From NCBI GenBank assembly GCA_002170165.1, contig NHFY01000062.1, positions 1-64,000 on the forward strand: DNA of 64,000 nt. The letters are read 5' to 3'. The position numbers and the translations under genes were made by a program. Of the stretch, positions 1-64,000 are shown in pieces. A model generated the notes under the pieces. That model did not search any database. It saw only the letters and a list, made by a program, of their open reading frames with translations, and was not told the DNA's origin. Each line of letters begins with the position of its first letter. The stretch's first letter is position 1. Source of the stretch: Flavobacteriales bacterium TMED123. GTDB lineage: Bacteria > Bacteroidota > Bacteroidia > Flavobacteriales > BACL11.

Positions 1-60
1 CAACCTCTACTCTACTTATTCGATGATGGAACAGTAGAGAAAAGAATAACAATAGATTAA
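1..60 (+). CDS. 3' end of an unidentified protein (partial)
   Basis: An open frame enters from the left edge and stops with TAA at 58-60; the last 19 codons read ...LYLFDDGTVEKRITID. The piece is too short to assign a family. A possible secreted protein gene starts two bases after its stop, so the two are probably co-transcribed. The frame is uninterrupted, but 19 codons alone do not prove coding. Confidence 0.5.
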   Translation, partial: QPLLYLFDDGTVEKRITID

Positions 61-62
61 CA

Positions 63-284
63 ATGAAAAGAATACTACTTATATTACTTTGTTTGCCTAT
101 GATTGGGTTTGGGCAAATACAATATAAACTAGATAGCATTAAAGTATATTTTGATGGCACATCAACTCTAGAGTATATAAACGCTATATCTAAACTACTT
201 CCTTATTCAATTGGAAAGATAAAGCCTTATGAAGATGTTGAGGAGATAGAGCCTATTAGCATTAACATTATTTGTAGATACTAA
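63..284 (+). CDS. Small secreted protein of unknown function
   Basis: A 73-residue protein with a clear signal peptide: KR, then a hydrophobic stretch, ending near FGQ at residues 16-18, the usual Bacteroidota signal peptidase I context. The mature part would be only about 55 residues, has no recognisable domain and ends in CRY. It starts two bases after the preceding stop, so it looks like the last gene of an operon. It may be a truncated remnant of a longer secreted protein. No function can be given. Confidence 0.45.
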   Translation: MKRILLILLCLPMIGFGQIQYKLDSIKVYFDGTSTLEYINAISKLLPYSIGKIKPYEDVEEIEPISINIICRY

Positions 285-338
285 AGAAGAGGAATAAAGC
301 TATGTATTCGCTCTAAACCGACAACAAATATGACAACA

Positions 339-380
339 TAAAAAAGAAAACCCTTGTAAATTATTGATATACAAAGGTTT
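339..380 (-). terminator. Intrinsic terminator downstream of tRNA-Ser
   Basis: The arms 348-358 and 370-380 pair with one mismatch (AAACC...TTGTA with TACAA...GGTTT). On the minus strand the hairpin is followed by a T-rich run from the A-rich stretch at 339-347. It lies just after the 3' end of the tRNA gene. Confidence 0.65.
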
Positions 381-394
381 CTTGGTTTAGTATG

Positions 395-481
395 CGGTGA
401 GGAAGGGATTCGAACCCCCGAAACAGTTTCCCGTTTACACGCTTTCCAAGCGTGCGCCTTAAGCCACTCGGCCACCTCACC
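395..481 (-). tRNA. tRNA-Ser (anticodon GGA)
   Basis: The minus strand reads GGTGAGG at the 5' end and CCTCACC at the 3' end, a perfect seven-base-pair acceptor stem, followed by discriminator G. The anticodon stem-loop reads CGCTTGGAAAGCG with anticodon GGA, which decodes UCC/UCU serine. A long variable arm (GTTTCCCGTTTAC region) and the T loop GTTCGAATC are visible. The 87-base length fits a type II tRNA. The CCA end is not fully encoded. Confidence 0.95.
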
Positions 482-524
482 AAAAATTTTTGCAAAATTA
501 TCAAAAAATTGTTGTTGGACTTCT

Positions 525-1301
525 TTAAAAAATCTTAAATAAATTATTAGCGTTTTGTGTGCTAATAGTCGCAACTTCTTCTAAGTGAAGGTTCTTTATT
601 TCAGCTAGTTTTTCAGCAATATTAAGTATGTATTTGCTTTCATTTCTTTTTCCTCTAAATGGGGCAGGCGCTAAATAAGGAGAGTCCGTTTCCAATATAA
701 GATGTCTCAAATTGATTTGTTCAATCATTTTATCCAATCCAGCATTTTTGAAAGTGAGTACTCCTCCTATTCCTAAATAAAAATTTTCCAAATCAATAAT
801 TCTTTTAGCATCTTCCTTACTTCCAGTAAAGCAATGAAACACGCCACTTAAAGTTTCATCATTCAATTCTTCTACAATTTCAATGGCTTCATTAAAAGAT
901 TCTCGCACATGAATAACAATGGGCAATTTGTGTTGTTTGGCTAACTGAATTTGAAAGGCAAAGGCAGCTTTTTGAATATCTAAAGTTGTTTTGTCCCAAT
1001 ACAGATCCAAGCCAATTTCCCCTACTGCAACAAATTTTTCTTTTTCAAGCATCTGCTGCACATGTGAAAGCTGTTTTTGCATGGATTCTTTTTTTACCTC
1101 ACAAGGATGTAAACCCATCATAGGAAAGCAATTATTTGGGTATTTTTTACACAACTTTATCATAGGAGTGGTAGTTTCTGAGCTGATATTAGGAAGCAAC
1201 ATTTTATTAACACCATTAGCAATTGCATGCTCAATTACATTGTCAATGTCCTTTTCAAATTGCTTTAAAAAAAGATGTGTATGTGTATCAATGAAATTCA
1301 T
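525..1301 (-). CDS. tatD: TatD family metal-dependent hydrolase (DNase)
   Basis: The 258-residue length is normal for TatD/YcfH. The N-terminal DTHTHLF supplies the metal-binding His7 and His9. VGEIGLD carries the metal-bridging glutamate, HVRES and HCFTG carry further metal and catalytic histidines, and ETDSPYL holds the C-terminal aspartate. All hallmarks of the amidohydrolase fold are present. The family includes cytosolic 3'-5' exonucleases active on DNA and RNA. It is divergent from the GT9 gene across only 38 bases, and its -7 box ends five bases before ATG, so the mRNA may be leaderless. The substrate is not fixed by sequence. Confidence 0.93.
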   Translation of the reverse strand: MNFIDTHTHLFLKQFEKDIDNVIEHAIANGVNKMLLPNISSETTTPMIKLCKKYPNNCFPMMGLHPCEVKKESMQKQLSHVQQMLEKEKFVAVGEIGLDLYWDKTTLDIQKAAFAFQIQLAKQHKLPIVIHVRESFNEAIEIVEELNDETLSGVFHCFTGSKEDAKRIIDLENFYLGIGGVLTFKNAGLDKMIEQINLRHLILETDSPYLAPAPFRGKRNESKYILNIAEKLAEIKNLHLEEVATISTQNANNLFKIF

Positions 1302-1306
1302 ATCCG

Positions 1307-1314
1307 CAAAATTA
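1307..1314 (-). promoter_or_regulatory. -7 box of tatD
   Basis: The minus strand reads TAATTTTG, matching the Bacteroidota -7 consensus TAnnTTTG. It ends five bases before the tatD ATG, so transcription would start at or next to the start codon. No good TTTG -33 element is visible. Confidence 0.5.
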
Positions 1315-1339
1315 GAATAAAATAATTAGTTTTACGCCT

Positions 1340-2290
1340 ATGCAAAAGCGCTTAAAAATATTAGTTGTTCGTTTTTCTTCCATTGGCGATATTGTACTCA
1401 CTACTCCAGTTATTAGGGTATTGAAAAAGCAAGTAAATGCTGAGGTGCACTTCCTTAGCTTTTCAAAATATGCTACTATAATATCAGTCAATCCTAATAT
1501 TGATAAGTTGCATACCATTGAAAAAAATATCAATGAGATTGTTGATGTATTAAAAAAGGAAAAATTTGATTTACTTGTTGATTTGCACCATAATATCCGT
1601 ACCCAGCTTTTGAAAAGTAAATTGCAAATTCCAGCAAAAAGTTTTAGTAAATTGAATTTACAAAAATGGTTGATGACAACTTTCAAAATCAATATGCTGC
1701 CCAGTACCCATATAGTAGATCGGTATTTAGATACTGTTAAACATTTAGGAGTAAGCAATGATAATTTAGGCTTGGAATTTTTTCTAAGCGATAAAGATGA
1801 GGTAGAAAACTTGCCATCTGAATATGTTGTTTTTGCTATTGGAGGAAGGCATAACACCAAAAAATTACCAAACGAAAAGATAATCTCTATTTGTAAAAAT
1901 ACAAATCAGCACATCATACTGATTGGAGGGAAAGAAGATTCTAAAAATGGGCAGGAGATAGTATCAGCAACAAAAAATACCGAAAATACTTGTGGAAAAT
2001 ATAGTATTGGGCAGTCGGCTTTTATTATAAAAAATGCAAAACAAGTCATCACTCACGATACTGGAATGATGCACATTGCTGCTGCATTTCAAAAGAAAAT
2101 TCATTCGATTTGGGGCAATACGATTCCGGATTTTGGTATGAGTCCATATTTACCAAATCCTGATTCTAAAATAATAGAAGTGAAAAATTTAAGTTGCAGA
2201 CCGTGTACAAAAATTGGATTTCAAAAGTGTCCAAAAGGACACTTTAACTGTATGAATAAAATTGATGAAAATCTATTCTTGGACGAATAG
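1340..2290 (+). CDS. Glycosyltransferase family 9 (LPS heptosyltransferase-like)
   Basis: A 316-residue GT-B protein of the ADP-heptose:LPS heptosyltransferase family. The N terminus has the family start (ILVVRFSSIGDIVLTTPVIR). The C-terminal half holds the donor-site pattern: a GG loop (FAIGGRHNTKKLP), ILIGGKED, and ITHDTGMMHIAAA, whose D-T/S-G-x-x-H is diagnostic. It probably adds a sugar to lipid A-core in the cytoplasm. kdsB, another core-LPS gene, is 1.5 kb away on the other strand. The cysteines near the end (SCRPC, FQKCPKGHFNC) are also common in Bacteroidota members. The acceptor is unknown. Its 3' end overlaps the convergent thioesterase gene by 18 bases. Confidence 0.88.
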   Translation: MQKRLKILVVRFSSIGDIVLTTPVIRVLKKQVNAEVHFLSFSKYATIISVNPNIDKLHTIEKNINEIVDVLKKEKFDLLVDLHHNIRTQLLKSKLQIPAKSFSKLNLQKWLMTTFKINMLPSTHIVDRYLDTVKHLGVSNDNLGLEFFLSDKDEVENLPSEYVVFAIGGRHNTKKLPNEKIISICKNTNQHIILIGGKEDSKNGQEIVSATKNTENTCGKYSIGQSAFIIKNAKQVITHDTGMMHIAAAFQKKIHSIWGNTIPDFGMSPYLPNPDSKIIEVKNLSCRPCTKIGFQKCPKGHFNCMNKIDENLFLDE

Positions 2291-2791
2291 CGCTTTTAAT
2301 TCTGAGGCATCATTTGCCTTTAATTTTCCAGCCAAAATAAGTGAAAGCTGTCTTCTTCTTAGTGCCCCATCATACCGTTTTTGCTGTAAGTCGGTTTCAG
2401 GATTTACTGCTGGTACTTTTGATGGTTTCCCCATGCTATCAACTGCAACAAAGGTGTAAATAGCTTCATTGCATTTTGTTTTCTCTCCGGATAAGCTATC
2501 TTCAATCCACACATCAATAAAAATCTCCATTGATGAGGTAAAGGCACGAGAAATGTTGGCTTCCAAAGTAACAATACTTCCTCTTGGAATAGGATGCTCA
2601 AAAGAAACATTGTTAACTGAAGCAGTAACGCATGTACGATTGCAATGTCTGTGAGCGGTAATTGCCGCTGCAATATCCATCCAATGCAACAAGCGTCCTC
2701 CCATCAAATTATTCAAATTATTTGTGTCGTTAGGCAGCACAATCTCAGTGAGTGTTGCTCTACTTTGCTTAGGGGTTTTAGCTTTCATCAT
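2273..2791 (-). CDS. Acyl-CoA thioesterase, hotdog fold (YciA/ACOT type)
   Basis: A 172-residue single-hotdog protein. LMGGRLLHWMDIAAAITAHRH is the hotdog helix with the conserved acidic residue (Asp in HWMD) used in thioester hydrolysis; CNRTCVTASVNNVSFEHPIPRGS follows the usual YciA/ACOT pattern. It should hydrolyse acyl-CoA in the cytosol. Chain-length preference cannot be read. It starts right after the HU/SPOR gene stop and is probably co-transcribed with it. The C-terminal tail (about residues 130-172) extends past the core fold and is basic. Confidence 0.88.
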   Translation of the reverse strand: MMKAKTPKQSRATLTEIVLPNDTNNLNNLMGGRLLHWMDIAAAITAHRHCNRTCVTASVNNVSFEHPIPRGSIVTLEANISRAFTSSMEIFIDVWIEDSLSGEKTKCNEAIYTFVAVDSMGKPSKVPAVNPETDLQQKRYDGALRRRQLSLILAGKLKANDASELKALFVQE

Positions 2792-3736
2792 TTACTTAGT
2801 AAGTAGCCAAGCTGAGTTGTTTTCTTTTCTGATTTCAGCCAAAGCCAGAAGAGCATCTTCTTTATTTGAGAATGAATTATAAGATACGCGCATCAAATTA
2901 CCACCCTCTAAAATGCTGGCATTATAATTCCATCTTTTTAGTTTTTGCAAAAGTTTGTTTGCATTTTTTTGTTCTGCAAAAGCACCTGCAATAATATAAT
3001 AAGCGTGGTGCTGTGGAATGACTGGATTGACTATTTCTTCTGCTTCTATAGGTTGAATAATTTCTACAACTGGCGCTTCAGTAGTTATTTCAATTTGCTC
3101 AACTACAACTTCAGTTTTTTTCGTATTGTTAAATGGATTCAAATTTGCCATCTGCCCATAAATAGTATTGATTTTTTCTTCTTGTGTAATACCAATTAAT
3201 GAAAGCCCTACAAGTGGAATAAAAATAGCAGCTGCTCTTGTGAGGGTCTTGGTAAAATCTTTCTCTTTTATAGTTTTCACAACTCCTTTTTCCCCATCTT
3301 TTATAGTGCGCTCTAACTTTTTGTTTTTAAGATTGGCTTGCATACCAAAAGAAGCCAGATTATAATTATAACTATTGTCTTGCATAAAGGAAATGTTTCC
3401 TTCTTTTCCTTTACTAAAAGTGCCGATTTTTTGCAGTTTGAAAGCACTTCTTTCTACCAACTCATTTTGTATTTTTTGAACAAATTCTTCAATTAAAATA
3501 CTGACCTCATACAAATCTATTCCTTCCTCTTTTGTAATATGAGTAGCTAATAGCCCATCATTTTCAGAAAGATTTTTATTGAATAAAAGGACCTTGCTTG
3601 GCGGATAAATAATGCCTAAGACAGGATGAATATAAGCTGACTTTTTTTTGCCCACAAAACCTCCAAATCCTGGTATAATTACACAATCGTGCAAATAAAG
3701 TAAGTGGGAAATATAGTGCGCTATTGGTTGTTTCAT
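2792..3736 (-). CDS. HU-CCDC81 and SPOR domain membrane protein
   Basis: A 314-residue protein. Residues about 1-60 (HYISHLLYLHDCVIIPGFGGFVG) and 60-125 match the two HU-like domains called CCDC81-like in Bacteroidota. A single hydrophobic segment (AAAIFIPLVGLSLIGI, about 170-185) crosses the inner membrane. An acidic, proline-rich linker leads to a SPOR domain (about 245-314, AYYIIAGAFAEQKNANKLL). SPOR domains bind denuded septal peptidoglycan. The HU part would be cytoplasmic and the SPOR part periplasmic, so the protein could tie DNA or another partner to the division site. That role is inference; the architecture is well supported. Confidence 0.85.
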   Translation of the reverse strand: MKQPIAHYISHLLYLHDCVIIPGFGGFVGKKKSAYIHPVLGIIYPPSKVLLFNKNLSENDGLLATHITKEEGIDLYEVSILIEEFVQKIQNELVERSAFKLQKIGTFSKGKEGNISFMQDNSYNYNLASFGMQANLKNKKLERTIKDGEKGVVKTIKEKDFTKTLTRAAAIFIPLVGLSLIGITQEEKINTIYGQMANLNPFNNTKKTEVVVEQIEITTEAPVVEIIQPIEAEEIVNPVIPQHHAYYIIAGAFAEQKNANKLLQKLKRWNYNASILEGGNLMRVSYNSFSNKEDALLALAEIRKENNSAWLLTK

Positions 3737-3764
3737 TTGAAATGCTAAATTACTTAAAATAATT

Positions 3765-4493
3765 TTACAATTTTAATTTTTCAATATCTTTTGGTACATC
3801 TACTGATATACTTTCAAACGTGGTAATACCTACTTTTATTTTATAGCCATTTTCAAGCCATCTTAACTGCTCCAATCTTTCGCTAAGCTCTCTTTTTGTA
3901 GGTTCTAATTCGCAAATCTTTTCTAATGCTTTGGGACTATAACCATATATGCCTATGTGTTTGTAAAATTTATTAACGACAAACCATTTTTTTACATCAA
4001 AACTCTTTGGTTGAGTGGTAGCTAGGCGACTAAAATTTAATGCAAAATTATTCTTATCAAACATTACTTTCACTATGTTCTCATCGAATAACTGCTCAGC
4101 TGTTTTTATTTGTTTAGCAAGAGTCGCAATAGCAGTATTTTTATCTAAAAAACAATCAGCTAGCTGACTAATTTGCTCAGGGTTTATGAAAGGCTCATCA
4201 CCTTGAATATTAATTATAACATCAAATTTTTTTTTCAAATGCTTAAAAAGAGCATAACATCTTTCCGTTCCAGAATTATACTGTCCTGTCATTATTACAT
4301 TACCTCCAAAACTTCTGACCTTAGAAAAAATCCTGTTATCATCAGTAGCTATATAAAGTTCGGAAAGTAAGTTACATTTTTTTGCCTGATTATAGACCCT
4401 TTCAATCATGCTTTTTCCTCCAATATCTACTAATGGTTTTCCTGGAAATCGCAATGAGTTGTACCTAGCAGGAATGATTCCTAAAACATGCAT
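3765..4493 (-). CDS. kdsB: 3-deoxy-manno-octulosonate cytidylyltransferase
   Basis: The 242-residue length is normal. The CTP-binding N terminus IPARYNSLRFPGKPL is diagnostic for KdsB. Other landmarks are ATDD, the VIMT segment before GTERC, and NIQGDEPFI with the metal-binding acidic pair. It makes CMP-Kdo, the activated donor for lipid A-core synthesis, in the cytoplasm. Three bases separate it from the TonB receptor gene upstream, which suggests co-transcription, although the functions are not obviously linked. Confidence 0.95.
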   Translation of the reverse strand: MHVLGIIPARYNSLRFPGKPLVDIGGKSMIERVYNQAKKCNLLSELYIATDDNRIFSKVRSFGGNVIMTGQYNSGTERCYALFKHLKKKFDVIINIQGDEPFINPEQISQLADCFLDKNTAIATLAKQIKTAEQLFDENIVKVMFDKNNFALNFSRLATTQPKSFDVKKWFVVNKFYKHIGIYGYSPKALEKICELEPTKRELSERLEQLRWLENGYKIKVGITTFESISVDVPKDIEKLKL

Positions 4494-4496
4494 TTA

Positions 4497-6890
4497 TTAT
4501 AACTTTACACTTAATTGAAAAGCAAATGTCCTTTGTATCTCCATATCTGCTGGTCTAGACATATATTCTCTGTTTAACATATTATTAATAATTATCCCTA
4601 GCCGAATTTTGTCATTAAGACTGTATCCAGCTCTCATATCAATAATAAAATCCCCATGTTTAAATTTTTCTCTAGCTTCGTTTATTCCCGGAATCCCATC
4701 AAAAGTTCCTGGAATCCCATTGTTAATTAAATCTTCTGTAAAGATTTTGTCTATATTACTCATAAAGCTATTATATCTAAAACTCCCTCCTAGGGATATT
4801 TTTTTGTAAACGATTTCTAAATCTAATTTTGCAATATGATTATATCGATATTTAAGTACTGTGGAATCAGAACTACTATTATTATATGTTATAGATTGGT
4901 CATAGGCCTCCCCATGACTATATCCATATGCATATACTTCATTAGGTGAAAGAGACTTATGATTCATGTACGTGTATCCGCCAAGAAGATTAATTTTTAT
5001 TTCTTCAGATATTTTTCCTTGCCCATTCAAGCTTAGTTCTATACCTGAGATTTGTGTTTCCCCTACATTTACTGATTTAAATCCGAATCCTACAAGAGGA
5101 TCAGTGGTAGGGTTTCCCCATGGACCTAAAGTAAATTCCATCATATCATCATATTGCATTAAGAATCCTGCAACATCTATATATCCTAACCAATTTCCAA
5201 ATCTTACCCCCTGTTTCATTCCTATTTCTGCACTCCATCCGCTTTCAGGTTTAAGATTGGGGTTTGGGTATATTTCAAGTCCAGATTGATTAGTAGAAAT
5301 AAATAATTCAGCCATTGATGGAAAGCGATAACCTTGACCCCAAGAGGATCTAATATATGTATATTCTGCGAGTTGATAATTTAATCCTGTTCTAAAAACA
5401 GGTTTTGCTGCAGCAATATGATTAATTGTGTCTCCATCTAGCAAATGATCTGTTTCAGAGTCAATACTATAGTATTCATATCTTGCCCCTAATGATATGT
5501 TTAATTTATCCCATTTTTTATCTAATTGCGTGTAAAAAGAGTGGTTTTTTCTTGTATTATTTCCTTGGAAGAGGTCAGAGCGAGCGTTAACAATTTCATT
5601 TGTAATACCACTAGTAATTCTTAAATTATATTTTTCTATATTTTTTTGCCATTGATAGTCAGCATAAAAAATTTCTGACTCATTATCTTGGTTATTATCT
5701 TTTTCATTTGTGCTGTTATCATTGACTACTTTTAAATATCTTGTTCTTAACGAATGACGGCTATTTCCTTTTCCATATGTTATAAAGGGGTCTATATTAT
5801 ATGTATCTCCACGGGTAGTTGTAATTTCATTGTTTAAAGGGATATATGCTTCTTCAAAGCTTTTCCAAATCATAACAGATCCAGTATGCTGAAATAAAAA
5901 ATTTCCATTAACACCATAATTAAGGCCGCTTATTTTTTTATTTCTCAACTTTAATCCAAAGTTAATTCTCTTTCTGTCTGTTATTTCTCCCATCCTATAT
6001 CCGTCATCTTTATATATATTTGCTCCTAGTGTAATGCCTAAATTACCTATTTTGTTCGCATGAAAAATTTCTGTCCCCTTAAATGCTCTTCTTTTTGCTC
6101 CATTCCAATTCAAGCTTTCTCTTTTTGGAAAGTCGATTAACCCGAAATGGGTATTGATCTTGGTATAGCCAGGCAATTTGTTTTTGCTAATGCTTTTTTG
6201 AGTAGGGAAAGCCGTTCTGATATTTATTATTCCATTAAGTGCAGAAGAACCATATAAAGCAGAAGAAGCTCCTTTTATTACTTCAATTTGATGAATGTTC
6301 TCAGTGGCAATCAGTTTCCATTGGACTTGTCCAGCATCTCCAGAAATAAGAGGCATATCATCAACCATCACTAACACTCTGGTTCCTGCTCCATAACTCC
6401 AACCACTCCCCCCTCTTATATTAGCTTGGCCATCTGTAATATTTACACCTGGCACTTGATCCATTGCAGTCTGAATATCAGTGGTATTTTTATTTTCTAT
6501 AAGTGTAGGTTTCAGTACTTCCATTGATACAGTAATCTCTTCCAATTTTTGCTCAAATTTTCCGGCAGAAACCACAACGGTTTTCAATTGCTCAGTAGAA
6601 GTTAGTAGCTTAACATCAATTGTTTTGTGATCTCCATTTTTAAGCGTGACATCTTTTATAAAATCTTTATAACCAATGTAACGGAAAGTAATTTGATGTG
6701 TTCCTGCCTCTAATTTTAGAGTGTATTTACCTAGTATATCAGTTGCAGTCCCACTTCCGTTTTCTGTGATAATATTTACGCCAATTAAATTTTCATAGCT
6801 TGCCTCATCCATCACAACTCCCGATATGGTTTGGGCATAATTTACAGAACAGATATAACAGCAAAGAAGAAATAAAGTGTAGTTTTTCAT
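4497..6890 (-). CDS. TonB-dependent outer membrane receptor
   Basis: A 797-residue protein. A signal peptide ends near NYAQ (residue 20). Next comes a carboxypeptidase regulatory-like beta domain (ISGVVMDEASYENLIGVNI..., about 21-105), the plug (about 120-230, with VPGVNITDGQANIRGGSGWSY and IEVIKGASSALYGSSALNG), then a long 22-strand-type barrel ending in FAFQLSVKL. It would import a siderophore, vitamin or similar ligand using TonB energy. No SusD partner or regulator lies next to it, so it does not look like a glycan utilisation locus. The substrate is unknown. kdsB follows after three bases. Confidence 0.92.
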   Translation of the reverse strand: MKNYTLFLLCCYICSVNYAQTISGVVMDEASYENLIGVNIITENGSGTATDILGKYTLKLEAGTHQITFRYIGYKDFIKDVTLKNGDHKTIDVKLLTSTEQLKTVVVSAGKFEQKLEEITVSMEVLKPTLIENKNTTDIQTAMDQVPGVNITDGQANIRGGSGWSYGAGTRVLVMVDDMPLISGDAGQVQWKLIATENIHQIEVIKGASSALYGSSALNGIINIRTAFPTQKSISKNKLPGYTKINTHFGLIDFPKRESLNWNGAKRRAFKGTEIFHANKIGNLGITLGANIYKDDGYRMGEITDRKRINFGLKLRNKKISGLNYGVNGNFLFQHTGSVMIWKSFEEAYIPLNNEITTTRGDTYNIDPFITYGKGNSRHSLRTRYLKVVNDNSTNEKDNNQDNESEIFYADYQWQKNIEKYNLRITSGITNEIVNARSDLFQGNNTRKNHSFYTQLDKKWDKLNISLGARYEYYSIDSETDHLLDGDTINHIAAAKPVFRTGLNYQLAEYTYIRSSWGQGYRFPSMAELFISTNQSGLEIYPNPNLKPESGWSAEIGMKQGVRFGNWLGYIDVAGFLMQYDDMMEFTLGPWGNPTTDPLVGFGFKSVNVGETQISGIELSLNGQGKISEEIKINLLGGYTYMNHKSLSPNEVYAYGYSHGEAYDQSITYNNSSSDSTVLKYRYNHIAKLDLEIVYKKISLGGSFRYNSFMSNIDKIFTEDLINNGIPGTFDGIPGINEAREKFKHGDFIIDMRAGYSLNDKIRLGIIINNMLNREYMSRPADMEIQRTFAFQLSVKL

Positions 6891-6965
6891 ATATTTCCCA
6901 AAAAAGTTTTCGCAAGATAAAAAAAATAGGACACCTTAAAAGTGAGCAATACTAAAAGATTTTAA

Positions 6966-7124
6966 ATGGTGCTATCATTACTTCCTAGGGTTGGAGATTT
7001 GATTGGAAAAAAATTGGTAGCCTATTGTGGTATTGCAGGAGCAGTATTTTCAGAAAGCGTAAAAACACTGAATAAAATTCTTCGAGTAGGTAGCTTACTG
7101 AAATCAAAACCAATTCTAAAGTAA
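6966..7124 (+). CDS. Short open frame, possible gene fossil
   Basis: A 52-codon frame in the 330-base gap between the TonB receptor and gdhA. A stop codon directly precedes its ATG. Residues 14-26 (IGKKLVAYCGIAG) weakly recall the 'KKLASYCGVAP' region of IS110-family transposases, but the rest does not match and there are no inverted repeats. No promoter is visible ahead of it. It could be a degraded transposase remnant or a chance frame. The rest of the gap holds only the gdhA promoter region. Confidence 0.2.
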   Translation: MVLSLLPRVGDLIGKKLVAYCGIAGAVFSESVKTLNKILRVGSLLKSKPILK

Positions 7125-7170
7125 TCGGTACTTTTATTTTTAAAAAAATACACACTTTATAAAAATACTA

Positions 7171-7178
7171 TACATTTG
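7171..7178 (+). promoter_or_regulatory. -7 box of gdhA
   Basis: TACATTTG matches TAnnTTTG. It lies 42 bases before the gdhA ATG. A CTTTAT at 7155-7160 is a weak -33 candidate. Confidence 0.55.
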
Positions 7179-7208
7179 TCTAAAATTCAGAAATCAAATT
7201 TTTAATAA

Positions 7209-8555
<1,347 letters not shown>

Positions 8556-8590
8556 TTCAGATAATTAGATTTTAGTATTCTTATAATATG

Positions 8591-8616
8591 AAGGAGGCTT
8601 TTGCCTCCTTTTTTTA
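8591..8616 (+). terminator. Intrinsic terminator after gdhA
   Basis: A perfect eight-base-pair stem (AAGGAGGC / GCCTCCTT) with a TTTT loop is followed by a T run. The TTTG crossing the loop (8600-8603) is 19 bases before the kbl -7 box, so it may double as the -33 element of the next gene. Confidence 0.9.
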
Positions 8617-8630
8617 TTTGTGTACTTTTG
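8600..8630 (+). promoter_or_regulatory. Promoter of kbl, overlapping the gdhA terminator
   Basis: The -7 box TACTTTTG (8623-8630) and TTTG at 8600-8603 with a 19-base spacer match the Bacteroidota TTTG/TAnnTTTG promoter. The -33 element sits in the loop of the gdhA terminator. The -7 box overlaps an upstream in-frame ATG (8620), which therefore cannot be the translation start. Confidence 0.65.
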
Positions 8631-8652
8631 TTACTCCAAAATTTTCAAAATT

Positions 8653-9843
8653 ATGTACGGTAAATTACAACAACAATTACAAAAGGAATTAAATAATATA
8701 AAAGAAGAAGGCTTATACAAAGATGAAAGGCTGATTATGAATCCTCAAGGAACACTAATTAAAGTAAGTACAGGTGAGGAAGTACTGAATTTTTGTGCCA
8801 ACAACTATTTAGGTTTGTCTTCTCACCATGAAGTAATTCAAGCGGCAAAAGACACTCTAGACACACATGGTTATGGTATGTCTTCCGTGCGTTTTATTTG
8901 TGGTACGCAAGATATTCATAAAGATTTGGAACAGAAGATTTCCCACTTTTTAGGAACAGAAGATACCATATTGTATGCAGCAGCATTTGATGCAAATGGA
9001 GGTGTTTTTGAACCTCTTTTTAATGAAGAAGATGCTATTATTTCTGATGAATTGAATCATGCATCTATTATTGATGGAGTTCGTTTATGTAAGGCAAAAA
9101 GGTTCCGCTACAAAAATAACGATATGAAAAGCTTGGAAGAGCAGTTAAAATTATCTCAAGAGCAAAGAAACAGAATTATTGTAACAGATGGAGTTTTCTC
9201 TATGGATGGATATTTAGCACAATTAGATAAAATTTGTGATTTGGCTGAGAAGTATGATGCTTTAGTTATGGTAGATGATTCCCACTCTACAGGTTTTGTG
9301 GGAAAAACAGGAAGAGGTACGCACGAGCATTGTAATGTGATGGATAGAGTAGATATTATCACTTCAACTTTAGGCAAAGCATTGGGTGGGGCTATGGGAG
9401 GATTTACTTCTGGCCGAAAAGAAATCATAGATATGTTAAGACAAAGATCTCGTCCGTATTTATTCTCAAATTCTTTAGCTCCTTCAATTGTTGGGGCGGC
9501 ATCAAAAGTGATTGATTTGCTTTCAGATTCTACTCATTTAAAAGATAAATTAGAAGAAAATACTCAATATTTCAGAGCAAAAATGACAGGTGCAGGTTTT
9601 GATATTCCAGATGGAGTACATCCTATTACTCCTATCATGTTGTATGATGCTAAATTAGCTCAGCAGATGTCCAATAAATTATTGGATGAAGGGATATATG
9701 TAATCGGCTTCTTTTTCCCAGTTGTACCAAAAGGAAAAGCGAGAATTAGGGTGCAAATTTCTGCAGCACATTCCCAAGTAGACTTAGATAGGGCAATAAA
9801 TGCTTTTGTTAAGGTAGGAAAAGTGCTTAAAATAATTCAATAA
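8653..9843 (+). CDS. kbl: Glycine C-acetyltransferase (2-amino-3-ketobutyrate CoA ligase)
   Basis: A 396-residue PLP enzyme of the alpha-oxoamine synthase family. [13 protein letters not shown] and [21 protein letters not shown] are Kbl landmarks, [11 protein letters not shown] holds the PLP-ring aspartate and histidine, and [14 protein letters not shown] holds the Schiff-base lysine. It converts 2-amino-3-oxobutyrate plus CoA to glycine and acetyl-CoA in threonine breakdown. The start at 8653 is chosen because a frame from 8620 would begin inside the promoter. No threonine dehydrogenase gene is adjacent. Serine palmitoyltransferase is a related alternative, but the motifs favour Kbl. Confidence 0.93.
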
Positions 9844-9860
9844 TTTCTGCTTCATGTTTT

Positions 9861-9892
9861 TTTGTTGTATATGAAAAATAATTGTAAATTTG
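9861..9892 (+). promoter_or_regulatory. Promoter of the rplM-rpsI-rpsB-tsf operon
   Basis: TTTG at 9861-9864, a 20-base spacer and TAAATTTG at 9885-9892 form the best full match to the Bacteroidota promoter in the window. The leader to the GTG start of rplM is about 30 bases. Confidence 0.8.
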
Positions 9893-9927
9893 CAGCCCTT
9901 AAAAATTAGGAATAAAAAAATAAAATT

Positions 9928-10383
9928 GTGGACACACTAAGTTACAAGACATTATCAGTAAACAAAGAGAATGCCGACAAAAAGTGGTGGCTTGTTGATG
10001 CTGAAGGACAAACTCTTGGAAGAATGGCTTCAAAAGTTGCCAAAGTTTTAAGAGGAAAGTACAAAACTAACTACACTCCTCATGCCGATTGTGGAGATTA
10101 TGTTGTTGTTATCAATGCAGAAAAAATTGTAATGACAGGAAATAAAATGGACAAAAGAGAAATCTTTTCACATACTGGTTTTCCAGGAGGTCAAAAAAGA
10201 ATTACGCCTGCAGAAATGCTTGTAAAAGACGGAACGTCTGTAGTAAAACATGCTATTAAAGGAATGCTACCTAAAAATAAATTAGGCAGAGCAATCCTAA
10301 AAAATTGTTACATCTATGCAGATGTAGAGCATGCGCAAGAGGCACAAAAACCAAAAGTACTTAACTTAAACGACTTAAAATAA
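9928..10383 (+). CDS. rplM: 50S ribosomal protein L13
   Basis: 151 residues. VDAEGQTLGRMASKVAKVLRGK, FSHTGFPGG and MLPKNKLGR are L13 signatures. It binds 23S rRNA early in 50S assembly. Translation begins with GTG at 9928; the resulting MDTLSYKT N terminus is the one conserved in Bacteroidota L13, so the rare start is well supported. rpsI follows after one base, the usual L13-S9 pair. Confidence 0.97.
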   Translation: MDTLSYKTLSVNKENADKKWWLVDAEGQTLGRMASKVAKVLRGKYKTNYTPHADCGDYVVVINAEKIVMTGNKMDKREIFSHTGFPGGQKRITPAEMLVKDGTSVVKHAIKGMLPKNKLGRAILKNCYIYADVEHAQEAQKPKVLNLNDLK

Positions 10384-10384
10384 T

Positions 10385-10771
10385 ATGGATACTATTCACA
10401 CGATAGGGAGAAGAAAAGCATCTGTTGCTAGAATTTATATGTCAGCAGGGAAAGGCAACATTACAATTAACAAAAAAGATAGTAAAGAATATTTTTCAAC
10501 TGACGCATTACTTTACAAAATAAACCAGCCGCTTAAAGTGGTGGATTCACAAGGAAAGTTTGACATCGAAGTAAATGTTTTTGGTGGCGGAACTACAGGT
10601 CAGGCGGATGCTATAAAATTAGCTATTGCAAGAGCACTTTGTGAGTTTGATGCAGAAAACAGAACTGCATTAAAAGCAGAAGGTTTGCTAACAAGAGATC
10701 CTAGAGTTGTAGAGCGTAAAAAACCAGGACAAAAGAAAGCCAGGAAGAAATTCCAATGGGTTAAAAGATAG
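10385..10771 (+). CDS. rpsI: 30S ribosomal protein S9
   Basis: 128 residues. IGRRKASVARIYM at the N terminus and the C-terminal tail KKPGQKKARKKFQWVKR, which reaches the P-site tRNA, define S9. It lies one base after rplM. The 97-base gap before rpsB has no promoter match, so transcription probably continues. Confidence 0.97.
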   Translation: MDTIHTIGRRKASVARIYMSAGKGNITINKKDSKEYFSTDALLYKINQPLKVVDSQGKFDIEVNVFGGGTTGQADAIKLAIARALCEFDAENRTALKAEGLLTRDPRVVERKKPGQKKARKKFQWVKR

Positions 10772-10868
10772 AATTTTAATTATTAACAAATGTTTAGCAT
10801 CTAAACTTTTAGGACAAGCTAACTACTTCTACCTAAGGGTTGCTTAAACAAGTAAAAAGAAAGTAAAC
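10772..10868 (+). promoter_or_regulatory. Possible structured leader of rpsB
   Basis: A 97-base gap inside an otherwise tightly packed operon. CTAAA / TTTAG (about 10801-10812) and ACC / GGT near 10839-10849 can form small hairpins, and no TAnnTTTG box or T-run terminator is seen. A leader bound by S2 would fit the general habit of ribosomal protein autoregulation, but this is only inference. Confidence 0.3.
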
Positions 10869-11651
10869 ATGAGAACAAATTTCAAACAATTATTGGATGC
10901 AGGTGTGCATTTTGGCCATCAAAAAAGAAAGTGGAATCCTGCAATGGCTCCTTATGTATTTATGCAGCGAAATGGCATTCACATTATCGACTTAAATAAG
11001 TCAGTAGCAAAAATTGAGGAGGCAGCTTCTGCAATGAAACAAATTGTAAAATCAGGGAAGAAGATTTTGTTTGTGGCTACCAAAAAACAAGCAAAAGATA
11101 TAGTTGCCGAAAAAGTACAGAAAATCAATATGCCATATATTACTGAAAGATGGCCAGGAGGGTTACTTACCAATTTTGTTACTATCAGAAAAGCAGTGAA
11201 GAAAATGGACTCCATTGATAAGATGAATGAAGATGGCACTATTGAAACTCTTTCAAAAAGAGAGCGTTTGCAAATTTCAAGAACTAGAGAAAAGTTAGAG
11301 AAAAATTTAGGCAGTATTGCTAAAATGAATAGAATGCCTTCTGCTATTTTTGTTGTAGACATCAATAAAGAAAAGATAGCGGTTGCTGAAGCTAAAAAGC
11401 TTAATATTCCATGTTTTGCAATGGTGGACACCAATTCAGATCCTAATTTGGTAGAATTCCCTATTCCTGCAAATGATGATGCTTCTAAATCTATTGAGTG
11501 CATAGTTGAGATTTTAACTACTGCAGTTGCTGAAGGATTGGCAGAAAAGAACAAAGCTATGGAAGAAAAAGCCATGGAAAATGCTAAAAAAGCAAAAACA
11601 GAAAAGCAAGAAAAAGAAAGTAAGGAAAAAACCACAAAAACAGAAAAATAA
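10869..11651 (+). CDS. rpsB: 30S ribosomal protein S2
   Basis: 260 residues. LLDAGVHFGHQKRKWNPAMAPYVF is the S2 signature; TERWPGGLLTNF and PSAIFVVDINKEKIAVAEA are further conserved blocks. A lysine/glutamate-rich tail (about residues 228-260) extends past the core and is probably disordered. tsf follows after two bases, the conserved rpsB-tsf pair. Confidence 0.97.
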   Translation: MRTNFKQLLDAGVHFGHQKRKWNPAMAPYVFMQRNGIHIIDLNKSVAKIEEAASAMKQIVKSGKKILFVATKKQAKDIVAEKVQKINMPYITERWPGGLLTNFVTIRKAVKKMDSIDKMNEDGTIETLSKRERLQISRTREKLEKNLGSIAKMNRMPSAIFVVDINKEKIAVAEAKKLNIPCFAMVDTNSDPNLVEFPIPANDDASKSIECIVEILTTAVAEGLAEKNKAMEEKAMENAKKAKTEKQEKESKEKTTKTEK

Positions 11652-11653
11652 GA

Positions 11654-12619
11654 ATGAGTGAAATTAAAGCGGCTGATGTAGCCAAACTAAGAAAACAAAC
11701 AGGTGCAGGTATGATGGACTGCAAAAAAGCTTTGGTTGAAGCAAGTGGAGATTTTGATGCTGCAATTGAAGTATTAAGAAAGAAAGGACAAAAAGTAGCA
11801 GCTAACAGAGCTGATAGAGAAGCAACTGAAGGAGTAGCAATTACTAAGATAAATGCTGATAATACTGCTGGTGTTGCTATAGTATTGGCTTGCGAAACTG
11901 ACTTTGTTGCTAAAAACGATTCTTTCAAAGAACTGGCTAGTCAATTTGTTGATATTGCCTTAAATCATAAAGATATTAATTCCTTTATGACTGCCGATTT
12001 TGACGGCATGAGTGTAGAAGAAAAGTTAGTAGAGCAAACAGGAGTTATAGGTGAAAAATTAGCCATTTCTGCATTTGAAAGAGTAGAGGCTAATTATGTT
12101 GGTTCCTACACACATGGTGTAAAGATTGCTGTTTTGATTGGATTGAATAATTCTGTTGATAGTGCTGATGTGCTTGCTAAGGATTTAGCAATGCAAGTTG
12201 CTTCAATGGGTGCAACTACTTTATCGTACCAAGATTTTGATATCGAGTATGTTGCTTCAGAAACTGAGGCAAGAATTGCGGCAATAGAGAAAGATAATAT
12301 TGAATTAGGAAGATTAGGCAAAACATTAAAAAATGTTCCTCAATTTATTTCAATGGTACAACTTACAGATGAGGTGTTGGAAAATGCTAAATCAGAAATT
12401 GAAAATCAACTAAAAGCAGAAGGAAAACCAGAACATATTTTTGATAAAATTGTTCCTGGAAAAATAGACAGATTTATTTCTGATAACACCACATTAGATC
12501 AAGAGCAATGCCTATTGGATCAGAACTTTATTAAAGATGAGAAGAAAAGTGTTGCTAGCTATATTGCAAGTTATGGAGATGTTGCGGTAAGCAACTTTAA
12601 AAGAGTTTCTTTGGGCTAA
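11654..12619 (+). CDS. tsf: Translation elongation factor Ts
   Basis: 321 residues. The N-terminal UBA-like domain (KLRKQTGAGMMDCKKALVEA) and the TDFVAKND motif, which contacts EF-Tu to release GDP, are intact. The coiled and dimerisation regions follow. The length is longer than E. coli EF-Ts (283) but usual for Bacteroidota. It is the last gene of the operon and is followed by a terminator. Confidence 0.97.
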   Translation: MSEIKAADVAKLRKQTGAGMMDCKKALVEASGDFDAAIEVLRKKGQKVAANRADREATEGVAITKINADNTAGVAIVLACETDFVAKNDSFKELASQFVDIALNHKDINSFMTADFDGMSVEEKLVEQTGVIGEKLAISAFERVEANYVGSYTHGVKIAVLIGLNNSVDSADVLAKDLAMQVASMGATTLSYQDFDIEYVASETEARIAAIEKDNIELGRLGKTLKNVPQFISMVQLTDEVLENAKSEIENQLKAEGKPEHIFDKIVPGKIDRFISDNTTLDQEQCLLDQNFIKDEKKSVASYIASYGDVAVSNFKRVSLG

Positions 12620-12642
12620 AAGTTTAAATATTTTGATTAAGA

Positions 12643-12668
12643 AAGTCGCTTTTCAAAGCGGCTTTTTT
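12643..12668 (+). terminator. Intrinsic terminator after tsf
   Basis: The arms AAGTCGCT and AGCGGCTT pair (one G-T pair), with a short AT-rich loop, and are followed by six T. Confidence 0.8.
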
Positions 12669-12716
12669 GTTGTTCAAAAATTTGAAATCAATTATTTTTA
12701 CTTTGAGTGAAAAAAC

Positions 12717-12724
12717 TATCTTTG
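12717..12724 (+). promoter_or_regulatory. -7 box of pyrH-frr
   Basis: TATCTTTG matches TAnnTTTG, 20 bases before the pyrH ATG. No well-spaced TTTG -33 element is evident. Confidence 0.6.
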
Positions 12725-12744
12725 GAAAAATTTAATTTCCAATT

Positions 12745-13452
12745 ATGAAGTACAAGAGAATTTTGTTAAAATTAAGTGGAGAAGCATTAATGGGGAAGGA
12801 GCAATATGGTATTGATCCTAAAAAACTAACCGATTATGCCAATGAAATTCATGAAATTACAAAAATTGGAGTAGAGGTTGCTATTGTAATTGGAGGAGGA
12901 AATATTTATAGAGGGGTTCAATCAGAAGGAGCTGGTTTTGATAGAGTTCAAGGAGATTTTATGGGGATGCTAGCTACTATAATTAATGGTATGGCTTTGC
13001 AATCAGCACTTGAAAAAATTGATATCCAAACCAGGCTGCTTACAGCAATAAAAATGGAGCAAATTGCAGAGCCTTACATCAGACGAAAAGCCATTCGTCA
13101 TTTAGAAAAAGGTAGAGTTGTGATATTCGGAGGAGGAACAGGTAATCCTTATTTTACTACTGATACAGCTGCAACATTAAGAGCTATTGAAATTGAAGCA
13201 GACATAATTCTTAAAGGCACAAGGGTTGATGGAATTTATACTGCTGATCCTGAAAAAGATGAAAGTGCAAAAATGTATGATGCTATTTCCTTTGATGAGG
13301 TGTACAAGAAGGGATTGAAGGTAATGGATTTAACCGCATTTACCCTTTGTAAAGAGAACAATTTACCTATCAAAGTGTTCAATATGAACCTTAGTGGAAA
13401 TCTGAGAAAGGTATGTAGTGGAGAAAAAGTTGGAACTTTAGTCAATTTTTAA
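12745..13452 (+). CDS. pyrH: Uridylate kinase
   Basis: 235 residues, normal for bacterial UMP kinase of the amino acid kinase fold. [24 protein letters not shown], the [16 protein letters not shown] block and [11 protein letters not shown] are all intact. It phosphorylates UMP to UDP in the cytosol. frr follows after 24 bases, the usual pyrH-frr pairing next to rpsB-tsf. Confidence 0.97.
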
Positions 13453-13476
13453 TAATCTTGCGCAAAGCTTAAGTCT

Positions 13477-14040
13477 ATGATAGAAGAAGTAAAATTTCAC
13501 CTAGATGTTACCAAAGAACAAATGGAAGAATCCATAAGGCATTTGGAATTAGTGCTTGCTAAAATTAGAGCTGGAAAGGCTAATCCGCAAATGCTTAATA
13601 GTGTGCAAGTTGATTATTATGGCAGCTCAACACCAATTAGCCAAATGGCTAATGTAAATACTCCAGATGCCCAAACCATTTCTATTCAACCATGGGATAA
13701 ATCTGTATTGCAAGATGTTGAAAAGGCAATAATGGAAGCTAACTTAGGTTTCACGCCTATGAATAATGGTGAAATGATAATGATTAACATTCCTCCACTA
13801 ACAGAAGAAAGAAGATTGGAATTGGTAAAACAAGCCAAAGCAGAAGCTGAACAATGCAAAATCAGCATTAGAAGTGTGCGTCAAAAAGCGAATGACGAAA
13901 TCAAAAAGTTAGCGAAAGATGGCTTGTCAGAAGATATGGAAAAAGATGCTGAGGCAGAAGTGCAAAAACTTACGGATTCATATATTCAAAAAACAGAAGA
14001 TCACTTTTCTACTAAAGAGAAAGAAATCTTAACAATATAA
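13477..14040 (+). CDS. frr: Ribosome recycling factor
   Basis: 187 residues. The helical hairpin with LAKIRAGKANPQML and VDYYGSSTPISQMANV, then NIPPLTEERRLELVKQAK, are RRF signatures. It splits post-termination ribosomes with EF-G. It is the last gene of the pyrH unit and is followed by a terminator. Confidence 0.97.
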   Translation: MIEEVKFHLDVTKEQMEESIRHLELVLAKIRAGKANPQMLNSVQVDYYGSSTPISQMANVNTPDAQTISIQPWDKSVLQDVEKAIMEANLGFTPMNNGEMIMINIPPLTEERRLELVKQAKAEAEQCKISIRSVRQKANDEIKKLAKDGLSEDMEKDAEAEVQKLTDSYIQKTEDHFSTKEKEILTI

Positions 14041-14061
14041 TAAAGGCTACAATAAGAAGGT

Positions 14062-14088
14062 AAAAGGCTCAATATTGAGCCTTTTTTT
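14062..14088 (+). terminator. Intrinsic terminator after frr
   Basis: AAAGGCTCAA and TTGAGCCTTT form a near-perfect stem with a very short loop, followed by a run of T. Confidence 0.88.
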
Positions 14089-14219
14089 ATGCAATAATTA
14101 TAAAAGGTATTTGAGCACATAAGATTACAATATATTAATGCGTTATATCGTCTGTTAATCATTTTTTGTGCTTATTTTCGAGCCAATTTTTTAAGGGCTA
14201 AAAAAGTAGATATTTTTTT

Positions 14220-16610
14220 ATGTGGATAGTTATTTCTAGAATCATTTTACGCTTCAGACTGGCTATTTTGCTTATGATAATCTTGTCCTCAGCATATATG
14301 CTTTATCAGGCGAAAAGCGTAAAGCTTTCTTATCAAATGGCAAAAATTTTGCCAAAAAATTCAGCTGAATTTAAGGATTACGAAAACTTTAAACATCACT
14401 TTGGGGACAACAAGAACACAATGGTTATTGGTGTAATTAATCCTAATATATTTGAGCTTTCAAACTATAATGCATGGGTGAATTTAACTCATGAATTAAA
14501 TGATATTCCAGGGGTTGAATCTACTACTTCCATTGACGATTTATCCCTTTTGGTAAAAGACAGTGTTCAAAAAAGTTTTAACACTATCCCATGGTATAAA
14601 AAGGAAGATCAGTCTCAAGAAGCTTTCAATAAATCTGTGGACCAATTAATGGCTCAGCCATTTTATAAAGATTTGTTTTATAATGATGAATCTAAAGCAA
14701 GCTTAATGCTTGTTAGTATCAATAAGGAGATACTAAAAACAAAAGAAAGGGAAGGTTTAATTCAATTGATACATCAAAAAGGAGAAGTATTTGCGCAAAA
14801 GCAAAACTTAACATTACACTATTCCGGATTGCCTTATATCAGAACCGTAAATTCTATTCAAATAAAGAAAGAGATTAGCCTATTTATTATTTTGACTTTA
14901 CTGATAACTGCTCTTATTCTTTATCTCTTTTTCCGTTCTGCAAGGGTGACTTTAATCTGCATGTTTGTGGTTATTACTGGTGTAATTTGGTCTTTTGGAA
15001 GCATGGCAATTTTCGGATTTGAGATTTCCATTATTATGGCCTTAGTGCCTCCTGTAATAGTTGTAATTGGTATTCCGAATTGTATTTTCTTGCTTAATAA
15101 ATACCACAAAGAGTTTAAACGGCATAAAAACAAGATTAAAGCCATTTCTAGAATTATCAATAAAGTAGGGAATATTACCTTACTTACTAATCTTTCTACA
15201 GCTTCTGGATTTGCTGCTTTTGTGCTTACAAAAAGCCAAACGCTTAAAGAATTTGGTCTAATTGCATCTATGAATATCATGCTGATATTTCTTTTCTCTC
15301 TTATTCTTATTCCAATAGCACTTTCTTATTTTGATCCTCCGAAAAGAAAACATACTCAGCATTTGGATAAAAAATGGATAAAATATGCAGTAAATACATT
15401 AATCCATTTAGTGCAACATAAAAGAACACAAATTTATATTGTCACCATATTGGTAGTTACATTGGGTGTTTTTGGAATTTTTCAAATAAGAACAACAGGA
15501 AATTTGACGGATGATTTACCAAAGTCAGGTGTATTGTATAAAGATATCAAGTTCTTTGAAAATCATTTTTCTGGCGTTATGCCTACCGAAATTTTATTAG
15601 AGAGCAAAAAGAAAAATGGGGTGATGAAACTTTCTGTTTTGCAAAAAATAGCAGCACTTCAAACAGTATTAGATAGTTTTCCGGAAATTTCAAGAACCAT
15701 ATCAATTGCAGATTTTGCAAAATACAGCAAACAATCATTTTATAATGGTGATAGCAGTTTTTATATGCTTCCAAATACACAAGAAAAAAGCTGGATTCTT
15801 TCCTATGCTAAAGGAATGCAAGAGGATAATAAGTTAAGTGAAATTCCTTTTACAGATTCATTGAATCAAATTACAAGAATCAGTATGCGCATGGCAGATA
15901 TTAGCACACCAAGGTTAGATAGTTTAATGGAATTTTTACAACCTAAGATTAATAAAATATTTGATAGCGAAAAATATAATGTAAGTATGACAGGTTCCAG
16001 TATAGTGTTTTTAAATGGCACAAAATACCTGGTCAGAAATCTATTTACCTCTTTATTTCTTGTGATTGTTCTAATTTCCATTTTTATGGCTTGGATGTTT
16101 AATTCCTTTAGAATGGTGGTGGTTTCTCTTGTTCCAAATCTGATTCCCCTGCTTTTAACTGCAGCCATTATGGGTTATTTTGGTATTGCAATAAAACCAT
16201 CAACTATCTTAGTGTTTAGTATTGCTTTTGGAATATCTGTTGATGATACCATTCACTTTTTAGCAAAATACAGGCAAGAGCTAATTGCTAAAAAATGGAA
16301 CATTAAACGCTCTGTTATTGCAGCGTTAAAAGAGACGGGAGTCAGCATGATTTACACTTCTATTGTTCTTTTCTGTGGATTTTTTATCTTTATTGCCTCA
16401 GAATTTGGAGGAACGGTTGCTTTGGGGCTTTTGGTTTCCATAACGCTTTTAATAGCAATGCTTGCCAACTTACTTCTGTTACCTGCACTTTTACTTACTT
16501 TAGAAAAGCGCATTACTACAGAAGCATTTAAAGAGCCGTTACTCGATATTTTTGATGAAGAAGAAGATGTTGATTTAAAAAGAATGAAAGTCAAAACAAA
16601 AATTAAATGA
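14220..16610 (+). CDS. RND/MMPL family membrane exporter
   Basis: 796 residues in two similar halves. Each half has one N-terminal membrane helix, a periplasmic domain and a bundle of about five helices (residues about 220-380 and 620-770). The second bundle carries SIAFGISVDDTIHFLAKYRQE, the family's proton-relay region with paired aspartates. It resembles the MMPL/patched-type group that moves lipids or hydrophobic compounds rather than AcrB-type pumps, and no membrane fusion protein or TolC gene is nearby. The C-terminal tail is acidic. rmlA overlaps its stop by four bases, which suggests coupling and perhaps envelope work. The substrate is unknown. Confidence 0.85.
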   Translation: MWIVISRIILRFRLAILLMIILSSAYMLYQAKSVKLSYQMAKILPKNSAEFKDYENFKHHFGDNKNTMVIGVINPNIFELSNYNAWVNLTHELNDIPGVESTTSIDDLSLLVKDSVQKSFNTIPWYKKEDQSQEAFNKSVDQLMAQPFYKDLFYNDESKASLMLVSINKEILKTKEREGLIQLIHQKGEVFAQKQNLTLHYSGLPYIRTVNSIQIKKEISLFIILTLLITALILYLFFRSARVTLICMFVVITGVIWSFGSMAIFGFEISIIMALVPPVIVVIGIPNCIFLLNKYHKEFKRHKNKIKAISRIINKVGNITLLTNLSTASGFAAFVLTKSQTLKEFGLIASMNIMLIFLFSLILIPIALSYFDPPKRKHTQHLDKKWIKYAVNTLIHLVQHKRTQIYIVTILVVTLGVFGIFQIRTTGNLTDDLPKSGVLYKDIKFFENHFSGVMPTEILLESKKKNGVMKLSVLQKIAALQTVLDSFPEISRTISIADFAKYSKQSFYNGDSSFYMLPNTQEKSWILSYAKGMQEDNKLSEIPFTDSLNQITRISMRMADISTPRLDSLMEFLQPKINKIFDSEKYNVSMTGSSIVFLNGTKYLVRNLFTSLFLVIVLISIFMAWMFNSFRMVVVSLVPNLIPLLLTAAIMGYFGIAIKPSTILVFSIAFGISVDDTIHFLAKYRQELIAKKWNIKRSVIAALKETGVSMIYTSIVLFCGFFIFIASEFGGTVALGLLVSITLLIAMLANLLLLPALLLTLEKRITTEAFKEPLLDIFDEEEDVDLKRMKVKTKIK

Positions 16611-17464
16611 AGGGAATAATTTTAGCGGGAGGTTCAGGAACGCGTTTGCATCCACTTACCATTTCGACAAGCAAACAAATGATGCCGATATATGATAAAC
16701 CAATGATTTATTATCCACTATCTACATTATTGTATTCTGGAATAAATGAGATACTTATTATATCTACCCCACATGATTTGCCACTATTTAAAAAACTTTT
16801 AGGTGATGGTAGCAGATTAGGCTGCAAGTTTGCATATAAAGCGCAAGAAATCCCTAATGGATTAGCACAAGCTTTTGTATTAGGAGAAGAATTTATTGAA
16901 GACGAAAAAGTTTGTTTGATCTTGGGGGATAATATTTTTCAAATGAAAAAGAAAACCCTGGAATCTTGTAATGATGTGGATGGTGCGGTTATTTTTGGTT
17001 ATCATGTGCATGATCCTGAACGCTATGGTGTGGTAGAATACGATAAAAACTTAAAAGTGCTATCCATTGAAGAAAAACCAAAAAATCCAAAGTCGAATTA
17101 TGCTATTCCAGGGCTTTATTATTACGATAATTCAGTGGTTGAAATTGCTAAAAATATTCAGCCTTCAGCAAGGGGTGAATACGAAATTACAGATGTCAAT
17201 AAGGCATATTTAGAAAAAGGAGCATTAGATGTTCGTCTTTTAGGAAGAGGAACCACCTGGCTTGACACAGGAACATTTCAATCTTTAATGCAAGCCAATC
17301 AGTATGTACAAGTTATACAAGAACGCCAAGGCAGAAAAATAGGCTGTATTGAAGAGGCTGCATACAAAATGGGTTTTATTGAAAGAAAACAATTGTTAAG
17401 TATAGCTGAGCCACTTAGAAAAAGTGGATATGGAGAATACCTGATAAAAATAGCTAATAGTTAA
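16607..17464 (+). CDS. rmlA: Glucose-1-phosphate thymidylyltransferase
   Basis: 285 residues. The nucleotide-binding start GGSGTRLHPLT, KQMMPIYDKPMIYYPLSTL, LILGDNIF (metal-binding Asp) and EEKPKNPKSNYAIPGLYYYD are RmlA/RfbA signatures. It makes dTDP-glucose from glucose-1-phosphate and dTTP, the first step to dTDP-rhamnose and related sugars. The other rml genes are not in the window. It overlaps the exporter by four bases and the polyprenyl synthase by one, so it sits in a coupled operon. Confidence 0.95.
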   Translation: MKGIILAGGSGTRLHPLTISTSKQMMPIYDKPMIYYPLSTLLYSGINEILIISTPHDLPLFKKLLGDGSRLGCKFAYKAQEIPNGLAQAFVLGEEFIEDEKVCLILGDNIFQMKKKTLESCNDVDGAVIFGYHVHDPERYGVVEYDKNLKVLSIEEKPKNPKSNYAIPGLYYYDNSVVEIAKNIQPSARGEYEITDVNKAYLEKGALDVRLLGRGTTWLDTGTFQSLMQANQYVQVIQERQGRKIGCIEEAAYKMGFIERKQLLSIAEPLRKSGYGEYLIKIANS

Positions 17465-18429
17465 TGCAAAATTTATCACAATTAAGTGCAGTCATTGAGG
17501 TAGAACTGGAGAAGTTAGATTTTCCAAGGAAGCCTGAAAAACTTTACCAGCCAATTGAATATCTGATAGGATTAGGGGGCAAAAGAATGCGTCCTATTTT
17601 GCTTTTAATGGCCCATCAATTGTTTGATGACAAGATAGAAAAGGCAATTTCTCCCGCTCTTGGAATTGAGATTTTCCACAATTTCACCTTGCTTCATGAC
17701 GACATTATGGATCAAGCGCCTTTAAGGAGAGGACAACAAACAGTACATGAAAAATGGAATAAAAATGTAGCGATTTTATCTGGAGATACTATGTTGGTAC
17801 AGTCTTATAATTTTATGGCTGATGTGGACCAATCTATTATCAAAGAGTTGTTAGCTGTATTTAATAAAACCGCAACTCAAGTTTGTGAAGGGCAACAAAT
17901 GGATATGGATTTTGAAAGCCAAAAAGAAGTTCCTCTTCAAACATACCTTAAAATGATTGAATACAAAACTGCTGTACTATTAGCGGCATCTTTACAAATT
18001 GGAGGGATTACAGCAAATGCTTCCAAAGATGAGCAAGATCATTTGTATCAATTTGGTATAAATATGGGTATTGCATTTCAATTGAAAGACGATTTGTTAG
18101 ATGTTTTTGGAGATGAAGCGGATTTTGGAAAACAAATAGGTGGGGATATTCGTTCCAATAAAAAAACATTTCTGTTCTTGAAAGCGCTTCAACTTGCAAA
18201 GGATCAACAAAAGAAGGATTTAGTCAGTTATTATGCAGATGAAGATGATTCCGAGCAAAAGATAATGGCTATAAAAAAAATTTATACTGATTTAGCTATT
18301 CAACAGCATACAATCGATATGATGAAAGCTTATTATACAATAGCAATGAAACATTTGGATGTAATAGATTCAGATAAAAAACAACCACTGTTAGATTTTT
18401 CAAAAAAATTAATGGCTAGAATTTCCTAA
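17464..18429 (+). CDS. Trans-polyprenyl diphosphate synthase
   Basis: 321 residues. The two aspartate-rich motifs are LLHDDIMD and LKDDLLDVFGD, binding Mg2+ and the diphosphates; LGGKRMRPILLLMA lies upstream and GGDIRSNKKTFL downstream. It elongates isoprenoid chains with IPP in the cytosol. The usual candidates in this phylum are octaprenyl or similar synthase for menaquinone, or geranylgeranyl synthase; product length cannot be read safely. It starts within the stop of rmlA and is overlapped by one base by the next gene. Confidence 0.92.
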   Translation: MQNLSQLSAVIEVELEKLDFPRKPEKLYQPIEYLIGLGGKRMRPILLLMAHQLFDDKIEKAISPALGIEIFHNFTLLHDDIMDQAPLRRGQQTVHEKWNKNVAILSGDTMLVQSYNFMADVDQSIIKELLAVFNKTATQVCEGQQMDMDFESQKEVPLQTYLKMIEYKTAVLLAASLQIGGITANASKDEQDHLYQFGINMGIAFQLKDDLLDVFGDEADFGKQIGGDIRSNKKTFLFLKALQLAKDQQKKDLVSYYADEDDSEQKIMAIKKIYTDLAIQQHTIDMMKAYYTIAMKHLDVIDSDKKQPLLDFSKKLMARIS

Positions 18430-18770
18430 TGGAATTGACAAATATAAATGCGCAACTAAAAGCCAATCAATATTTACAAGAAACCCTAGCGCAATTGAAA
18501 AAAGACTTTTTGATGATTGGTATTAATTTTGATATTGAAAAGCCAGTTTCTGATTACAAATCCCTTTTTGCACACACAGAAAAATTAGTGTATGCTATTC
18601 ATGAGCAATATCTAAAGTTGTTATATAATTTGCTCTATCGCATTGATTTGTCAGAAGAGATAGTGCAAGAGAAAATGAAAACAAGCACACTTTCTTTTAC
18701 CGAAATGTTAGCGGAACTTATTGTGAAAAGGGAATTGTATAAAGTTGTTTTAAGAAAAAACATTTCCTAA
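18429..18770 (+). CDS. Conserved-type small helical protein of unknown function
   Basis: 113 residues with no signal peptide, membrane segment or cysteine; predicted all-helical from its leucine/glutamate pattern. Its ATG overlaps the stop of the polyprenyl synthase gene, so the two are translationally coupled. I do not recognise a named domain. The placement between a prenyl synthase and sucA hints at a housekeeping accessory role, but nothing in the sequence shows one. Confidence 0.75.
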   Translation: MELTNINAQLKANQYLQETLAQLKKDFLMIGINFDIEKPVSDYKSLFAHTEKLVYAIHEQYLKLLYNLLYRIDLSEEIVQEKMKTSTLSFTEMLAELIVKRELYKVVLRKNIS

Positions 18771-18799
18771 TCTTTCAAACTTATATCAATAAAATTAGA

Positions 18800-18807
18800 T
18801 AATTTTG
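18800..18807 (+). promoter_or_regulatory. -7 box of sucA-sucB
   Basis: TAATTTTG matches TAnnTTTG and lies 22 bases before the sucA ATG. Confidence 0.6.
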
Positions 18808-18829
18808 CCCTCAACTTTTAACCTACAAA

Positions 18830-21529
18830 ATGGATAAATTTCCTTTCCTAGGAGCTGCACATACTGGCATGTTGGAACAGATGTATGAAGATTTTGTAAA
18901 AAATCCGGACAGCATACATGAAGATTGGAGGAGTTTTTTCCAAGGTTTTGACTTTGCAAAAGAGCTTTACACAGAAGAAGAGGTTAATACAGCTTTTCAA
19001 AAAGAATTCAAAGTCATTAATTTGATTGATGCTTACAGAAAAAGAGGACATCTTTTTACCCAAACCAATCCAGTAAGAGAAAGAAGAAAATATTATCCTA
19101 CTCTAGATATTAAACACTTTGACTTAGAGGAAGCGGATTTAGATACCGTTTTTCAGGCAGGGAATCAAGTGGGAATTGGTCCTGCAAAGCTGAAAGATAT
19201 CATCAAACATCTGAAGCAAGTTTATTGCCAATCAATAGGTGTGGAGTATATGTATATCCGCCAGCCTGAGGAAGTAGAATGGATTAAAAATCGTTTGCAT
19301 CAGAATGCAAATACTCCCAGTTTTTCTGCTGAGCAGAAAAAACATATTCTGCACAAACTCAATCAAGCGGTTGCTTTTGAGAATTTTTTACATACCAAAT
19401 TTGTTGGGCAAAAACGCTTTTCATTAGAAGGTGCAGAATCATTAATTCCTGCACTAGATGCCCTTATAGAACACAGTGCAGATTTAGGAGTAGACGAATT
19501 TGTAATGGGAATGGCACATAGAGGAAGACTAAATGTATTGGCTAATATTTTTAACAAAACCTATAAAGATATTTTCTCTGAGTTTGAAGGTAAAGAATAT
19601 GAGGATGATTTTATTGCAGGAGATGTGAAATATCATTTGGGCTTTACTGCCAGTCAAGAATGTGCGAATGGAAAAACCATAAAGATGAGTCTTTCGCCAA
19701 ACCCTTCTCATTTAGAAGCTGTTGATCCTGTTGTAGAGGGTATTACAAGAGCAAAAATAGATGAGCAGTATGATAGTGATAGTAAAAAAATCATCCCAAT
19801 TCTGCTGCATGGAGATGCTGCTTTATCTGGGCAAGGGGTGGTTTATGAGGTCATTCAGATGGCTCAACTTGAGGGTTACAAAACAGGAGGAACTATTCAT
19901 ATAGCGGTAAACAATCAAGTTGGTTTTACCACTAACTATTTAGATGCCAGATCGAGTACTTATTGCACAGATGTTGGAAAAGTGACGCTTTCTCCAGTTT
20001 TTCATGTGAATGGAGATGATGTAGAAGCGGTGGTCCATACTTTACAAATTGCAGCTGAGTACAGGCAACAATTCAATAAAGATGTGTTTATTGATTTATT
20101 ATGCTACCGAAAGTACGGACATAATGAAGGGGATGAGCCTAGATTCACTCAGCCTTTATTGTACAAAGCCATTGCAAATCATCCTAATCCTAGAGAAATT
20201 TATAGTAATCGACTGAAAAATGAGGGGGTTGTAGAGGCAGAAATTGCTAAAGATATGCAAGAGGAATTTACATCTCTTTTACAAGAGCGTTTTGATCAGG
20301 CAAAAGAAATTGAAAAAGCAAGAATCACGCCTTTTTTATCAGAGCAGGGGGAAACCATTAAAAGGTGCAAGCATGCAACTTTTGAAAGTACTGACACTAA
20401 GGTAAGTATGCAAACACTTAAAAAAGTAGCCGAGCAATTATACAACTTAAAGGATGCGGATAAATTATTCAAAAAAACCCAAAGGCTACTTGCTGACAGA
20501 AAGAAGATGGTAGATGCGAATAAGTTAGATTGGGCAATGGGAGAATTGCTTGCTTACGGTACGCTTTTAGCAGAAGGACACGATATTCGTTTAAGCGGAC
20601 AAGATGTGGAAAGAGGAACTTTTTCGCACAGGCATGCTATTTTGAAAATTGAAGAATCGGAAGATGAGATATGCCCCTTAAATGAAATTAATGATAAAGC
20701 TACTTTTAAGGCTTATAATTCGCATTTATCAGAATATGGCGTGTTAGGTTTTGATTATGGGTATTCCATTATAAGACCAAATACTTTAAGCATTTGGGAG
20801 GCTCAGTTTGGCGATTTCAGTAATGGTGCTCAAATTATGTTGGATCAATTTATTTCTTGTGCTGAGGATAAATGGAAAGTAATGAGTGGCTTGGTAATGT
20901 TGCTCCCTCATGGATATGAAGGGCAAGGAGCAGAACATTCTTCAGCTAGATTGGAGCGTTATTTACAGCTTTGTGCCCAATACAATATGCAGGTGGTAAA
21001 TTGTACTACTCCTGCCAACTTCTTTCATGTTTTAAGAAGGCAATTAAAAAGAGATTTCCGAAAACCTCTTGTGGTATTTTCGCCAAAAAGTTTGTTGCGT
21101 CATCCATTATGTAACTCAAAAATGGAAGAATTGGCTAGTGGTGAATTTCAAGCTATTTTTGATGATGAAAATTTGAATGCTAAGCAGGTGAAAAAACTAG
21201 TATTTTGCAGTGGGAAACTATATTACGAATTATTGCAAAAAAGAGAAGAATTAAAAGACAATAGCACGGCATTAGTTCGCTTAGAACAGTTATATCCACT
21301 ACCTATAGAGCAGATAGAAGAGCTGATAAAAAAGTATGATGCTGAAAAACTAATTTGGGCACAAGAAGAACCTGAAAATATGGGAGCTTGGTCTTATTTG
21401 TTGGCTCAGTTGCGTGCTTATCCTCTGGAGTTGATATCCAGAAGTGCGAGTGCTGCAACTGCAAGTGGATCGAGCAAAGATGCTGCCATTAGGCAAGCTA
21501 AAATAATAGATGAAGTTTTTAAATCTTAG
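18830..21529 (+). CDS. sucA: 2-oxoglutarate dehydrogenase E1 component
   Basis: 899 residues, close to E. coli SucA (933). The N-terminal peptide [28 protein letters not shown] is the E1o-specific E2-binding segment. [33 protein letters not shown] and [13 protein letters not shown] form the thiamine diphosphate site, and the C-terminal half holds the transketolase-like domain ([14 protein letters not shown]). It decarboxylates 2-oxoglutarate and passes succinyl to the lipoyl arm of E2. sucB follows after five bases. The E3 gene lpd is not in the window. Confidence 0.97.
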
Positions 21530-21534
21530 ATAAG

Positions 21535-22716
21535 ATGTTATTAGAAATGAAAGTCCCGAGCCCGGGAGAATCCATATCAGAAGTAGAAGTAGCCGATTGG
21601 CTAGTTGAAGATGGCGATTATGTAGAAAAAGATCAGTCCATTGCTGAGATTGATTCCGATAAAGCTACATTGGAATTACCAGCAGAAGAGAGCGGGACCA
21701 TTAAAATTGTAGTAGAAAGTGGAGAAACTGTTGCGGTTGGAGATGTGGTTTGCATTATAGATACTAGTGCAAAAGGAACTGTAAAAGCAGCAAAACAAAC
21801 AGCAACTGAAAGTCCTCAGGCCCCAAAAAAAACAACTGGAAAGTCGGATATGAAAGGCGCTAAAACAACACCTCTTGCCAAATCCATTATTGAGCAACAT
21901 GATGTATCTCCAAATTCAATTAGCTCCAATGCTGATAAGATTAAAAAAGAGGATGTGTTAAGCAGTCTGGAAGAAGTGAAAATTGATGGTCCAAGAGGAA
22001 CAGGTAGAAAAAAAATGTCTGCTTTAAGAAGAAAAATTGCCTCACGCCTTGTAGCGGTTAAAAATGAAACAGCTATGCTCACTACCTTCAATGAGGTAGA
22101 TATAACGGCTATTTTCGAAATCAGAAAAAAATATAAAGAGACTTTTAAGGAAAAGCATGAGGTAGGGTTAGGATTTATGTCCTTTTTTACCAAAGCTGTT
22201 ACTACTGCATTAATGGAGTTTAAAGATGTAAATGCCATGATTGACGGCAGAGATGTAATACACCATAATTATGCAGATATCGGCATAGCTGTAAGTGCGC
22301 CTAAGGGACTTATGGTTCCTGTATTAAGAAATGCAGAACTGATGAGCTTTGTCCAAGTAGAACAAGAAATAAAACGATTGGCTATAAAAGCTAGGGAAGG
22401 CAAAATAACCATTGAAGAAATGTTAGGCGGCACCTTCACCATTACCAATGGAGGGGTGTTTGGCTCCATGCTTTCTACTCCAATTATCAACCCGCCACAA
22501 TCCGCTATTTTAGGGATGCATAACATTGTTGAACGCCCCATGGCTATTGATGGAAAAGTTGCAATTAGGCCTATAATGTATGTAGCACTTTCTTACGATC
22601 ATCGAATTGTTGATGGTAGAGAATCGGTAGGGTTTTTATGTAGGGTAAAAGAATGTTTGGAAGATCCTACTACACATTTGCTAGATGGTGATGTTAAAAA
22701 ATCCTTAGGGATCTAA
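21535..22716 (+). CDS. sucB: Dihydrolipoyllysine succinyltransferase (E2 of 2-oxoglutarate dehydrogenase)
   Basis: 393 residues. Lipoyl domain at residues 1-76 with the lipoylated Lys43 in DSDKAT; a linker; the E1/E3-binding domain at about 105-140; the catalytic domain from about 155 with the active-site [11 protein letters not shown] near residue 363. It transfers succinyl to CoA. The 3' end overlaps the convergent korB gene by four bases, with no terminator between them. Confidence 0.96.
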
Positions 22717-23720
22717 CCTATTTCCCAGGTATCACCTGCATTAAGCAAGTCATCTACTGTATTGAATTGAGCATCTTTTTGCTCCTTTTTTATTTGGGCA
22801 ATTACCCCCTCATCATAAGTATGTCTTTTCACTTTTCGGATAATTCCTAAAGCTGCAGGAAATGCTGGTGGTCTCATCCTTGCTAGCATAGCATGCAGGG
22901 TAGGATCTTGTTCAGTAGCATTATGCACTAGTATATTATCTTCAGTTACTCCATCTTCCCCAACCGTTACGACTTCCAATTTAAAGCCATTTAACCTCAG
23001 TCCTTTATTGCCTTCTTTTCCAAACAGCATAGGTTTGCCATCTTCCAGTACAATTTGATTATCAAGCTTTACTTCTTTAGCCGTAATATCCGCAAAGGTT
23101 TTATCATTAAATATGACACAATTTTGCAGAATTTCTACCAAAGAGGTTCCTTTATGCGCTTCTGCTTGGGTGAAAATTTCTTGCATCAGTTTAGGGTTAG
23201 TATCTACTACTCTTGCAAAAAATGTGCCTTGCGCTCCTATGGCCAAATCACTTGGTATAAACGGCTCATCTGTTGTACCATGTGGATTGGATTTTGTCTG
23301 TAATCCTTTTTGAGAAGTAGGCGAAAACTGTCCTTTTGTAAGGCCGTATATTTCGTTATTAAAAAGCAAGATATTGATATTTACATTTCTTCTGAGTGCA
23401 TGTATAAAATGATTTCCACCAATAGCCAAGGCATCTCCATCTCCAGTTATTTGCCAAACACTCAAATTTGGATTGGCTAATTTTACTCCTGTAGCAAATG
23501 CGGGTGCTCTACCATGAATAGTATGAAAGCCATACGTATTCATATAATAAGGAAAGCGAGATGAACAGCCAATCCCTGAGATAAAAACAAAATCTTCTTT
23601 TTTTCTTTCCAATTGAGGCAGTGCTTTTTGTATGGCTCTTAAAATGGCGTAATCGCCACAGCCAGGACACCATCTAACTTCTTGGTCGCTCGAAAAATCT
23701 TTATGTGTTGGCGCTTGCAT
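22713..23720 (-). CDS. korB: 2-oxoacid:ferredoxin oxidoreductase, beta subunit (2-oxoglutarate type)
   Basis: 335 residues. [10 protein letters not shown] and GIGCSSR carry Fe-S ligand cysteines, and [13 protein letters not shown] is the thiamine diphosphate/Mg motif. KGQFSPTS follows. The overall pattern fits the KorB/OorB group that oxidises 2-oxoglutarate and reduces ferredoxin. It lies one base after korA in the same operon and converges on sucB. Some related enzymes use pyruvate or branched 2-oxoacids, so substrate is inferred from family pattern and from the neighbouring sucAB. Confidence 0.9.
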
Positions 23721-25583
23721 TTACTTTTTTAATAAGGATTTAAAATGTTCTTCTAACTCAGTTGTAGTGAAAGGAAACCCTTGAATTTTATTGTATTTCT
23801 CAAAATGGTATTCCTGAAAATTCATACGCAAATAATTGGCAAATTGCCCGCTATTAAGTTCGCATACTACAATCTTTTTGTACTTAGCTAATATATCAGT
23901 CGTATTTTTGGGTAAAGGATTGATGTAGTTGAATTGACAAAGTCCTATACTATAACCTGCTCTTTCAAGTGCATCAACAGTAGAATACAAATGCCCAAAA
24001 GTTCCTCCCCAGCCAATTACCAATAAATCACCTTCTTGTTTTCCGTACACTTCTTGCTTTGGAATGTGATTGGTCACACGCGCTACTTTTTCTGCCCTTA
24101 AATTGCACATTTTTTGATGATTCTCAGGATCGTAAGATACATTCCCACTTACATCTTCTTTTTCTAGGCCGCCTAGTCTATGTTCTAGTCCTTTTGTTCC
24201 AGGAATTGCTAAGCTTCTTGCAAGCGTTTTTTCATCTCTCATGTAGGGCTGATAATCTTCTGTTGCAGTTGTAATATTAGCCTTTATCTCTGGCATATCA
24301 TGAGTGGATTTAATGCGCCAAGGTTCAGCACCATTACCTAAAAATCCATCTGAAAGTAAAACAACAGGGGTGTTGTGTTCCAATGTAATTTTTGATGCCA
24401 TATAAGCCCAATCAAAACAATTTGCTGGCGTGCTTGCAGCAATTACAACTGCAGGGCTTTCCCCATTTCTACCATATAGTGCTTGCATCAAATCAGATTG
24501 TTCTGTTTTGGTGGGCAAACCAGTAGAAGGACCGCCCCTTTGCACATCTACTACAACCAATGGAAGTTCTGCCATTATTGCCAATCCAAGCGCCTCACCT
24601 TTTAGTGCAAATCCTGGGCCAGAAGTAGTGGTAATGGCTAGGTTACCCGCAAAACTTGAGCCGATAGCTGCACAGATTCCTGCAATTTCATCTTCTGCTT
24701 GAAATGTCTTTACGCCAAAATTTTTGTGTTTAGCTAATTCATGTAAAATATCAGATGCAGGGGTTATAGGATAAGAGCCTAAAAATAGTTCCTTATTTGC
24801 CCTTTCAGCTGCTGCCAAAAATCCCCATGCCATTGCTTGATTCCCCATTATATTTCGGTAAGTTCCTTTCTTAAGATTAGCCGGTAAAACCGTATATGAA
24901 GAAGGAAGAGCTTCAATGGTTTCTGCAAAATGATAACCCGCATGCAACACCTTGATATTTGCTTTTACCAAATTAGGTTTTTTAAAGAATTTCTTTTTCA
25001 AGAAATTTTCAGTTTGTTGCATTGGCCTGTTAAACATCCAATAGACAATACCTAGGGCAAACATATTTTTACTTCTACTTATACTTTTTCCATCAAGCCC
25101 AGAATCTTTTAAAGCCTCACGCGTTAGAGAAGTAATGGGTGCTTCTACTAAATTATACCCTTGAAAAGAATTGTCTTCCAAAGGAGATTGTTCATAGCCT
25201 GCTTTTTCCAAATCTCTTTTGGAAAAACTGTCAATATTAGCAATAATTGTTCCTCCTTTTTTTACCCAATCTTTATTGGCTTTTAATGCAGCAGGATTCA
25301 TGACTACCAATACATCAGCTATATCTCCAGGTGTGTTAATGTCAATTTTTCCAATATGAACTTGGAAGCCAGAAATACCAGCAACCGTACCTTGTGGCGC
25401 CCTAATTTCTGCAGGAAAATCAGGGAAAGTAGCCAAGTCATTTCCTAAAAGAGCAGAAGTATCGGTAAACTGTGTTCCAGTTAATTGCATACCATCTCCT
25501 GAGTCTCCAGCAAACTTAATGACAACTTTTTCTAAATCAACTACTTTGCTATCGCGCTCCATTTTTCTTTCTAAAGAATTCAT
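23721..25583 (-). CDS. korA: 2-oxoacid:ferredoxin oxidoreductase, fused gamma-alpha subunit
   Basis: 620 residues. The N-terminal gamma domain (about 15-200, IKFAGDSGDGMQLTGTQF) is fused to the alpha domain (from about 230, GSYPITPASDILHELAKH). Alpha and beta together bind thiamine diphosphate; gamma helps bind CoA. No ferredoxin-like delta domain is present; a separate dicluster ferredoxin gene starts 152 bases away on the other strand. The -7 box TACTTTTG ends five bases before this ATG; an internal ATG at 25562 would instead give a 26-base leader, so the exact start is uncertain. Confidence 0.92.
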   Translation of the reverse strand: MNSLERKMERDSKVVDLEKVVIKFAGDSGDGMQLTGTQFTDTSALLGNDLATFPDFPAEIRAPQGTVAGISGFQVHIGKIDINTPGDIADVLVVMNPAALKANKDWVKKGGTIIANIDSFSKRDLEKAGYEQSPLEDNSFQGYNLVEAPITSLTREALKDSGLDGKSISRSKNMFALGIVYWMFNRPMQQTENFLKKKFFKKPNLVKANIKVLHAGYHFAETIEALPSSYTVLPANLKKGTYRNIMGNQAMAWGFLAAAERANKELFLGSYPITPASDILHELAKHKNFGVKTFQAEDEIAGICAAIGSSFAGNLAITTTSGPGFALKGEALGLAIMAELPLVVVDVQRGGPSTGLPTKTEQSDLMQALYGRNGESPAVVIAASTPANCFDWAYMASKITLEHNTPVVLLSDGFLGNGAEPWRIKSTHDMPEIKANITTATEDYQPYMRDEKTLARSLAIPGTKGLEHRLGGLEKEDVSGNVSYDPENHQKMCNLRAEKVARVTNHIPKQEVYGKQEGDLLVIGWGGTFGHLYSTVDALERAGYSIGLCQFNYINPLPKNTTDILAKYKKIVVCELNSGQFANYLRMNFQEYHFEKYNKIQGFPFTTTELEEHFKSLLKK

Positions 25584-25588
25584 GGCAA

Positions 25589-25596
25589 CAAAAGTA
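25589..25596 (-). promoter_or_regulatory. -7 box of korA-korB
   Basis: The minus strand reads TACTTTTG, matching TAnnTTTG. It ends five bases before the first korA ATG, which implies a leaderless mRNA or use of the ATG 21 bases further in. Confidence 0.5.
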
Positions 25597-25697
25597 CAAA
25601 GCTTGATTAGATATTTTTCTTTTTTTTATCAGTAATTTAGAAGAGTTATAAATTAAGCTTGGCAAGGTGGTAATGTAAATAGTATTGAAAAAAGAAT

Positions 25698-25705
25698 TAT
25701 TTTTG
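25698..25705 (+). promoter_or_regulatory. -7 box of the ferredoxin gene
   Basis: TATTTTTG matches TAnnTTTG, 29 bases before the ATG. The region 25584-25734 is shared with the divergent korA promoter. Confidence 0.55.
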
Positions 25706-25734
25706 TTTTTCATTTAAAATAATAAAAAATAATT

Positions 25735-26088
25735 ATGGCGATTAAAATTACAGACGATTGTATTAATTGTGGCGCTTGTGAACCAGAATGTCCTAATAAT
25801 GCAATTTATGAGGAAGATGCTCCTTGGAGATATGCTGATGGTACCAATTTATCAGGAGATGTTTCATTGATAGATGGTGGTTCTGCTGATGCAGACAAGG
25901 AGCGTACAGCAGGGGCTTTTTCTGAAGATTTCTATTATATTGTTACCGATAAATGTACTGAATGTAAAGGTTTTCATGACGAGCCACAATGTGCAGCAGT
26001 TTGTCCAGTAGATTGTTGTGTCTCTGATGAAGATCATGTTGAATCGGAAGAAGAATTACTTGCCAAAAAAGACTGGATGCACGCATAA
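25735..26088 (+). CDS. Dicluster 4Fe-4S ferredoxin
   Basis: 117 residues, strongly acidic. The first cluster motif is [12 protein letters not shown] (Cx2Cx2Cx3C) and the second is spread as [18 protein letters not shown] (Cx2Cx8Cx3C), each followed by its partner cysteine, as in the long-loop bacterial 2[4Fe-4S] ferredoxins. An insertion of about 45 residues separates the motifs. It is divergent from korAB, so it is the likely electron acceptor of that enzyme; this link is inferred from position and chemistry. A strong terminator follows. Confidence 0.93.
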
Positions 26089-26111
26089 TTACTCATTTTT
26101 AATAAAAAAAT

Positions 26112-26138
26112 AAAAAAGCCCTTTAAAGGGCTTTTTTT
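26112..26138. terminator. Bidirectional terminator between the ferredoxin and nfu genes
   Basis: AAAAAGCCCTTTAAAGGGCTTTTT is a palindromic stem flanked by A and T runs, so it can serve both converging transcripts. The nfu stop codon overlaps its right edge. Confidence 0.88.
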
Positions 26139-26721
26139 ATTCTTCATAGGATACTACTTCTTTTATCTGATCTGGAAATTTTTGTTTTAAAAGGCTTTCA
26201 ATCCCTTGTTTTAGCGTTAGTGAAGAGGAAGGGCAACCACTACAAGCACCTTTCAATACAACAGAAACAATTCCATTTTCTACTGCTCTTAATGAAATAA
26301 AACCACCATCTGATTCTACAGCTGGCTGAATGTATTCTTCTAAAACATCAGCTACTTTTGTTTCTAAATCAGAAAAAGTTTGTTCCTCAATAATACTTTC
26401 ATTCTTTACTTTTTTTACAATCTCTTTCTCATCAATATCAATCCCTTTCTCATTTAGAAAATCGCTAATAAAAGATCTGATTTGCATTGCAATATCTTCC
26501 CATTTTACACTTTCATTTTTTGTAATCGCAATAAAATTACCGCTTAAAAATAATCCTTTTACAAAGGGAAAATTAAATATGGCGGCAGCAAGGGGTATAT
26601 GTTTTGCTTCTTCTGCACTTAATATTTCCAAATTTTCATTTAATAATATTTTATTGGCAACAAACTTCATCACTGCTGGGTTGGGGGTGCTTTCTGCATA
26701 GATACTATAATTCATTTTCAA
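26137..26721 (-). CDS. Fe-S cluster scaffold/carrier of the NfuA type
   Basis: 194 residues. An N-terminal Nfu_N domain (about 1-90, AESTPNPAVMKFVAN) and a C-terminal NifU-like domain (about 110-194) with CSGCPSSS, whose CxxC binds a [4Fe-4S] cluster at the dimer interface. It delivers clusters to apo-proteins. The start could be Met1 or Met3; both suit the family. murI lies four bases upstream on the same strand. Confidence 0.9.
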   Translation of the reverse strand: MKMNYSIYAESTPNPAVMKFVANKILLNENLEILSAEEAKHIPLAAAIFNFPFVKGLFLSGNFIAITKNESVKWEDIAMQIRSFISDFLNEKGIDIDEKEIVKKVKNESIIEEQTFSDLETKVADVLEEYIQPAVESDGGFISLRAVENGIVSVVLKGACSGCPSSSLTLKQGIESLLKQKFPDQIKEVVSYEE

Positions 26722-26725
26722 AAAT

Positions 26726-27526
26726 TTAATTCCAAATATTTACTTCTTTTATTTTAATCTCTTCCTTAAAGAAAAACTTTGCGCTTTCAGCAAAGGAGTT
26801 GGTAAAATTAGAAACATAAAATTGATACTTAGGTGTTTTGTTGCTATTTAAAAGATTTTTATTATCTAAAGCTGAGCGAATGGAGTCAGCAACTATTGAT
26901 GCTGAATCAATCACGTCAACCTTATTGTTATAAAAATCAGAAATTTCCTGATGAATTAACGGATAGTGTGTGCATGCCAAAATCAAGAAATCCAAACTGC
27001 TAAGCGTCTTTTTTGATAAATAATTAGCGATTATCTGATGGCTAATTTTTTCATTAACAAAACCTTCCTCTATCATAGGAACCAAAAGTGGAGTAGCTAA
27101 TGATGCTACTTTGGCTGAGCTGCAAATACTTTGAATCTTTCGACTATATACTCCCGACTGAATAGTGGTTTTTGTGCCAATTACACCAATTTTACAATCA
27201 TTACAGCTTTTAGCTACTACTTTCACAATAGGGTCAATAACATTAAAAACAGAAATATGATCGGCTTGTTTTTTAACCACATCAAAGGCAACTGATGATG
27301 CAGAATTGCAGGCCATTACAATTGCTTTGCAATTTTTCTTCATCAAAAATTTTGCAATTTTTTTACTAAAATCTTGGATAGCCTCATCAGATTTTTCTCC
27401 ATAGGGTAAATGTTCAGTGTCTCCAAAATAAACAATGGATTCGTTTGGAAGCTTTTCTTTTAATGCATGAGCTACTGTCAGTCCTCCAATTCCAGAATCA
27501 AAAACACCTATAGGTAAATTTTTCAT
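26726..27526 (-). CDS. murI: Glutamate racemase
   Basis: 266 residues from the chosen start MKNLPIGVFDSGIGGLTV, the canonical beginning of the family. The catalytic cysteines lie in VMACNSAS and ILACTHYPL. It makes D-glutamate for peptidoglycan. A longer frame back to 27568 is rejected because it would run through a terminator hairpin (27541-27565) and adds an unusual hydrophobic peptide. It follows ompH, the gene order known in Bacteroidota. Confidence 0.94.
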   Translation of the reverse strand: MKNLPIGVFDSGIGGLTVAHALKEKLPNESIVYFGDTEHLPYGEKSDEAIQDFSKKIAKFLMKKNCKAIVMACNSASSVAFDVVKKQADHISVFNVIDPIVKVVAKSCNDCKIGVIGTKTTIQSGVYSRKIQSICSSAKVASLATPLLVPMIEEGFVNEKISHQIIANYLSKKTLSSLDFLILACTHYPLIHQEISDFYNNKVDVIDSASIVADSIRSALDNKNLLNSNKTPKYQFYVSNFTNSFAESAKFFFKEEIKIKEVNIWN

Positions 27527-27535
27527 GAGATAAAG

Positions 27536-27565
27536 ATAAAAAAAGCATCTATAGTAGATGCTTTT
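27536..27565 (-). terminator. Intrinsic terminator between ompH and murI
   Basis: A perfect eleven-base-pair stem (AAAAGCATCTA / TAGATGCTTTT, 27541-27565) with a three-base loop is followed on the minus strand by seven T. It lies 15 bases before the murI start, so it may only partly stop read-through into murI. Confidence 0.85.
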
Positions 27566-27584
27566 CAAGTTTCAGAGCCAGGCT

Positions 27585-28088
27585 TTATAGTCCCAGTTTC
27601 TTTTTTACAAGTGCCATTACATTTTCGCTCTCATCAGCATATAATATACTACCCATACTACTATCAAAAATATAAGTAAAGTTACCTTCTTTTGCCACAT
27701 CTTCTATTGCTGCTCTTGCTTTTGACAAAATAGGCTCTAATAATTCTTGCTCTTTCTGTTGCAACGCATTTTGTGCATTTTGTTGGAAAGCTTGTATTCT
27801 TTGTTCCAATCCTTGTATTTCAGCAATTTTGTCTTGCTTTACCAAATCAGTATAAGTTGCTTCATTGGATTGATAATCCTGAACACTAGCTTGATATTCC
27901 CCCTGCATTGCACTTAATTGAGATTCCAAACTTTTTGCAAGGTCTTGCAATTCTGTTTCGGCAGTTTTCTTTTCAGGCATTACTGATAATAGTTCGCTTG
28001 AGTCAATGTAGCCAAATTTGTTCTGCCCAAAAGAGCTTATCGTTAATAAAGCTAAAAAGCTAAAAAGTATTAATTTTCTTATTTTCAT
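27585..28088 (-). CDS. OmpH/Skp family periplasmic chaperone (second copy)
   Basis: 167 residues. A signal peptide ends near SFGQ (about residue 21); the mature start NKFGYIDSSELLSVMPE is the OmpH signature. The middle is a long coiled coil (about 45-125, rich in Q, E and A) that forms the trimer's tentacles. It holds unfolded outer membrane proteins for BamA. It lies 29 bases after its paralogue and close to bamA. Confidence 0.92.
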   Translation of the reverse strand: MKIRKLILFSFLALLTISSFGQNKFGYIDSSELLSVMPEKKTAETELQDLAKSLESQLSAMQGEYQASVQDYQSNEATYTDLVKQDKIAEIQGLEQRIQAFQQNAQNALQQKEQELLEPILSKARAAIEDVAKEGNFTYIFDSSMGSILYADESENVMALVKKKLGL

Positions 28089-28117
28089 TTTCTATTTATT
28101 TTTGTGTTAATTGTGTT

Positions 28118-28645
28118 TTATTTTCCTTTTCCGATATAGCCCATATTTTCTAAAATCTTATCGCTTTTATCCAAATTAGGGTTTGCGTAAAGCATTATTA
28201 AATCAGATGAGCTATCAAATATAACAGCATATTTGCTATTGGCTGCTAATTGTTGAATAGCATCATACACTTTGTCTTGCAACGTCTTAATTAGTTCTTG
28301 TCTTTTGGTATACAAATCACCATTAGGTCCAAATCTTTTTTTCTGTAAGTCTTTTGCGGATTTTTCTTTTTCAATAATTGCATCTTCTCTTTTTCCCTTC
28401 ATCTCATCAGTAAGCAGCACTTCCTGGCTTTGATAATCGCGATACATTTTATCCACTTCTGCATAAATACCTTCAATTTCTTTTTGCCATTCTTTCGATA
28501 TCGCATCTAGTTTATCTTGAGCCTGATTAAATTCAGGGATATTATTCAAAATGTAGTCAGTATCAACATACGCAAATTTTTGTGCATATCCTGCTGTAGA
28601 AATTAGCAAAACGCTAAAAAAGAGTAAAATAATTTTTTTTGTCAT
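28118..28645 (-). CDS. OmpH/Skp family periplasmic chaperone (first copy)
   Basis: 175 residues. A signal peptide ends near GYAQ (residue 22); QKFAYVDTDYILNNIPEF is the OmpH start. The coiled-coil arm carries more lysine and aspartate than the second copy, and the end MLYANPNLDKSDKILENMG differs clearly, so the two are old duplicates rather than a recent copy. Role as for Skp: carrying outer membrane proteins across the periplasm. It has its own -7 box just after bamA. Confidence 0.92.
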   Translation of the reverse strand: MTKKIILLFFSVLLISTAGYAQKFAYVDTDYILNNIPEFNQAQDKLDAISKEWQKEIEGIYAEVDKMYRDYQSQEVLLTDEMKGKREDAIIEKEKSAKDLQKKRFGPNGDLYTKRQELIKTLQDKVYDAIQQLAANSKYAVIFDSSSDLIMLYANPNLDKSDKILENMGYIGKGK

Positions 28646-28665
28646 AACTTTATATTTTGGGTATA

Positions 28666-28673
28666 CAAATGTA
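28666..28673 (-). promoter_or_regulatory. -7 box of the ompH pair
   Basis: The minus strand reads TACATTTG, 20 bases before the first ompH start, in the 32-base gap after bamA. The chaperones can therefore be made without bamA read-through. Confidence 0.55.
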
Positions 28674-28677
28674 CAAA

Positions 28678-31215
28678 TTAAAATTGTTGTCCTATCGAAA
28701 AATGGAACTGTCCTCCATTAGCATCTGGATTGCTAGGAATATCATCAAATCCCCAACCATAATCCAATCCCATCAAGCCAAACATTGGAAGCATGATTCT
28801 TACTCCAAATCCCGCAGAACGCTTAACTCCAAACGGATAAAATTCATCAAAATTGTCCCAAGCATCTCCAGCTTCCAAGAACCCTAAAACATAAACGGTT
28901 GAAGTAGGGTTCAAGCTCACTGCATATCTGATTTCAGCAGTATATTTATTATAAATTGTACCTCCAGTTTGAGGCGATAATGAATTGTTAGCATATCCTC
29001 TTAATGCTACCAATTCTCGCCCATCCATTATTCTTCCATAACCTGATAAACCGTCACCACCAACATAATACCTTTCAAAAGGAGAGATGCCCAAACTACT
29101 GTTGTAGGCACCTAAGAGCCCCATTTCTATTTTAGTTCCTAGCACCAATTTGTCGGCAAAGGCTGTGTACCAAGTTGATTTCCATTTCCATTTATAATAT
29201 TCTATCCATTTGTATTTATCCTGATCATCCAAAGTGCTGTAATCTTCTACTCCATCAAAAAGAGAGAAAGGTGGAGTTAGCTTTAAGCTCAAAGCAAAAT
29301 TTGATCCTTTCCTAGGAAAAGTAGGTTGGTCAACAGAATTCCTGCCAAGGGTAAACCCATAGCTCATATTATTAGAATAACCATTGGTGTAGGAAAAAAA
29401 GGATTGAGAATTATTCAATTCATATTGCTGGAAATTAATATTTTGAAAAAGTGTAAAATAATCATCAGGAAAGGTTAATCTTTTACCTAGCCCAATGGTA
29501 GCCCCTTTTATCTCTATAGCTTCCCTATTATCTCCTGTTTGTCCATTAGAAGAAACCGATTTATACAAAGAAACAGAAAGGGAAGTGGGTTTTTTCCCTC
29601 CAAGCCAAGGCTCAGTAAAAGAAATGTTGTAATTCTGATAATAAATACCATTAGAGGATGCCGTCAAAGACAACTTTTGCCCATCTCCTGTAGGAAGTGG
29701 TGACCAAGCATCTTTCTTAAAAATATTACTTGCTGAAAAATTATTAAAGACTAATCCTAAGGAACCAACTACTCTTCCAGCTCCCCATCCACCTTGCAAA
29801 TTAATTTGATCAGAAGGTTTTTCCTCTACAATATAACCTACATCTACTGTTTGTTTTACAGGATCAGGGTCAATGTCTATATTTAATTTTTCAGGATCAA
29901 AATAACCCAATTGTGCCAATTCTCTTTGTGAGCGAATAATATTCGAACGATTGAACAAATCGCCTGGCTTAGTTCTAATCTCGCGCATTACCACATGGTC
30001 ATTGGTTTTTGAATTTCCACTCACCGACACCTTATTCAATCGGGCTTGTTTGCCTTCATAAATGCGAACTTCCAAGTCAATAGAATCGTTATTTGTTGCA
30101 ATTTCTAGTGGGGTGATATTAAAAAACAGATAGCCGTCATCTAAATATTTTGAGCTGATGTCAGTGCCGTTAGGATTGCCTAAAAGTCTGGAATCTAAAA
30201 CAGATTGATCAAATATTTCTCCTTTTTTTATACCAAGAAATCCATCTAATTCCTCATTGCTAAATTTTTGATTTCCTACCCAAGAAATATTTCTAAAATA
30301 AAAAGGCTCACCTTCATGAATATGCAGCTCAACCGTTAGTGTATTGTCAGCATTCAAATAAGTAGTATCATTAATAATTCTTGCATCCCTAAAGCCTTTT
30401 TCATTGTATTTAGCAATTATGCTATTTTTATCTTTTTCATAAGCATTGGCCAGAAATTTAGAAGCCTTGAAAATTCGATACCATTTCTTTTCTTTGGTAT
30501 CTTTCATGGTTCTTTTCAGCTTACTCTCAGCTATTATATAAGGCTGTTTTTCTCCAAAAATATTCTTCTTTTCTGCATTTCTTTCTTTGAGTCCAATGAA
30601 CTTTATCTGCTTAATTTTTACTTTCTTTTTTTTGTTTATTGTAAAAACTAAAATAGCAGAATTAACAAGTGTAGAATCAATACTTTGAGCAGTAGATACT
30701 TCATTATTCAAAAAACCTTTCTCTACAAAATAATCTTTAATTTTCTGTTTGCTATTATTTACTACATTTTGGTTAAGTACTTTCCCTTTCATTAACTTCA
30801 ACTTTTCTTTGATAGCAGTAATGTCTGATTTTTTCAGCTTGCCAATAAATTTAAACTTGGAAAGGCGGGGATGTTCTTGTAAATAGAAATCCAAAAAAAT
30901 ACTATTGCCTTGTATTTTTGTGGCCGAAAGCTTAATATCATAGAATAAGCCTTGCTTCCATAACTTTTTTATGGCTATACTGAGTCCTTCACCCGGCACC
31001 ACAACTTTTTCGCCAACCTCCAATCCTGAAATATTAATCAGTGTCTGATGATCTAAGTATTTCGTTCCTGAAATAGTGATTCCACCAATAATGTATTCTG
31101 CAGGATTGTTATACTCAACAGTAGATAAATCTTTATGTAATGCTACTTGAGCTTGGGTGCTTGTAAAAACCCATAAAAGGAGTGTCAATAATATTATTTG
31201 TTTTTTCAATTTCAT
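28678..31215 (-). CDS. bamA: Outer membrane protein assembly factor BamA
   Basis: 845 residues from the chosen start MKLKKQIILLTLLLW, which opens a good signal peptide ending at STQAQ. A more distant ATG at 31242 would add a charged lead and overlap uppS. Five POTRA domains cover about residues 40-430; the 16-strand barrel follows, with the LRGY motif (ALRGYANN) of the Omp85 family in loop 6, and the C terminus ends in the aromatic QQF. It inserts barrels into the outer membrane. Co-located uppS, porG and ompH match the conserved Bacteroidota block. Confidence 0.95.
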   Translation of the reverse strand: MKLKKQIILLTLLLWVFTSTQAQVALHKDLSTVEYNNPAEYIIGGITISGTKYLDHQTLINISGLEVGEKVVVPGEGLSIAIKKLWKQGLFYDIKLSATKIQGNSIFLDFYLQEHPRLSKFKFIGKLKKSDITAIKEKLKLMKGKVLNQNVVNNSKQKIKDYFVEKGFLNNEVSTAQSIDSTLVNSAILVFTINKKKKVKIKQIKFIGLKERNAEKKNIFGEKQPYIIAESKLKRTMKDTKEKKWYRIFKASKFLANAYEKDKNSIIAKYNEKGFRDARIINDTTYLNADNTLTVELHIHEGEPFYFRNISWVGNQKFSNEELDGFLGIKKGEIFDQSVLDSRLLGNPNGTDISSKYLDDGYLFFNITPLEIATNNDSIDLEVRIYEGKQARLNKVSVSGNSKTNDHVVMREIRTKPGDLFNRSNIIRSQRELAQLGYFDPEKLNIDIDPDPVKQTVDVGYIVEEKPSDQINLQGGWGAGRVVGSLGLVFNNFSASNIFKKDAWSPLPTGDGQKLSLTASSNGIYYQNYNISFTEPWLGGKKPTSLSVSLYKSVSSNGQTGDNREAIEIKGATIGLGKRLTFPDDYFTLFQNINFQQYELNNSQSFFSYTNGYSNNMSYGFTLGRNSVDQPTFPRKGSNFALSLKLTPPFSLFDGVEDYSTLDDQDKYKWIEYYKWKWKSTWYTAFADKLVLGTKIEMGLLGAYNSSLGISPFERYYVGGDGLSGYGRIMDGRELVALRGYANNSLSPQTGGTIYNKYTAEIRYAVSLNPTSTVYVLGFLEAGDAWDNFDEFYPFGVKRSAGFGVRIMLPMFGLMGLDYGWGFDDIPSNPDANGGQFHFSIGQQF

Positions 31216-31222
31216 CTTCTTT

Positions 31223-31936
31223 TTATGCAATGGTTTTGCCAAATCTTCTATCTCTTTTTTGATAATCTAAAATAGCTGCAACCAAATCTTCTTTTCTAAA
31301 ATCGGGCCACAAAGTATCCGTAAAGTACAATTCGGTATAAGCAATTTGCCAAAGTAAAAAATTACTAATTCTTTTTTCGCCAGATGTTCTGATTAAAAGT
31401 TCAGGGTCTGGAACGCCTTTTGTGTTTAAATATTGCTGAAATCCCTCTTCAGTTACTTGTTTAGCTTCTTCTAGAATCATTTTGTTAACGGCATTTATTA
31501 TTTCCCATCTTCCACTATAACTAAGCGCTAAAATAAGCGTCATGCGTTTATTGCTTTTTGTTTTTTCAATTGCTTGATTCAGTTCCTTTTTGCATTTTTC
31601 TGGCAGCTGATCTAAATCTCCAATTGCATCTAATCGGATATTGTTATCCATTAAGGTTTTGGTTTCTTTATTAATGGTTGAAATTAGAAGCGTCATTAAT
31701 GCATTTACTTCCTTTTTAGAACGGTCCCAATTTTCAGTTGAAAAAGCATAAAGCGTCAAGAACTTTATGCCGATTTCAGCAGCTGATTCTACAGTTTCAC
31801 GCACTGCTTTTACGCCATTCTGATGGCCAAAAACCCTGAATTTCCCCTTTTGCTCAGCCCATCTGCCATTCCCATCCATAGTGATGGCAATATGCTTTGG
31901 TAAATTCTCTTTTGTTATTTGCTCAGTCAAAGCCAT
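31223..31936 (-). CDS. uppS: Undecaprenyl diphosphate synthase (cis-prenyltransferase)
   Basis: 237 residues. HIAITMDGNGRWAEQKGKFR holds the catalytic Asp and the G-N-G-R-W motif; LTLYAFSTENW and ELLIRTSGEKRISNFLLWQIAYTEL are further signatures. It makes the C55 lipid carrier of cell-wall and LPS units in the cytosol. It lies 24 bases after porG and seven bases before bamA. Confidence 0.96.
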   Translation of the reverse strand: MALTEQITKENLPKHIAITMDGNGRWAEQKGKFRVFGHQNGVKAVRETVESAAEIGIKFLTLYAFSTENWDRSKKEVNALMTLLISTINKETKTLMDNNIRLDAIGDLDQLPEKCKKELNQAIEKTKSNKRMTLILALSYSGRWEIINAVNKMILEEAKQVTEEGFQQYLNTKGVPDPELLIRTSGEKRISNFLLWQIAYTELYFTDTLWPDFRKEDLVAAILDYQKRDRRFGKTIA

Positions 31937-31960
31937 TTATTTTAAAGAAAATACAAGCAA

Positions 31961-32815
31961 TTAGTAATTGCACCTTTCTTTTTCTGACAAAAGCTTGAAA
32001 GAAAGGGTAATGCCAGTGAAGGTGTACCAATCATTATTTTTTGTATCACCTCTTTGAAAGTCTTTGGCTTGAGGCCCGTTCAGGCTTTTATCAGACATCT
32101 CTACAGCTAAAGGACTCATATCTATCAGGTTTCCTCCAGTGTAAGTGCTAGAAATATCATCCAAATAATCGGTAAAAGTTTTACGAATACCATATTCCAA
32201 AATAATATTAAAAGTTTTGTTTACTGCAATTTTAAAGCCTCCTCCCATAGGAATAGAAAATTGCGTAAGTGCATATTTTTTTCTGTCTTGAAAAGCGGTT
32301 GTTCCTTGGCCTTCTGTTCCTAGTGGCTGCAATGCTACCCATTCTCCATTACTTGCTTCGGCCTGTGGATTGAAACGAAAAAGAGAAACACCTGCAAAAA
32401 TAAAAGGAGTAAAAGGATACAAAGAATTACCTGTTTCATATGGCAAAAAGTTAAACTCCACTTGGCCAGAAAGTTCATAGATGGGTGAACGGAAATGCAA
32501 ATTTCTATTGAGTTTTACAGTATCATTTGTATTTCTATTATCATCACCTCTAATGTAGCCTAAAAGCGCTTCTGCTTTTATAGTAATTCTCCTATCAATA
32601 TTTTTTCGAACTACAATTCCGCCGCTTGGCATCATATAGTCGAAATGTTTATCATTCATATCGCCCAAATAATAAGAACCACCTCCCATAATTCCAATTT
32701 CGGTAGATGAAACTACTTGTGCATTTGCCTCTGTTGTGAAAATACCAATAGAAAAAAGACAAGCAATTGTAATTGCAGCAGCTCTTTTGATAGATTTATT
32801 ACAAGCTTTCTTCAT
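31961..32815 (-). CDS. porG: PorG-type outer membrane beta-barrel (DUF6089 family)
   Basis: 284 residues. A signal peptide ends near TEANAQ (about residue 33). The mature part is an eight-strand-type barrel with aromatic alternating strands (EIGIMGGGSYYLGDMND at the N terminus). Synteny nadK / this gene / uppS / bamA / ompH matches the locus of P. gingivalis porG, whose product is part of the type IX secretion PorK/N ring region. The family name rests on synteny and general fold, not on an alignment, so the gene symbol is provisional. It has its own -7 box. Confidence 0.75.
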   Translation of the reverse strand: MKKACNKSIKRAAAITIACLFSIGIFTTEANAQVVSSTEIGIMGGGSYYLGDMNDKHFDYMMPSGGIVVRKNIDRRITIKAEALLGYIRGDDNRNTNDTVKLNRNLHFRSPIYELSGQVEFNFLPYETGNSLYPFTPFIFAGVSLFRFNPQAEASNGEWVALQPLGTEGQGTTAFQDRKKYALTQFSIPMGGGFKIAVNKTFNIILEYGIRKTFTDYLDDISSTYTGGNLIDMSPLAVEMSDKSLNGPQAKDFQRGDTKNNDWYTFTGITLSFKLLSEKERCNY

Positions 32816-32839
32816 AAAATGAAATTTTTTTTAATCATG

Positions 32840-32847
32840 CAAATATA
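32840..32847 (-). promoter_or_regulatory. -7 box of porG-uppS-bamA
   Basis: The minus strand reads TATATTTG, matching TAnnTTTG, 24 bases before porG. Confidence 0.55.
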
Positions 32848-32877
32848 GGTATTTTCATTTTTTAGGTAGTACTTTGG

Positions 32878-33756
32878 TTAATTTCTTTTGTCAATACCCC
32901 ACATCAACTTTGTTCTAATTGTCGAAATAAAAGAATGAGATTGAGGTTCAATAAGATTAATTTTGAAATCCGCTTTTTTAATAAGAAGAGATATGGAAGA
33001 GTCAAATGCCCTAAAACGAGAATCAAGGGAAACAAGGGCTAACTGATCTTTATCTGCCACTTTAAGTTTAATACTATTTTTATCTGAAAGCACAATTGGA
33101 CGTACATTTAAGTTATGAGGTGCAATAGGGGTTACAATTACATTGTCATTTCCAGGAATAATAATAGGCCCACCACAAGATAATGAATAGCCAGTAGAGC
33201 CTGTTGGGGTTGCAATTACAATACCATCTGCCCAATAAGAGTTCAAAAATTCATCATCTAAAAAGGCATCAATCCGAATCATCGATGAAGTGTCTTTTTT
33301 AACTACAGCCACTTCATTTAAAGCAAAATTTACTTTTCCAAAAAGATTGTTTTCTGTTTTTAAACTAAGAAGCGTTCTGCTTTTGATTTCAAAATTATTA
33401 TTCAAAACATCTGTAATGGCCGATTCAATTTGGTCGGTAGCAATACTAGAAATAAATCCGAGTCTTCCGGTATTGATTCCTAATATTGGAATATTACTAT
33501 CCCGTACCAAAGTAACAGAACCTAGTAAAGTACCATCTCCACCTATACTGAAAAGATAATCGGCCTGATCTTTCAAGCCTTCATATGAATCGAAAATTAT
33601 TGGATGCTTTTTAAATTCAATCTTATTTTCTAGAAAATTAAAGTATTCCTCATACACCAAAACACTTACATTTTCTGCTTCTAATCGGCTAACCAAATGT
33701 TGAATGTATTTGGTAAATTGTTCCGAGCATGGAGTTCCAAATAATGCTATGTGCAT
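32878..33756 (-). CDS. nadK: NAD kinase
   Basis: 292 residues. GGDGTLLGSV is the GGDGT motif that binds ATP; GINTGRLGF and the second-domain stretch TPTGSTGYSLSCGGPI are also diagnostic. It makes NADP from NAD in the cytosol. It lies two bases after the POTRA/barrel gene in the CBS-barrel-nadK unit. Confidence 0.96.
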   Translation of the reverse strand: MHIALFGTPCSEQFTKYIQHLVSRLEAENVSVLVYEEYFNFLENKIEFKKHPIIFDSYEGLKDQADYLFSIGGDGTLLGSVTLVRDSNIPILGINTGRLGFISSIATDQIESAITDVLNNNFEIKSRTLLSLKTENNLFGKVNFALNEVAVVKKDTSSMIRIDAFLDDEFLNSYWADGIVIATPTGSTGYSLSCGGPIIIPGNDNVIVTPIAPHNLNVRPIVLSDKNSIKLKVADKDQLALVSLDSRFRAFDSSISLLIKKADFKINLIEPQSHSFISTIRTKLMWGIDKRN

Positions 33757-33758
33757 AA

Positions 33759-35150
33759 CTAAAACGGATTAGTAAAGTGCAAAAATATACCTTTTTCACC
33801 TAATCGGTTAATTCCAAACTCAATTCTTAATAATTTATTGTAATAAGTAACATAATCTAAACTGCATCCTCTACCGAAAAGCAGGATATTTGTCAGATTA
33901 TTATTGTCGGTATTTTGATTATCAATTACATAGCCTAAATCAGTAAAAACAGAGAAATAAAGGGAATAATGTGATTTTTTGAATTGTGGCATTTTTAGAT
34001 AAGGAAGTTCAAAATTTGTTTTGCTAATTAACTCATATTTAATTGCTGTTTTGCTGAGCCAAAAACTTTGCCCATCTATAACATAATATTCGTAAGTCCG
34101 AGCATAATCCTCAAAGCCTAATCCTTTTTGGGCGAAGTAGGGTTGAAAAGTATCAGGTGTTACTTTAGTTAAAAAACTTGACCCTAAGAAGAGTCGATTT
34201 TGAATTTCAATGTGTTTTTCAGCTTTCCCCCTAATTTCAAAATGATTCACAGGGCTTGTGCCAGCAAAGTTTTTTGTAAGTTCAAGATTTAAATAATGCC
34301 CTTTTAAGGGGTAGGTAATATAATCTCTTTGCTCATTTGTATATTGATATGTGACTTTGTAATAGCTTCCATTATTTTGCCCATTGTTTAGATAATTTGG
34401 ATTCAATAAGGTAATGGAATCGGCAATATTGCTCAAAAGATAGTGCAGTTTTAATTTGTGCTTGTGCCGCGTATCCTTTCTGAAAAGGACATCCATTTTT
34501 AATTCAAAATCTTTGGAGCTATATTGCTTGTCATTTTCATAGTATAGTAATTGATTTTCAGAAGTGTTGTAAAAAGATTTTTTTCTTCTGAATTGTTGTG
34601 CAAATACAGTAAAGCCAATGGTTTTTTCTTTATTAAAATATGGGATTTCGTAGCTGAATAAATAGTGCTCTTTAAAGCCTTTCCTGTACTTAATTTTTAG
34701 CAATTCATTCTTACCCCTAAAATTTTCCCAAACCAAAAAAGCACCAAAATTCATACGGGAAAAATCTGAATAATTACTTTCCTTAAATTCATCCCACCAT
34801 ACATTAAAGTTTCTTTCAGATATTTCTAAAATAGGATATGGCCAAATGTACCATCTTTCTACCACTTCAACAATAATATTGGTTTCCCCATTATTGTTTT
34901 CAGTACTGATGTCATTAAAATTAAACAGCATCAAATTGGTGAGGTTCTGCTTGCTTTGCTGTATTTTATCTTCAAGCATTGTAGGATGTAAGAGATCTCC
35001 TTTTTTGAAAGTAAGCTCTCTTAATATAATGTCCCCTTTAGTGATTTTGTTCCCCTTTATTAAAATGTTTGTTATTTCAATTTTTTCTTGAGCAATTGCA
35101 ATAATCGAGAGGAAAAAAAAAATAAAACACACAAATAAGTTTTTCATCAT
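33759..35150 (-). CDS. Omp85-like outer membrane protein with a single POTRA domain
   Basis: 463 residues. A signal peptide ends near IAIAQ (about residue 21). One POTRA domain follows (ITNILIKGNKITKGDIILRELTFKKGD..., about 22-100), then a 12- to 16-strand barrel ending in FLHFTNPF, with a C-terminal phenylalanine. The BamA barrel has five POTRAs, so this is a shorter relative (TamA/FhaC/'surface antigen' type). Partner and cargo are unknown. Conserved placement between the CBS gene and nadK suggests a housekeeping envelope role. Met1 and Met2 are both possible starts. Confidence 0.85.
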   Translation of the reverse strand: MMKNLFVCFIFFFLSIIAIAQEKIEITNILIKGNKITKGDIILRELTFKKGDLLHPTMLEDKIQQSKQNLTNLMLFNFNDISTENNNGETNIIVEVVERWYIWPYPILEISERNFNVWWDEFKESNYSDFSRMNFGAFLVWENFRGKNELLKIKYRKGFKEHYLFSYEIPYFNKEKTIGFTVFAQQFRRKKSFYNTSENQLLYYENDKQYSSKDFELKMDVLFRKDTRHKHKLKLHYLLSNIADSITLLNPNYLNNGQNNGSYYKVTYQYTNEQRDYITYPLKGHYLNLELTKNFAGTSPVNHFEIRGKAEKHIEIQNRLFLGSSFLTKVTPDTFQPYFAQKGLGFEDYARTYEYYVIDGQSFWLSKTAIKYELISKTNFELPYLKMPQFKKSHYSLYFSVFTDLGYVIDNQNTDNNNLTNILLFGRGCSLDYVTYYNKLLRIEFGINRLGEKGIFLHFTNPF

Positions 35151-35151
35151 A

Positions 35152-35814
35152 TTAGGTGTTCAAGTAGCGCATTAAAGATTCATATCTTTCCATCATGTCA
35201 TCATTAGAACTACCATCTTGATATGATGCCATGACATTGTACTCAAAGCGCCTTAAATCAGCAATGATGGCATCCACTTCAGTAATACTAACTTTAATGG
35301 TAAGCTCCATTTTGGTAGAATTTGGTAAGGAAGTAATATATGAGCTTAAAATTTTCGCATTGTTGGACTCTACAATGCTAGCAATTTCACTTAGCGAATA
35401 ATCATTCTGGTTCATCTCTAAGACAATTACCCCACCAATGCTTTGCACTGCTGCACTTTTAGCAATGGTATAAAGTAGCTTTCTGTTAGAGATAGCACCC
35501 ATATATTTCTTTTCTTCTGAAAGGATAGGGACAACAGACAAACTGTTTTCTTCCAACACCTCTATAATGTCAAAAAGATGTTGTGTGCCAAGTACATATG
35601 GCGCCATTAAATTTGGCAGATGCTCCTGAATCAATTCATCAGTTGATTGCCATTCTAGAATCTCATTTTCAGATATAATACCTAAGTAAAAATTGTTTCT
35701 AACAACAGGCAAATGGCTCACCCTTAAATTATCCATAAGTGAAAGCGCCGCCTTGCCATCATCATCAGGATGAAGCGGATTAATTGAAGATGATATGAGT
35801 TGGCTAGCTTGCAT
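35152..35814 (-). CDS. CBS-domain pair protein with a C-terminal ACT-like region
   Basis: 220 residues. Two CBS motifs fill about residues 1-125 (SHLPVVRNNFYLGIISENEILE and SVVPILSEEKKYMGAISNRKLL). The region about 130-205 (GGVIVLEMNQNDYSLSEIASIVE) looks like an ACT fold. Both domain types bind small ligands such as adenylates or amino acids, so this is probably a ligand sensor; the target is unknown. First gene of the barrel-nadK unit. Its -7 box ends four bases before ATG. Confidence 0.83.
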   Translation of the reverse strand: MQASQLISSSINPLHPDDDGKAALSLMDNLRVSHLPVVRNNFYLGIISENEILEWQSTDELIQEHLPNLMAPYVLGTQHLFDIIEVLEENSLSVVPILSEEKKYMGAISNRKLLYTIAKSAAVQSIGGVIVLEMNQNDYSLSEIASIVESNNAKILSSYITSLPNSTKMELTIKVSITEVDAIIADLRRFEYNVMASYQDGSSNDDMMERYESLMRYLNT

Positions 35815-35818
35815 AAGG

Positions 35819-35826
35819 CAAACATA
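35819..35826 (-). promoter_or_regulatory. -7 box of the CBS-barrel-nadK unit
   Basis: The minus strand reads TATGTTTG, matching TAnnTTTG, ending four bases before the start codon. This predicts a leaderless mRNA. Confidence 0.5.
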
Positions 35827-35885
35827 AACATTAGTTTTTAGTTTGTTGTTTATAGTAAACAGTTTTTAAATAATGCAGAAAAAAC

Positions 35886-35893
35886 TATCTTTG
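35886..35893 (+). promoter_or_regulatory. -7 box of pdxJ
   Basis: TATCTTTG matches TAnnTTTG, 15 bases before the pdxJ ATG. Confidence 0.55.
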
Positions 35894-35908
35894 ATTTTTT
35901 AATTAAAT

Positions 35909-36619
35909 ATGACAAAACTGAGTGTAAATATCAACAAGATTGCAACTATCCGAAATGCCAGGGGAGGCAATACGCCTAATGTGTTGGAGGCAGCCATTAA
36001 CTGCCAAAAGTTTGGGGCGGATGGGGTGACGATTCACCCAAGGCCGGATGAAAGACATATCACAAAAAAAGATGTTTACGATATAAAACCCATCATTACT
36101 ACAGAGTATAATATAGAGGGATATCCTTCAGAAGATTTTATAAAAATGGTTTTGGAAATAGAGCCAGAACAAGTAACATTGGTTCCGGATGGGCCAAATG
36201 TGCTTACTTCTTGTGCCGGATGGGATACAGTAAAATTTCAGGATTATTTAAAAGAAATAGTATCTATTTTTAAGCAAAGAGGGATCCGTACTTCTATTTT
36301 TGTAGATCCAGTAGAAGTAATGATAGAAGGGGCAAAAAATTGCGGAACAGATAGAATAGAACTATATACGGAAGATTATGCTATAGGATATCCAACTGAT
36401 AGAGAAAAGGCTATTGTTCCTTATGTAGAGGCAGCTAAAAAAGCAAATAAACTAGGATTAGAAATTAATGCGGGGCATGATTTGAGTTTAGATAATCTGG
36501 AATATTTTGTACAAGAAATACCAAATTTGAAAGAAGTTTCAATCGGTCATGCACTAATAAGTGATGCTATTTATTTAGGATTGGAAAATACCATACAAAT
36601 GTACAAACGTCTACTATAA
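35909..36619 (+). CDS. pdxJ: Pyridoxine 5'-phosphate synthase
   Basis: 236 residues in a TIM barrel. [33 protein letters not shown], the [10 protein letters not shown] strand and [13 protein letters not shown] are PdxJ signatures. It condenses 1-deoxy-xylulose-5-phosphate with 3-amino-2-oxopropyl phosphate in the DXP-dependent vitamin B6 route. The alpha/beta hydrolase gene starts at the very next base. Confidence 0.96.
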
Positions 36620-37390
36620 ATGAAATTACATTCCAAAATATATGGGGATAAAGGTCCGAGCTTGATTGTAATTCATGGGCTGTTTGGCATGAGTGACAAT
36701 TGGAATACCTTAGGAAAACAATTTGCAAAGTACTGTAAGGTTCATTTGGTTGATTTAAGAAATCATGGTAGATCGCCACATGCAAATGCCTTTAATTATG
36801 ATGTAATGTGTGAGGATTTAATTCAATACCTGAATGATAACAGCATAGAAAAACCAATTCTTCTGGGGCATTCACTTGGAGGAAAAGTGGCTATGAAATT
36901 TGCATTTAGCTATCCTGAAAAAGTAGAAAAATTGATAGTTACCGATATTTCTCCCAGGAGATACAATACAGATTTTCATGAAAATTTATTAAAGATTTTA
37001 TACAGATTGCCTTTGGAAGATTTTGAGAACAGAGAAGAAATTGATGCGGTGCTCTCGGAAAGTTTTGAAGACAGAGGAATGCGATTGTTTTTGATGAAGA
37101 ATCTTTACAGAAATGAAGAAAAAAAATTTGCTTGGCGATTTAATATAGATGTGTTGCTTGAGAAGATAAGCAACATACAAGAAGCAGATTTTATATTAGG
37201 GACTTGTGATATTCCTACCCATTTTTTAAAATCTAGCAAGTCCAATTACATCAGTAATGAGGATGAGCTTATAATTAAAAAACATTTTACTGATTATAGC
37301 ATAGCTACTTTTGAGGAAGCAGGGCACTGGTTGCATGCAGAGCAGCCTAAACGTTTTTATAATGAAGTAATGGGATTTTGTTTATTGTAA
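36620..37390 (+). CDS. Alpha/beta hydrolase (YbfF-like)
   Basis: 256 residues. Oxyanion-hole HGLFG near residue 20, nucleophile elbow GHSLGG near residue 90, the acidic residue around residue 200 and the terminal histidine in EAGHWLHAEQP form the usual triad. No signal peptide, so cytosolic. It starts immediately after the pdxJ stop. The family splits esters such as acyl-CoA or malonyl esters; the substrate is unknown. Confidence 0.88.
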   Translation: MKLHSKIYGDKGPSLIVIHGLFGMSDNWNTLGKQFAKYCKVHLVDLRNHGRSPHANAFNYDVMCEDLIQYLNDNSIEKPILLGHSLGGKVAMKFAFSYPEKVEKLIVTDISPRRYNTDFHENLLKILYRLPLEDFENREEIDAVLSESFEDRGMRLFLMKNLYRNEEKKFAWRFNIDVLLEKISNIQEADFILGTCDIPTHFLKSSKSNYISNEDELIIKKHFTDYSIATFEEAGHWLHAEQPKRFYNEVMGFCLL

Positions 37391-37409
37391 GATTAAAGAA
37401 ATGACTGTT

Positions 37410-38333
37410 TTAGAAACGTATAATACTTCCTTCTTTTGCTATATTAAATCCGTTGTTTTTTAATTCTTTTTGAGCTGGGCTTCCCTCTATCAACAAGGGG
37501 TTAGTATGATTCATGTGAATGAAATATACTTTTTGTTTGTCTTTTATAGAAAGTTTAGCAAATAGATCCATACTTGTTTTAACCAAAGGATGTGGTATTT
37601 CACTCATATCTCGATTTAATTCACCATTTTTATAAAAAGTTCCATCCAAAAATGCATAATCTACGTTTTTTATCTCCTCTGTTATGCTTTTTTCCCATAA
37701 CTCCCATTTATCAATATCTGGTATAAAAATTAACGATCTTTTATTTATTTCTATTTTATATCCTACGGTCTCTGAATATTCTGCTCGATGAGGAACTATA
37801 AAAGGAGTTACATGTATTCTTTCATTTAATGCAATTGACGAATCATTTTTTAGTAATTTTAAGTCAATGTTTCCAATCTTAACTAATTGATCCCAAGGAG
37901 CATTAGATTCAATAAATTTTTGCATTTTTTGCATACAGTAAACAGGTAAATTTTTGGCGCCTATCACTTCTCGGCCAAAGTACATTAAACCCGTATAATG
38001 CCCAATATGCGCGTGTGTTAAGAATATCCCGCTCACTGGATTGAATTTAGATGTTTTTTCTAGTAATTGTAATTGAAATTTCACATCAGGTGTTGCATCA
38101 AAGATCCATTGTTCTTTACTTATAGGATCAACTATAGCTAAGCAACTTACATTTTTTCTTTTTGAATGATCGCTCCAAGCATCTTCGCAACAGTTTTTGT
38201 TACAACCTGCTTGAGGATAACCTGCGTCTTGTGCTACTCCAAGCACTACAACATATGGTTGCTTTTGTGTGTTTTCCATTGCTTTATTAAATGATAAAAA
38301 AGCTAATATAGTAATTATTAAAAGTATTCTCAT
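37410..38333 (-). CDS. Metallo-beta-lactamase fold hydrolase, PqqB-like
   Basis: 307 residues. A signal peptide or membrane anchor covers about residues 1-17. The metal site reads THAHIGHYTGL, so the usual HxHxDH is HxHxGH, and a cysteine cluster GCNKNCC lies near the start of the domain. The later parts (VPHRAEYSETVGYKI, IPDIDKWELW, HMNHTNPLL) match the PqqB-like group found without other pqq genes. Probably a periplasmic or membrane-bound hydrolase. It overlaps the GNAT gene by four bases and is the last gene of that operon. PQQ synthesis is not implied. Confidence 0.82.
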   Translation of the reverse strand: MRILLIITILAFLSFNKAMENTQKQPYVVVLGVAQDAGYPQAGCNKNCCEDAWSDHSKRKNVSCLAIVDPISKEQWIFDATPDVKFQLQLLEKTSKFNPVSGIFLTHAHIGHYTGLMYFGREVIGAKNLPVYCMQKMQKFIESNAPWDQLVKIGNIDLKLLKNDSSIALNERIHVTPFIVPHRAEYSETVGYKIEINKRSLIFIPDIDKWELWEKSITEEIKNVDYAFLDGTFYKNGELNRDMSEIPHPLVKTSMDLFAKLSIKDKQKVYFIHMNHTNPLLIEGSPAQKELKNNGFNIAKEGSIIRF

Positions 38334-38833
38334 TTTATAATTTTTTCAAAGCAATGATACTTCTTTTTATTGGGCTTTAAATCTATTGTGCCTAATTCGT
38401 TATAGCCTAGCCGTAAATAAAACTCCATGGCTTTTGGATTTCCAGAATAGGTATCTAGTCTTATGGATGATAACCCATGTTCTTTTACTAGCTCTTCAGA
38501 AAACATCATCAATGCTTTTCCTATTCCATCTCCCCAATTTTCTTCTTGAACGCCTAATCTATGCACAACTAAAAATTGATTAGAATTATCTTTCCAGTTA
38601 ATATTCAAATAAGTTGGATCTTGTTGCTGATCAATATTTACCCCTCCAACTATTTTACCATTTAATTCTGCTACAAAGTAAGAGCCTAATTTCAAATCAT
38701 CAGAAATGATTTCAGTGTTTGGATAGCTTTCATCCCACTGATCAATACCATTTTTTAGCATACCCCCAACACAAGAATTATACATCTTCATGATGTTTTC
38801 CAAATCTGATATTTCTGCTTTGCGTATTATCAT
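38330..38833 (-). CDS. GNAT family N-acetyltransferase
   Basis: 167 residues. The acetyl-CoA loop is within VHRLGVQEENWGDGIGKALMMF (Q/R-x-x-G-x-G/A pattern), followed by LDTYSGNPKAMEFYLRLGYNELG. Cytosolic. Acceptor unknown. It overlaps the LuxE-like gene and the MBL gene by four bases each, so all three are translationally coupled. Confidence 0.88.
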   Translation of the reverse strand: MIIRKAEISDLENIMKMYNSCVGGMLKNGIDQWDESYPNTEIISDDLKLGSYFVAELNGKIVGGVNIDQQQDPTYLNINWKDNSNQFLVVHRLGVQEENWGDGIGKALMMFSEELVKEHGLSSIRLDTYSGNPKAMEFYLRLGYNELGTIDLKPNKKKYHCFEKIIK

Positions 38834-39825
38834 TGTATCAATAAATTACAACCCCTAACATCAGCATTATCAAATCTGCCTAAAACAGCAAAACTACCAT
38901 CATCATAACTTTCTCCCAAATCTTCTGTAGCAATAAAAGAGCAGGAATGGATGTTTGCTAAATCAATTATATTGATCCCTCCAGTTTTGTTGTTGCCAAC
39001 AAATGAAAGTGGATCATGTACATCTCTAATCAAAACTCTTTTCCATGAAGGGCTGTAAAAAATGCCTTCTGCTTTGGAATAGCTTTGTGAGAGCAATTCC
39101 GTCATGCCATACTCTGAATGAATATTTTCTAAGCCAAAAGCATTTTTAAGTATTTTATGTAATTCTTCTTTCAAGAGTTCTTTTCTTTTTCCTTTAATGC
39201 CGCCAGTTTCTATTATTATGGTGTTTTTTAGTTTTTGCGGAAATTTTTCAGCTAAATCCAACAAAGCATAACTCACGCCAATCAAAATTGTTTTTTGCCC
39301 TATCGCTTCTAATTCTGAAATTGTTTCAGTAAGTTTCTTATAATTATTCAAATAAAATCCACTTTTCTCGTGTTTTGATTGTGCAATTAACTCATCTACC
39401 ATATAGATTAAGGAAGAGCCTTCTCGCTCTCTATAATTAGGAAGTAGAGATAGGATACAATAATCTTCAACATTGCCATAAAAAAGCTCAAATGCTTTTT
39501 CGAAACTCTTTTTATAAAGCGATAAGTCAGAAACCAAATGCTTACTTTGATTTCCTGTTGTGCCACTGCTTAAAAATATCTCCTCAATTTTTTGCCCTTT
39601 GCAAATAATCTGCTGAGTTTTAAAAAACGCTATGGGTAAAAATGGGATCTCAAAAATATTTTTTGGACTACTACCTTTTAAAATAAGTGAGGCATAAGCT
39701 GCATAAGTTGGATTATTTTCCATTTGTAAATTAAAAGCATTCAATGCCAAATTTTCAAATTCAATTTCCGTTAATGGATTAAAAATTTTACTTTTGAAAG
39801 CATTAATATTTTCTAATGAAAGCAT
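38830..39825 (-). CDS. LuxE/PaaK-like acyl-protein synthetase
   Basis: 331 residues from ATG at 39825 (MLSLENINAF). FLSSGTTGNQSK is the adenylate-forming S-G-T-T-G motif, and HSEYGMTELLSQ is the second nucleotide-binding motif. LuxE activates fatty acids as acyl-AMP and keeps an acyl-cysteine; no luxCD genes are here, so the role is not luminescence. In Bacteroidota similar orphans are annotated as acyl transferases. An upstream ATG at 39840 would overlap the -7 box and is less likely. The gene starts inside the divergent lipoprotein gene. Confidence 0.83.
   Translation of the reverse strand: MLSLENINAFKSKIFNPLTEIEFENLALNAFNLQMENNPTYAAYASLILKGSSPKNIFEIPFLPIAFFKTQQIICKGQKIEEIFLSSGTTGNQSKHLVSDLSLYKKSFEKAFELFYGNVEDYCILSLLPNYREREGSSLIYMVDELIAQSKHEKSGFYLNNYKKLTETISELEAIGQKTILIGVSYALLDLAEKFPQKLKNTIIIETGGIKGKRKELLKEELHKILKNAFGLENIHSEYGMTELLSQSYSKAEGIFYSPSWKRVLIRDVHDPLSFVGNNKTGGINIIDLANIHSCSFIATEDLGESYDDGSFAVLGRFDNADVRGCNLLIQ
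39789..39796 (+). promoter_or_regulatory. -7 box of the lipoprotein gene
   Basis: TACTTTTG matches TAnnTTTG, 19 bases before the ATG at 39816, with a TTTC 20 bases upstream as a weak -33. It lies within the first codons of the LuxE-like gene on the other strand. Confidence 0.5.
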
Positions 39826-40298
39826 TTTCAAAAATAGCATTTATTCTGGTACTTATTTCTGTTCTTTTTGCATGTAAAAAAAGTGAGCAATTTTCTGACA
39901 TTCCTTATTTGGAGTTCAGAAAATATCAACTTAAAGATAGTGTAGATGCTTTAGGAAACATAGCTAAAATTTGCGAACTGCATTTGTATTTTACAGATGG
40001 GGATGGGGACATAGGTCTTTTTGATGAAGACACTATTGCGCCATTTGACTATAACTTGTTTGTGAATTATTTTGAGACGCAAAATGATAGTTTGCAACAA
40101 AGAAATGTCAGCCCTCCCTTTCATATTCGCATTCCAAATTTAACACCGTCAGGTCAAAACAAATCCTTAAAAGTGAATCTAAAATATGATATGGATGTCA
40201 CATACCGTAATTCAGATACCATCAAATTTGAACTCAAACTATTTGATAGGGCACTAAATGAAAGTGATTGGGTTGGTACTGGCTTAATAATTTTATAA
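39816..40298 (+). CDS. Small lipoprotein of unknown function
   Basis: 160 residues. A type II signal peptide with lipobox near LFAC (Cys at about residue 20) then KKSEQ. The mature part has an aromatic-rich beta-sandwich feel and the acidic stretch TDGDGDIGLFDEDT, a calcium-loop-like DxDxD run seen in related flavobacterial lipoproteins. No named family is recognised. Its start overlaps the divergent LuxE-like start by ten bases. A terminator follows. Confidence 0.82.
   Translation: MKAFSKIAFILVLISVLFACKKSEQFSDIPYLEFRKYQLKDSVDALGNIAKICELHLYFTDGDGDIGLFDEDTIAPFDYNLFVNYFETQNDSLQQRNVSPPFHIRIPNLTPSGQNKSLKVNLKYDMDVTYRNSDTIKFELKLFDRALNESDWVGTGLIIL
39829..39836 (-). promoter_or_regulatory. -7 box of the LuxE-like operon
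   Basis: The minus strand reads TATTTTTG, matching TAnnTTTG, ending three bases before the ATG at 39825. It lies in codons 5-7 of the lipoprotein gene. This predicts a leaderless mRNA overlapping the other transcript at its 5' end. Confidence 0.45.
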
Positions 40299-40312
40299 TA
40301 GGGCGGGTAAAT

Positions 40313-40340
40313 AAAAAAGAGTTCGATAGGACTCTTTTTT
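40313..40340 (+). terminator. Intrinsic terminator after the lipoprotein gene
   Basis: AAAAAAGAGT and ACTCTTTTTT form a ten-base-pair stem with an eight-base loop and flanking A/T runs. Confidence 0.85.
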
Positions 40341-40360
40341 ATTTAGAAGTAAAACATTTT

Positions 40361-40402
40361 CGGACCCACTTGGGCTTTGAACCTTCGTGCACAAAGGCCT
40401 AC
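40361..40402 (-). other. tRNA 3'-end-like fragment (possible remnant)
   Basis: On the minus strand this reads like a T arm plus 3' acceptor half: GAAGGTTCAAAGCCCAAG followed by TGGGTCCG. The T-stem does not pair well and no 5' half is found, so it is not a working tRNA. It may be a decayed tRNA end or an old integration scar. Confidence 0.25.
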
Positions 40403-40416
40403 TAATGTTTAGTGTA

Positions 40417-41403
40417 TTAAAATTTGTATTCTAAGTTTAGATATAGTGTGCTTTGAGCTTCTGCTTCTTCTTCACCTTCTAAAGTTGCGTCTGTCCAATT
40501 TTGTATATTTATAGACGCTTTTACTGCATCAGACATTTTTCTTTCAACACCAAAAATCATTAAAGTTCCTTCATTTGCAATATCCCATCTTTCTCCTACT
40601 GCGTTTTCAGATGAAGCGTCATCATATCTTGCAAAAAAGGCATAATCATTCATCTTCATAGTTCCGTAAACTGACATTGCAGTAGAAGTATTGTCAACAG
40701 TGTTCCCAGAATTTTCTCTCATATTATATTCACCTCCTACAGTCAGATTTCCGCTTGTGTAGACTAGAGCTAATGTATTTATATTTTGAGTAGCATCTGC
40801 ATCTGTATAAGAACTTGTGGGCATCATATATCTAGATAATCTTACTTTGATGTTGTTCATTGAATACATCATGCCTACACCTCCTCTCATAAGGCCGTTA
40901 TCTCCTTGTGTTTTTTTATACCCTTCGCCATTTAGTATTTGAGCATCTACACTTAGATTTTCGGAAATTGTATAGTCAAATGTTGCTCCTGCATCAGCAG
41001 CATTCGCCCATTTGTTTTCATCTTGAAAAGACTTGTAGATATATCTTTTTCCCCAAGCTTTTTCCATAAACTTGAAGTTTTTTGTCCCAACCATACCAAA
41101 GTTGATGCTCAAGTTGTCAGTGGCATTCCAATTCAATGAGGCAATTTTTAGTATTGCTGTATATGCGCTTCCACCATCATTTGAACCTACTTCAAAAGTT
41201 ACTTTTGCGCTGAATTCATCAGACATTTGATGACTGTAGCCTAAGTAAGCACGTTTTATTTCAAATTCCTTAAAAGCTTGAGCATCTTCTTCTGCAGATA
41301 AATCATAATTAAAGTTGCTAAAGATTTTCGCATGAGGCTTACCTTGTGCGAAGACTACTAAACTAACAAGTGTTAATGCTAATGTTAAAAATGTTTTTTT
41401 CAT
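40417..41403 (-). CDS. Outer membrane porin, probably phosphate-regulated
   Basis: 328 residues from ATG at 41403 (MKKTFLTLALTLVSLVVFAQ, a clean signal peptide). The mature protein is a 16-strand-type barrel of the phosphate-selective porin O/P class (FEIKRAYLGYSHQMSDEFSAKVTFE and a C-terminal LYLNLEYKF ending in phenylalanine). Preceded by a 11-base-period GTTAA repeat shared with pstS and located next to phoU-pst, so phosphate uptake is likely. A longer frame to 41436 would add a poor leader and is not chosen. Substrate selectivity is inferred. Confidence 0.85.
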   Translation of the reverse strand: MKKTFLTLALTLVSLVVFAQGKPHAKIFSNFNYDLSAEEDAQAFKEFEIKRAYLGYSHQMSDEFSAKVTFEVGSNDGGSAYTAILKIASLNWNATDNLSINFGMVGTKNFKFMEKAWGKRYIYKSFQDENKWANAADAGATFDYTISENLSVDAQILNGEGYKKTQGDNGLMRGGVGMMYSMNNIKVRLSRYMMPTSSYTDADATQNINTLALVYTSGNLTVGGEYNMRENSGNTVDNTSTAMSVYGTMKMNDYAFFARYDDASSENAVGERWDIANEGTLMIFGVERKMSDAVKASINIQNWTDATLEGEEEAEAQSTLYLNLEYKF

Positions 41404-41433
41404 AATTTTATTTATTGTGATTATTAATGACCT

Positions 41434-41441
41434 CAAAAATA
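41434..41441 (-). promoter_or_regulatory. -7 box of the porin gene
   Basis: The minus strand reads TATTTTTG, matching TAnnTTTG, 30 bases before the ATG. The GTTAA repeats start 20 bases upstream in place of a -33 element. Confidence 0.6.
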
Positions 41442-41460
41442 CAAACCATTTAACCCTGAG

Positions 41461-41500
41461 TGTTAACTAAATGTTAATTTAATATTAATTGTTAAGTTAA
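41461..41500 (-). promoter_or_regulatory. Candidate Pho box of the porin gene
   Basis: On the plus strand GTTAA occurs at 41462 and 41473, ATTAA at 41484 and GTTAA again at 41496: an 11-base period, one helical turn, as in PhoB/PhoP boxes of other bacteria. The nearest unit is 20-21 bases upstream of the -7 box, the same as at pstS. Sites of this kind are bound by a tandem OmpR-type dimer such as PhoB. Confidence 0.6.
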
Positions 41501-41532
41501 AGGTAGGATTTTTTCTTTCGGCTATAAATTAG

Positions 41533-42186
41533 TTATTTTTTACTGTGCTTAATAACTTTTGCTTCTAGATGGTATATTATTTCTTCACCTATTTTTTTCA
41601 AACTATCACCAGCCCTTTCTATTTTTCTTATGCTTGATAATAGATAAAGTAACATATTTTTGTCATATTTATCAATATTATTAATAATGATTTGGTGTGC
41701 ATCAGTATTAATCTTGTTTATTAGTTTATCTTTTTTGAATACTCTCCTAGCAATACTCGGGTCTTCATTTTCAAATGCTTCAATAAGGCAGTCCATCATG
41801 GTATTAAATACATCTAACATTTCTGTTAAACGTATTTCATCTACAATTTTTTTATCGTAAGCTATATTATAATCCGATACGTATTTTGCTATGCTCTCTG
41901 CAATATCTGCAATATGTTCAAGAGCGTGATTAATTTTATATGTTGATAATATAAATCTTAAATCTACTGCTACTGGAGCATGAAGTGCTATTATATTTTC
42001 ACAATCATTATCAATTTTAAGTTCTTGAGCATTAATTCTATTTTCACTAGATGAAATTTCTTCCGCAATATCCTGATCATAATTTATTATTGCATTAGCC
42101 CCTTTCTCCCATTGTCCTTCAACTAAAAAAAACATTTTCAGTAGAGATGATTTTAAATTCGATATTTCTTTTTCTATAGTATTCAT
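41533..42186 (-). CDS. phoU: Phosphate transport/signalling regulator PhoU
   Basis: 217 residues, all helical, with two repeats of the three-helix PhoU fold; the metal-binding patterns E/D-x-x-x-D occur around INHALEHIADIAESIAKYV and SIRKIERAGDSLKKIGEEI. It links PstSCAB to PhoR and restrains the regulon under phosphate surplus. It lies 11 bases after pstB, the last gene of the pst unit. Confidence 0.95.
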   Translation of the reverse strand: MNTIEKEISNLKSSLLKMFFLVEGQWEKGANAIINYDQDIAEEISSSENRINAQELKIDNDCENIIALHAPVAVDLRFILSTYKINHALEHIADIAESIAKYVSDYNIAYDKKIVDEIRLTEMLDVFNTMMDCLIEAFENEDPSIARRVFKKDKLINKINTDAHQIIINNIDKYDKNMLLYLLSSIRKIERAGDSLKKIGEEIIYHLEAKVIKHSKK

Positions 42187-42197
42187 AATTATATATT

Positions 42198-42953
42198 TTA
42201 ACCGAAACGACCTGTGATATAATTTTCAGTTCGTTCCATTTTAGGATTTGTAAAAATAGTATCAGTTTTGTCAAATTCAATTAGATCGCCCATGTAAAAA
42301 AATGCAGTGTAATCACTAATTCTTCCTGCTTGTTGCATATTATGTGTTACAATTATTATAGTATATTTTTCTTTTAAAGTAAGTATTAGTTTTTCAACTT
42401 TAGCTGTCGCAATTGGATCTAACGCTGATGTTGGTTCATCCATTAATATAATTGAAGGTTCTACAGCTAATGCTCTTGCTATACATACTCTTTGTTGTTG
42501 ACCTCCTGAAAGAGCTAATGCAGATTTACCAAGATCATCCTTTACTTCCTCCCATAAAGCTGCTTGCTTTAAGGCGTCTTTGACTCTTGTTTTAATAAAT
42601 GCTTTATCATTTATACCTTGAATTTTTAATCCGTAAGCAACATTATCAAAAATTGATTTTGGAAAAGGATTTGGTTTTTGAAATACCATTCCAACATTTT
42701 TTCTAAGCTCATCTACAAGAACACTTTTATCATAAATATTTGTGTTATCAATATATATATCACCATTCAATTTAAAAGAATCAATGTAATCATTCATTCT
42801 GTTAAATAATCGTAAAAATGTTGACTTACCACATCCAGACGGTCCAATTAATCCAGTAACAGCATTTTCAGTTATCCCAATGTTTATATTGTTGAGTGCT
42901 TTCAATTTTCCATAAAAGACATCAATATTTTTTGCTTCTAATTTATATTTCAT
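42198..42953 (-). CDS. pstB: Phosphate ABC transporter, ATP-binding protein
   Basis: 251 residues. Walker [10 protein letters not shown], signature LSGGQQQR, Walker [12 protein letters not shown] and the H-loop TH are intact. [14 protein letters not shown] is the PstB-specific stretch. It drives phosphate uptake through PstA/PstC. Gap of one base to pstA. Confidence 0.97.
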
Positions 42954-42954
42954 T

Positions 42955-43812
42955 TTACCAATTTATTTTTTTCTGCCATTTGTTTCTAAAATATACTGCT
43001 ATACCATTCATAGTGAAAGTAATTGCTAACAATATAATAATTGCAGCCGCAGCATTTATTGCAAATTCATGTTGTGGACGAGAAACCCAGTTAAAAATTT
43101 GAATTGGCAGCACAGTAAATTCATCCATTGGACCTTTAGGAGTGAATGGAACATATGCTAATGCGCCAACTACAATTAACGGTGCTGTTTCACCTACAGC
43201 TCTTGAAATAGCCAATATAACGCCAGTTAAAATTCCTCCTGATGCAGCGGGTAATACTTGATACCATGTTGTTTGCCATTTAGTAGCACCAAGACCGAAT
43301 GATGCAGCACGAATTGAAGATGGTACAGCCTTTAATGCTTCTCTTGTTGCTACAATAATTATAGGAAGAATTAATAAAGCTAAGGTAAAGCTTCCAGCTA
43401 GAACACTACTACCTAAATTACTAAGTCTAACAAATATTTCAAGGCCTAATAGACCATATATAATTGATGGTACTCCTGCTAAATTTGAAATATTGATCTC
43501 TAATAATCTAGTTAGTTTATTCTTTCTATTGTATTCCTCAAGATAAACACCAGCGCTTATTCCTATGGGTACTGCAATAATAAATGTAAAGATTACTATC
43601 CATAATGAACCTGACCAGGCAGTTAAAATTCCTGCTTTTTCAGCTTTTCTTGAAGGTAAAGATGTTAAAAAGCTCCAATCAATTCTATTAAATCCATCAT
43701 AAATTATATTACCAATGAAAATTGCTAGCAGAATTAATCCGATAGAGCAAGCAAATACACCAATATACTTAAATATTGAGTCTTTTAATCTATTTTTCTC
43801 ACCATTAGTCAT
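42955..43812 (-). CDS. pstA: Phosphate ABC transporter, permease PstA
   Basis: 285 residues with six membrane segments. The EAA-loop region [25 protein letters not shown] and [14 protein letters not shown] are PstA landmarks. It pairs with PstC in the inner membrane. It overlaps pstC by eight bases. Confidence 0.95.
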
Positions 43813-44683
43813 ATTCTTCTCTGAATTTTTTTCTTATCCAAAAGCTAATATTATTTAGAATAAAAGTAAAAACAAATAAAGTTATTCCAGCTGCAAAAAT
43901 TGTTCGATATTCTAATGAATCATGTTGCACATCCCCCAAACTTACTTGAACAATATATGCGGTAATAGTTTCAACTGGTACCAGCGGGTTTAATGTTAAT
44001 CTAGGTTGTTGTCCTGCTGCTATTGCTACAATCATTGTTTCTCCAATTGCTCTAGAAAATGCGAGTATTACAGATACTATTATACCTGAGGATGCAGCAG
44101 GAATCATAACCTTAAAAGAAGTTTGTAGCTTTGTTGCTCCCATCCCATAGGATGCCTCTCGTAGAGATTTTGGTACTGCGCTAAGAGCATCTTCACTTAA
44201 AGAACTTATGAATGGGATAATCATAATTCCCATTACAATTCCAGCTGATAATGAATTAAATCCAGCCATTTCAGGTATTAATTTTTGTAAAAAAGGTGTA
44301 ACTACCATAAGTGCGAAAAAACCATATACAACTGTAGGTACCGCAGCTAATATTTCTAACAAAGGTTTGATAAATTTTTTTAATTTTTTTGGAGCATATT
44401 CGCTTAAGTAAATTGCAATTGTTAATCCAATAGGTAGTGAAACACTAATTGCTATTATTGTAGTTAAAATTGTACCTGAAATTAAAGGTAAAATTCCAAA
44501 ATGCTTATTTGCAAATAAAGGAGTCCATTGGGTGTCGGTTAAAAAATCAATAATAGAAACTTCTTTGAAGAATACTAGGCTTTCACTTAGTAAAACCCAT
44601 ATAATTCCAATAGTTGTTAAAATTGTAATAAGAGCAGTTGCTCTTAATATAAATTCAATTATTTTTTCTTTAATTTTTTGCAT
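43805..44683 (-). CDS. pstC: Phosphate ABC transporter, permease PstC
   Basis: 292 residues from ATG at 44683 (MQKIKEKIIEF). Six membrane segments; the EAA loop (ASYGMGATKLQTSFKVMIPAASSGI) and SRAIGETMIVAIAAGQQP are diagnostic. A longer frame to 44746 has a hydrophilic lead without support. The 99 bases to pstS show no -7 box or terminator, so the genes are probably one unit. Confidence 0.95.
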   Translation of the reverse strand: MQKIKEKIIEFILRATALITILTTIGIIWVLLSESLVFFKEVSIIDFLTDTQWTPLFANKHFGILPLISGTILTTIIAISVSLPIGLTIAIYLSEYAPKKLKKFIKPLLEILAAVPTVVYGFFALMVVTPFLQKLIPEMAGFNSLSAGIVMGIMIIPFISSLSEDALSAVPKSLREASYGMGATKLQTSFKVMIPAASSGIIVSVILAFSRAIGETMIVAIAAGQQPRLTLNPLVPVETITAYIVQVSLGDVQHDSLEYRTIFAAGITLFVFTFILNNISFWIRKKFREEYD

Positions 44684-44782
44684 TCTACTAAAAAAACAAA
44701 ACTCGTATTTTTTTTTAATAAAATGCGAATTTTGAAAACCAAACAAACAGATATTATGAAAATATCTAATTTATAAAGGAAT

Positions 44783-45730
44783 CTATTTAATAAATTCGTT
44801 AAATTTCTCTATTTCAAAACCATATTCTTCATCAGTTAATGGAATGTATCCTACATCAGCAACTAAATTTTTAGCATTTTTTAGATAAAAAGAAATAAAC
44901 TCTTTTACTTCTTCTCTCTCTTTAGCACTGTTATTAGCATAAATAAATATTGGCCTTGATAATGGTGCGTATGTTCTACTTGAGACAGTTTGCATGCTTG
45001 GTAAAACTGAACCACTTCCATTGTCAACTCCAACTAATTTTAATTTCTCTTTATTTTCTTCATAATAAGCTAATCCAAAAAAACCAAGCCCATATTTATC
45101 AGTAGCTACACCTTGTACCAAAACATGATCGTCTTCTGATGCAGTATAATCTCCTCTTGTTCCAACTTTCTTACCGCATATTACTTCTGCAAAGTAATCA
45201 TATGTACCTGAAGCTGTTCCAGGTCCAAAAAGATGAATTTCTTCGTTTGGCCACCCTTCTCTAATCTGACTCCAGTACTTTATATTATTTTGGGCATCTG
45301 GATGCCAAATTTTACTAAGTTCATCTACTGTAAGATAGTCTACCCAATCATTTTCTGGATTAATAATAACTGCAAGACCATCATATGCAACACTTAATTC
45401 CAAGTATGAAATGTTATTTTCATCACAAACTTTAGCTTCTTTATCTTTAATTGGTCTAGATGCATTACTAATATTAGTTTCACCTCTAGAGAACTTTTGA
45501 AACCCTCCTCCAGTTCCAGAAACACCTACTGTAACTCGAACATTAGGTGCAACAACTCTAAACTCTTCTGCTACTGCTTCAGTAACTGGATATACAGTAC
45601 TAGAACCATCAATTTTAATATCACCAGATAAGGCGCTAGAATTATTTGTATTGTTTGAATTTGAAGAGCAACCTATTAATATTAGTGATAATATCACAAT
45701 CTTAAAGTTTAAAATTTTTTGTTTAATCAT
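44783..45730 (-). CDS. pstS: Phosphate-binding lipoprotein PstS
   Basis: 315 residues from ATG at 45730. The lipobox LIGC (Cys about residue 20) gives a lipoprotein; [22 protein letters not shown] and [16 protein letters not shown] are the phosphate-binding loops, and SGTYDYF carries the second contact. It delivers phosphate to PstCA. A candidate Pho box and a -7 box lie upstream. Expected to be induced in low phosphate. Confidence 0.96.
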
Positions 45731-45760
45731 AATTTTTATTTTTTTAGTTAATAAACATTG

Positions 45761-45768
45761 CAAACTTA
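45761..45768 (-). promoter_or_regulatory. -7 box of pstS
   Basis: The minus strand reads TAAGTTTG, matching TAnnTTTG, 30 bases before the ATG, the same distance as in the porin promoter. Confidence 0.6.
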
Positions 45769-45787
45769 TAGCTTGGATGTTTTTTAG

Positions 45788-45827
45788 CTGTATCCTAACA
45801 GTTAACTATATGTAAAAAAATTGTTAA
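45788..45827 (-). promoter_or_regulatory. Candidate Pho box between pstS and phoB
   Basis: On the plus strand GTATC at 45790, GTTAA at 45801, GTAAA at 45812 and GTTAA at 45823 follow an exact 11-base period. The first unit is 22 bases upstream of the pstS -7 box, matching the porin layout and orientation. It points at pstS; phoB, on the other side, could also be controlled. Confidence 0.6.
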
Positions 45828-45864
45828 TTTTTAATGTATTTAAATTTTGATTTATTCTTTTATT

Positions 45865-45872
45865 TAGTTTTG
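45865..45872 (+). promoter_or_regulatory. -7 box of phoB-phoR
   Basis: TAGTTTTG matches TAnnTTTG, 16 bases before the ATG. A TTTG at 45846-45849 gives a 15-base spacer, shorter than usual. Confidence 0.5.
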
Positions 45873-45888
45873 TCAAAAAAATTTTTAT

Positions 45889-46548
45889 ATGAAAATATTA
45901 ATTGTTGATGATGAGGAAGATATTTTAGAATTCCTTTCTTATAATTTAAAAAAGCAAGAGTATAAAATATTTACAGCAAACGATGGTAATAAAGGTTTGA
46001 TGTTAGCTCAAAAACATAATCCAGACTTAATAATACTCGATGTTATGATGCCTGGTATGGACGGTATAGAATTATGTGATAGGATTAGACAAGTACCAGC
46101 TTTAAATGACGTGCTTATAATTTTTCTTACTGCAAGAGCAGAAGATTATTCCGAATTAGCTGGTTTTGATGCAGGAGCAGATGATTATATTACGAAGCCT
46201 ATAAAGCCTAAATTACTAATCAGTAGAATCAAGGCGATTTTAAGGCGAAAAACTGAAAAACTTGCTAAAAACATAAAGTTAGCTAATTTTGAGATAGATA
46301 AAGATAAATACACTCTTTTTTATTCTGGTAAGGAGATTTTTCTTGCAAAAAAAGAGTTTAATCTACTTTTTTATTTAATGACTCTGCCTGGAAAAGTTTT
46401 TAAAAGAAAAGAAATTATTGAAGAAGTATGGAATGATGCAATTGTTGGAGATAGAACTATAGATGTGCATATAAGAAAAATTAGAGAAAAAATAGGTGAT
46501 CATCATATCAAGACTGTAAAAGGTGTGGGATATAAATTTGATGTTTAA
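45889..46548 (+). CDS. phoB: Phosphate response regulator PhoB (OmpR family)
   Basis: 219 residues. Receiver domain about 1-120 with acidic pocket DD at 7-8, phospho-acceptor Asp51 in LDVMMPG, T in TARAE and K in TKPIKP; C-terminal winged helix (about 130-219, DRTIDVHIRKIREKIG). Phosphorylated by PhoR it should bind the GTTAA repeats upstream of pstS and the porin. Its stop overlaps the phoR ATG. Confidence 0.93.
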   Translation: MKILIVDDEEDILEFLSYNLKKQEYKIFTANDGNKGLMLAQKHNPDLIILDVMMPGMDGIELCDRIRQVPALNDVLIIFLTARAEDYSELAGFDAGADDYITKPIKPKLLISRIKAILRRKTEKLAKNIKLANFEIDKDKYTLFYSGKEIFLAKKEFNLLFYLMTLPGKVFKRKEIIEEVWNDAIVGDRTIDVHIRKIREKIGDHHIKTVKGVGYKFDV

Positions 46549-47558
46549 TGCGTTTTAATACACCCATACAAATTGCTTTGTTTTTAAGCTCATTACTTTT
46601 TTTAATTGCTGGTGTTTTGTTTTATCTTACGGCTGCAACTTCACACTTCTTCTTAAGTTTGATTTTATTCTTCTTTTTTTCTGTAATAGTTATTTACAAT
46701 ATAGTAAAGCGAATGCTTCATGAGAAGATCAAAGTAATCTATAAAAATATTTATAAAGTTAAAGGGACACCAAAAGTTACAGAATTGGATATTGAAAATG
46801 CCGCCAAAAAAGTTGAGGATTGGGCAGAAGAAAAAGAGAATGAAATCTTAGCAATGAAAGAAAGCGAGAATTATAGAAGAGAGTTTATTGGAAACGTTTC
46901 TCATGAATTAAAAACCCCAATATTTAATATTCAAGGCTATGTTCAGACATTATTAGATGGTGGCTTGAATGATAATGAAGTTAATGAAAAATATCTGATT
47001 AGAACTAATAAAAGCGTAGACAGAATGATAAATATAGTTGAAGATTTAGAAACTATTACGCGTTTAGAAACAGAAAAAAGTGAGCTAGATATAAGAAAAG
47101 TTAATATTAAAAGCTTAGTGAATGATGTATTTGAACTATTAGAAATGAAAGCAGGATCTTTGGACGTCAAGCTCTCAATAAAAAATGAAAGTAATTCAGA
47201 ATTTGTTTTGTGTGACCAAGACAAAATACAGCAAGTATTTGTAAACTTAATTAGTAATTCTATAAAGTATGGCAAGAAAGGTGGGTATACAGAAGTGCGT
47301 TTTTATGATATGAATGATAAGCTGCTTATTGAAATTGCTGATAATGGTATTGGAATAAATCAAGAGCATTTACCTAGACTATTTGAAAGATTCTATAGGG
47401 TAGATAAAAACAGATCAAGAAAAATTGGAGGAACAGGTTTAGGTTTAGCAATTGTAAAACATATAATTGAAGCGCATAATCAAACTATTAATGTGAGAAG
47501 TACTACTAATAAAGGCTCCACCTTTTCTTTTATTTTAGAAAAAGCAAAACCTAACTAA
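46548..47558 (+). CDS. phoR: Phosphate sensor histidine kinase PhoR
   Basis: 336 residues. Two membrane helices lie within about residues 8-55 with a very short periplasmic loop, so there is no external sensor domain. The H-box GNVSHELKTP carries His119; the ATP domain has N, G1 (ADNGIG), F (FERFYRV) and G2 (GGTGLGLAI) boxes. As in E. coli, signal probably comes through PstSCAB-PhoU rather than from outside. PAS-type sensing is absent or not recognised. Confidence 0.92.
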   Translation: MRFNTPIQIALFLSSLLFLIAGVLFYLTAATSHFFLSLILFFFFSVIVIYNIVKRMLHEKIKVIYKNIYKVKGTPKVTELDIENAAKKVEDWAEEKENEILAMKESENYRREFIGNVSHELKTPIFNIQGYVQTLLDGGLNDNEVNEKYLIRTNKSVDRMINIVEDLETITRLETEKSELDIRKVNIKSLVNDVFELLEMKAGSLDVKLSIKNESNSEFVLCDQDKIQQVFVNLISNSIKYGKKGGYTEVRFYDMNDKLLIEIADNGIGINQEHLPRLFERFYRVDKNRSRKIGGTGLGLAIVKHIIEAHNQTINVRSTTNKGSTFSFILEKAKPN

Positions 47559-47571
47559 ATTTTACATTAAG

Positions 47572-47754
47572 ATGAAAAGAAACAAGTTGATTATTTGGTT
47601 AATTTTATCCTCTTTTGGTATTATGTTTGCGGTTTTATCTTGGATTCAAGACATTGCAGAATTATCTATCCTTGTAGGATACAGGAAAGGAGTTTTAGCT
47701 TTACTAACAGGTTTGCTCTTGTATTATTTTTTGGCAAAAAAGACGATGGATTAA
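47572..47754 (+). CDS. Two-helix membrane peptide after phoR
   Basis: 60 residues with two hydrophobic segments (about 7-25 and 40-54) joined by a short polar stretch, ending in KKTMD. It starts 13 bases after phoR, so it is likely co-transcribed. No known family is recognised. It could help or modulate PhoR, or be unrelated; nothing in the sequence decides this. Confidence 0.6.
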   Translation: MKRNKLIIWLILSSFGIMFAVLSWIQDIAELSILVGYRKGVLALLTGLLLYYFLAKKTMD

Positions 47755-47758
47755 TTTA

Positions 47759-48808
47759 TTAAAAGATTGAAAATAGTTGTTCCCAATTTGTTTTTACATC
47801 TTTTATTTTTTTGAAACCAATATATTTTTCACTTTCCTTTAGAGCTAATTCCAAGTTAAATTCACTTTGTTTTTGTGAGTAAAAAAAATCGTTTTTCAAG
47901 TAAAAGTCTGCTAAATATTCTTGTTCTGTTTGCCCAGGAGTTGGAATAAAAATAGCGTTTTTTTCTAATCTTGCTAAATCCATAACTGTTGAATAACCTG
48001 GTCTACATATTATAAGATCTGATTGTAAAATAGCTTCATTCAAAGCTTTACTATTAAGATGTGATTGTATTGTCAGGTTGCCTAACTTTTCAATTTTATT
48101 AACTTCCGGCTTCCCTAATGCAATTAAGGATTTCTCCTCTCTGTTTTTCAATGCTTTAATTAATCCTTTTGCTAAAATTGATCTTTGTGGCTCGGGGCCT
48201 GAGACTATACCTAAAAAGTCATATTTTTTTTCTTTTTCTACTTTTTCAAAACGTGAAAGAGTTCCTATAAACACGGCATTATCTGGTAGGGTGTTTGGCT
48301 TTGACAATGCTCCAGCTAAATTTTTAATCTCATCATCCATTATCCAGCAGCTGTCATACCTATTGATATATTTATAATTCAATTTCCTAATAGTTTCTGT
48401 AAAATAAGTAGTTTGAATTTGTAATTGATGAGTGATAAAAACGGTCGGTACTTTATTGTTGTATAAGCCAAATCGATTGTCAGAAATCACTCCATCAATA
48501 TTATAGTCGTCAATAATTTGCGCAAGCAGTTTATGCTCTTTTCTTATATTAATGAGGATTTTAGGGGTCTGTAAAAGCATACTTAAACCCATGGGTAGGT
48601 AGGAAGAATACTTAATGTGATATCCTGAAAAACGAATGAATTCTAAATTCGGAAATTCATTTTTTAGCAAATGAAGTGGTCTGCCATCAGCAGCAATAAC
48701 TACTTCAAATTCATGCGCCTGTAAAGCATTGATAATAGGAATACATCTTGTTGCATGCCCAATTCCCCAATCCAATGGAGCAACCAAGATTCTTTTTTTT
48801 CTATTCAC
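47759..48808 (-). CDS. GT-B glycosyltransferase, MurG/UGT-like
   Basis: 349 residues. RILVAPLDWGIGHATRCIPI is the glycine-rich N-terminal loop that binds the acceptor side; the C-terminal half (LIICRPGYSTVMDLARLEKNAIFIPTPGQTEQEYLA) is the nucleotide-sugar site of GT28-type enzymes. Cytosolic. Acceptor and donor are unknown, perhaps a surface lipid. It converges on the small phoR-linked gene with a four-base gap. Confidence 0.85.
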   Translation of the reverse strand: MNRKKRILVAPLDWGIGHATRCIPIINALQAHEFEVVIAADGRPLHLLKNEFPNLEFIRFSGYHIKYSSYLPMGLSMLLQTPKILINIRKEHKLLAQIIDDYNIDGVISDNRFGLYNNKVPTVFITHQLQIQTTYFTETIRKLNYKYINRYDSCWIMDDEIKNLAGALSKPNTLPDNAVFIGTLSRFEKVEKEKKYDFLGIVSGPEPQRSILAKGLIKALKNREEKSLIALGKPEVNKIEKLGNLTIQSHLNSKALNEAILQSDLIICRPGYSTVMDLARLEKNAIFIPTPGQTEQEYLADFYLKNDFFYSQKQSEFNLELALKESEKYIGFKKIKDVKTNWEQLFSIF

Positions 48809-48857
48809 AGGCCGAAAATAAATAAAACCCTTTTAATTTGCATTAAAATAAAAAGTT

Positions 48858-49526
48858 TTGGGAAAAAACAAGTTAAAAAAGTTTGAGCAAATGAATAGCT
48901 ATGCTCATGTAAAGCAACCCACTTTAGATGAGTTAAAAGACGGCTTTTCTCTTAAAGGAAATTGGAGAAAATCGTTTTTCAAAAACGAAAATCCTATAGT
49001 GCTTGAGTTGGGTTGTGGGATGGGAGAATATTCTGTTGGATTGGCTAGCAAATTTCCAAATAAAAATTTCTTAGGTGTTGATATTAAAGGGGCTAGAATG
49101 TGGCAAGGTGCTACTCAAGCGTTAGAAAATGGCATGAAAAATGTAGGTTTCTTGCGTATTCGTATTGATTGGATTGAGATGTGTTTTGCAAAAAATGAAA
49201 TAGATGAAATTTGGATTACTTTTCCTGATCCTCAATTGAAAAAAAGAAGAGTGAGTAAACGTCTCACTCACCCCAATTTCTTAGAAAAATATCAAAGCAT
49301 TCTGAAAAAAAGCGGAAATATTCATCTTAAAACCGACAGCCAATTTTTACATGGATTTACCCTTGGCGTTATAGCTGCTGAGGGGCATATTTTAGAAGAT
49401 AGTACGCATCATCTTTACAAAGAAAGCACCCAAAGAGAGCATATGGAAATAAAAACACACTATGAGCATATTTTTCTGAAAGAGGGTAAGCCAATAACTT
49501 ATTTAAGATTCCAATTGAATGATTGA
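48858..49526 (+). CDS. trmB: tRNA (guanosine(46)-N7)-methyltransferase
   Basis: 222 residues. The SAM motif VLELGCGMGEYSVGLA, the ITFPDPQLKKRR block (D-P) and GSxK-like lead are TrmB landmarks. It makes m7G46 in tRNA variable loops. The start is TTG at 48858, giving MGKNKLKKFEQ; the K-N-K-L-x-x-F lead is conserved in Bacteroidota TrmB, so TTG is preferred over ATG at 48891, which would lose it. Confidence 0.93.
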   Translation: MGKNKLKKFEQMNSYAHVKQPTLDELKDGFSLKGNWRKSFFKNENPIVLELGCGMGEYSVGLASKFPNKNFLGVDIKGARMWQGATQALENGMKNVGFLRIRIDWIEMCFAKNEIDEIWITFPDPQLKKRRVSKRLTHPNFLEKYQSILKKSGNIHLKTDSQFLHGFTLGVIAAEGHILEDSTHHLYKESTQREHMEIKTHYEHIFLKEGKPITYLRFQLND

Positions 49527-49551
49527 TGCAAGCGAATTATTGTTTTAGTTG

Positions 49552-49559
49552 TATCTTTG
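49552..49559 (+). promoter_or_regulatory. -7 box of mrp
   Basis: TATCTTTG matches TAnnTTTG, 16 bases before the ATG at 49576. It lies after the in-frame ATG at 49549, which therefore cannot be the start. Confidence 0.55.
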
Positions 49560-49575
49560 CCGTTTTAATTCTAGC

Positions 49576-50697
49576 ATGAAGCTCAGTAAAACTCAAATAA
49601 AAGAAGCGCTATCCAATATTTCACTTCCTAATGAAGGACAAAATATTGTAGAAAGTGGAGCAATAAAAAATATTCAGATTTTTGGAACAGATGTTGAGCT
49701 TGATGTAGAAATCAAAAACCCTACTTTACAATACAAGAAAAAGGTGGAAGTAGAGTGTATTAAAGCAATTCATGATTTTGTTTATGAAAAGGCAAAGGTA
49801 AAAGTAAATTTAATTGTAAATGCTCCTGAAAAAACTACTCAAATTAAAGGGAATCCTATTCCTGGAGTTAAGAATATCATTGCTATTTCTTCTGGAAAAG
49901 GGGGTGTTGGTAAATCTACCATTACAGCAAACTTAGCAGTTGGTTTGGCTCAACTTGGTAAAAAAGTTGGTGTTGTAGATGCTGATATTTATGGCCCATC
50001 TATGCCTATTATGTTTGATTTGGAAAGAGCGGCTCCTCAAGCAATAGAAGTAGATGGTAAAACAAAAATGAAACCATTGGAAAGCTATGGAGTAAAGGTG
50101 CTTTCCATTGGCTTTTTTGCACAAGCTCAGCAAGCAGTAGTATGGAGAGGGCCAATGGCCTCAAAAGCATTAAACCAATTGATATGGGATGGGCATTGGG
50201 ATGAGTTGGATTATCTTATTGTTGATTTGCCCCCTGGAACTGGAGATATTCATCTTTCCTTAGTGCAATCTATTCCTTTAACCGGGGCAATTGTTGTTAG
50301 TACCCCACAGCTAATTGCTTTGGCAGATGCTAGAAAAGGGGTCAATATGTTTGGGATGGAAAGTATTGATGTTCCCGTTTTGGGAATAATTGAAAATATG
50401 GCTTTCTTCTCAACTGATGATATGCCTAATAAAAAGTATTATATTTTTGGAAAAGAAGGAGCTAAGCAATTAGCTCAACAAATGGATATTGCACTGCTAG
50501 GGGAAATTCCAATTCTGCAATCTATTCGTGAAGCAGCAGATGCTGGTAGGCCAGCAATTTTACAGAAAGACACGATAATTGCAAAATCATTTATAAATTT
50601 GGCAAAAAATGTTGCAGAAGTGATTGATAAAAGAAACACTAATATTAAACCAACTCAAGTCGTTCAAACAACTCATACAAAGGGTTGTTCTAATTAA
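49576..50697 (+). CDS. mrp: Fe-S cluster carrier ATPase (Mrp/NBP35 family)
   Basis: 373 residues from MKLSKTQIKEAL. An N-terminal MIP18-like domain (about 1-85), then a P-loop ATPase with the deviant Walker A SSGKGGVGKST, DADIYGPSMPIMF and VDLPPGTGD (switch II). It carries [4Fe-4S] clusters to apo-proteins. The C-terminal HTKGCSN carries a lone cysteine. A small NifU-like gene follows in five bases. Confidence 0.94.
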   Translation: MKLSKTQIKEALSNISLPNEGQNIVESGAIKNIQIFGTDVELDVEIKNPTLQYKKKVEVECIKAIHDFVYEKAKVKVNLIVNAPEKTTQIKGNPIPGVKNIIAISSGKGGVGKSTITANLAVGLAQLGKKVGVVDADIYGPSMPIMFDLERAAPQAIEVDGKTKMKPLESYGVKVLSIGFFAQAQQAVVWRGPMASKALNQLIWDGHWDELDYLIVDLPPGTGDIHLSLVQSIPLTGAIVVSTPQLIALADARKGVNMFGMESIDVPVLGIIENMAFFSTDDMPNKKYYIFGKEGAKQLAQQMDIALLGEIPILQSIREAADAGRPAILQKDTIIAKSFINLAKNVAEVIDKRNTNIKPTQVVQTTHTKGCSN

Positions 50698-50702
50698 AAT
50701 AT

Positions 50703-50957
50703 ATGGCAATAATTACAGACAAAGAAATTATTGATAAAATTGAAGGTGCACTAGATGAAATCAGGCCTTATCTTGAGGCAGATGGTGGTGACATTAATTT
50801 GGTTGAGGTAACCGAAAAAATGGTTGTAAAAGTAAAACTTTTAGGCGCTTGTAGTTCTTGTAATGTAAGTATGATGACTATGAAATCTGGAGTGGAACAA
50901 GCCGTAAAAAGAGCAGTGCCAGAAGTGAAAGAGGTGATTGATATTACTTCACTTTAA
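50703..50957 (+). CDS. Short NifU-like Fe-S scaffold
   Basis: 84 residues made only of the NifU C-terminal domain: LDEIRPYLEADGGDINLVEV and the CxxC of GACSSCNVSMMTMKSG. It assembles or passes [4Fe-4S] clusters, probably with the Mrp ATPase encoded just upstream. Different from the two-domain Nfu at 26 kb. Confidence 0.94.
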   Translation: MAIITDKEIIDKIEGALDEIRPYLEADGGDINLVEVTEKMVVKVKLLGACSSCNVSMMTMKSGVEQAVKRAVPEVKEVIDITSL

Positions 50958-50959
50958 GC

Positions 50960-51742
50960 TTATTTTAAGGCTTCAGGAATATTGCAAACGGGAATGCTTG
51001 TCATTTTATGTAAGTTGGCATTTCGCAATCCATTATAAATTTCCAAAACCTCTTTTTTTCTTTCTGAAAGCTTTGTAGTTTCTTCTTTGAATTCCATAGC
51101 CCATTCTAATTCTGGGTAAGTAGCTCCAATCTGTTCTTCATCTGTTCTGTCATCATTCCAAAGTCCATCAGTTGGAGGGGCTGTGAGAATTTCCTCAATT
51201 ACACCAAGCTCTCTACCTAAATTAAAAACTTCCGATTTTGTTAAATCAGCAATAGGGCTAAGATCTACTCCTCCATCTCCATATTTAGTAAAGAATCCTA
51301 TTCCAAAATCTTCTACTTTGTTACCAGTTCCTAACACTAAATAATTGTTTAATTGAGCAAAATAATAAAGAGTTGTCATTCTGAATCGAGCACGCGTATT
51401 TATAAGTGCTAATTCGGCTTTCGCTTTATTGTCTGTTGTTGGCATTTGCGTAATAAAAGCATCAAACAATGGGGTTAAGTCCGTTTCTATTGATCCAACA
51501 TTCTTCCAATTTTCTTTCATCCAATTGATCTGCTTACTTGCTCTTTGTGTTTGCGCTAAGTTTTGATGAATTGGCATCTCAACACAAAGAATTGGTAAAT
51601 TAGTTTTTGCTCCCAATACTGAACTTACTGCAGAATCAATACCACCAGAAACTCCAATTACAAATCCTTTTGTTCTAGATTTCTTGTTATAATCTACAAG
51701 CCAATTTACAATATGATTGATGATTTCTTCTGTTTGCATCAA
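50960..51742 (-). CDS. nadE: NAD+ synthase
   Basis: 260 residues. SGGIDSAVSSVLG is the PP-loop; LGTGNKVEDFGIGFFTKYGDGGVDLSPIADL and PTDGLWNDDRTDEEQIG are NadE landmarks. No N-terminal glutaminase domain, so ammonia is the likely nitrogen donor. It converges on the NifU-like gene with a two-base gap. Confidence 0.95.
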   Translation of the reverse strand: MMQTEEIINHIVNWLVDYNKKSRTKGFVIGVSGGIDSAVSSVLGAKTNLPILCVEMPIHQNLAQTQRASKQINWMKENWKNVGSIETDLTPLFDAFITQMPTTDNKAKAELALINTRARFRMTTLYYFAQLNNYLVLGTGNKVEDFGIGFFTKYGDGGVDLSPIADLTKSEVFNLGRELGVIEEILTAPPTDGLWNDDRTDEEQIGATYPELEWAMEFKEETTKLSERKKEVLEIYNGLRNANLHKMTSIPVCNIPEALK

Positions 51743-51757
51743 ATTTATTTTTCGCTA

Positions 51758-51765
51758 CAAAAGTA
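51758..51765 (-). promoter_or_regulatory. -7 box of nadE
   Basis: The minus strand reads TACTTTTG, matching TAnnTTTG, 15 bases before ATG. It shares the 69-base gap with the divergent gldB promoter. Confidence 0.55.
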
Positions 51766-51798
51766 ATTATTGTTTTTATTAAAACTTAAATAGATTCT

Positions 51799-51806
51799 TA
51801 ATTTTG
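51799..51806 (+). promoter_or_regulatory. -7 box of gldB-gldC
   Basis: TAATTTTG matches TAnnTTTG, ending five bases before the ATG, which predicts a leaderless mRNA. Confidence 0.5.
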
Positions 51807-51811
51807 CAGGC

Positions 51812-52810
51812 ATGAAAAAAAGAACAATCTTTCTTTTTGCTATTCTTTTTTTAGTGACTTTGTATTTTCTGATACAGAATAAAAGAACAACTTTAAATGC
51901 AAATGAATTAGATATTTATCGTTTTGAGCAATCGCTTTTTGAAACCAATAAGCAAACAATTAATAATGATATTTTGTTATGGGAAAAGAGGCTTGGCTCT
52001 TTCTTTGAAAGTTTTAATTTTGAGATTCTAAGAATAAATTCTAAGCAAGAAAACTATAAAAATGAACTTTTGAATTTTACTGCTCATCCTGATATGCGTG
52101 AAGCCTATGATACGCTTATAGAGAAGTATCCAAATATTAATTTTTTAGAAAAAGAATTTACAATTGCATTGAGCAAATATACTCAGCATTTTCCTGAAAA
52201 AAAGCCCCCAACTATCATTACTTATTTTAGCGGATTTAATTTTGGAGTAGTAACTAATGACACAATTCTTGCAATTGGATTGGATTATTTTTTAGGAAAA
52301 AATTGCAGTTTTTATAAGCGCTTAAATACTCCAGAATACATGAGAGCAATGAATCAAAAAAGGTTCATTCTGCCCTTTTGTTTTGAGGCCATAGCTAATA
52401 ATGAGTTTGGTCAATTTGATAGCGGAGCAGACTTTCTGTCTCAAATGATTTTTAAAGGAAAAATCATGTATTTACTGGATGTAGTGTTGCCAGAAATGTC
52501 AATAGCTGATAAGATTAGGTATAGCAATAGTCAACTTAATTGGTGTGAAGAAAATGAGAAAAATATTTGGGCTTTTTTTATTGAAAAGGATTTACTTTTC
52601 TCAAGTGATATAAAAAGATTCAACAGCTATATTAACTATGCGCCTTTTGCAAAAGGAATGCCAAAAGATTCTCCAGGAAGAATTGCTTACTTTGTAGGTT
52701 GGAAAATAGTGAATGATTATATGGAAAACAATCCCAACTCAAGTTTGCAGGCACTTATGCAAAACACAAATTCCCAAGAAATTTTACAACAATCTAGATA
52801 TAAACCATAG
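51812..52810 (+). CDS. gldB: Gliding motility protein GldB-like
   Basis: 332 residues. Position next to gldC, nadE and engB and the general helical make-up (DIYRFEQSLFET, ARIAY-type end PGRIAYFVGWKIVNDYMENN) fit GldB of Flavobacteriia. GldB of gliding flavobacteria is a lipoprotein, but this N terminus (a hydrophobic helix at about 5-21, then QNKRTTLNANEL) has no lipobox cysteine, so it should be anchored by the helix or cleaved by signal peptidase I. The name rests on synteny and pattern. Confidence 0.85.
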   Translation: MKKRTIFLFAILFLVTLYFLIQNKRTTLNANELDIYRFEQSLFETNKQTINNDILLWEKRLGSFFESFNFEILRINSKQENYKNELLNFTAHPDMREAYDTLIEKYPNINFLEKEFTIALSKYTQHFPEKKPPTIITYFSGFNFGVVTNDTILAIGLDYFLGKNCSFYKRLNTPEYMRAMNQKRFILPFCFEAIANNEFGQFDSGADFLSQMIFKGKIMYLLDVVLPEMSIADKIRYSNSQLNWCEENEKNIWAFFIEKDLLFSSDIKRFNSYINYAPFAKGMPKDSPGRIAYFVGWKIVNDYMENNPNSSLQALMQNTNSQEILQQSRYKP

Positions 52811-52815
52811 AACAA

Positions 52816-53145
52816 ATGAAAAAATCAAAAATTAGTTTTGAAATAGAATTAGACGAAAATAATTTGCCACAGGCCATTTCATTAAACACAGATGATGGGC
52901 AATTAGAAAATGCAACTATAAAATCTTTCTTAATTTCTGCTTGGGATGAAAAAACAAATGAGACTTTACGTATTGATCTTTGGACACAAGATATGATGGT
53001 AAATGAGATGCTGATTATGTATCACCAAACGCTTCTTTCTATGGCTACCTCATTAGAAAAAGCCACAAATGAGCATAAATTAGCTGATGCTTTGAGGGAT
53101 TATTGTGCTTTTTTTGGAGAGCAATCAGGAATTATTAAGAAGTAA
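52816..53145 (+). CDS. gldC: Gliding motility protein GldC
   Basis: 109 residues, cytosolic, no signal peptide. [18 protein letters not shown] and [30 protein letters not shown] fit GldC. Lies five bases after gldB. In known gliders gldB and gldC are co-transcribed and GldC raises gliding efficiency. Its end overlaps the convergent engB by eleven bases. Confidence 0.9.
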
Positions 53146-53737
53146 ACAATTCATTTGTGGAATTGATAAATTCCAAAATTTCTTTTTCCCCCTTTCTTTG
53201 AAGTACTGAGGAATAAAAGATTTGAGGCAATGCCTGCCAGCTTTTTAGCATTACTTTTTTGTATTGTATCATGTTTTTGCTTAAAGCAGTTTTACTTAAT
53301 TTATCTGTTTTTGTAAAAACCATTACAAAAGGAATCTCTTTTTCGCCAAGCCAGTTCATGAATTCTAAATCTATTTTTTGACAGTGATGCCTACAATCTA
53401 GAAGCACAAAAAGACACATCAAATTTTGCCTATTTAGCAAATAAGAAAAAATTATTTTTTGAAATTCTTCTTTTTGTGTTTTTGAAACGCTAGCATATCC
53501 ATAGCCAGGCAAATCGACCAAATACCATTCATTATTTATTAAGAAATGGTTGATCAATTTTGTTTTTCCTGGTTTTCCTGAGGTTTTTGCCAGGTTTTTT
53601 TTGCCAGTAATAAGATTGATAAGGGATGACTTCCCAACATTTGATCTGCCGATAAATGCATACTCCGCTTTGTGCGCTTTTGGACAGAGTTTATAGTCAG
53701 TATTACTGATAATGAACTCAGCACTTTTTACTTGCAT
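53135..53737 (-). CDS. engB: Ribosome biogenesis GTPase EngB (YihA/YsxC)
   Basis: 200 residues. G1 [13 protein letters not shown]3 DLPGYGYA, G4 FTKTDKLS and G5 around SSV are intact. It acts in late 50S assembly. It lies nine bases after the hydrolase gene on the same strand. Confidence 0.95.
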
Positions 53738-53746
53738 CTTAAAATA

Positions 53747-54499
53747 TTAGAAGTGATTTTTTAACCAGTCAATAGTAATTTCGCTAAATCTTTTGGGATG
53801 TTCCCACATTGGAGAGTGACCACATTTGTCAATCCAATAAAGTTCAGAGTTAGGGAAAAGAGAATGAAACTCATCAGCTACATGAGGTGGAGTTACCTTA
53901 TCTTGTTTCCCCCAAATTAAACAAACGGGCATCTTCAAGTGCGGGATGTCGTTTGCCATATTGTGTCTAATAGCTGATTTTGCAAAAGCTAGCAATCTGA
54001 GTACCGAATCTCTTTTGTTGGCAATTGCAAAAATCTTATCTACCAATTCCTTTGTAGCCGTTTTTGGATCATAAAATACTTCTTCCGTTTTTTCTTTTAT
54101 ATAATCATAATCTCCTCTTCTAGGAAATGAATCTCCCATAGAGTTTTCATACAAACCAGAACTACCAGTAAGCACCATGCCGTTTACCTTTTCAGGATGT
54201 TTTTTGGCAAAAACCAGTGCTATATGTCCACCCAGAGAGTTGCCAACCAACACTGCTTTTTCCAATTTTTTATGCTGCATAAAATCCTTGAGATATTCCG
54301 ATAAATATTTGATGGAAGTTTTAAGAAGAGGAACATCAAAAAGTTGTAAATCAGGGGCAAGAACTTTAAATCCCGCTTCCGCCACAATATCAACCATGCT
54401 ACCAAAATTATCCACTCCACCCATTAAACCATGAAGTAATATTAGTGGAGCTCCTTCCCCTTCTTCAATATAAGTAAACTTACCCTCTTTTTTTATCAT
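53747..54499 (-). CDS. Alpha/beta hydrolase
   Basis: 250 residues from ATG at 54499 (MIKKEGKFTYIEEGEGAP), which is the usual start of this group; an upstream ATG at 54562 adds an odd hydrophobic lead. Nucleophile elbow GNSLGGH, oxyanion HGLMGG, acidic residue in LIWGKQDKVTPP and terminal histidine in KCGHSPMWEHP give a full triad. Cytosolic; substrate unknown. It sits ahead of engB, a conserved neighbour order in Bacteroidota. Confidence 0.9.
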   Translation of the reverse strand: MIKKEGKFTYIEEGEGAPLILLHGLMGGVDNFGSMVDIVAEAGFKVLAPDLQLFDVPLLKTSIKYLSEYLKDFMQHKKLEKAVLVGNSLGGHIALVFAKKHPEKVNGMVLTGSSGLYENSMGDSFPRRGDYDYIKEKTEEVFYDPKTATKELVDKIFAIANKRDSVLRLLAFAKSAIRHNMANDIPHLKMPVCLIWGKQDKVTPPHVADEFHSLFPNSELYWIDKCGHSPMWEHPKRFSEITIDWLKNHF

Positions 54500-54614
54500 C
54501 TCATTTTTATCAATACTTGCAAAGTAAAGAAATTTTATTTGATAGATGTAATTAATGTACATCCATCTCTAATTTTCTGTAAAGGTCAAGAAAATGGAGA
54601 AAGTTTTCAACAAA

Positions 54615-54657
54615 GTGGTAAAATGTGGTAAAATGTGGGGCTTTTATAATATATTTA
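54615..54657 (+). promoter_or_regulatory. MraZ-type operator and promoter of the dcw cluster
   Basis: GTGG occurs at 54615, 54625 and 54635 with an exact ten-base period, the spacing of the direct TGGGN repeats bound by MraZ in E. coli. A weak -7 box TATATTTA (54650-54657) lies just after, so the repeats cover the -33 region. Binding of MraZ here would repress its own operon. Confidence 0.65.
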
Positions 54658-54670
54658 CACCCATTAAATT

Positions 54671-55150
54671 ATGATTAACCTGATTGGAACATATGAATGT
54701 AAGTCTGATGCGAAAGGCCGTATCATGTTGCCTTCTGCACTTAAAAAGCAATTAGCCCCCATTTTGCAAGATGGTTTTGTGATTAAAAGGAGTGTTTTTA
54801 ATAGTTGTTTAGAGCTGTATCCTATGAAAGAATGGAATACAATGGCAACTCAAGTAAATCAATTGAATCGATTTGTAAAGAAAAACATTGATTTTATACG
54901 AACTTTTATGTCTGGACTTAAAGTGGTAGAAGCTGATGGAAATGGAAGGATTCTTGTGCCAAAAAACCTAATAGTATTTGCAGGCATTGATAAAGAGATT
55001 GTACTAACTGCATCTGTCAATGTTATTGAGATATGGGATAAAAAGCAGTATGAAGAGGTTATAAAAGCAAGCTCTAAAAACTTTGGGGAATTAGCTGAAC
55101 AGGTGATGGGTAATCAGCCAAATATAAAGAGGGAGGAAAATGTATCATGA
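54671..55150 (+). CDS. mraZ: Transcriptional regulator MraZ
   Basis: 159 residues with two SpoVT-AbrB-like domains (about 5-50 and 80-125; DAKGRIMLPSALKKQL and DGNGRILVPKNLI). It binds direct repeats at the dcw promoter and controls the cluster. It overlaps rsmH by eleven bases. Confidence 0.95.
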   Translation: MINLIGTYECKSDAKGRIMLPSALKKQLAPILQDGFVIKRSVFNSCLELYPMKEWNTMATQVNQLNRFVKKNIDFIRTFMSGLKVVEADGNGRILVPKNLIVFAGIDKEIVLTASVNVIEIWDKKQYEEVIKASSKNFGELAEQVMGNQPNIKREENVS

Positions 55151-56033
55151 GGCAGTATTGCTCAATGAAAGCGTGCAAGGGCTTAATATCAAGCCAAATG
55201 GTTTTTATGTGGATGTAACTTTTGGAGCTGGAGGTCATTCAAAAGCCATATTAGCACTTTTAGAATCTGGCAAGCTGTTTGCTTTCGATCAAGATACAGA
55301 TACAAGTAAAAATATTTTAGAACATCAAAACTTCAAATTGTTGAAAACCAATTTTCGAAACATTAAGAATTTTTTAAGGATTGAAGGAGTAAATAAAATT
55401 GATGGTTTGTTAGCAGATTTAGGCGTTTCATCTCACCAGTTTGATGTTGGTGAGAGGGGTTTTTCGACTCGCTTTGATGGACCGCTAGATATGCGTATGA
55501 ATCTTAATGCAGAATTAGATGCTAAGTATATTATTAACAATTATTCAGAAGAAAAATTAGCCAATCTGTTTTTTGAGTATGGAGAGATGAGAGCGTCTAG
55601 AAAAATTGCACGAGCTATTGTAGGTGTTAGAAAAAAAATACCAATTGAAACCACTAAACAACTGATTGAATGTGTAAAATATTTGCTGCCAGAAAGAAAG
55701 TTGAATCAATTTTTAGCAAAGATTTTTCAAGCAATTCGCATAGAGGTGAATGATGAAATAAATGCATTAAAACAAATGCTAAAAGCAACTACAGATTTGT
55801 TAGCAACAGGAGGAAGATTGTCGGTAATTTCTTACCACTCATTGGAGGATAGAGTGGTGAAAAACCTAATAAAGAAAGGAAATGTAGAAGGGGAATTACA
55901 AAAAGATTTTTATGGGAATCAAAAGAAAAGTTTTAAGGAAATCAGCAAAAAAGTAATTGTTCCATCCGATCAAGATATAAAAGAAAATCCAAGAGCAAGA
56001 AGTGCAAGGTTAAGAATAGCAGAGAAATTATAA
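55140..56033 (+). CDS. rsmH: 16S rRNA (cytosine1402-N4)-methyltransferase
   Basis: 297 residues. MYHEAVLLNESVQGL is the conserved start, DVTFGAGGHSKAIL the SAM site, and LGVSSHQFDVGERGFS and VISYHSLEDRVVKN are further signatures. It methylates C1402 in the ribosomal P-site. It overlaps mraZ by eleven bases; ftsL follows after one base. Confidence 0.96.
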   Translation: MYHEAVLLNESVQGLNIKPNGFYVDVTFGAGGHSKAILALLESGKLFAFDQDTDTSKNILEHQNFKLLKTNFRNIKNFLRIEGVNKIDGLLADLGVSSHQFDVGERGFSTRFDGPLDMRMNLNAELDAKYIINNYSEEKLANLFFEYGEMRASRKIARAIVGVRKKIPIETTKQLIECVKYLLPERKLNQFLAKIFQAIRIEVNDEINALKQMLKATTDLLATGGRLSVISYHSLEDRVVKNLIKKGNVEGELQKDFYGNQKKSFKEISKKVIVPSDQDIKENPRARSARLRIAEKL

Positions 56034-56034
56034 A

Positions 56035-56364
56035 ATGAGAAAAATAAAAAAACAGGAACCGCATTTAATTCTAGAAATTTTTAAAGGAGACTTTCTCTCT
56101 AAAAAAGAAAATCAACAACAACTTCCCTTTTTCTTATTTGTAGGGCTTTTAATTGCACTCAATATCTCCTTGTATTATAATGCTGAGCAATTAGCCAAAA
56201 ACATAAGTAAGGCAGAAAAAGAATTGTACGAACTCAGGGTAGAGTACATTACTACAAAATCTGAGCTGATGGACAAGCATAAACGCTCCACTATCGAAAA
56301 TGCAGTAAAAAGAATGGGTTTGCAATCCTCTACAATTGCTCCTTTAATTATTGAAAAGAACTGA
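56035..56364 (+). CDS. FtsL-like division protein
   Basis: 109 residues. One membrane helix at about 34-50 (FFLFVGLLIALNISLYY), then a coiled-coil stretch (about 55-85) and the end NAVKRMGLQSSTIAPLIIEKN. Size, topology and place between rsmH and ftsI are those of FtsL; primary sequence is divergent as usual for this family. It would link the FtsQBL complex with FtsWI. Confidence 0.85.
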   Translation: MRKIKKQEPHLILEIFKGDFLSKKENQQQLPFFLFVGLLIALNISLYYNAEQLAKNISKAEKELYELRVEYITTKSELMDKHKRSTIENAVKRMGLQSSTIAPLIIEKN

Positions 56365-58448
56365 TGAGAAAACGAAAAGCGAATACAAACTGGCGATTGA
56401 TTTTTCTTTATTTCTGTATGAGTTTATTTGCGTTAATTATTCTTTCACAAGTATTTGTTATTCAACAATTGAAAGATGTTTTCAGTCAAAATCAGCCTGA
56501 GTTTATTAAAGTACAGGCGCCAAGAGGAAATATCTTTTCAGACGATGGAAGTTTGTTGGCTATATCCATGCCGCTTTATGATGTGCATATAGATTTCAAA
56601 ACTATTCAAACTGACACTTTTCAAAAATATATCTCAGGACTTTCAAGCCAGTTAGCAACATTTTTTGATAACAAAACAGCATTAGAATATGAGTTGATGT
56701 TCCGCAATCAGAAAAAAAAGAAAAGCCAATATTTTCTTCTTAAAAAGAACGCAACTTATAATGAAATAAAACAGCTAAAGTCTTTCCCATTATTTAAAAA
56801 AGGCCAAAATCAAGGTGGTTTGATTTGTGAAAGAAAAGAAAATAGAGAAAAACCATTCAAATTGCTAGCAAAACGAACAATTGGCTATGAGAGGGAAGAT
56901 ATCAAGCCAATAGGTATTGAAGGCGCATATAATCAAACGCTAAAAGGAAAGGATGGAAAAAAGTTGGTGCAAAGAATTTCGAAAAAAGATTTTTTGCCAA
57001 TAAATTCATCTGCAAATGTATTACCAAAAGCTGGTGATGATGTGATTAGCACCATCAATATTGATTTGCAAGATGTAGCAGAACAAGCATTAAAAAACAC
57101 GCTTGAGAAACATAAAGCAGATTTCGGATGTGTAGCAGTAATGAAGGTAACAACAGGTGCCATTAAAGCTATTGCAAACTTGAAAAGAACAGAAGAAGGG
57201 TTTTTCAAAGAAAGCTATAATTATATGATTGGTCAGCATGTTGAACCTGGTTCTACTTTCAAGTTAGCTTCTGTTTTAGCAGGATTGGAAGATGGAGCTT
57301 TTAAACTATCCGATAGTGTAGATACAGAGAATGGTAGATATAAGTTCTACGATAGAGTTATGGTTGATTCCAGGAAGGGAGGTTATGGAAAAATCACAAT
57401 TGGAGAAGCCTTTGTTGAGTCATCAAATGTTGGTATTTCTAAAGTAATCAATCAGGCTTATGCTAAACAATCAGAGAAATTTGTAGACAGATTATTTAAG
57501 CTTCAACTCAATACTCCATTGAATATTGAAATTCCAGCTCCAGATAATCCAAGGATAAAAACACCAAAAGATTCAGATTGGTCTGGGACAACTTTGCCTT
57601 GGATGTCTATTGGCTATGAGGTGAGTCTCACTCCATTACATATCCTTACCTTTTATAATGCTATTGCAAATAATGGAAAAATGCTAAAACCATATTTTGT
57701 AGAGGGGATAAAAAGAAATGGAAAATTCATTGAACAAAACAAAATAGAAATCATCAATCCTTCCATTTGTGCAAAAAGCAATATTGAGCAGATTGTACCA
57801 CTAATGATTGATGTAGTAGAAAAGGGTACAGCAACCAATATAAGAAGTAAACAGTATAAAATTGCTGGAAAAACAGGAACCTCACAATTAAAATATTGGG
57901 AAAGAAAAGAAGGGCAAGAAATAAGCTATCAAGCTTCTTTTGCAGGTTTTTTTCCAGCAGAAGATCCGAAATACTCTTGTATAGTATTGGTGAATAATCC
58001 GAAAGAGAATGGTTTTTATGGAGGTGTTGTTGCAGCCCCTGTCTTTAAAGAAATTGCAGATAAAGTTTTTGCGTCTGATTTGGATTTACATCACCCCTAT
58101 TCCAATAGTAAAAGCCTGACAGTACCTTACACTAAAAACGGAGCTAAAGAAGATGTGCAATATGTGTTGAATGAATTGCAACTTCCTTATTATGCAGAAA
58201 ATGCCAATTGGATAATAGCTAATACCAAGGGGGATAAAGTAGTATTAAATACAAGAAAGATTGAGCAAGATTTAAAAAATGGCTACATGCCAAACTTGAA
58301 AGGCATGGGCATACAAGACGTGCTTTTTCTTTTAGAAAATAGTGGATTAAAAGTCCATTTTTCAGGTAAAGGTGCAATAAAAAGCCAAAGCTTAAAGAAG
58401 GGAGAACGATTTCAAAATGGAAATAAAATTATTTTAGAGCTGGCATGA
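56364..58448 (+). CDS. ftsI: Division transpeptidase FtsI (PBP3) with PASTA domain
   Basis: 694 residues. One membrane anchor at about 15-35; pedestal domain; transpeptidase with SxxK at Ser297-Lys300 (GSTFK), SxN at Ser353-Asn355 and KTG at 503-505. A PASTA domain closes the protein (about 640-694, MPNLKGMGIQDVLFLLENSG). It cross-links septal peptidoglycan. murE overlaps its stop by four bases. Confidence 0.94.
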   Translation: MRKRKANTNWRLIFLYFCMSLFALIILSQVFVIQQLKDVFSQNQPEFIKVQAPRGNIFSDDGSLLAISMPLYDVHIDFKTIQTDTFQKYISGLSSQLATFFDNKTALEYELMFRNQKKKKSQYFLLKKNATYNEIKQLKSFPLFKKGQNQGGLICERKENREKPFKLLAKRTIGYEREDIKPIGIEGAYNQTLKGKDGKKLVQRISKKDFLPINSSANVLPKAGDDVISTINIDLQDVAEQALKNTLEKHKADFGCVAVMKVTTGAIKAIANLKRTEEGFFKESYNYMIGQHVEPGSTFKLASVLAGLEDGAFKLSDSVDTENGRYKFYDRVMVDSRKGGYGKITIGEAFVESSNVGISKVINQAYAKQSEKFVDRLFKLQLNTPLNIEIPAPDNPRIKTPKDSDWSGTTLPWMSIGYEVSLTPLHILTFYNAIANNGKMLKPYFVEGIKRNGKFIEQNKIEIINPSICAKSNIEQIVPLMIDVVEKGTATNIRSKQYKIAGKTGTSQLKYWERKEGQEISYQASFAGFFPAEDPKYSCIVLVNNPKENGFYGGVVAAPVFKEIADKVFASDLDLHHPYSNSKSLTVPYTKNGAKEDVQYVLNELQLPYYAENANWIIANTKGDKVVLNTRKIEQDLKNGYMPNLKGMGIQDVLFLLENSGLKVHFSGKGAIKSQSLKKGERFQNGNKIILELA

Positions 58449-59908
58449 AATCCTTAAAAGATATATTATATAAAGTAGAAATTTTATCTGTAATAGGAAC
58501 AACTGACATCTCAATTTCTACGGTTTGTTTTGATTCAAGAAAAGCAGAAAAACAAAGTCTTTTTATTGCTATAAAAGGGACACAAACAGATGGAAACAGA
58601 TTTGTTCAAGAGGTAATAAAAAGTGGAGCAATCGCAATTGTAAGTGAACGAAAACCAGTAAATACAATTGATGGGGTTAGCTATATTGTTGTTAAAAATG
58701 CGGCAAAAGCACTAGCGGTAATTGCAGCTAATTTTTACAATAATCCTTCTGAAAAAATCAAGCTTATAGGTGTTACTGGTACAAACGGGAAAACAACAAT
58801 TGTTTCCCTTTTATACGATTTGTGTTTACAGCTGAAAAATAAAGTTGGTATGCTTTCAACGATTGAAAATAAAATTAACAATCAACTAATGGAAAGTACA
58901 CATACTACTGGAGATTCTTTGCAGATTAACCAACTTTTATCCAAAATGTTGGATAGTGGTTGTAAGTATTGTTTTATGGAAGTGAGTTCGCATGCAATAG
59001 ATCAGTATAGGGTAGAAGCGCTTGCTTTTGACATCATGATTTTTACTAATATCTCACATGATCATCTCGATTATCACAAAACTTTCAATCAGTATATCAG
59101 TGCTAAAAAGAAGGTGTTCGATAACTTAAATACTAAAGCTATTGCATTAGTGAATAATGATGATAAGCATGCATTGGACATGCTTAAAGACACCAAAGCC
59201 AAGAAGCTGACTTACTCTTTGAAATCCATGTCCAATTATAAATGTAAGATTATGGAAAACCGCTTTGATGGGACCTTATTAAGCATCAATAATTATGATG
59301 TTTGGAGCAAACTAATTGGGGAATTTAATACCTATAATCTTTTGGCGGTTTATGCTGTAGGTAATTTATTGGCTATTGAAGAAGATAAATTATTGGAAGG
59401 AATAAGTCTTCTAGAATCAGCAGAGGGAAGATTCCAAACCATAAGAAGTACTGATGGTATCACAGCTATTGTAGATTATGCACACACTCCTGATGCATTG
59501 CGAAATGTTTTAAGCACAATCAACAAAATTCGTACAGGAAACGAAAAGTTAATCACTGTTGTAGGTTGTGGGGGAGATAGGGATGCGAAAAAACGATCAA
59601 AAATGGCAGCAATCGCTTCTAATTTGAGTTCTCAGGTTGTTATTACTTCTGATAATCCAAGATCGGAAGATCCTGATCAAATCATTAAAGAAATGACAGC
59701 TGAGTTAGATCCAATTCAAAAGAAAAAGTGTTTGGAAATTACCGACAGAAAGCAAGCGATCAAAACAGCTTCTACACTAGCAAATAAAGATGATATTATT
59801 TTAATTGCAGGAAAAGGACACGAAAAACACCAAGAAATAAAGGGCGTTAAATATCCTTTTGATGATATGCAAGAAATTAAACAATGCTTAAACTTAATCA
59901 AGAACTAA
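58445..59908 (+). CDS. murE: UDP-MurNAc-tripeptide synthetase MurE (meso-DAP adding)
   Basis: 487 residues. [10 protein letters not shown] is the ATP loop, [13 protein letters not shown] the central ligase motif, and [10 protein letters not shown] contains DNPR, the motif that recognises meso-diaminopimelate rather than lysine. It adds the third residue of the stem peptide. Its stop shares bases with the mraY ATG. Confidence 0.95.
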
Positions 59909-61146
59909 TGCTATATTATTTATTCGAATATCTACAAGAAGCTTATAATTTTACTGGAGCAGGTGTGTTCCAATACATTTCTTTCAGATCTGCCATGGCA
60001 GTTATTACTTCCCTTTTGGTGTCCATGGTTTTTGGCGGCAGAATAATAAATTTGATAAGAAAAAAGCAAATTGGAGAACAAGTAAGAGCACTTGGATTAG
60101 AGGGAGAGGAGCAAAAGAAAGGAACCCCAACTATGGGCGGACTCATCATGCTTGCTGCTATTCTTATTCCAACTCTTCTTTTTACAAAGCTGGAAAATAT
60201 TTATATCATCATTATGATTATTTCTACAGTTTGGCTTGGAGCTATAGGATTTATAGATGACTATATTAAAGTGTATAAAAAAGACAAAGAAGGGCTTGCA
60301 GGAAGATTCAAAATATTAGGGCAAGTAGGCTTAGGTATTATTGTTGGATTAATAATGATTTTCAGCTCTGATATAGTGGTTAAAGAACAAATGGCAGAAA
60401 AGCAAATTTTTGAAAGTCATCAGACTTCCTTATCTGAAGAGTTTGGCTTTGAAAAAGAGGCAAAGAAATCTGCTAAAACCACCATACCTTTTGTTAAAAA
60501 TAATGCCTTTGATTATAAAGTGCTAACCAATTGGATGGGTGCTATGGCGCCAATTGCATCTTTATTATTGTTTGTGCTTATAGTTATTTTAATTGTGACA
60601 GCAGTGTCAAATGGCGCAAATATGACAGATGGATTAGACGGTTTAGCAACAGGAACTTCTGCTATTATTGGCGCTACGATTGCTGTATTTGCCTATGTGT
60701 CGGGAAACATTATGGCTGCTGATTATCTAAATATTATGTATATCCCAAACACTGGAGAGCTGGTGATCTTTATGGCATCATTTGTGGGCGCTTGTGTAGG
60801 TTTTCTATGGTACAATTCTTATCCAGCACAGGTCTTTATGGGCGATACGGGAAGTTTGTCGCTAGGCGGCATAATTGCAGTAGCTGCAATCCTAATTCGA
60901 AAGGAATTGTTAATCCCAATTTTATGCGGAGTATTCCTGATTGAGAACCTGTCCGTAATCATGCAAGTAGGATATTTCAAATACACCAAAAAGAAATATG
61001 GGGAAGGGAAAAGAATATTCAAGATGGCACCATTGCATCATCATTTTCAAAAGTTAGGATATCATGAAAGCAAGATTGTTACAAGATTTTGGATAGTAGG
61101 CATTATGTTGGCAATACTCACTATTGTAACCTTAAAATTACGATAG
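59908..61146 (+). CDS. mraY: Phospho-MurNAc-pentapeptide transferase MraY
   Basis: 412 residues from ATG at 59908 ([10 protein letters not shown]), coupled to the murE stop (TAATG). About ten membrane segments; catalytic acidic motifs IGFIDDYIK and [12 protein letters not shown] and the HHHFQ motif are present. A longer loop of about 45 residues (around 155-200) is common in Bacteroidota. It makes lipid I. murD follows after one base. Confidence 0.96.
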
Positions 61147-61147
61147 G

Positions 61148-62473
61148 ATGGGACAAAAAATTGCAGTTTTAGGAGCAGGAGAAAGTGGGATAGGAGCTGC
61201 TTTATTGGCCAAAAAAAAAGGTATAGAAGCTTTTGTTTCTGACAGTGGTAGCATTAAAAATAAAGACAAAGAAGTTCTTTCAAATCATGAGATAAAATGG
61301 GAGGAGGGCAAGCATTCTTTGGAAAAAATTCTATCAGCTGATGAGGTAGTAAAAAGCCCTGGTATTCCAGATGATAATGAGCTTATAGTATCAATAAAAT
61401 TACGTGGTAAAAGCGTGATTTCAGAAGTAGAATTTGCTTTCAGATACACTAAAGCAAAAGTACTCGCAATAACCGGTAGTAATGGCAAAACTACTACTAC
61501 TTTACTTCTAGGGCATATTCTAAAAAAAGCGGGTTTGGATGTGCTTGTTGCAGGAAATGTTGGTGTTGGTTTTGCTAAGGAAATTGCTGAAAGAGATTAC
61601 GATTATATCGTATTAGAATTAAGTAGTTTTCAGCTAGACGGCATTCAACAATTCAGGCCTAATGTAGCTATTGTTTTGAACATCACCCCGGATCATTTAG
61701 ATAGATATGAAAATGATTTCGAAAAATATGTTGCATCAAAATTGCGCATAACAAAGAATCAGCAAAAAGAAGATGTTTTAATCTACAATAAAGATGACCA
61801 TAAAATTGAAAACAGTATAACAACAAAGGCAAAAAAAATAGCTATCACTCTAAATAATCAATTAGATGTGGATGGAGCTGTTTATAAAAATAATGTAATT
61901 AATATTAACCTAAACAATAACACAATGACAATTCAAGAATTAGCGCTTCAAGGTAGGCATAACATTTACAACTCAATGGCGGCAGCAATAGCTTCCAGAA
62001 TTTTAGATGTTAAAAAAGATACTATTAGACAAAGTTTACTCGATTTTCAGAATATAGAACACAGGCTAGAACATGTCCTTACTGTACATGGAATTGACTT
62101 TATAAACGATTCAAAAGCAACCAATGTAAATGCGAGTTGGTATGCGCTTGAAAGTATGACAAAGCCTGTAATTTGGATTGTAGGAGGTGTGGATAAAGGC
62201 AATAATTACGAGGAACTTCAAGAGATTGTAAAAGAAAGGGTAAAAGCCATAGTTTTTTTGGGAGATTCTCCTAAAAAAATCCAACGATACTTCAAAAAAA
62301 TGGTAGGTAAAATTGAAATAGCAAGCAGTATGGAAGAAGCAGTAAGAACTGCTTACAAATTAGGTGTAAAGGGGGATGCGGTTTTGCTGTCGCCAACTTG
62401 TGCGAGTTTTGATTTGTTCAAGAATTTTGAAGACAGAGGACAAGCATTCAAAAATCAGGTGAGAAAATTATAA
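61148..62473 (+). CDS. murD: UDP-MurNAc-alanine:D-glutamate ligase
   Basis: 441 residues. The N-terminal Rossmann start KIAVLGAGESG, the ATP loop ITGSNGKTTTT, NITPDHLDRYE and VGGVDKGNNYEEL are MurD signatures. It adds D-glutamate, supplied by murI at 26.7 kb. The ftsW TTG start follows directly after the stop. Confidence 0.96.
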   Translation: MGQKIAVLGAGESGIGAALLAKKKGIEAFVSDSGSIKNKDKEVLSNHEIKWEEGKHSLEKILSADEVVKSPGIPDDNELIVSIKLRGKSVISEVEFAFRYTKAKVLAITGSNGKTTTTLLLGHILKKAGLDVLVAGNVGVGFAKEIAERDYDYIVLELSSFQLDGIQQFRPNVAIVLNITPDHLDRYENDFEKYVASKLRITKNQQKEDVLIYNKDDHKIENSITTKAKKIAITLNNQLDVDGAVYKNNVININLNNNTMTIQELALQGRHNIYNSMAAAIASRILDVKKDTIRQSLLDFQNIEHRLEHVLTVHGIDFINDSKATNVNASWYALESMTKPVIWIVGGVDKGNNYEELQEIVKERVKAIVFLGDSPKKIQRYFKKMVGKIEIASSMEEAVRTAYKLGVKGDAVLLSPTCASFDLFKNFEDRGQAFKNQVRKL

Positions 62474-63607
62474 TTGGAGTTTTTACTTAGAAATATCAAG
62501 TTAGAGGGAGATAGAACCATTTGGGTAGTCGTATTCTTCTTATGTCTTTTTTCTGTACTTATTGTTTATTCAACAGCAGGAATATCTGAAATTTTCAAAC
62601 ATCTTATTCGTTTAGCATTAGGTTTGGGATGTATGTATTTTGTACATCAATTGAAGTTTAAATATTTTTCTCGTATAGGCGTCTTGGGTTTTTATGTAAG
62701 TATCATTTTACTGATTTTTGTTTTGTTTTTTGGGGTTACTATTAATGATGCTTCAAGGTGGATTGATATCGCTGGCCAAAGGTTTCAGCCATCTGATATA
62801 GCAAAGCTAGCTATTATACTTTTTGCGGCTAGGCAAATCAGTAAGCAAAGGGATTTTTTAGATGAATTTAAAGGTGTTATTTGGTATGTTGTGGCTCCAA
62901 TTGTCATTATCTGTGCGTTAATTCTTCCTGCTGATTTTTCCACTTCTGCACTTGTATTTATTAATGGCCTAGTGCTTTTGTTTATTGCAAAAATAAATTT
63001 GAGATATATTTTCGGCATTGTTGGGATAGCCATTTTTGGTGCTTTGATGTTGTACGGAACAGCTAAGTATTTGTCGGTTATGAATGAAATAATGCCCCGA
63101 TCAGCCACTTGGGTTAGTAGAATTGATGGTTTTTTCACTCCATCTGAGAATCACACACTAAATGAGGGTTATCAATCTAATCAAGGTAAGATAGCTATTC
63201 ATAAAGGAGGGCTTTTTGGAGTTGGTCCAGGAAAAAGTGTACAAAGACATTTTGTGTATGCTTCATATACAGATTTCATTTATGCGATAATGATTGAAGA
63301 GTATGGTTTAGTGTTTGGCGCATTCTTTCCTATCTTTTTGTACATGATTCTTTTTTATAGAGCAGTAAAAATCACCAATAAAACACAGAGCTATTTTGGA
63401 GGATTAATTGCATCAGGATTGGCATTTTCATTGGTTTTTCAAGCTATGATAAATATGGCAGTTGCTGTAGGTATATTACCTGTTACTGGACAAACGCTAC
63501 CACTAATAAGTATGGGTGGAACTTCTATACTTTTTACCTCTATCACAATTGGCATTATTTTAAGCGTAAGTAGAGATTCAACAGATAGGAATTATGCAAC
63601 AGCTTAA
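62474..63607 (+). CDS. ftsW: Division glycosyltransferase FtsW
   Basis: 377 residues with ten membrane segments. [17 protein letters not shown] (the conserved acidic/lysine segment), GPGKSVQR and [10 protein letters not shown] are SEDS signatures. It polymerises lipid II with FtsI. Start TTG at 62474 immediately follows the murD stop; the lead [14 protein letters not shown] resembles the flavobacterial FtsW N terminus, and no closer ATG keeps the first helix. Its end overlaps murG by 14 bases. Confidence 0.94.
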
Positions 63608-64000
63608 AGTAATCATAAGTGGAGGAGGTACAGGAGGACATATTTTCCCTGCAGTTGCTATTGCCAAAGCGTTAGAGAATAAAGTAAGTGATATTGAGAT
63701 ATTATTTGTTGGGGCAAAAGGAAGAATGGAGATGACAAAAATTCCTGCAGAAGGTTATACAATAGAAGGGTTATGGATTAGTGGCTTGCAAAGAAGACTA
63801 AGCGTTAGTAATTTATCTTTTCCTTTCAAGTTAATCAGTAGTATGTACAAAGCTAGTCAGATAATTAAAAAATTCAAACCTGATATTGCAATAGGTACAG
63901 GAGGCTATGCTAGCGGTCCGCTTTTGTATATGGCAGCTAAAAATAACATTCCAACTTTGGTACAAGAGCAAAATTCCTATCCAGGAATTACAAATAAAAT
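63594..64000 (+). CDS. murG: MurG, lipid II synthase (partial, cut by window end)
   Basis: The first 135 residues of Mur[24 protein letters not shown] is the glycine-rich acceptor-side loop; [10 protein letters not shown] and [16 protein letters not shown], then [14 protein letters not shown], are intact. It adds GlcNAc to lipid I. Start ATG at 63594 lies inside ftsW. The 3' part is outside the window. Confidence 0.95.

Follow-up and report, generated by a model that had tools for sequence, protein, structure and literature searches.

Riemerella anatipestifer belongs to the Flavobacteriales, the order that also includes the organism analyzed here. In other phyla, the Escherichia coli Pho box controls the outer-membrane porin gene phoE, and the Bacillus subtilis PhoP box consists of several TTAACA-like direct repeats with a period of about 11 bp upstream of pst. 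In many phyla, Pho boxes consist of direct repeats of 11 nt (PMC4415409). The box of E. coli PhoB is built on CTGTCAT, in units of 7 + 4 bp, and lies 10 bp upstream of the -10 element (PMC4415409, PMC1906773), and the cyanobacterial SphR box comprises three or more repeats of CTTAACCT in units of 8 + 3 bp (PMC1906773). In R. anatipestifer, PhoP is up-regulated in phosphate starvation; its DAP-seq motif, TTTAACA, was likened to that of E. coli ArcA, and binding was supported by EMSA with a 35-nt stretch upstream of phoPR (PMC9603813). EMSA showed direct binding of PhoB to a fragment of the pst promoter in Bacteroides fragilis, where pst is expressed in a phoB-dependent manner (PMC3547664). Flavobacterium johnsoniae mounts a large low-phosphate response in which phoX is strongly induced; no induction was seen for OprP, whose gene belongs to the phoBR operon (PMC8115612). 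A search of the open-licence literature found no description of a box for F. johnsoniae.

Here, we analyzed a 64-kb stretch of flavobacterial DNA (the window) in which a repeat array precedes a porin gene next to pst and phoBR-like genes. Judging from sequence comparison, this array is very probably a Pho box, composed of TTWAYA half-sites arranged head to tail at an 11-bp period, for the PhoB-like regulator encoded at 45889-46548. It resembles the E. coli box in its 11-bp direct repeats, its position in place of the -35 element and its association with pst, but differs in half-site sequence and in lying 10, 20-22 or 31-32 bp from the -7 box according to unit number. The B. subtilis box likewise has 11-nt units (PMC4415409) and a very similar half-site, but belongs to another phylum and another type of promoter, the one here being TAnnTTTG. 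The SphR box shares the TTAAC core, the 11-bp period and the presence of at least three units, and differs in its extended core and promoter type. The Riemerella site is similar in its Pho-type response regulator and TTAACA core, but the targets listed in the accessible part of that report are mostly unrelated to phosphate, in contrast to the phosphate transport genes found here, and an 11-bp register to the -7 box, as seen here, is not given there (PMC9603813). The B. fragilis pst operon shares the phylum, PhoB dependence and, in that organism, direct binding by EMSA, but its binding site was left undefined (PMC3547664). A Bacteroides-like genus (see below) carries repeats of the (A/G)TTTCA/GTTACA type with the same 11-bp period.

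The phosphate gene cluster

The minus strand of the window encodes pstS, pstC, pstA, pstB, phoU and the porin in this order, with the porin last, and the plus strand carries the genes for a PhoB-like regulator and a PhoR-like kinase, oriented divergently from pstS (Table 1). All pst genes and phoU score above the NCBI curated cut-offs. The regulator matches Response_reg and Trans_reg_C, both above cut-off, which places it in the OmpR/PhoB family. Its best model is PhoB TIGR02154 at 219.5 bits (cut-off 296.2), and the other PhoB model, NF053854, gives 207.6 bits (cut-off 270). Because both PhoB models score below cut-off, we call it PhoB-like on the strength of its domain architecture and neighborhood. 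Elsewhere in the assembly of the window's genome (G000), contigs C39 (10460-11374) and C93 (50459-51373) yield identical PstS-like matches with equal E-value and length, which suggests a duplication or redundant contigs.

Table 1. Features of the window discussed in the text
Feature	Coordinates	Strand	Details
Outer-membrane porin, 328 aa	40417..41403	-	Modelled porin-like beta barrel, about 16 strands
Porin -7 box	41434..41441	-	TATTTTTG; TAnnTTTG columns invariant in the alignment of 13 promoters
Porin Pho box (candidate)	41461..41488	-	TTAATA 41488-41483, TTAACA 41477-41472, TTAACA 41466-41461
Extra TTAAC units off the 11-bp register	41490..41500	-	TTAACT 41500-41495, TTAACA 41495-41490
phoU	41533..42186	-	TIGR02135, 141.7 bits (cut-off 130)
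pstB, phosphate ABC ATPase	42198..42953	-	TIGR00972, 398 bits (cut-off 343)
pstA, phosphate ABC permease	42955..43812	-	TIGR00974, 283 bits (cut-off 193)
pstC, phosphate ABC permease	43805..44746	-	TIGR02138, 287 bits (cut-off 196)
pstS, phosphate-binding protein	44783..45730	-	TIGR02136, 300.9 bits (cut-off 206.6)
pstS -7 box	45761..45768	-	TAAGTTTG
Second Pho box (candidate), before pstS	45800..45827	-	TTAACA-N5-TTTACA-N5-TTAACT
PhoB-like response regulator	45889..46548	+	Receiver and winged helix; divergent from pstS
PhoR-like histidine kinase	46548..47558	+	PnpS/PhoR models best or near-best, below cut-offs

Pfam hardly recognizes the porin at all, and in particular gives no match to PF07396 (Phosphate-selective porin O/P), which matches weakly in 4 of 18 relatives. 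Membership in this OprP/OprO family was dropped for want of sequence support. The AlphaFold2 model (pLDDT 75) has the general porin fold, and Foldseek relates it to OmpT (E = 5e-14) and OprP (6e-13), the best folds being OmpT/OmpU, VhChiP (chitoporin), OprP, OprO and OmpF. On this predicted structure, the product is a porin by fold, and the fold gives no substrate.

Repeat arrays at the porin and pstS promoters

On the coding strand, the porin promoter reads TTAATA-N5-TTAACA-N5-TTAACA, with units spaced exactly 11 bp apart. The sequence-only reading had listed GTTAA at 41462, 41473 and 41496 and ATTAA at 41484, all of which are present, and had assigned them a common 11-base period. This period holds for the first three units but not for the fourth (41496), which follows 12 bp on and is thus one base out; the two extra TTAAC units are off register by 1 and 4 bases. 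The -7 box was also correctly placed on the minus strand, reading from 41441 to 41434: 19 bases separate it from the proximal TTAACA (41461), or 20 when counted from the nearest GTTAA core (41462). Since TAnnTTTG is taken to occupy -12 to -5 (PMC9723704), transcription of the porin would start near 41429 with a 5' leader of about 26 nt, and that of pstS near 45756 with a leader of similar length (about 26 nt). The proximal unit of the porin promoter then falls at about -37 to -32, the expected site of a -33 element.

We scored the 129-bp porin intergenic region for a triplet of TTAACA units with a period of 11 and obtained 17 of 18, a score reached by none of 2000 dinucleotide shuffles (shuffle mean, 11.7). 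Among the other periods from 6 to 17, none gives more than 14 in this region. The same site has the top score on both strands of the whole window, with the pstS promoter as runner-up (16 of 18). Two-unit TTAACA matches at low stringency number 22 in the window against 24.2 expected from shuffles; because this frequency is no better than chance, two loose units count as no evidence. A sigma-70 promoter scan returned fewer matches than in shuffles.

The box before pstS, absent from the earlier reading, is a better copy than the porin box. In this promoter, GATACA at 45794-45789 forms a fourth, degenerate unit that would lie at -38 to -33, again where a -33 element is expected; activator sites that substitute for the -35 element are arranged in this way. 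In the window's own genome (2.1 Mb, 74% complete), a three-unit pattern derived from both sites is matched exactly at those two sites only, and the remaining near matches are mostly intragenic or lack a -7 box. Because the pattern was drawn from the sites themselves, this comparison is partly circular, and independent tests were therefore made (see below). The phoB-like gene has a good -7 box of its own, TAGTTTTG at 45866-45873 on the plus strand (region 45839-45873), and the box at 45800-45827 could therefore act at the two divergent promoters, allowing autoregulation.

Conservation in related Flavobacteriales

We assembled 17 Flavobacteriales loci encoding a porin at about 50-59% identity, nearly all of which adjoin phoBR or pst, and scored all upstream regions of these loci and the window with TTWACA-N5-TTWACA-N5-TTWAY at a threshold of 16 out of 17 positions. 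A box scoring at least 16 occurs in 21 of the 32 regions upstream of pstS, porin, PiT-like and NptA-like (Na/Pi symporter) genes and in none of the 100 regions upstream of other genes (Fisher p = 1e-16, optimistic because related sequences are not independent). As expected of a Pho box, the element thus combines direct repeats at an 11-bp period with a position upstream of phosphate genes and rarity elsewhere, and the reading first proposed for the porin promoter is supported. That reading had been staked on conservation in close relatives, and sequence, strand, 11-bp period and -7 register are all kept there.

With a matrix built from the relatives only, the pstS site ranks first (23.1 bits) and the porin site second (18.8 bits) of the 127,948 positions in the window, compared with a best score of 16.45 over 20 shuffled windows. 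When 13 promoters are aligned, the columns that never vary are those of the TAnnTTTG box and of three TTnA cores spaced at 11 bp. The box was matched 0-3 times per genome in scans covering the window's genome and the 17 relatives, and over these 18 genomes the matches mainly precede pstS, the porin, the PiT-like family and the Na/Pi symporter. The porin box of the window is weaker than its pstS box, with a -7 distance of 20 rather than 21 bp. Porin boxes are poor (12-14 of 17) in three relatives (L032, L034 and L041), each behind a PiT-like gene with its own box.

The PiT-like gene encodes a conserved membrane protein of 380-437 aa beside phoBR (L084, L093, L082, L083, L086, L100, L101, L105 and L106), often shares an operon with the porin and bears the same box. 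It matches PHO4 (PiT) only at E = 0.013 and probably represents a family of divergent phosphate transporters that all but escapes Pfam.

Register between the box and the -7 box

TAnnTTTG follows the last unit after 10 bp at NptA, 20-22 bp at the porin and 31-32 bp at pstS and some PiT-like genes, corresponding to 10 + 11n. Over 21 promoters, this register gives a Rayleigh R of 0.94 on a period of 11, and the values -1, 10, 21 and 32 recur in an order-wide sample of pstS promoters. By its position, then, the box would replace the -35/-33 element at a fixed distance from the -10/-7 element.

Alternative explanations and the identity of the regulator

The porin might be transcribed only by read-through from the pst operon, its own box being a relic. 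The gene is collinear with pstSCAB-phoU, begins 129 bp past phoU, and nothing resembling a terminator was detected in the gap. In three relatives (L038, L040 and L043), however, the porin adjoins phoBR away from pst and still keeps the box and a good -7 box in register, so we consider read-through improbable, though the best placed of the alternatives.

A second alternative accepts the site but assigns it to another winged-helix regulator, ArcA- or WalR-like, rather than to the neighboring PhoB. Direct repeats of TTAAC at 11 bp are common to several OmpR-family proteins, the authors of the Riemerella study likened their motif to that of E. coli ArcA (PMC9603813), and the window's genome encodes three Trans_reg_C proteins. 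Against this, searches of six related genomes yielded, in four (G398, G399, G408 and G410), one Trans_reg_C protein each, the PhoB beside the box. This sole OmpR/PhoB-type DNA-binding domain shares a contig with the box, at a distance of no more than about 1 kb, an argument that is strong but not absolute because the related genomes are incomplete. The targets are also nearly all phosphate genes, and a different regulator therefore seems quite unlikely. The PhoB-like protein of the window is presumed to bind both the porin and the pstS box; its binding and its response to phosphate would follow from gene context and from analogy with published work in relatives (PMC9603813, PMC3547664).

Less probable still is that the repeats are phased AT tracts or a UP-like element, which would bend DNA or contact the alpha subunit and confer constitutive strength without phosphate control. 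AT-rich units do lie at helical period upstream of -33, but the conserved C of TTWACA (2.0-2.8 bits in the relatives' matrix) would be unexpected, as would the restriction to phosphate genes, since other strong promoters should carry such elements too. That the AT-rich spacer (78% A+T) has merely produced functionless GTTAA repeats by chance is the least credible explanation, for although two-unit matches are no commoner than in shuffles, the three-unit form is unmatched in them, and a chance origin is refuted by the conservation of the box and its confinement to phosphate genes in relatives.

Proposed mechanism and significance

Under the Pho-box reading, scarcity of phosphate would lead the PhoR-like kinase to phosphorylate PhoB, whose dimers would occupy one half-site after the next along the same face of the helix. 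PhoB at the promoter-proximal half-site of the porin promoter would supply the missing -33 contact and recruit sigma-A polymerase to the TAnnTTTG -7 box. A box of this type would also activate the pst operon, and the porin would pass phosphate or other anions across the outer membrane to periplasmic PstS. We infer activation rather than repression at both boxes, as well as the substrate of the porin.

Activator sites in Bacteroidota are poorly mapped, and promoters there differ from the textbook type. Pho boxes elsewhere, the Riemerella TTTAACA motif (PMC9603813) and binding of B. fragilis PhoB to pst (PMC3547664) were already known from the literature; what is added here is the half-site, the fixed TAnnTTTG register and the set of phosphate-transport targets in marine Flavobacteriales. 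A defined half-site and a fixed -7 register allow the phosphate regulon to be predicted in uncultured marine flavobacteria, which is relevant to the phosphorus cycle of the ocean. The box also offers a promoter model for an activator acting at TAnnTTTG promoters and assigns porins, together with a divergent family of PiT-like transporters, to the phosphate regulon. The phase-locked Pho box is a useful refinement of a known control element, of which this locus is an ordinary but clear example.

Distribution in the wider Bacteroidota

The sequence-only reading had proposed the box as the Bacteroidota form of the Pho box. This description fits the related Flavobacteriales but is too wide for the phylum: a Bacteroides-like genus uses GTWACA, only some of the loci sampled across the phylum score, and the box is indistinct before Flavobacterium phoX, where the three-unit form is not significant in most genomes. 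Among 395 Bacteroidota genomes, exact TTWACA-N5-TTAACA-N5-TTAAY has 59 matches, compared with 13 for the reversed control. Genes downstream of these matches include phoB, PstS-type and PhnD-type binding proteins, Porin_O_P porins and many TonB-dependent receptors. In distant lineages (L061, L065, L066, L068, L072, L074, L076 and L077), the triple repeat precedes a related set of TonB-dependent receptors with a CarboxypepD_reg domain, as seen in L076, the one scanned. The presence of the repeat suggests that such receptors may be phosphate controlled.

The genus that we take to be Bacteroides-like from a 16S primer site (L180-L200) carries GTWACA/GTTTCA repeats before pstS, such as GTTTCA-N5-GTTACA-N5-GTTACA, and this variant is present on both strands of the divergent region upstream of pstS. 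Pairs of TWACA at 11 bp number 17 in this genus against 0.12 expected, and the exact GTWACA triple shows no enrichment across the class (3 matches, 6 in the reversed control). We tentatively propose a rule for the sigma-A phosphate promoters of Bacteroidota, which we give slightly less than an even chance of holding: any number of PhoB half-sites may occur, provided that they lie 10 + 11n bp from TAnnTTTG, with PhoB replacing the -33 contact, and the half-site may drift (TTWACA in Flavobacteriales, GTWACA in Bacteroides) without loss of the register. Across the phylum, only 5 of 26 pstS loci reach p < 0.01, the sample being mostly GC-rich lineages or loci in which pstS is not first in its operon. 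In one GC-rich genus (f15; L117 and L126), a conserved TTTACC-N5-TTGACA repeat lies upstream of pstS, with p < 0.01 in each case.
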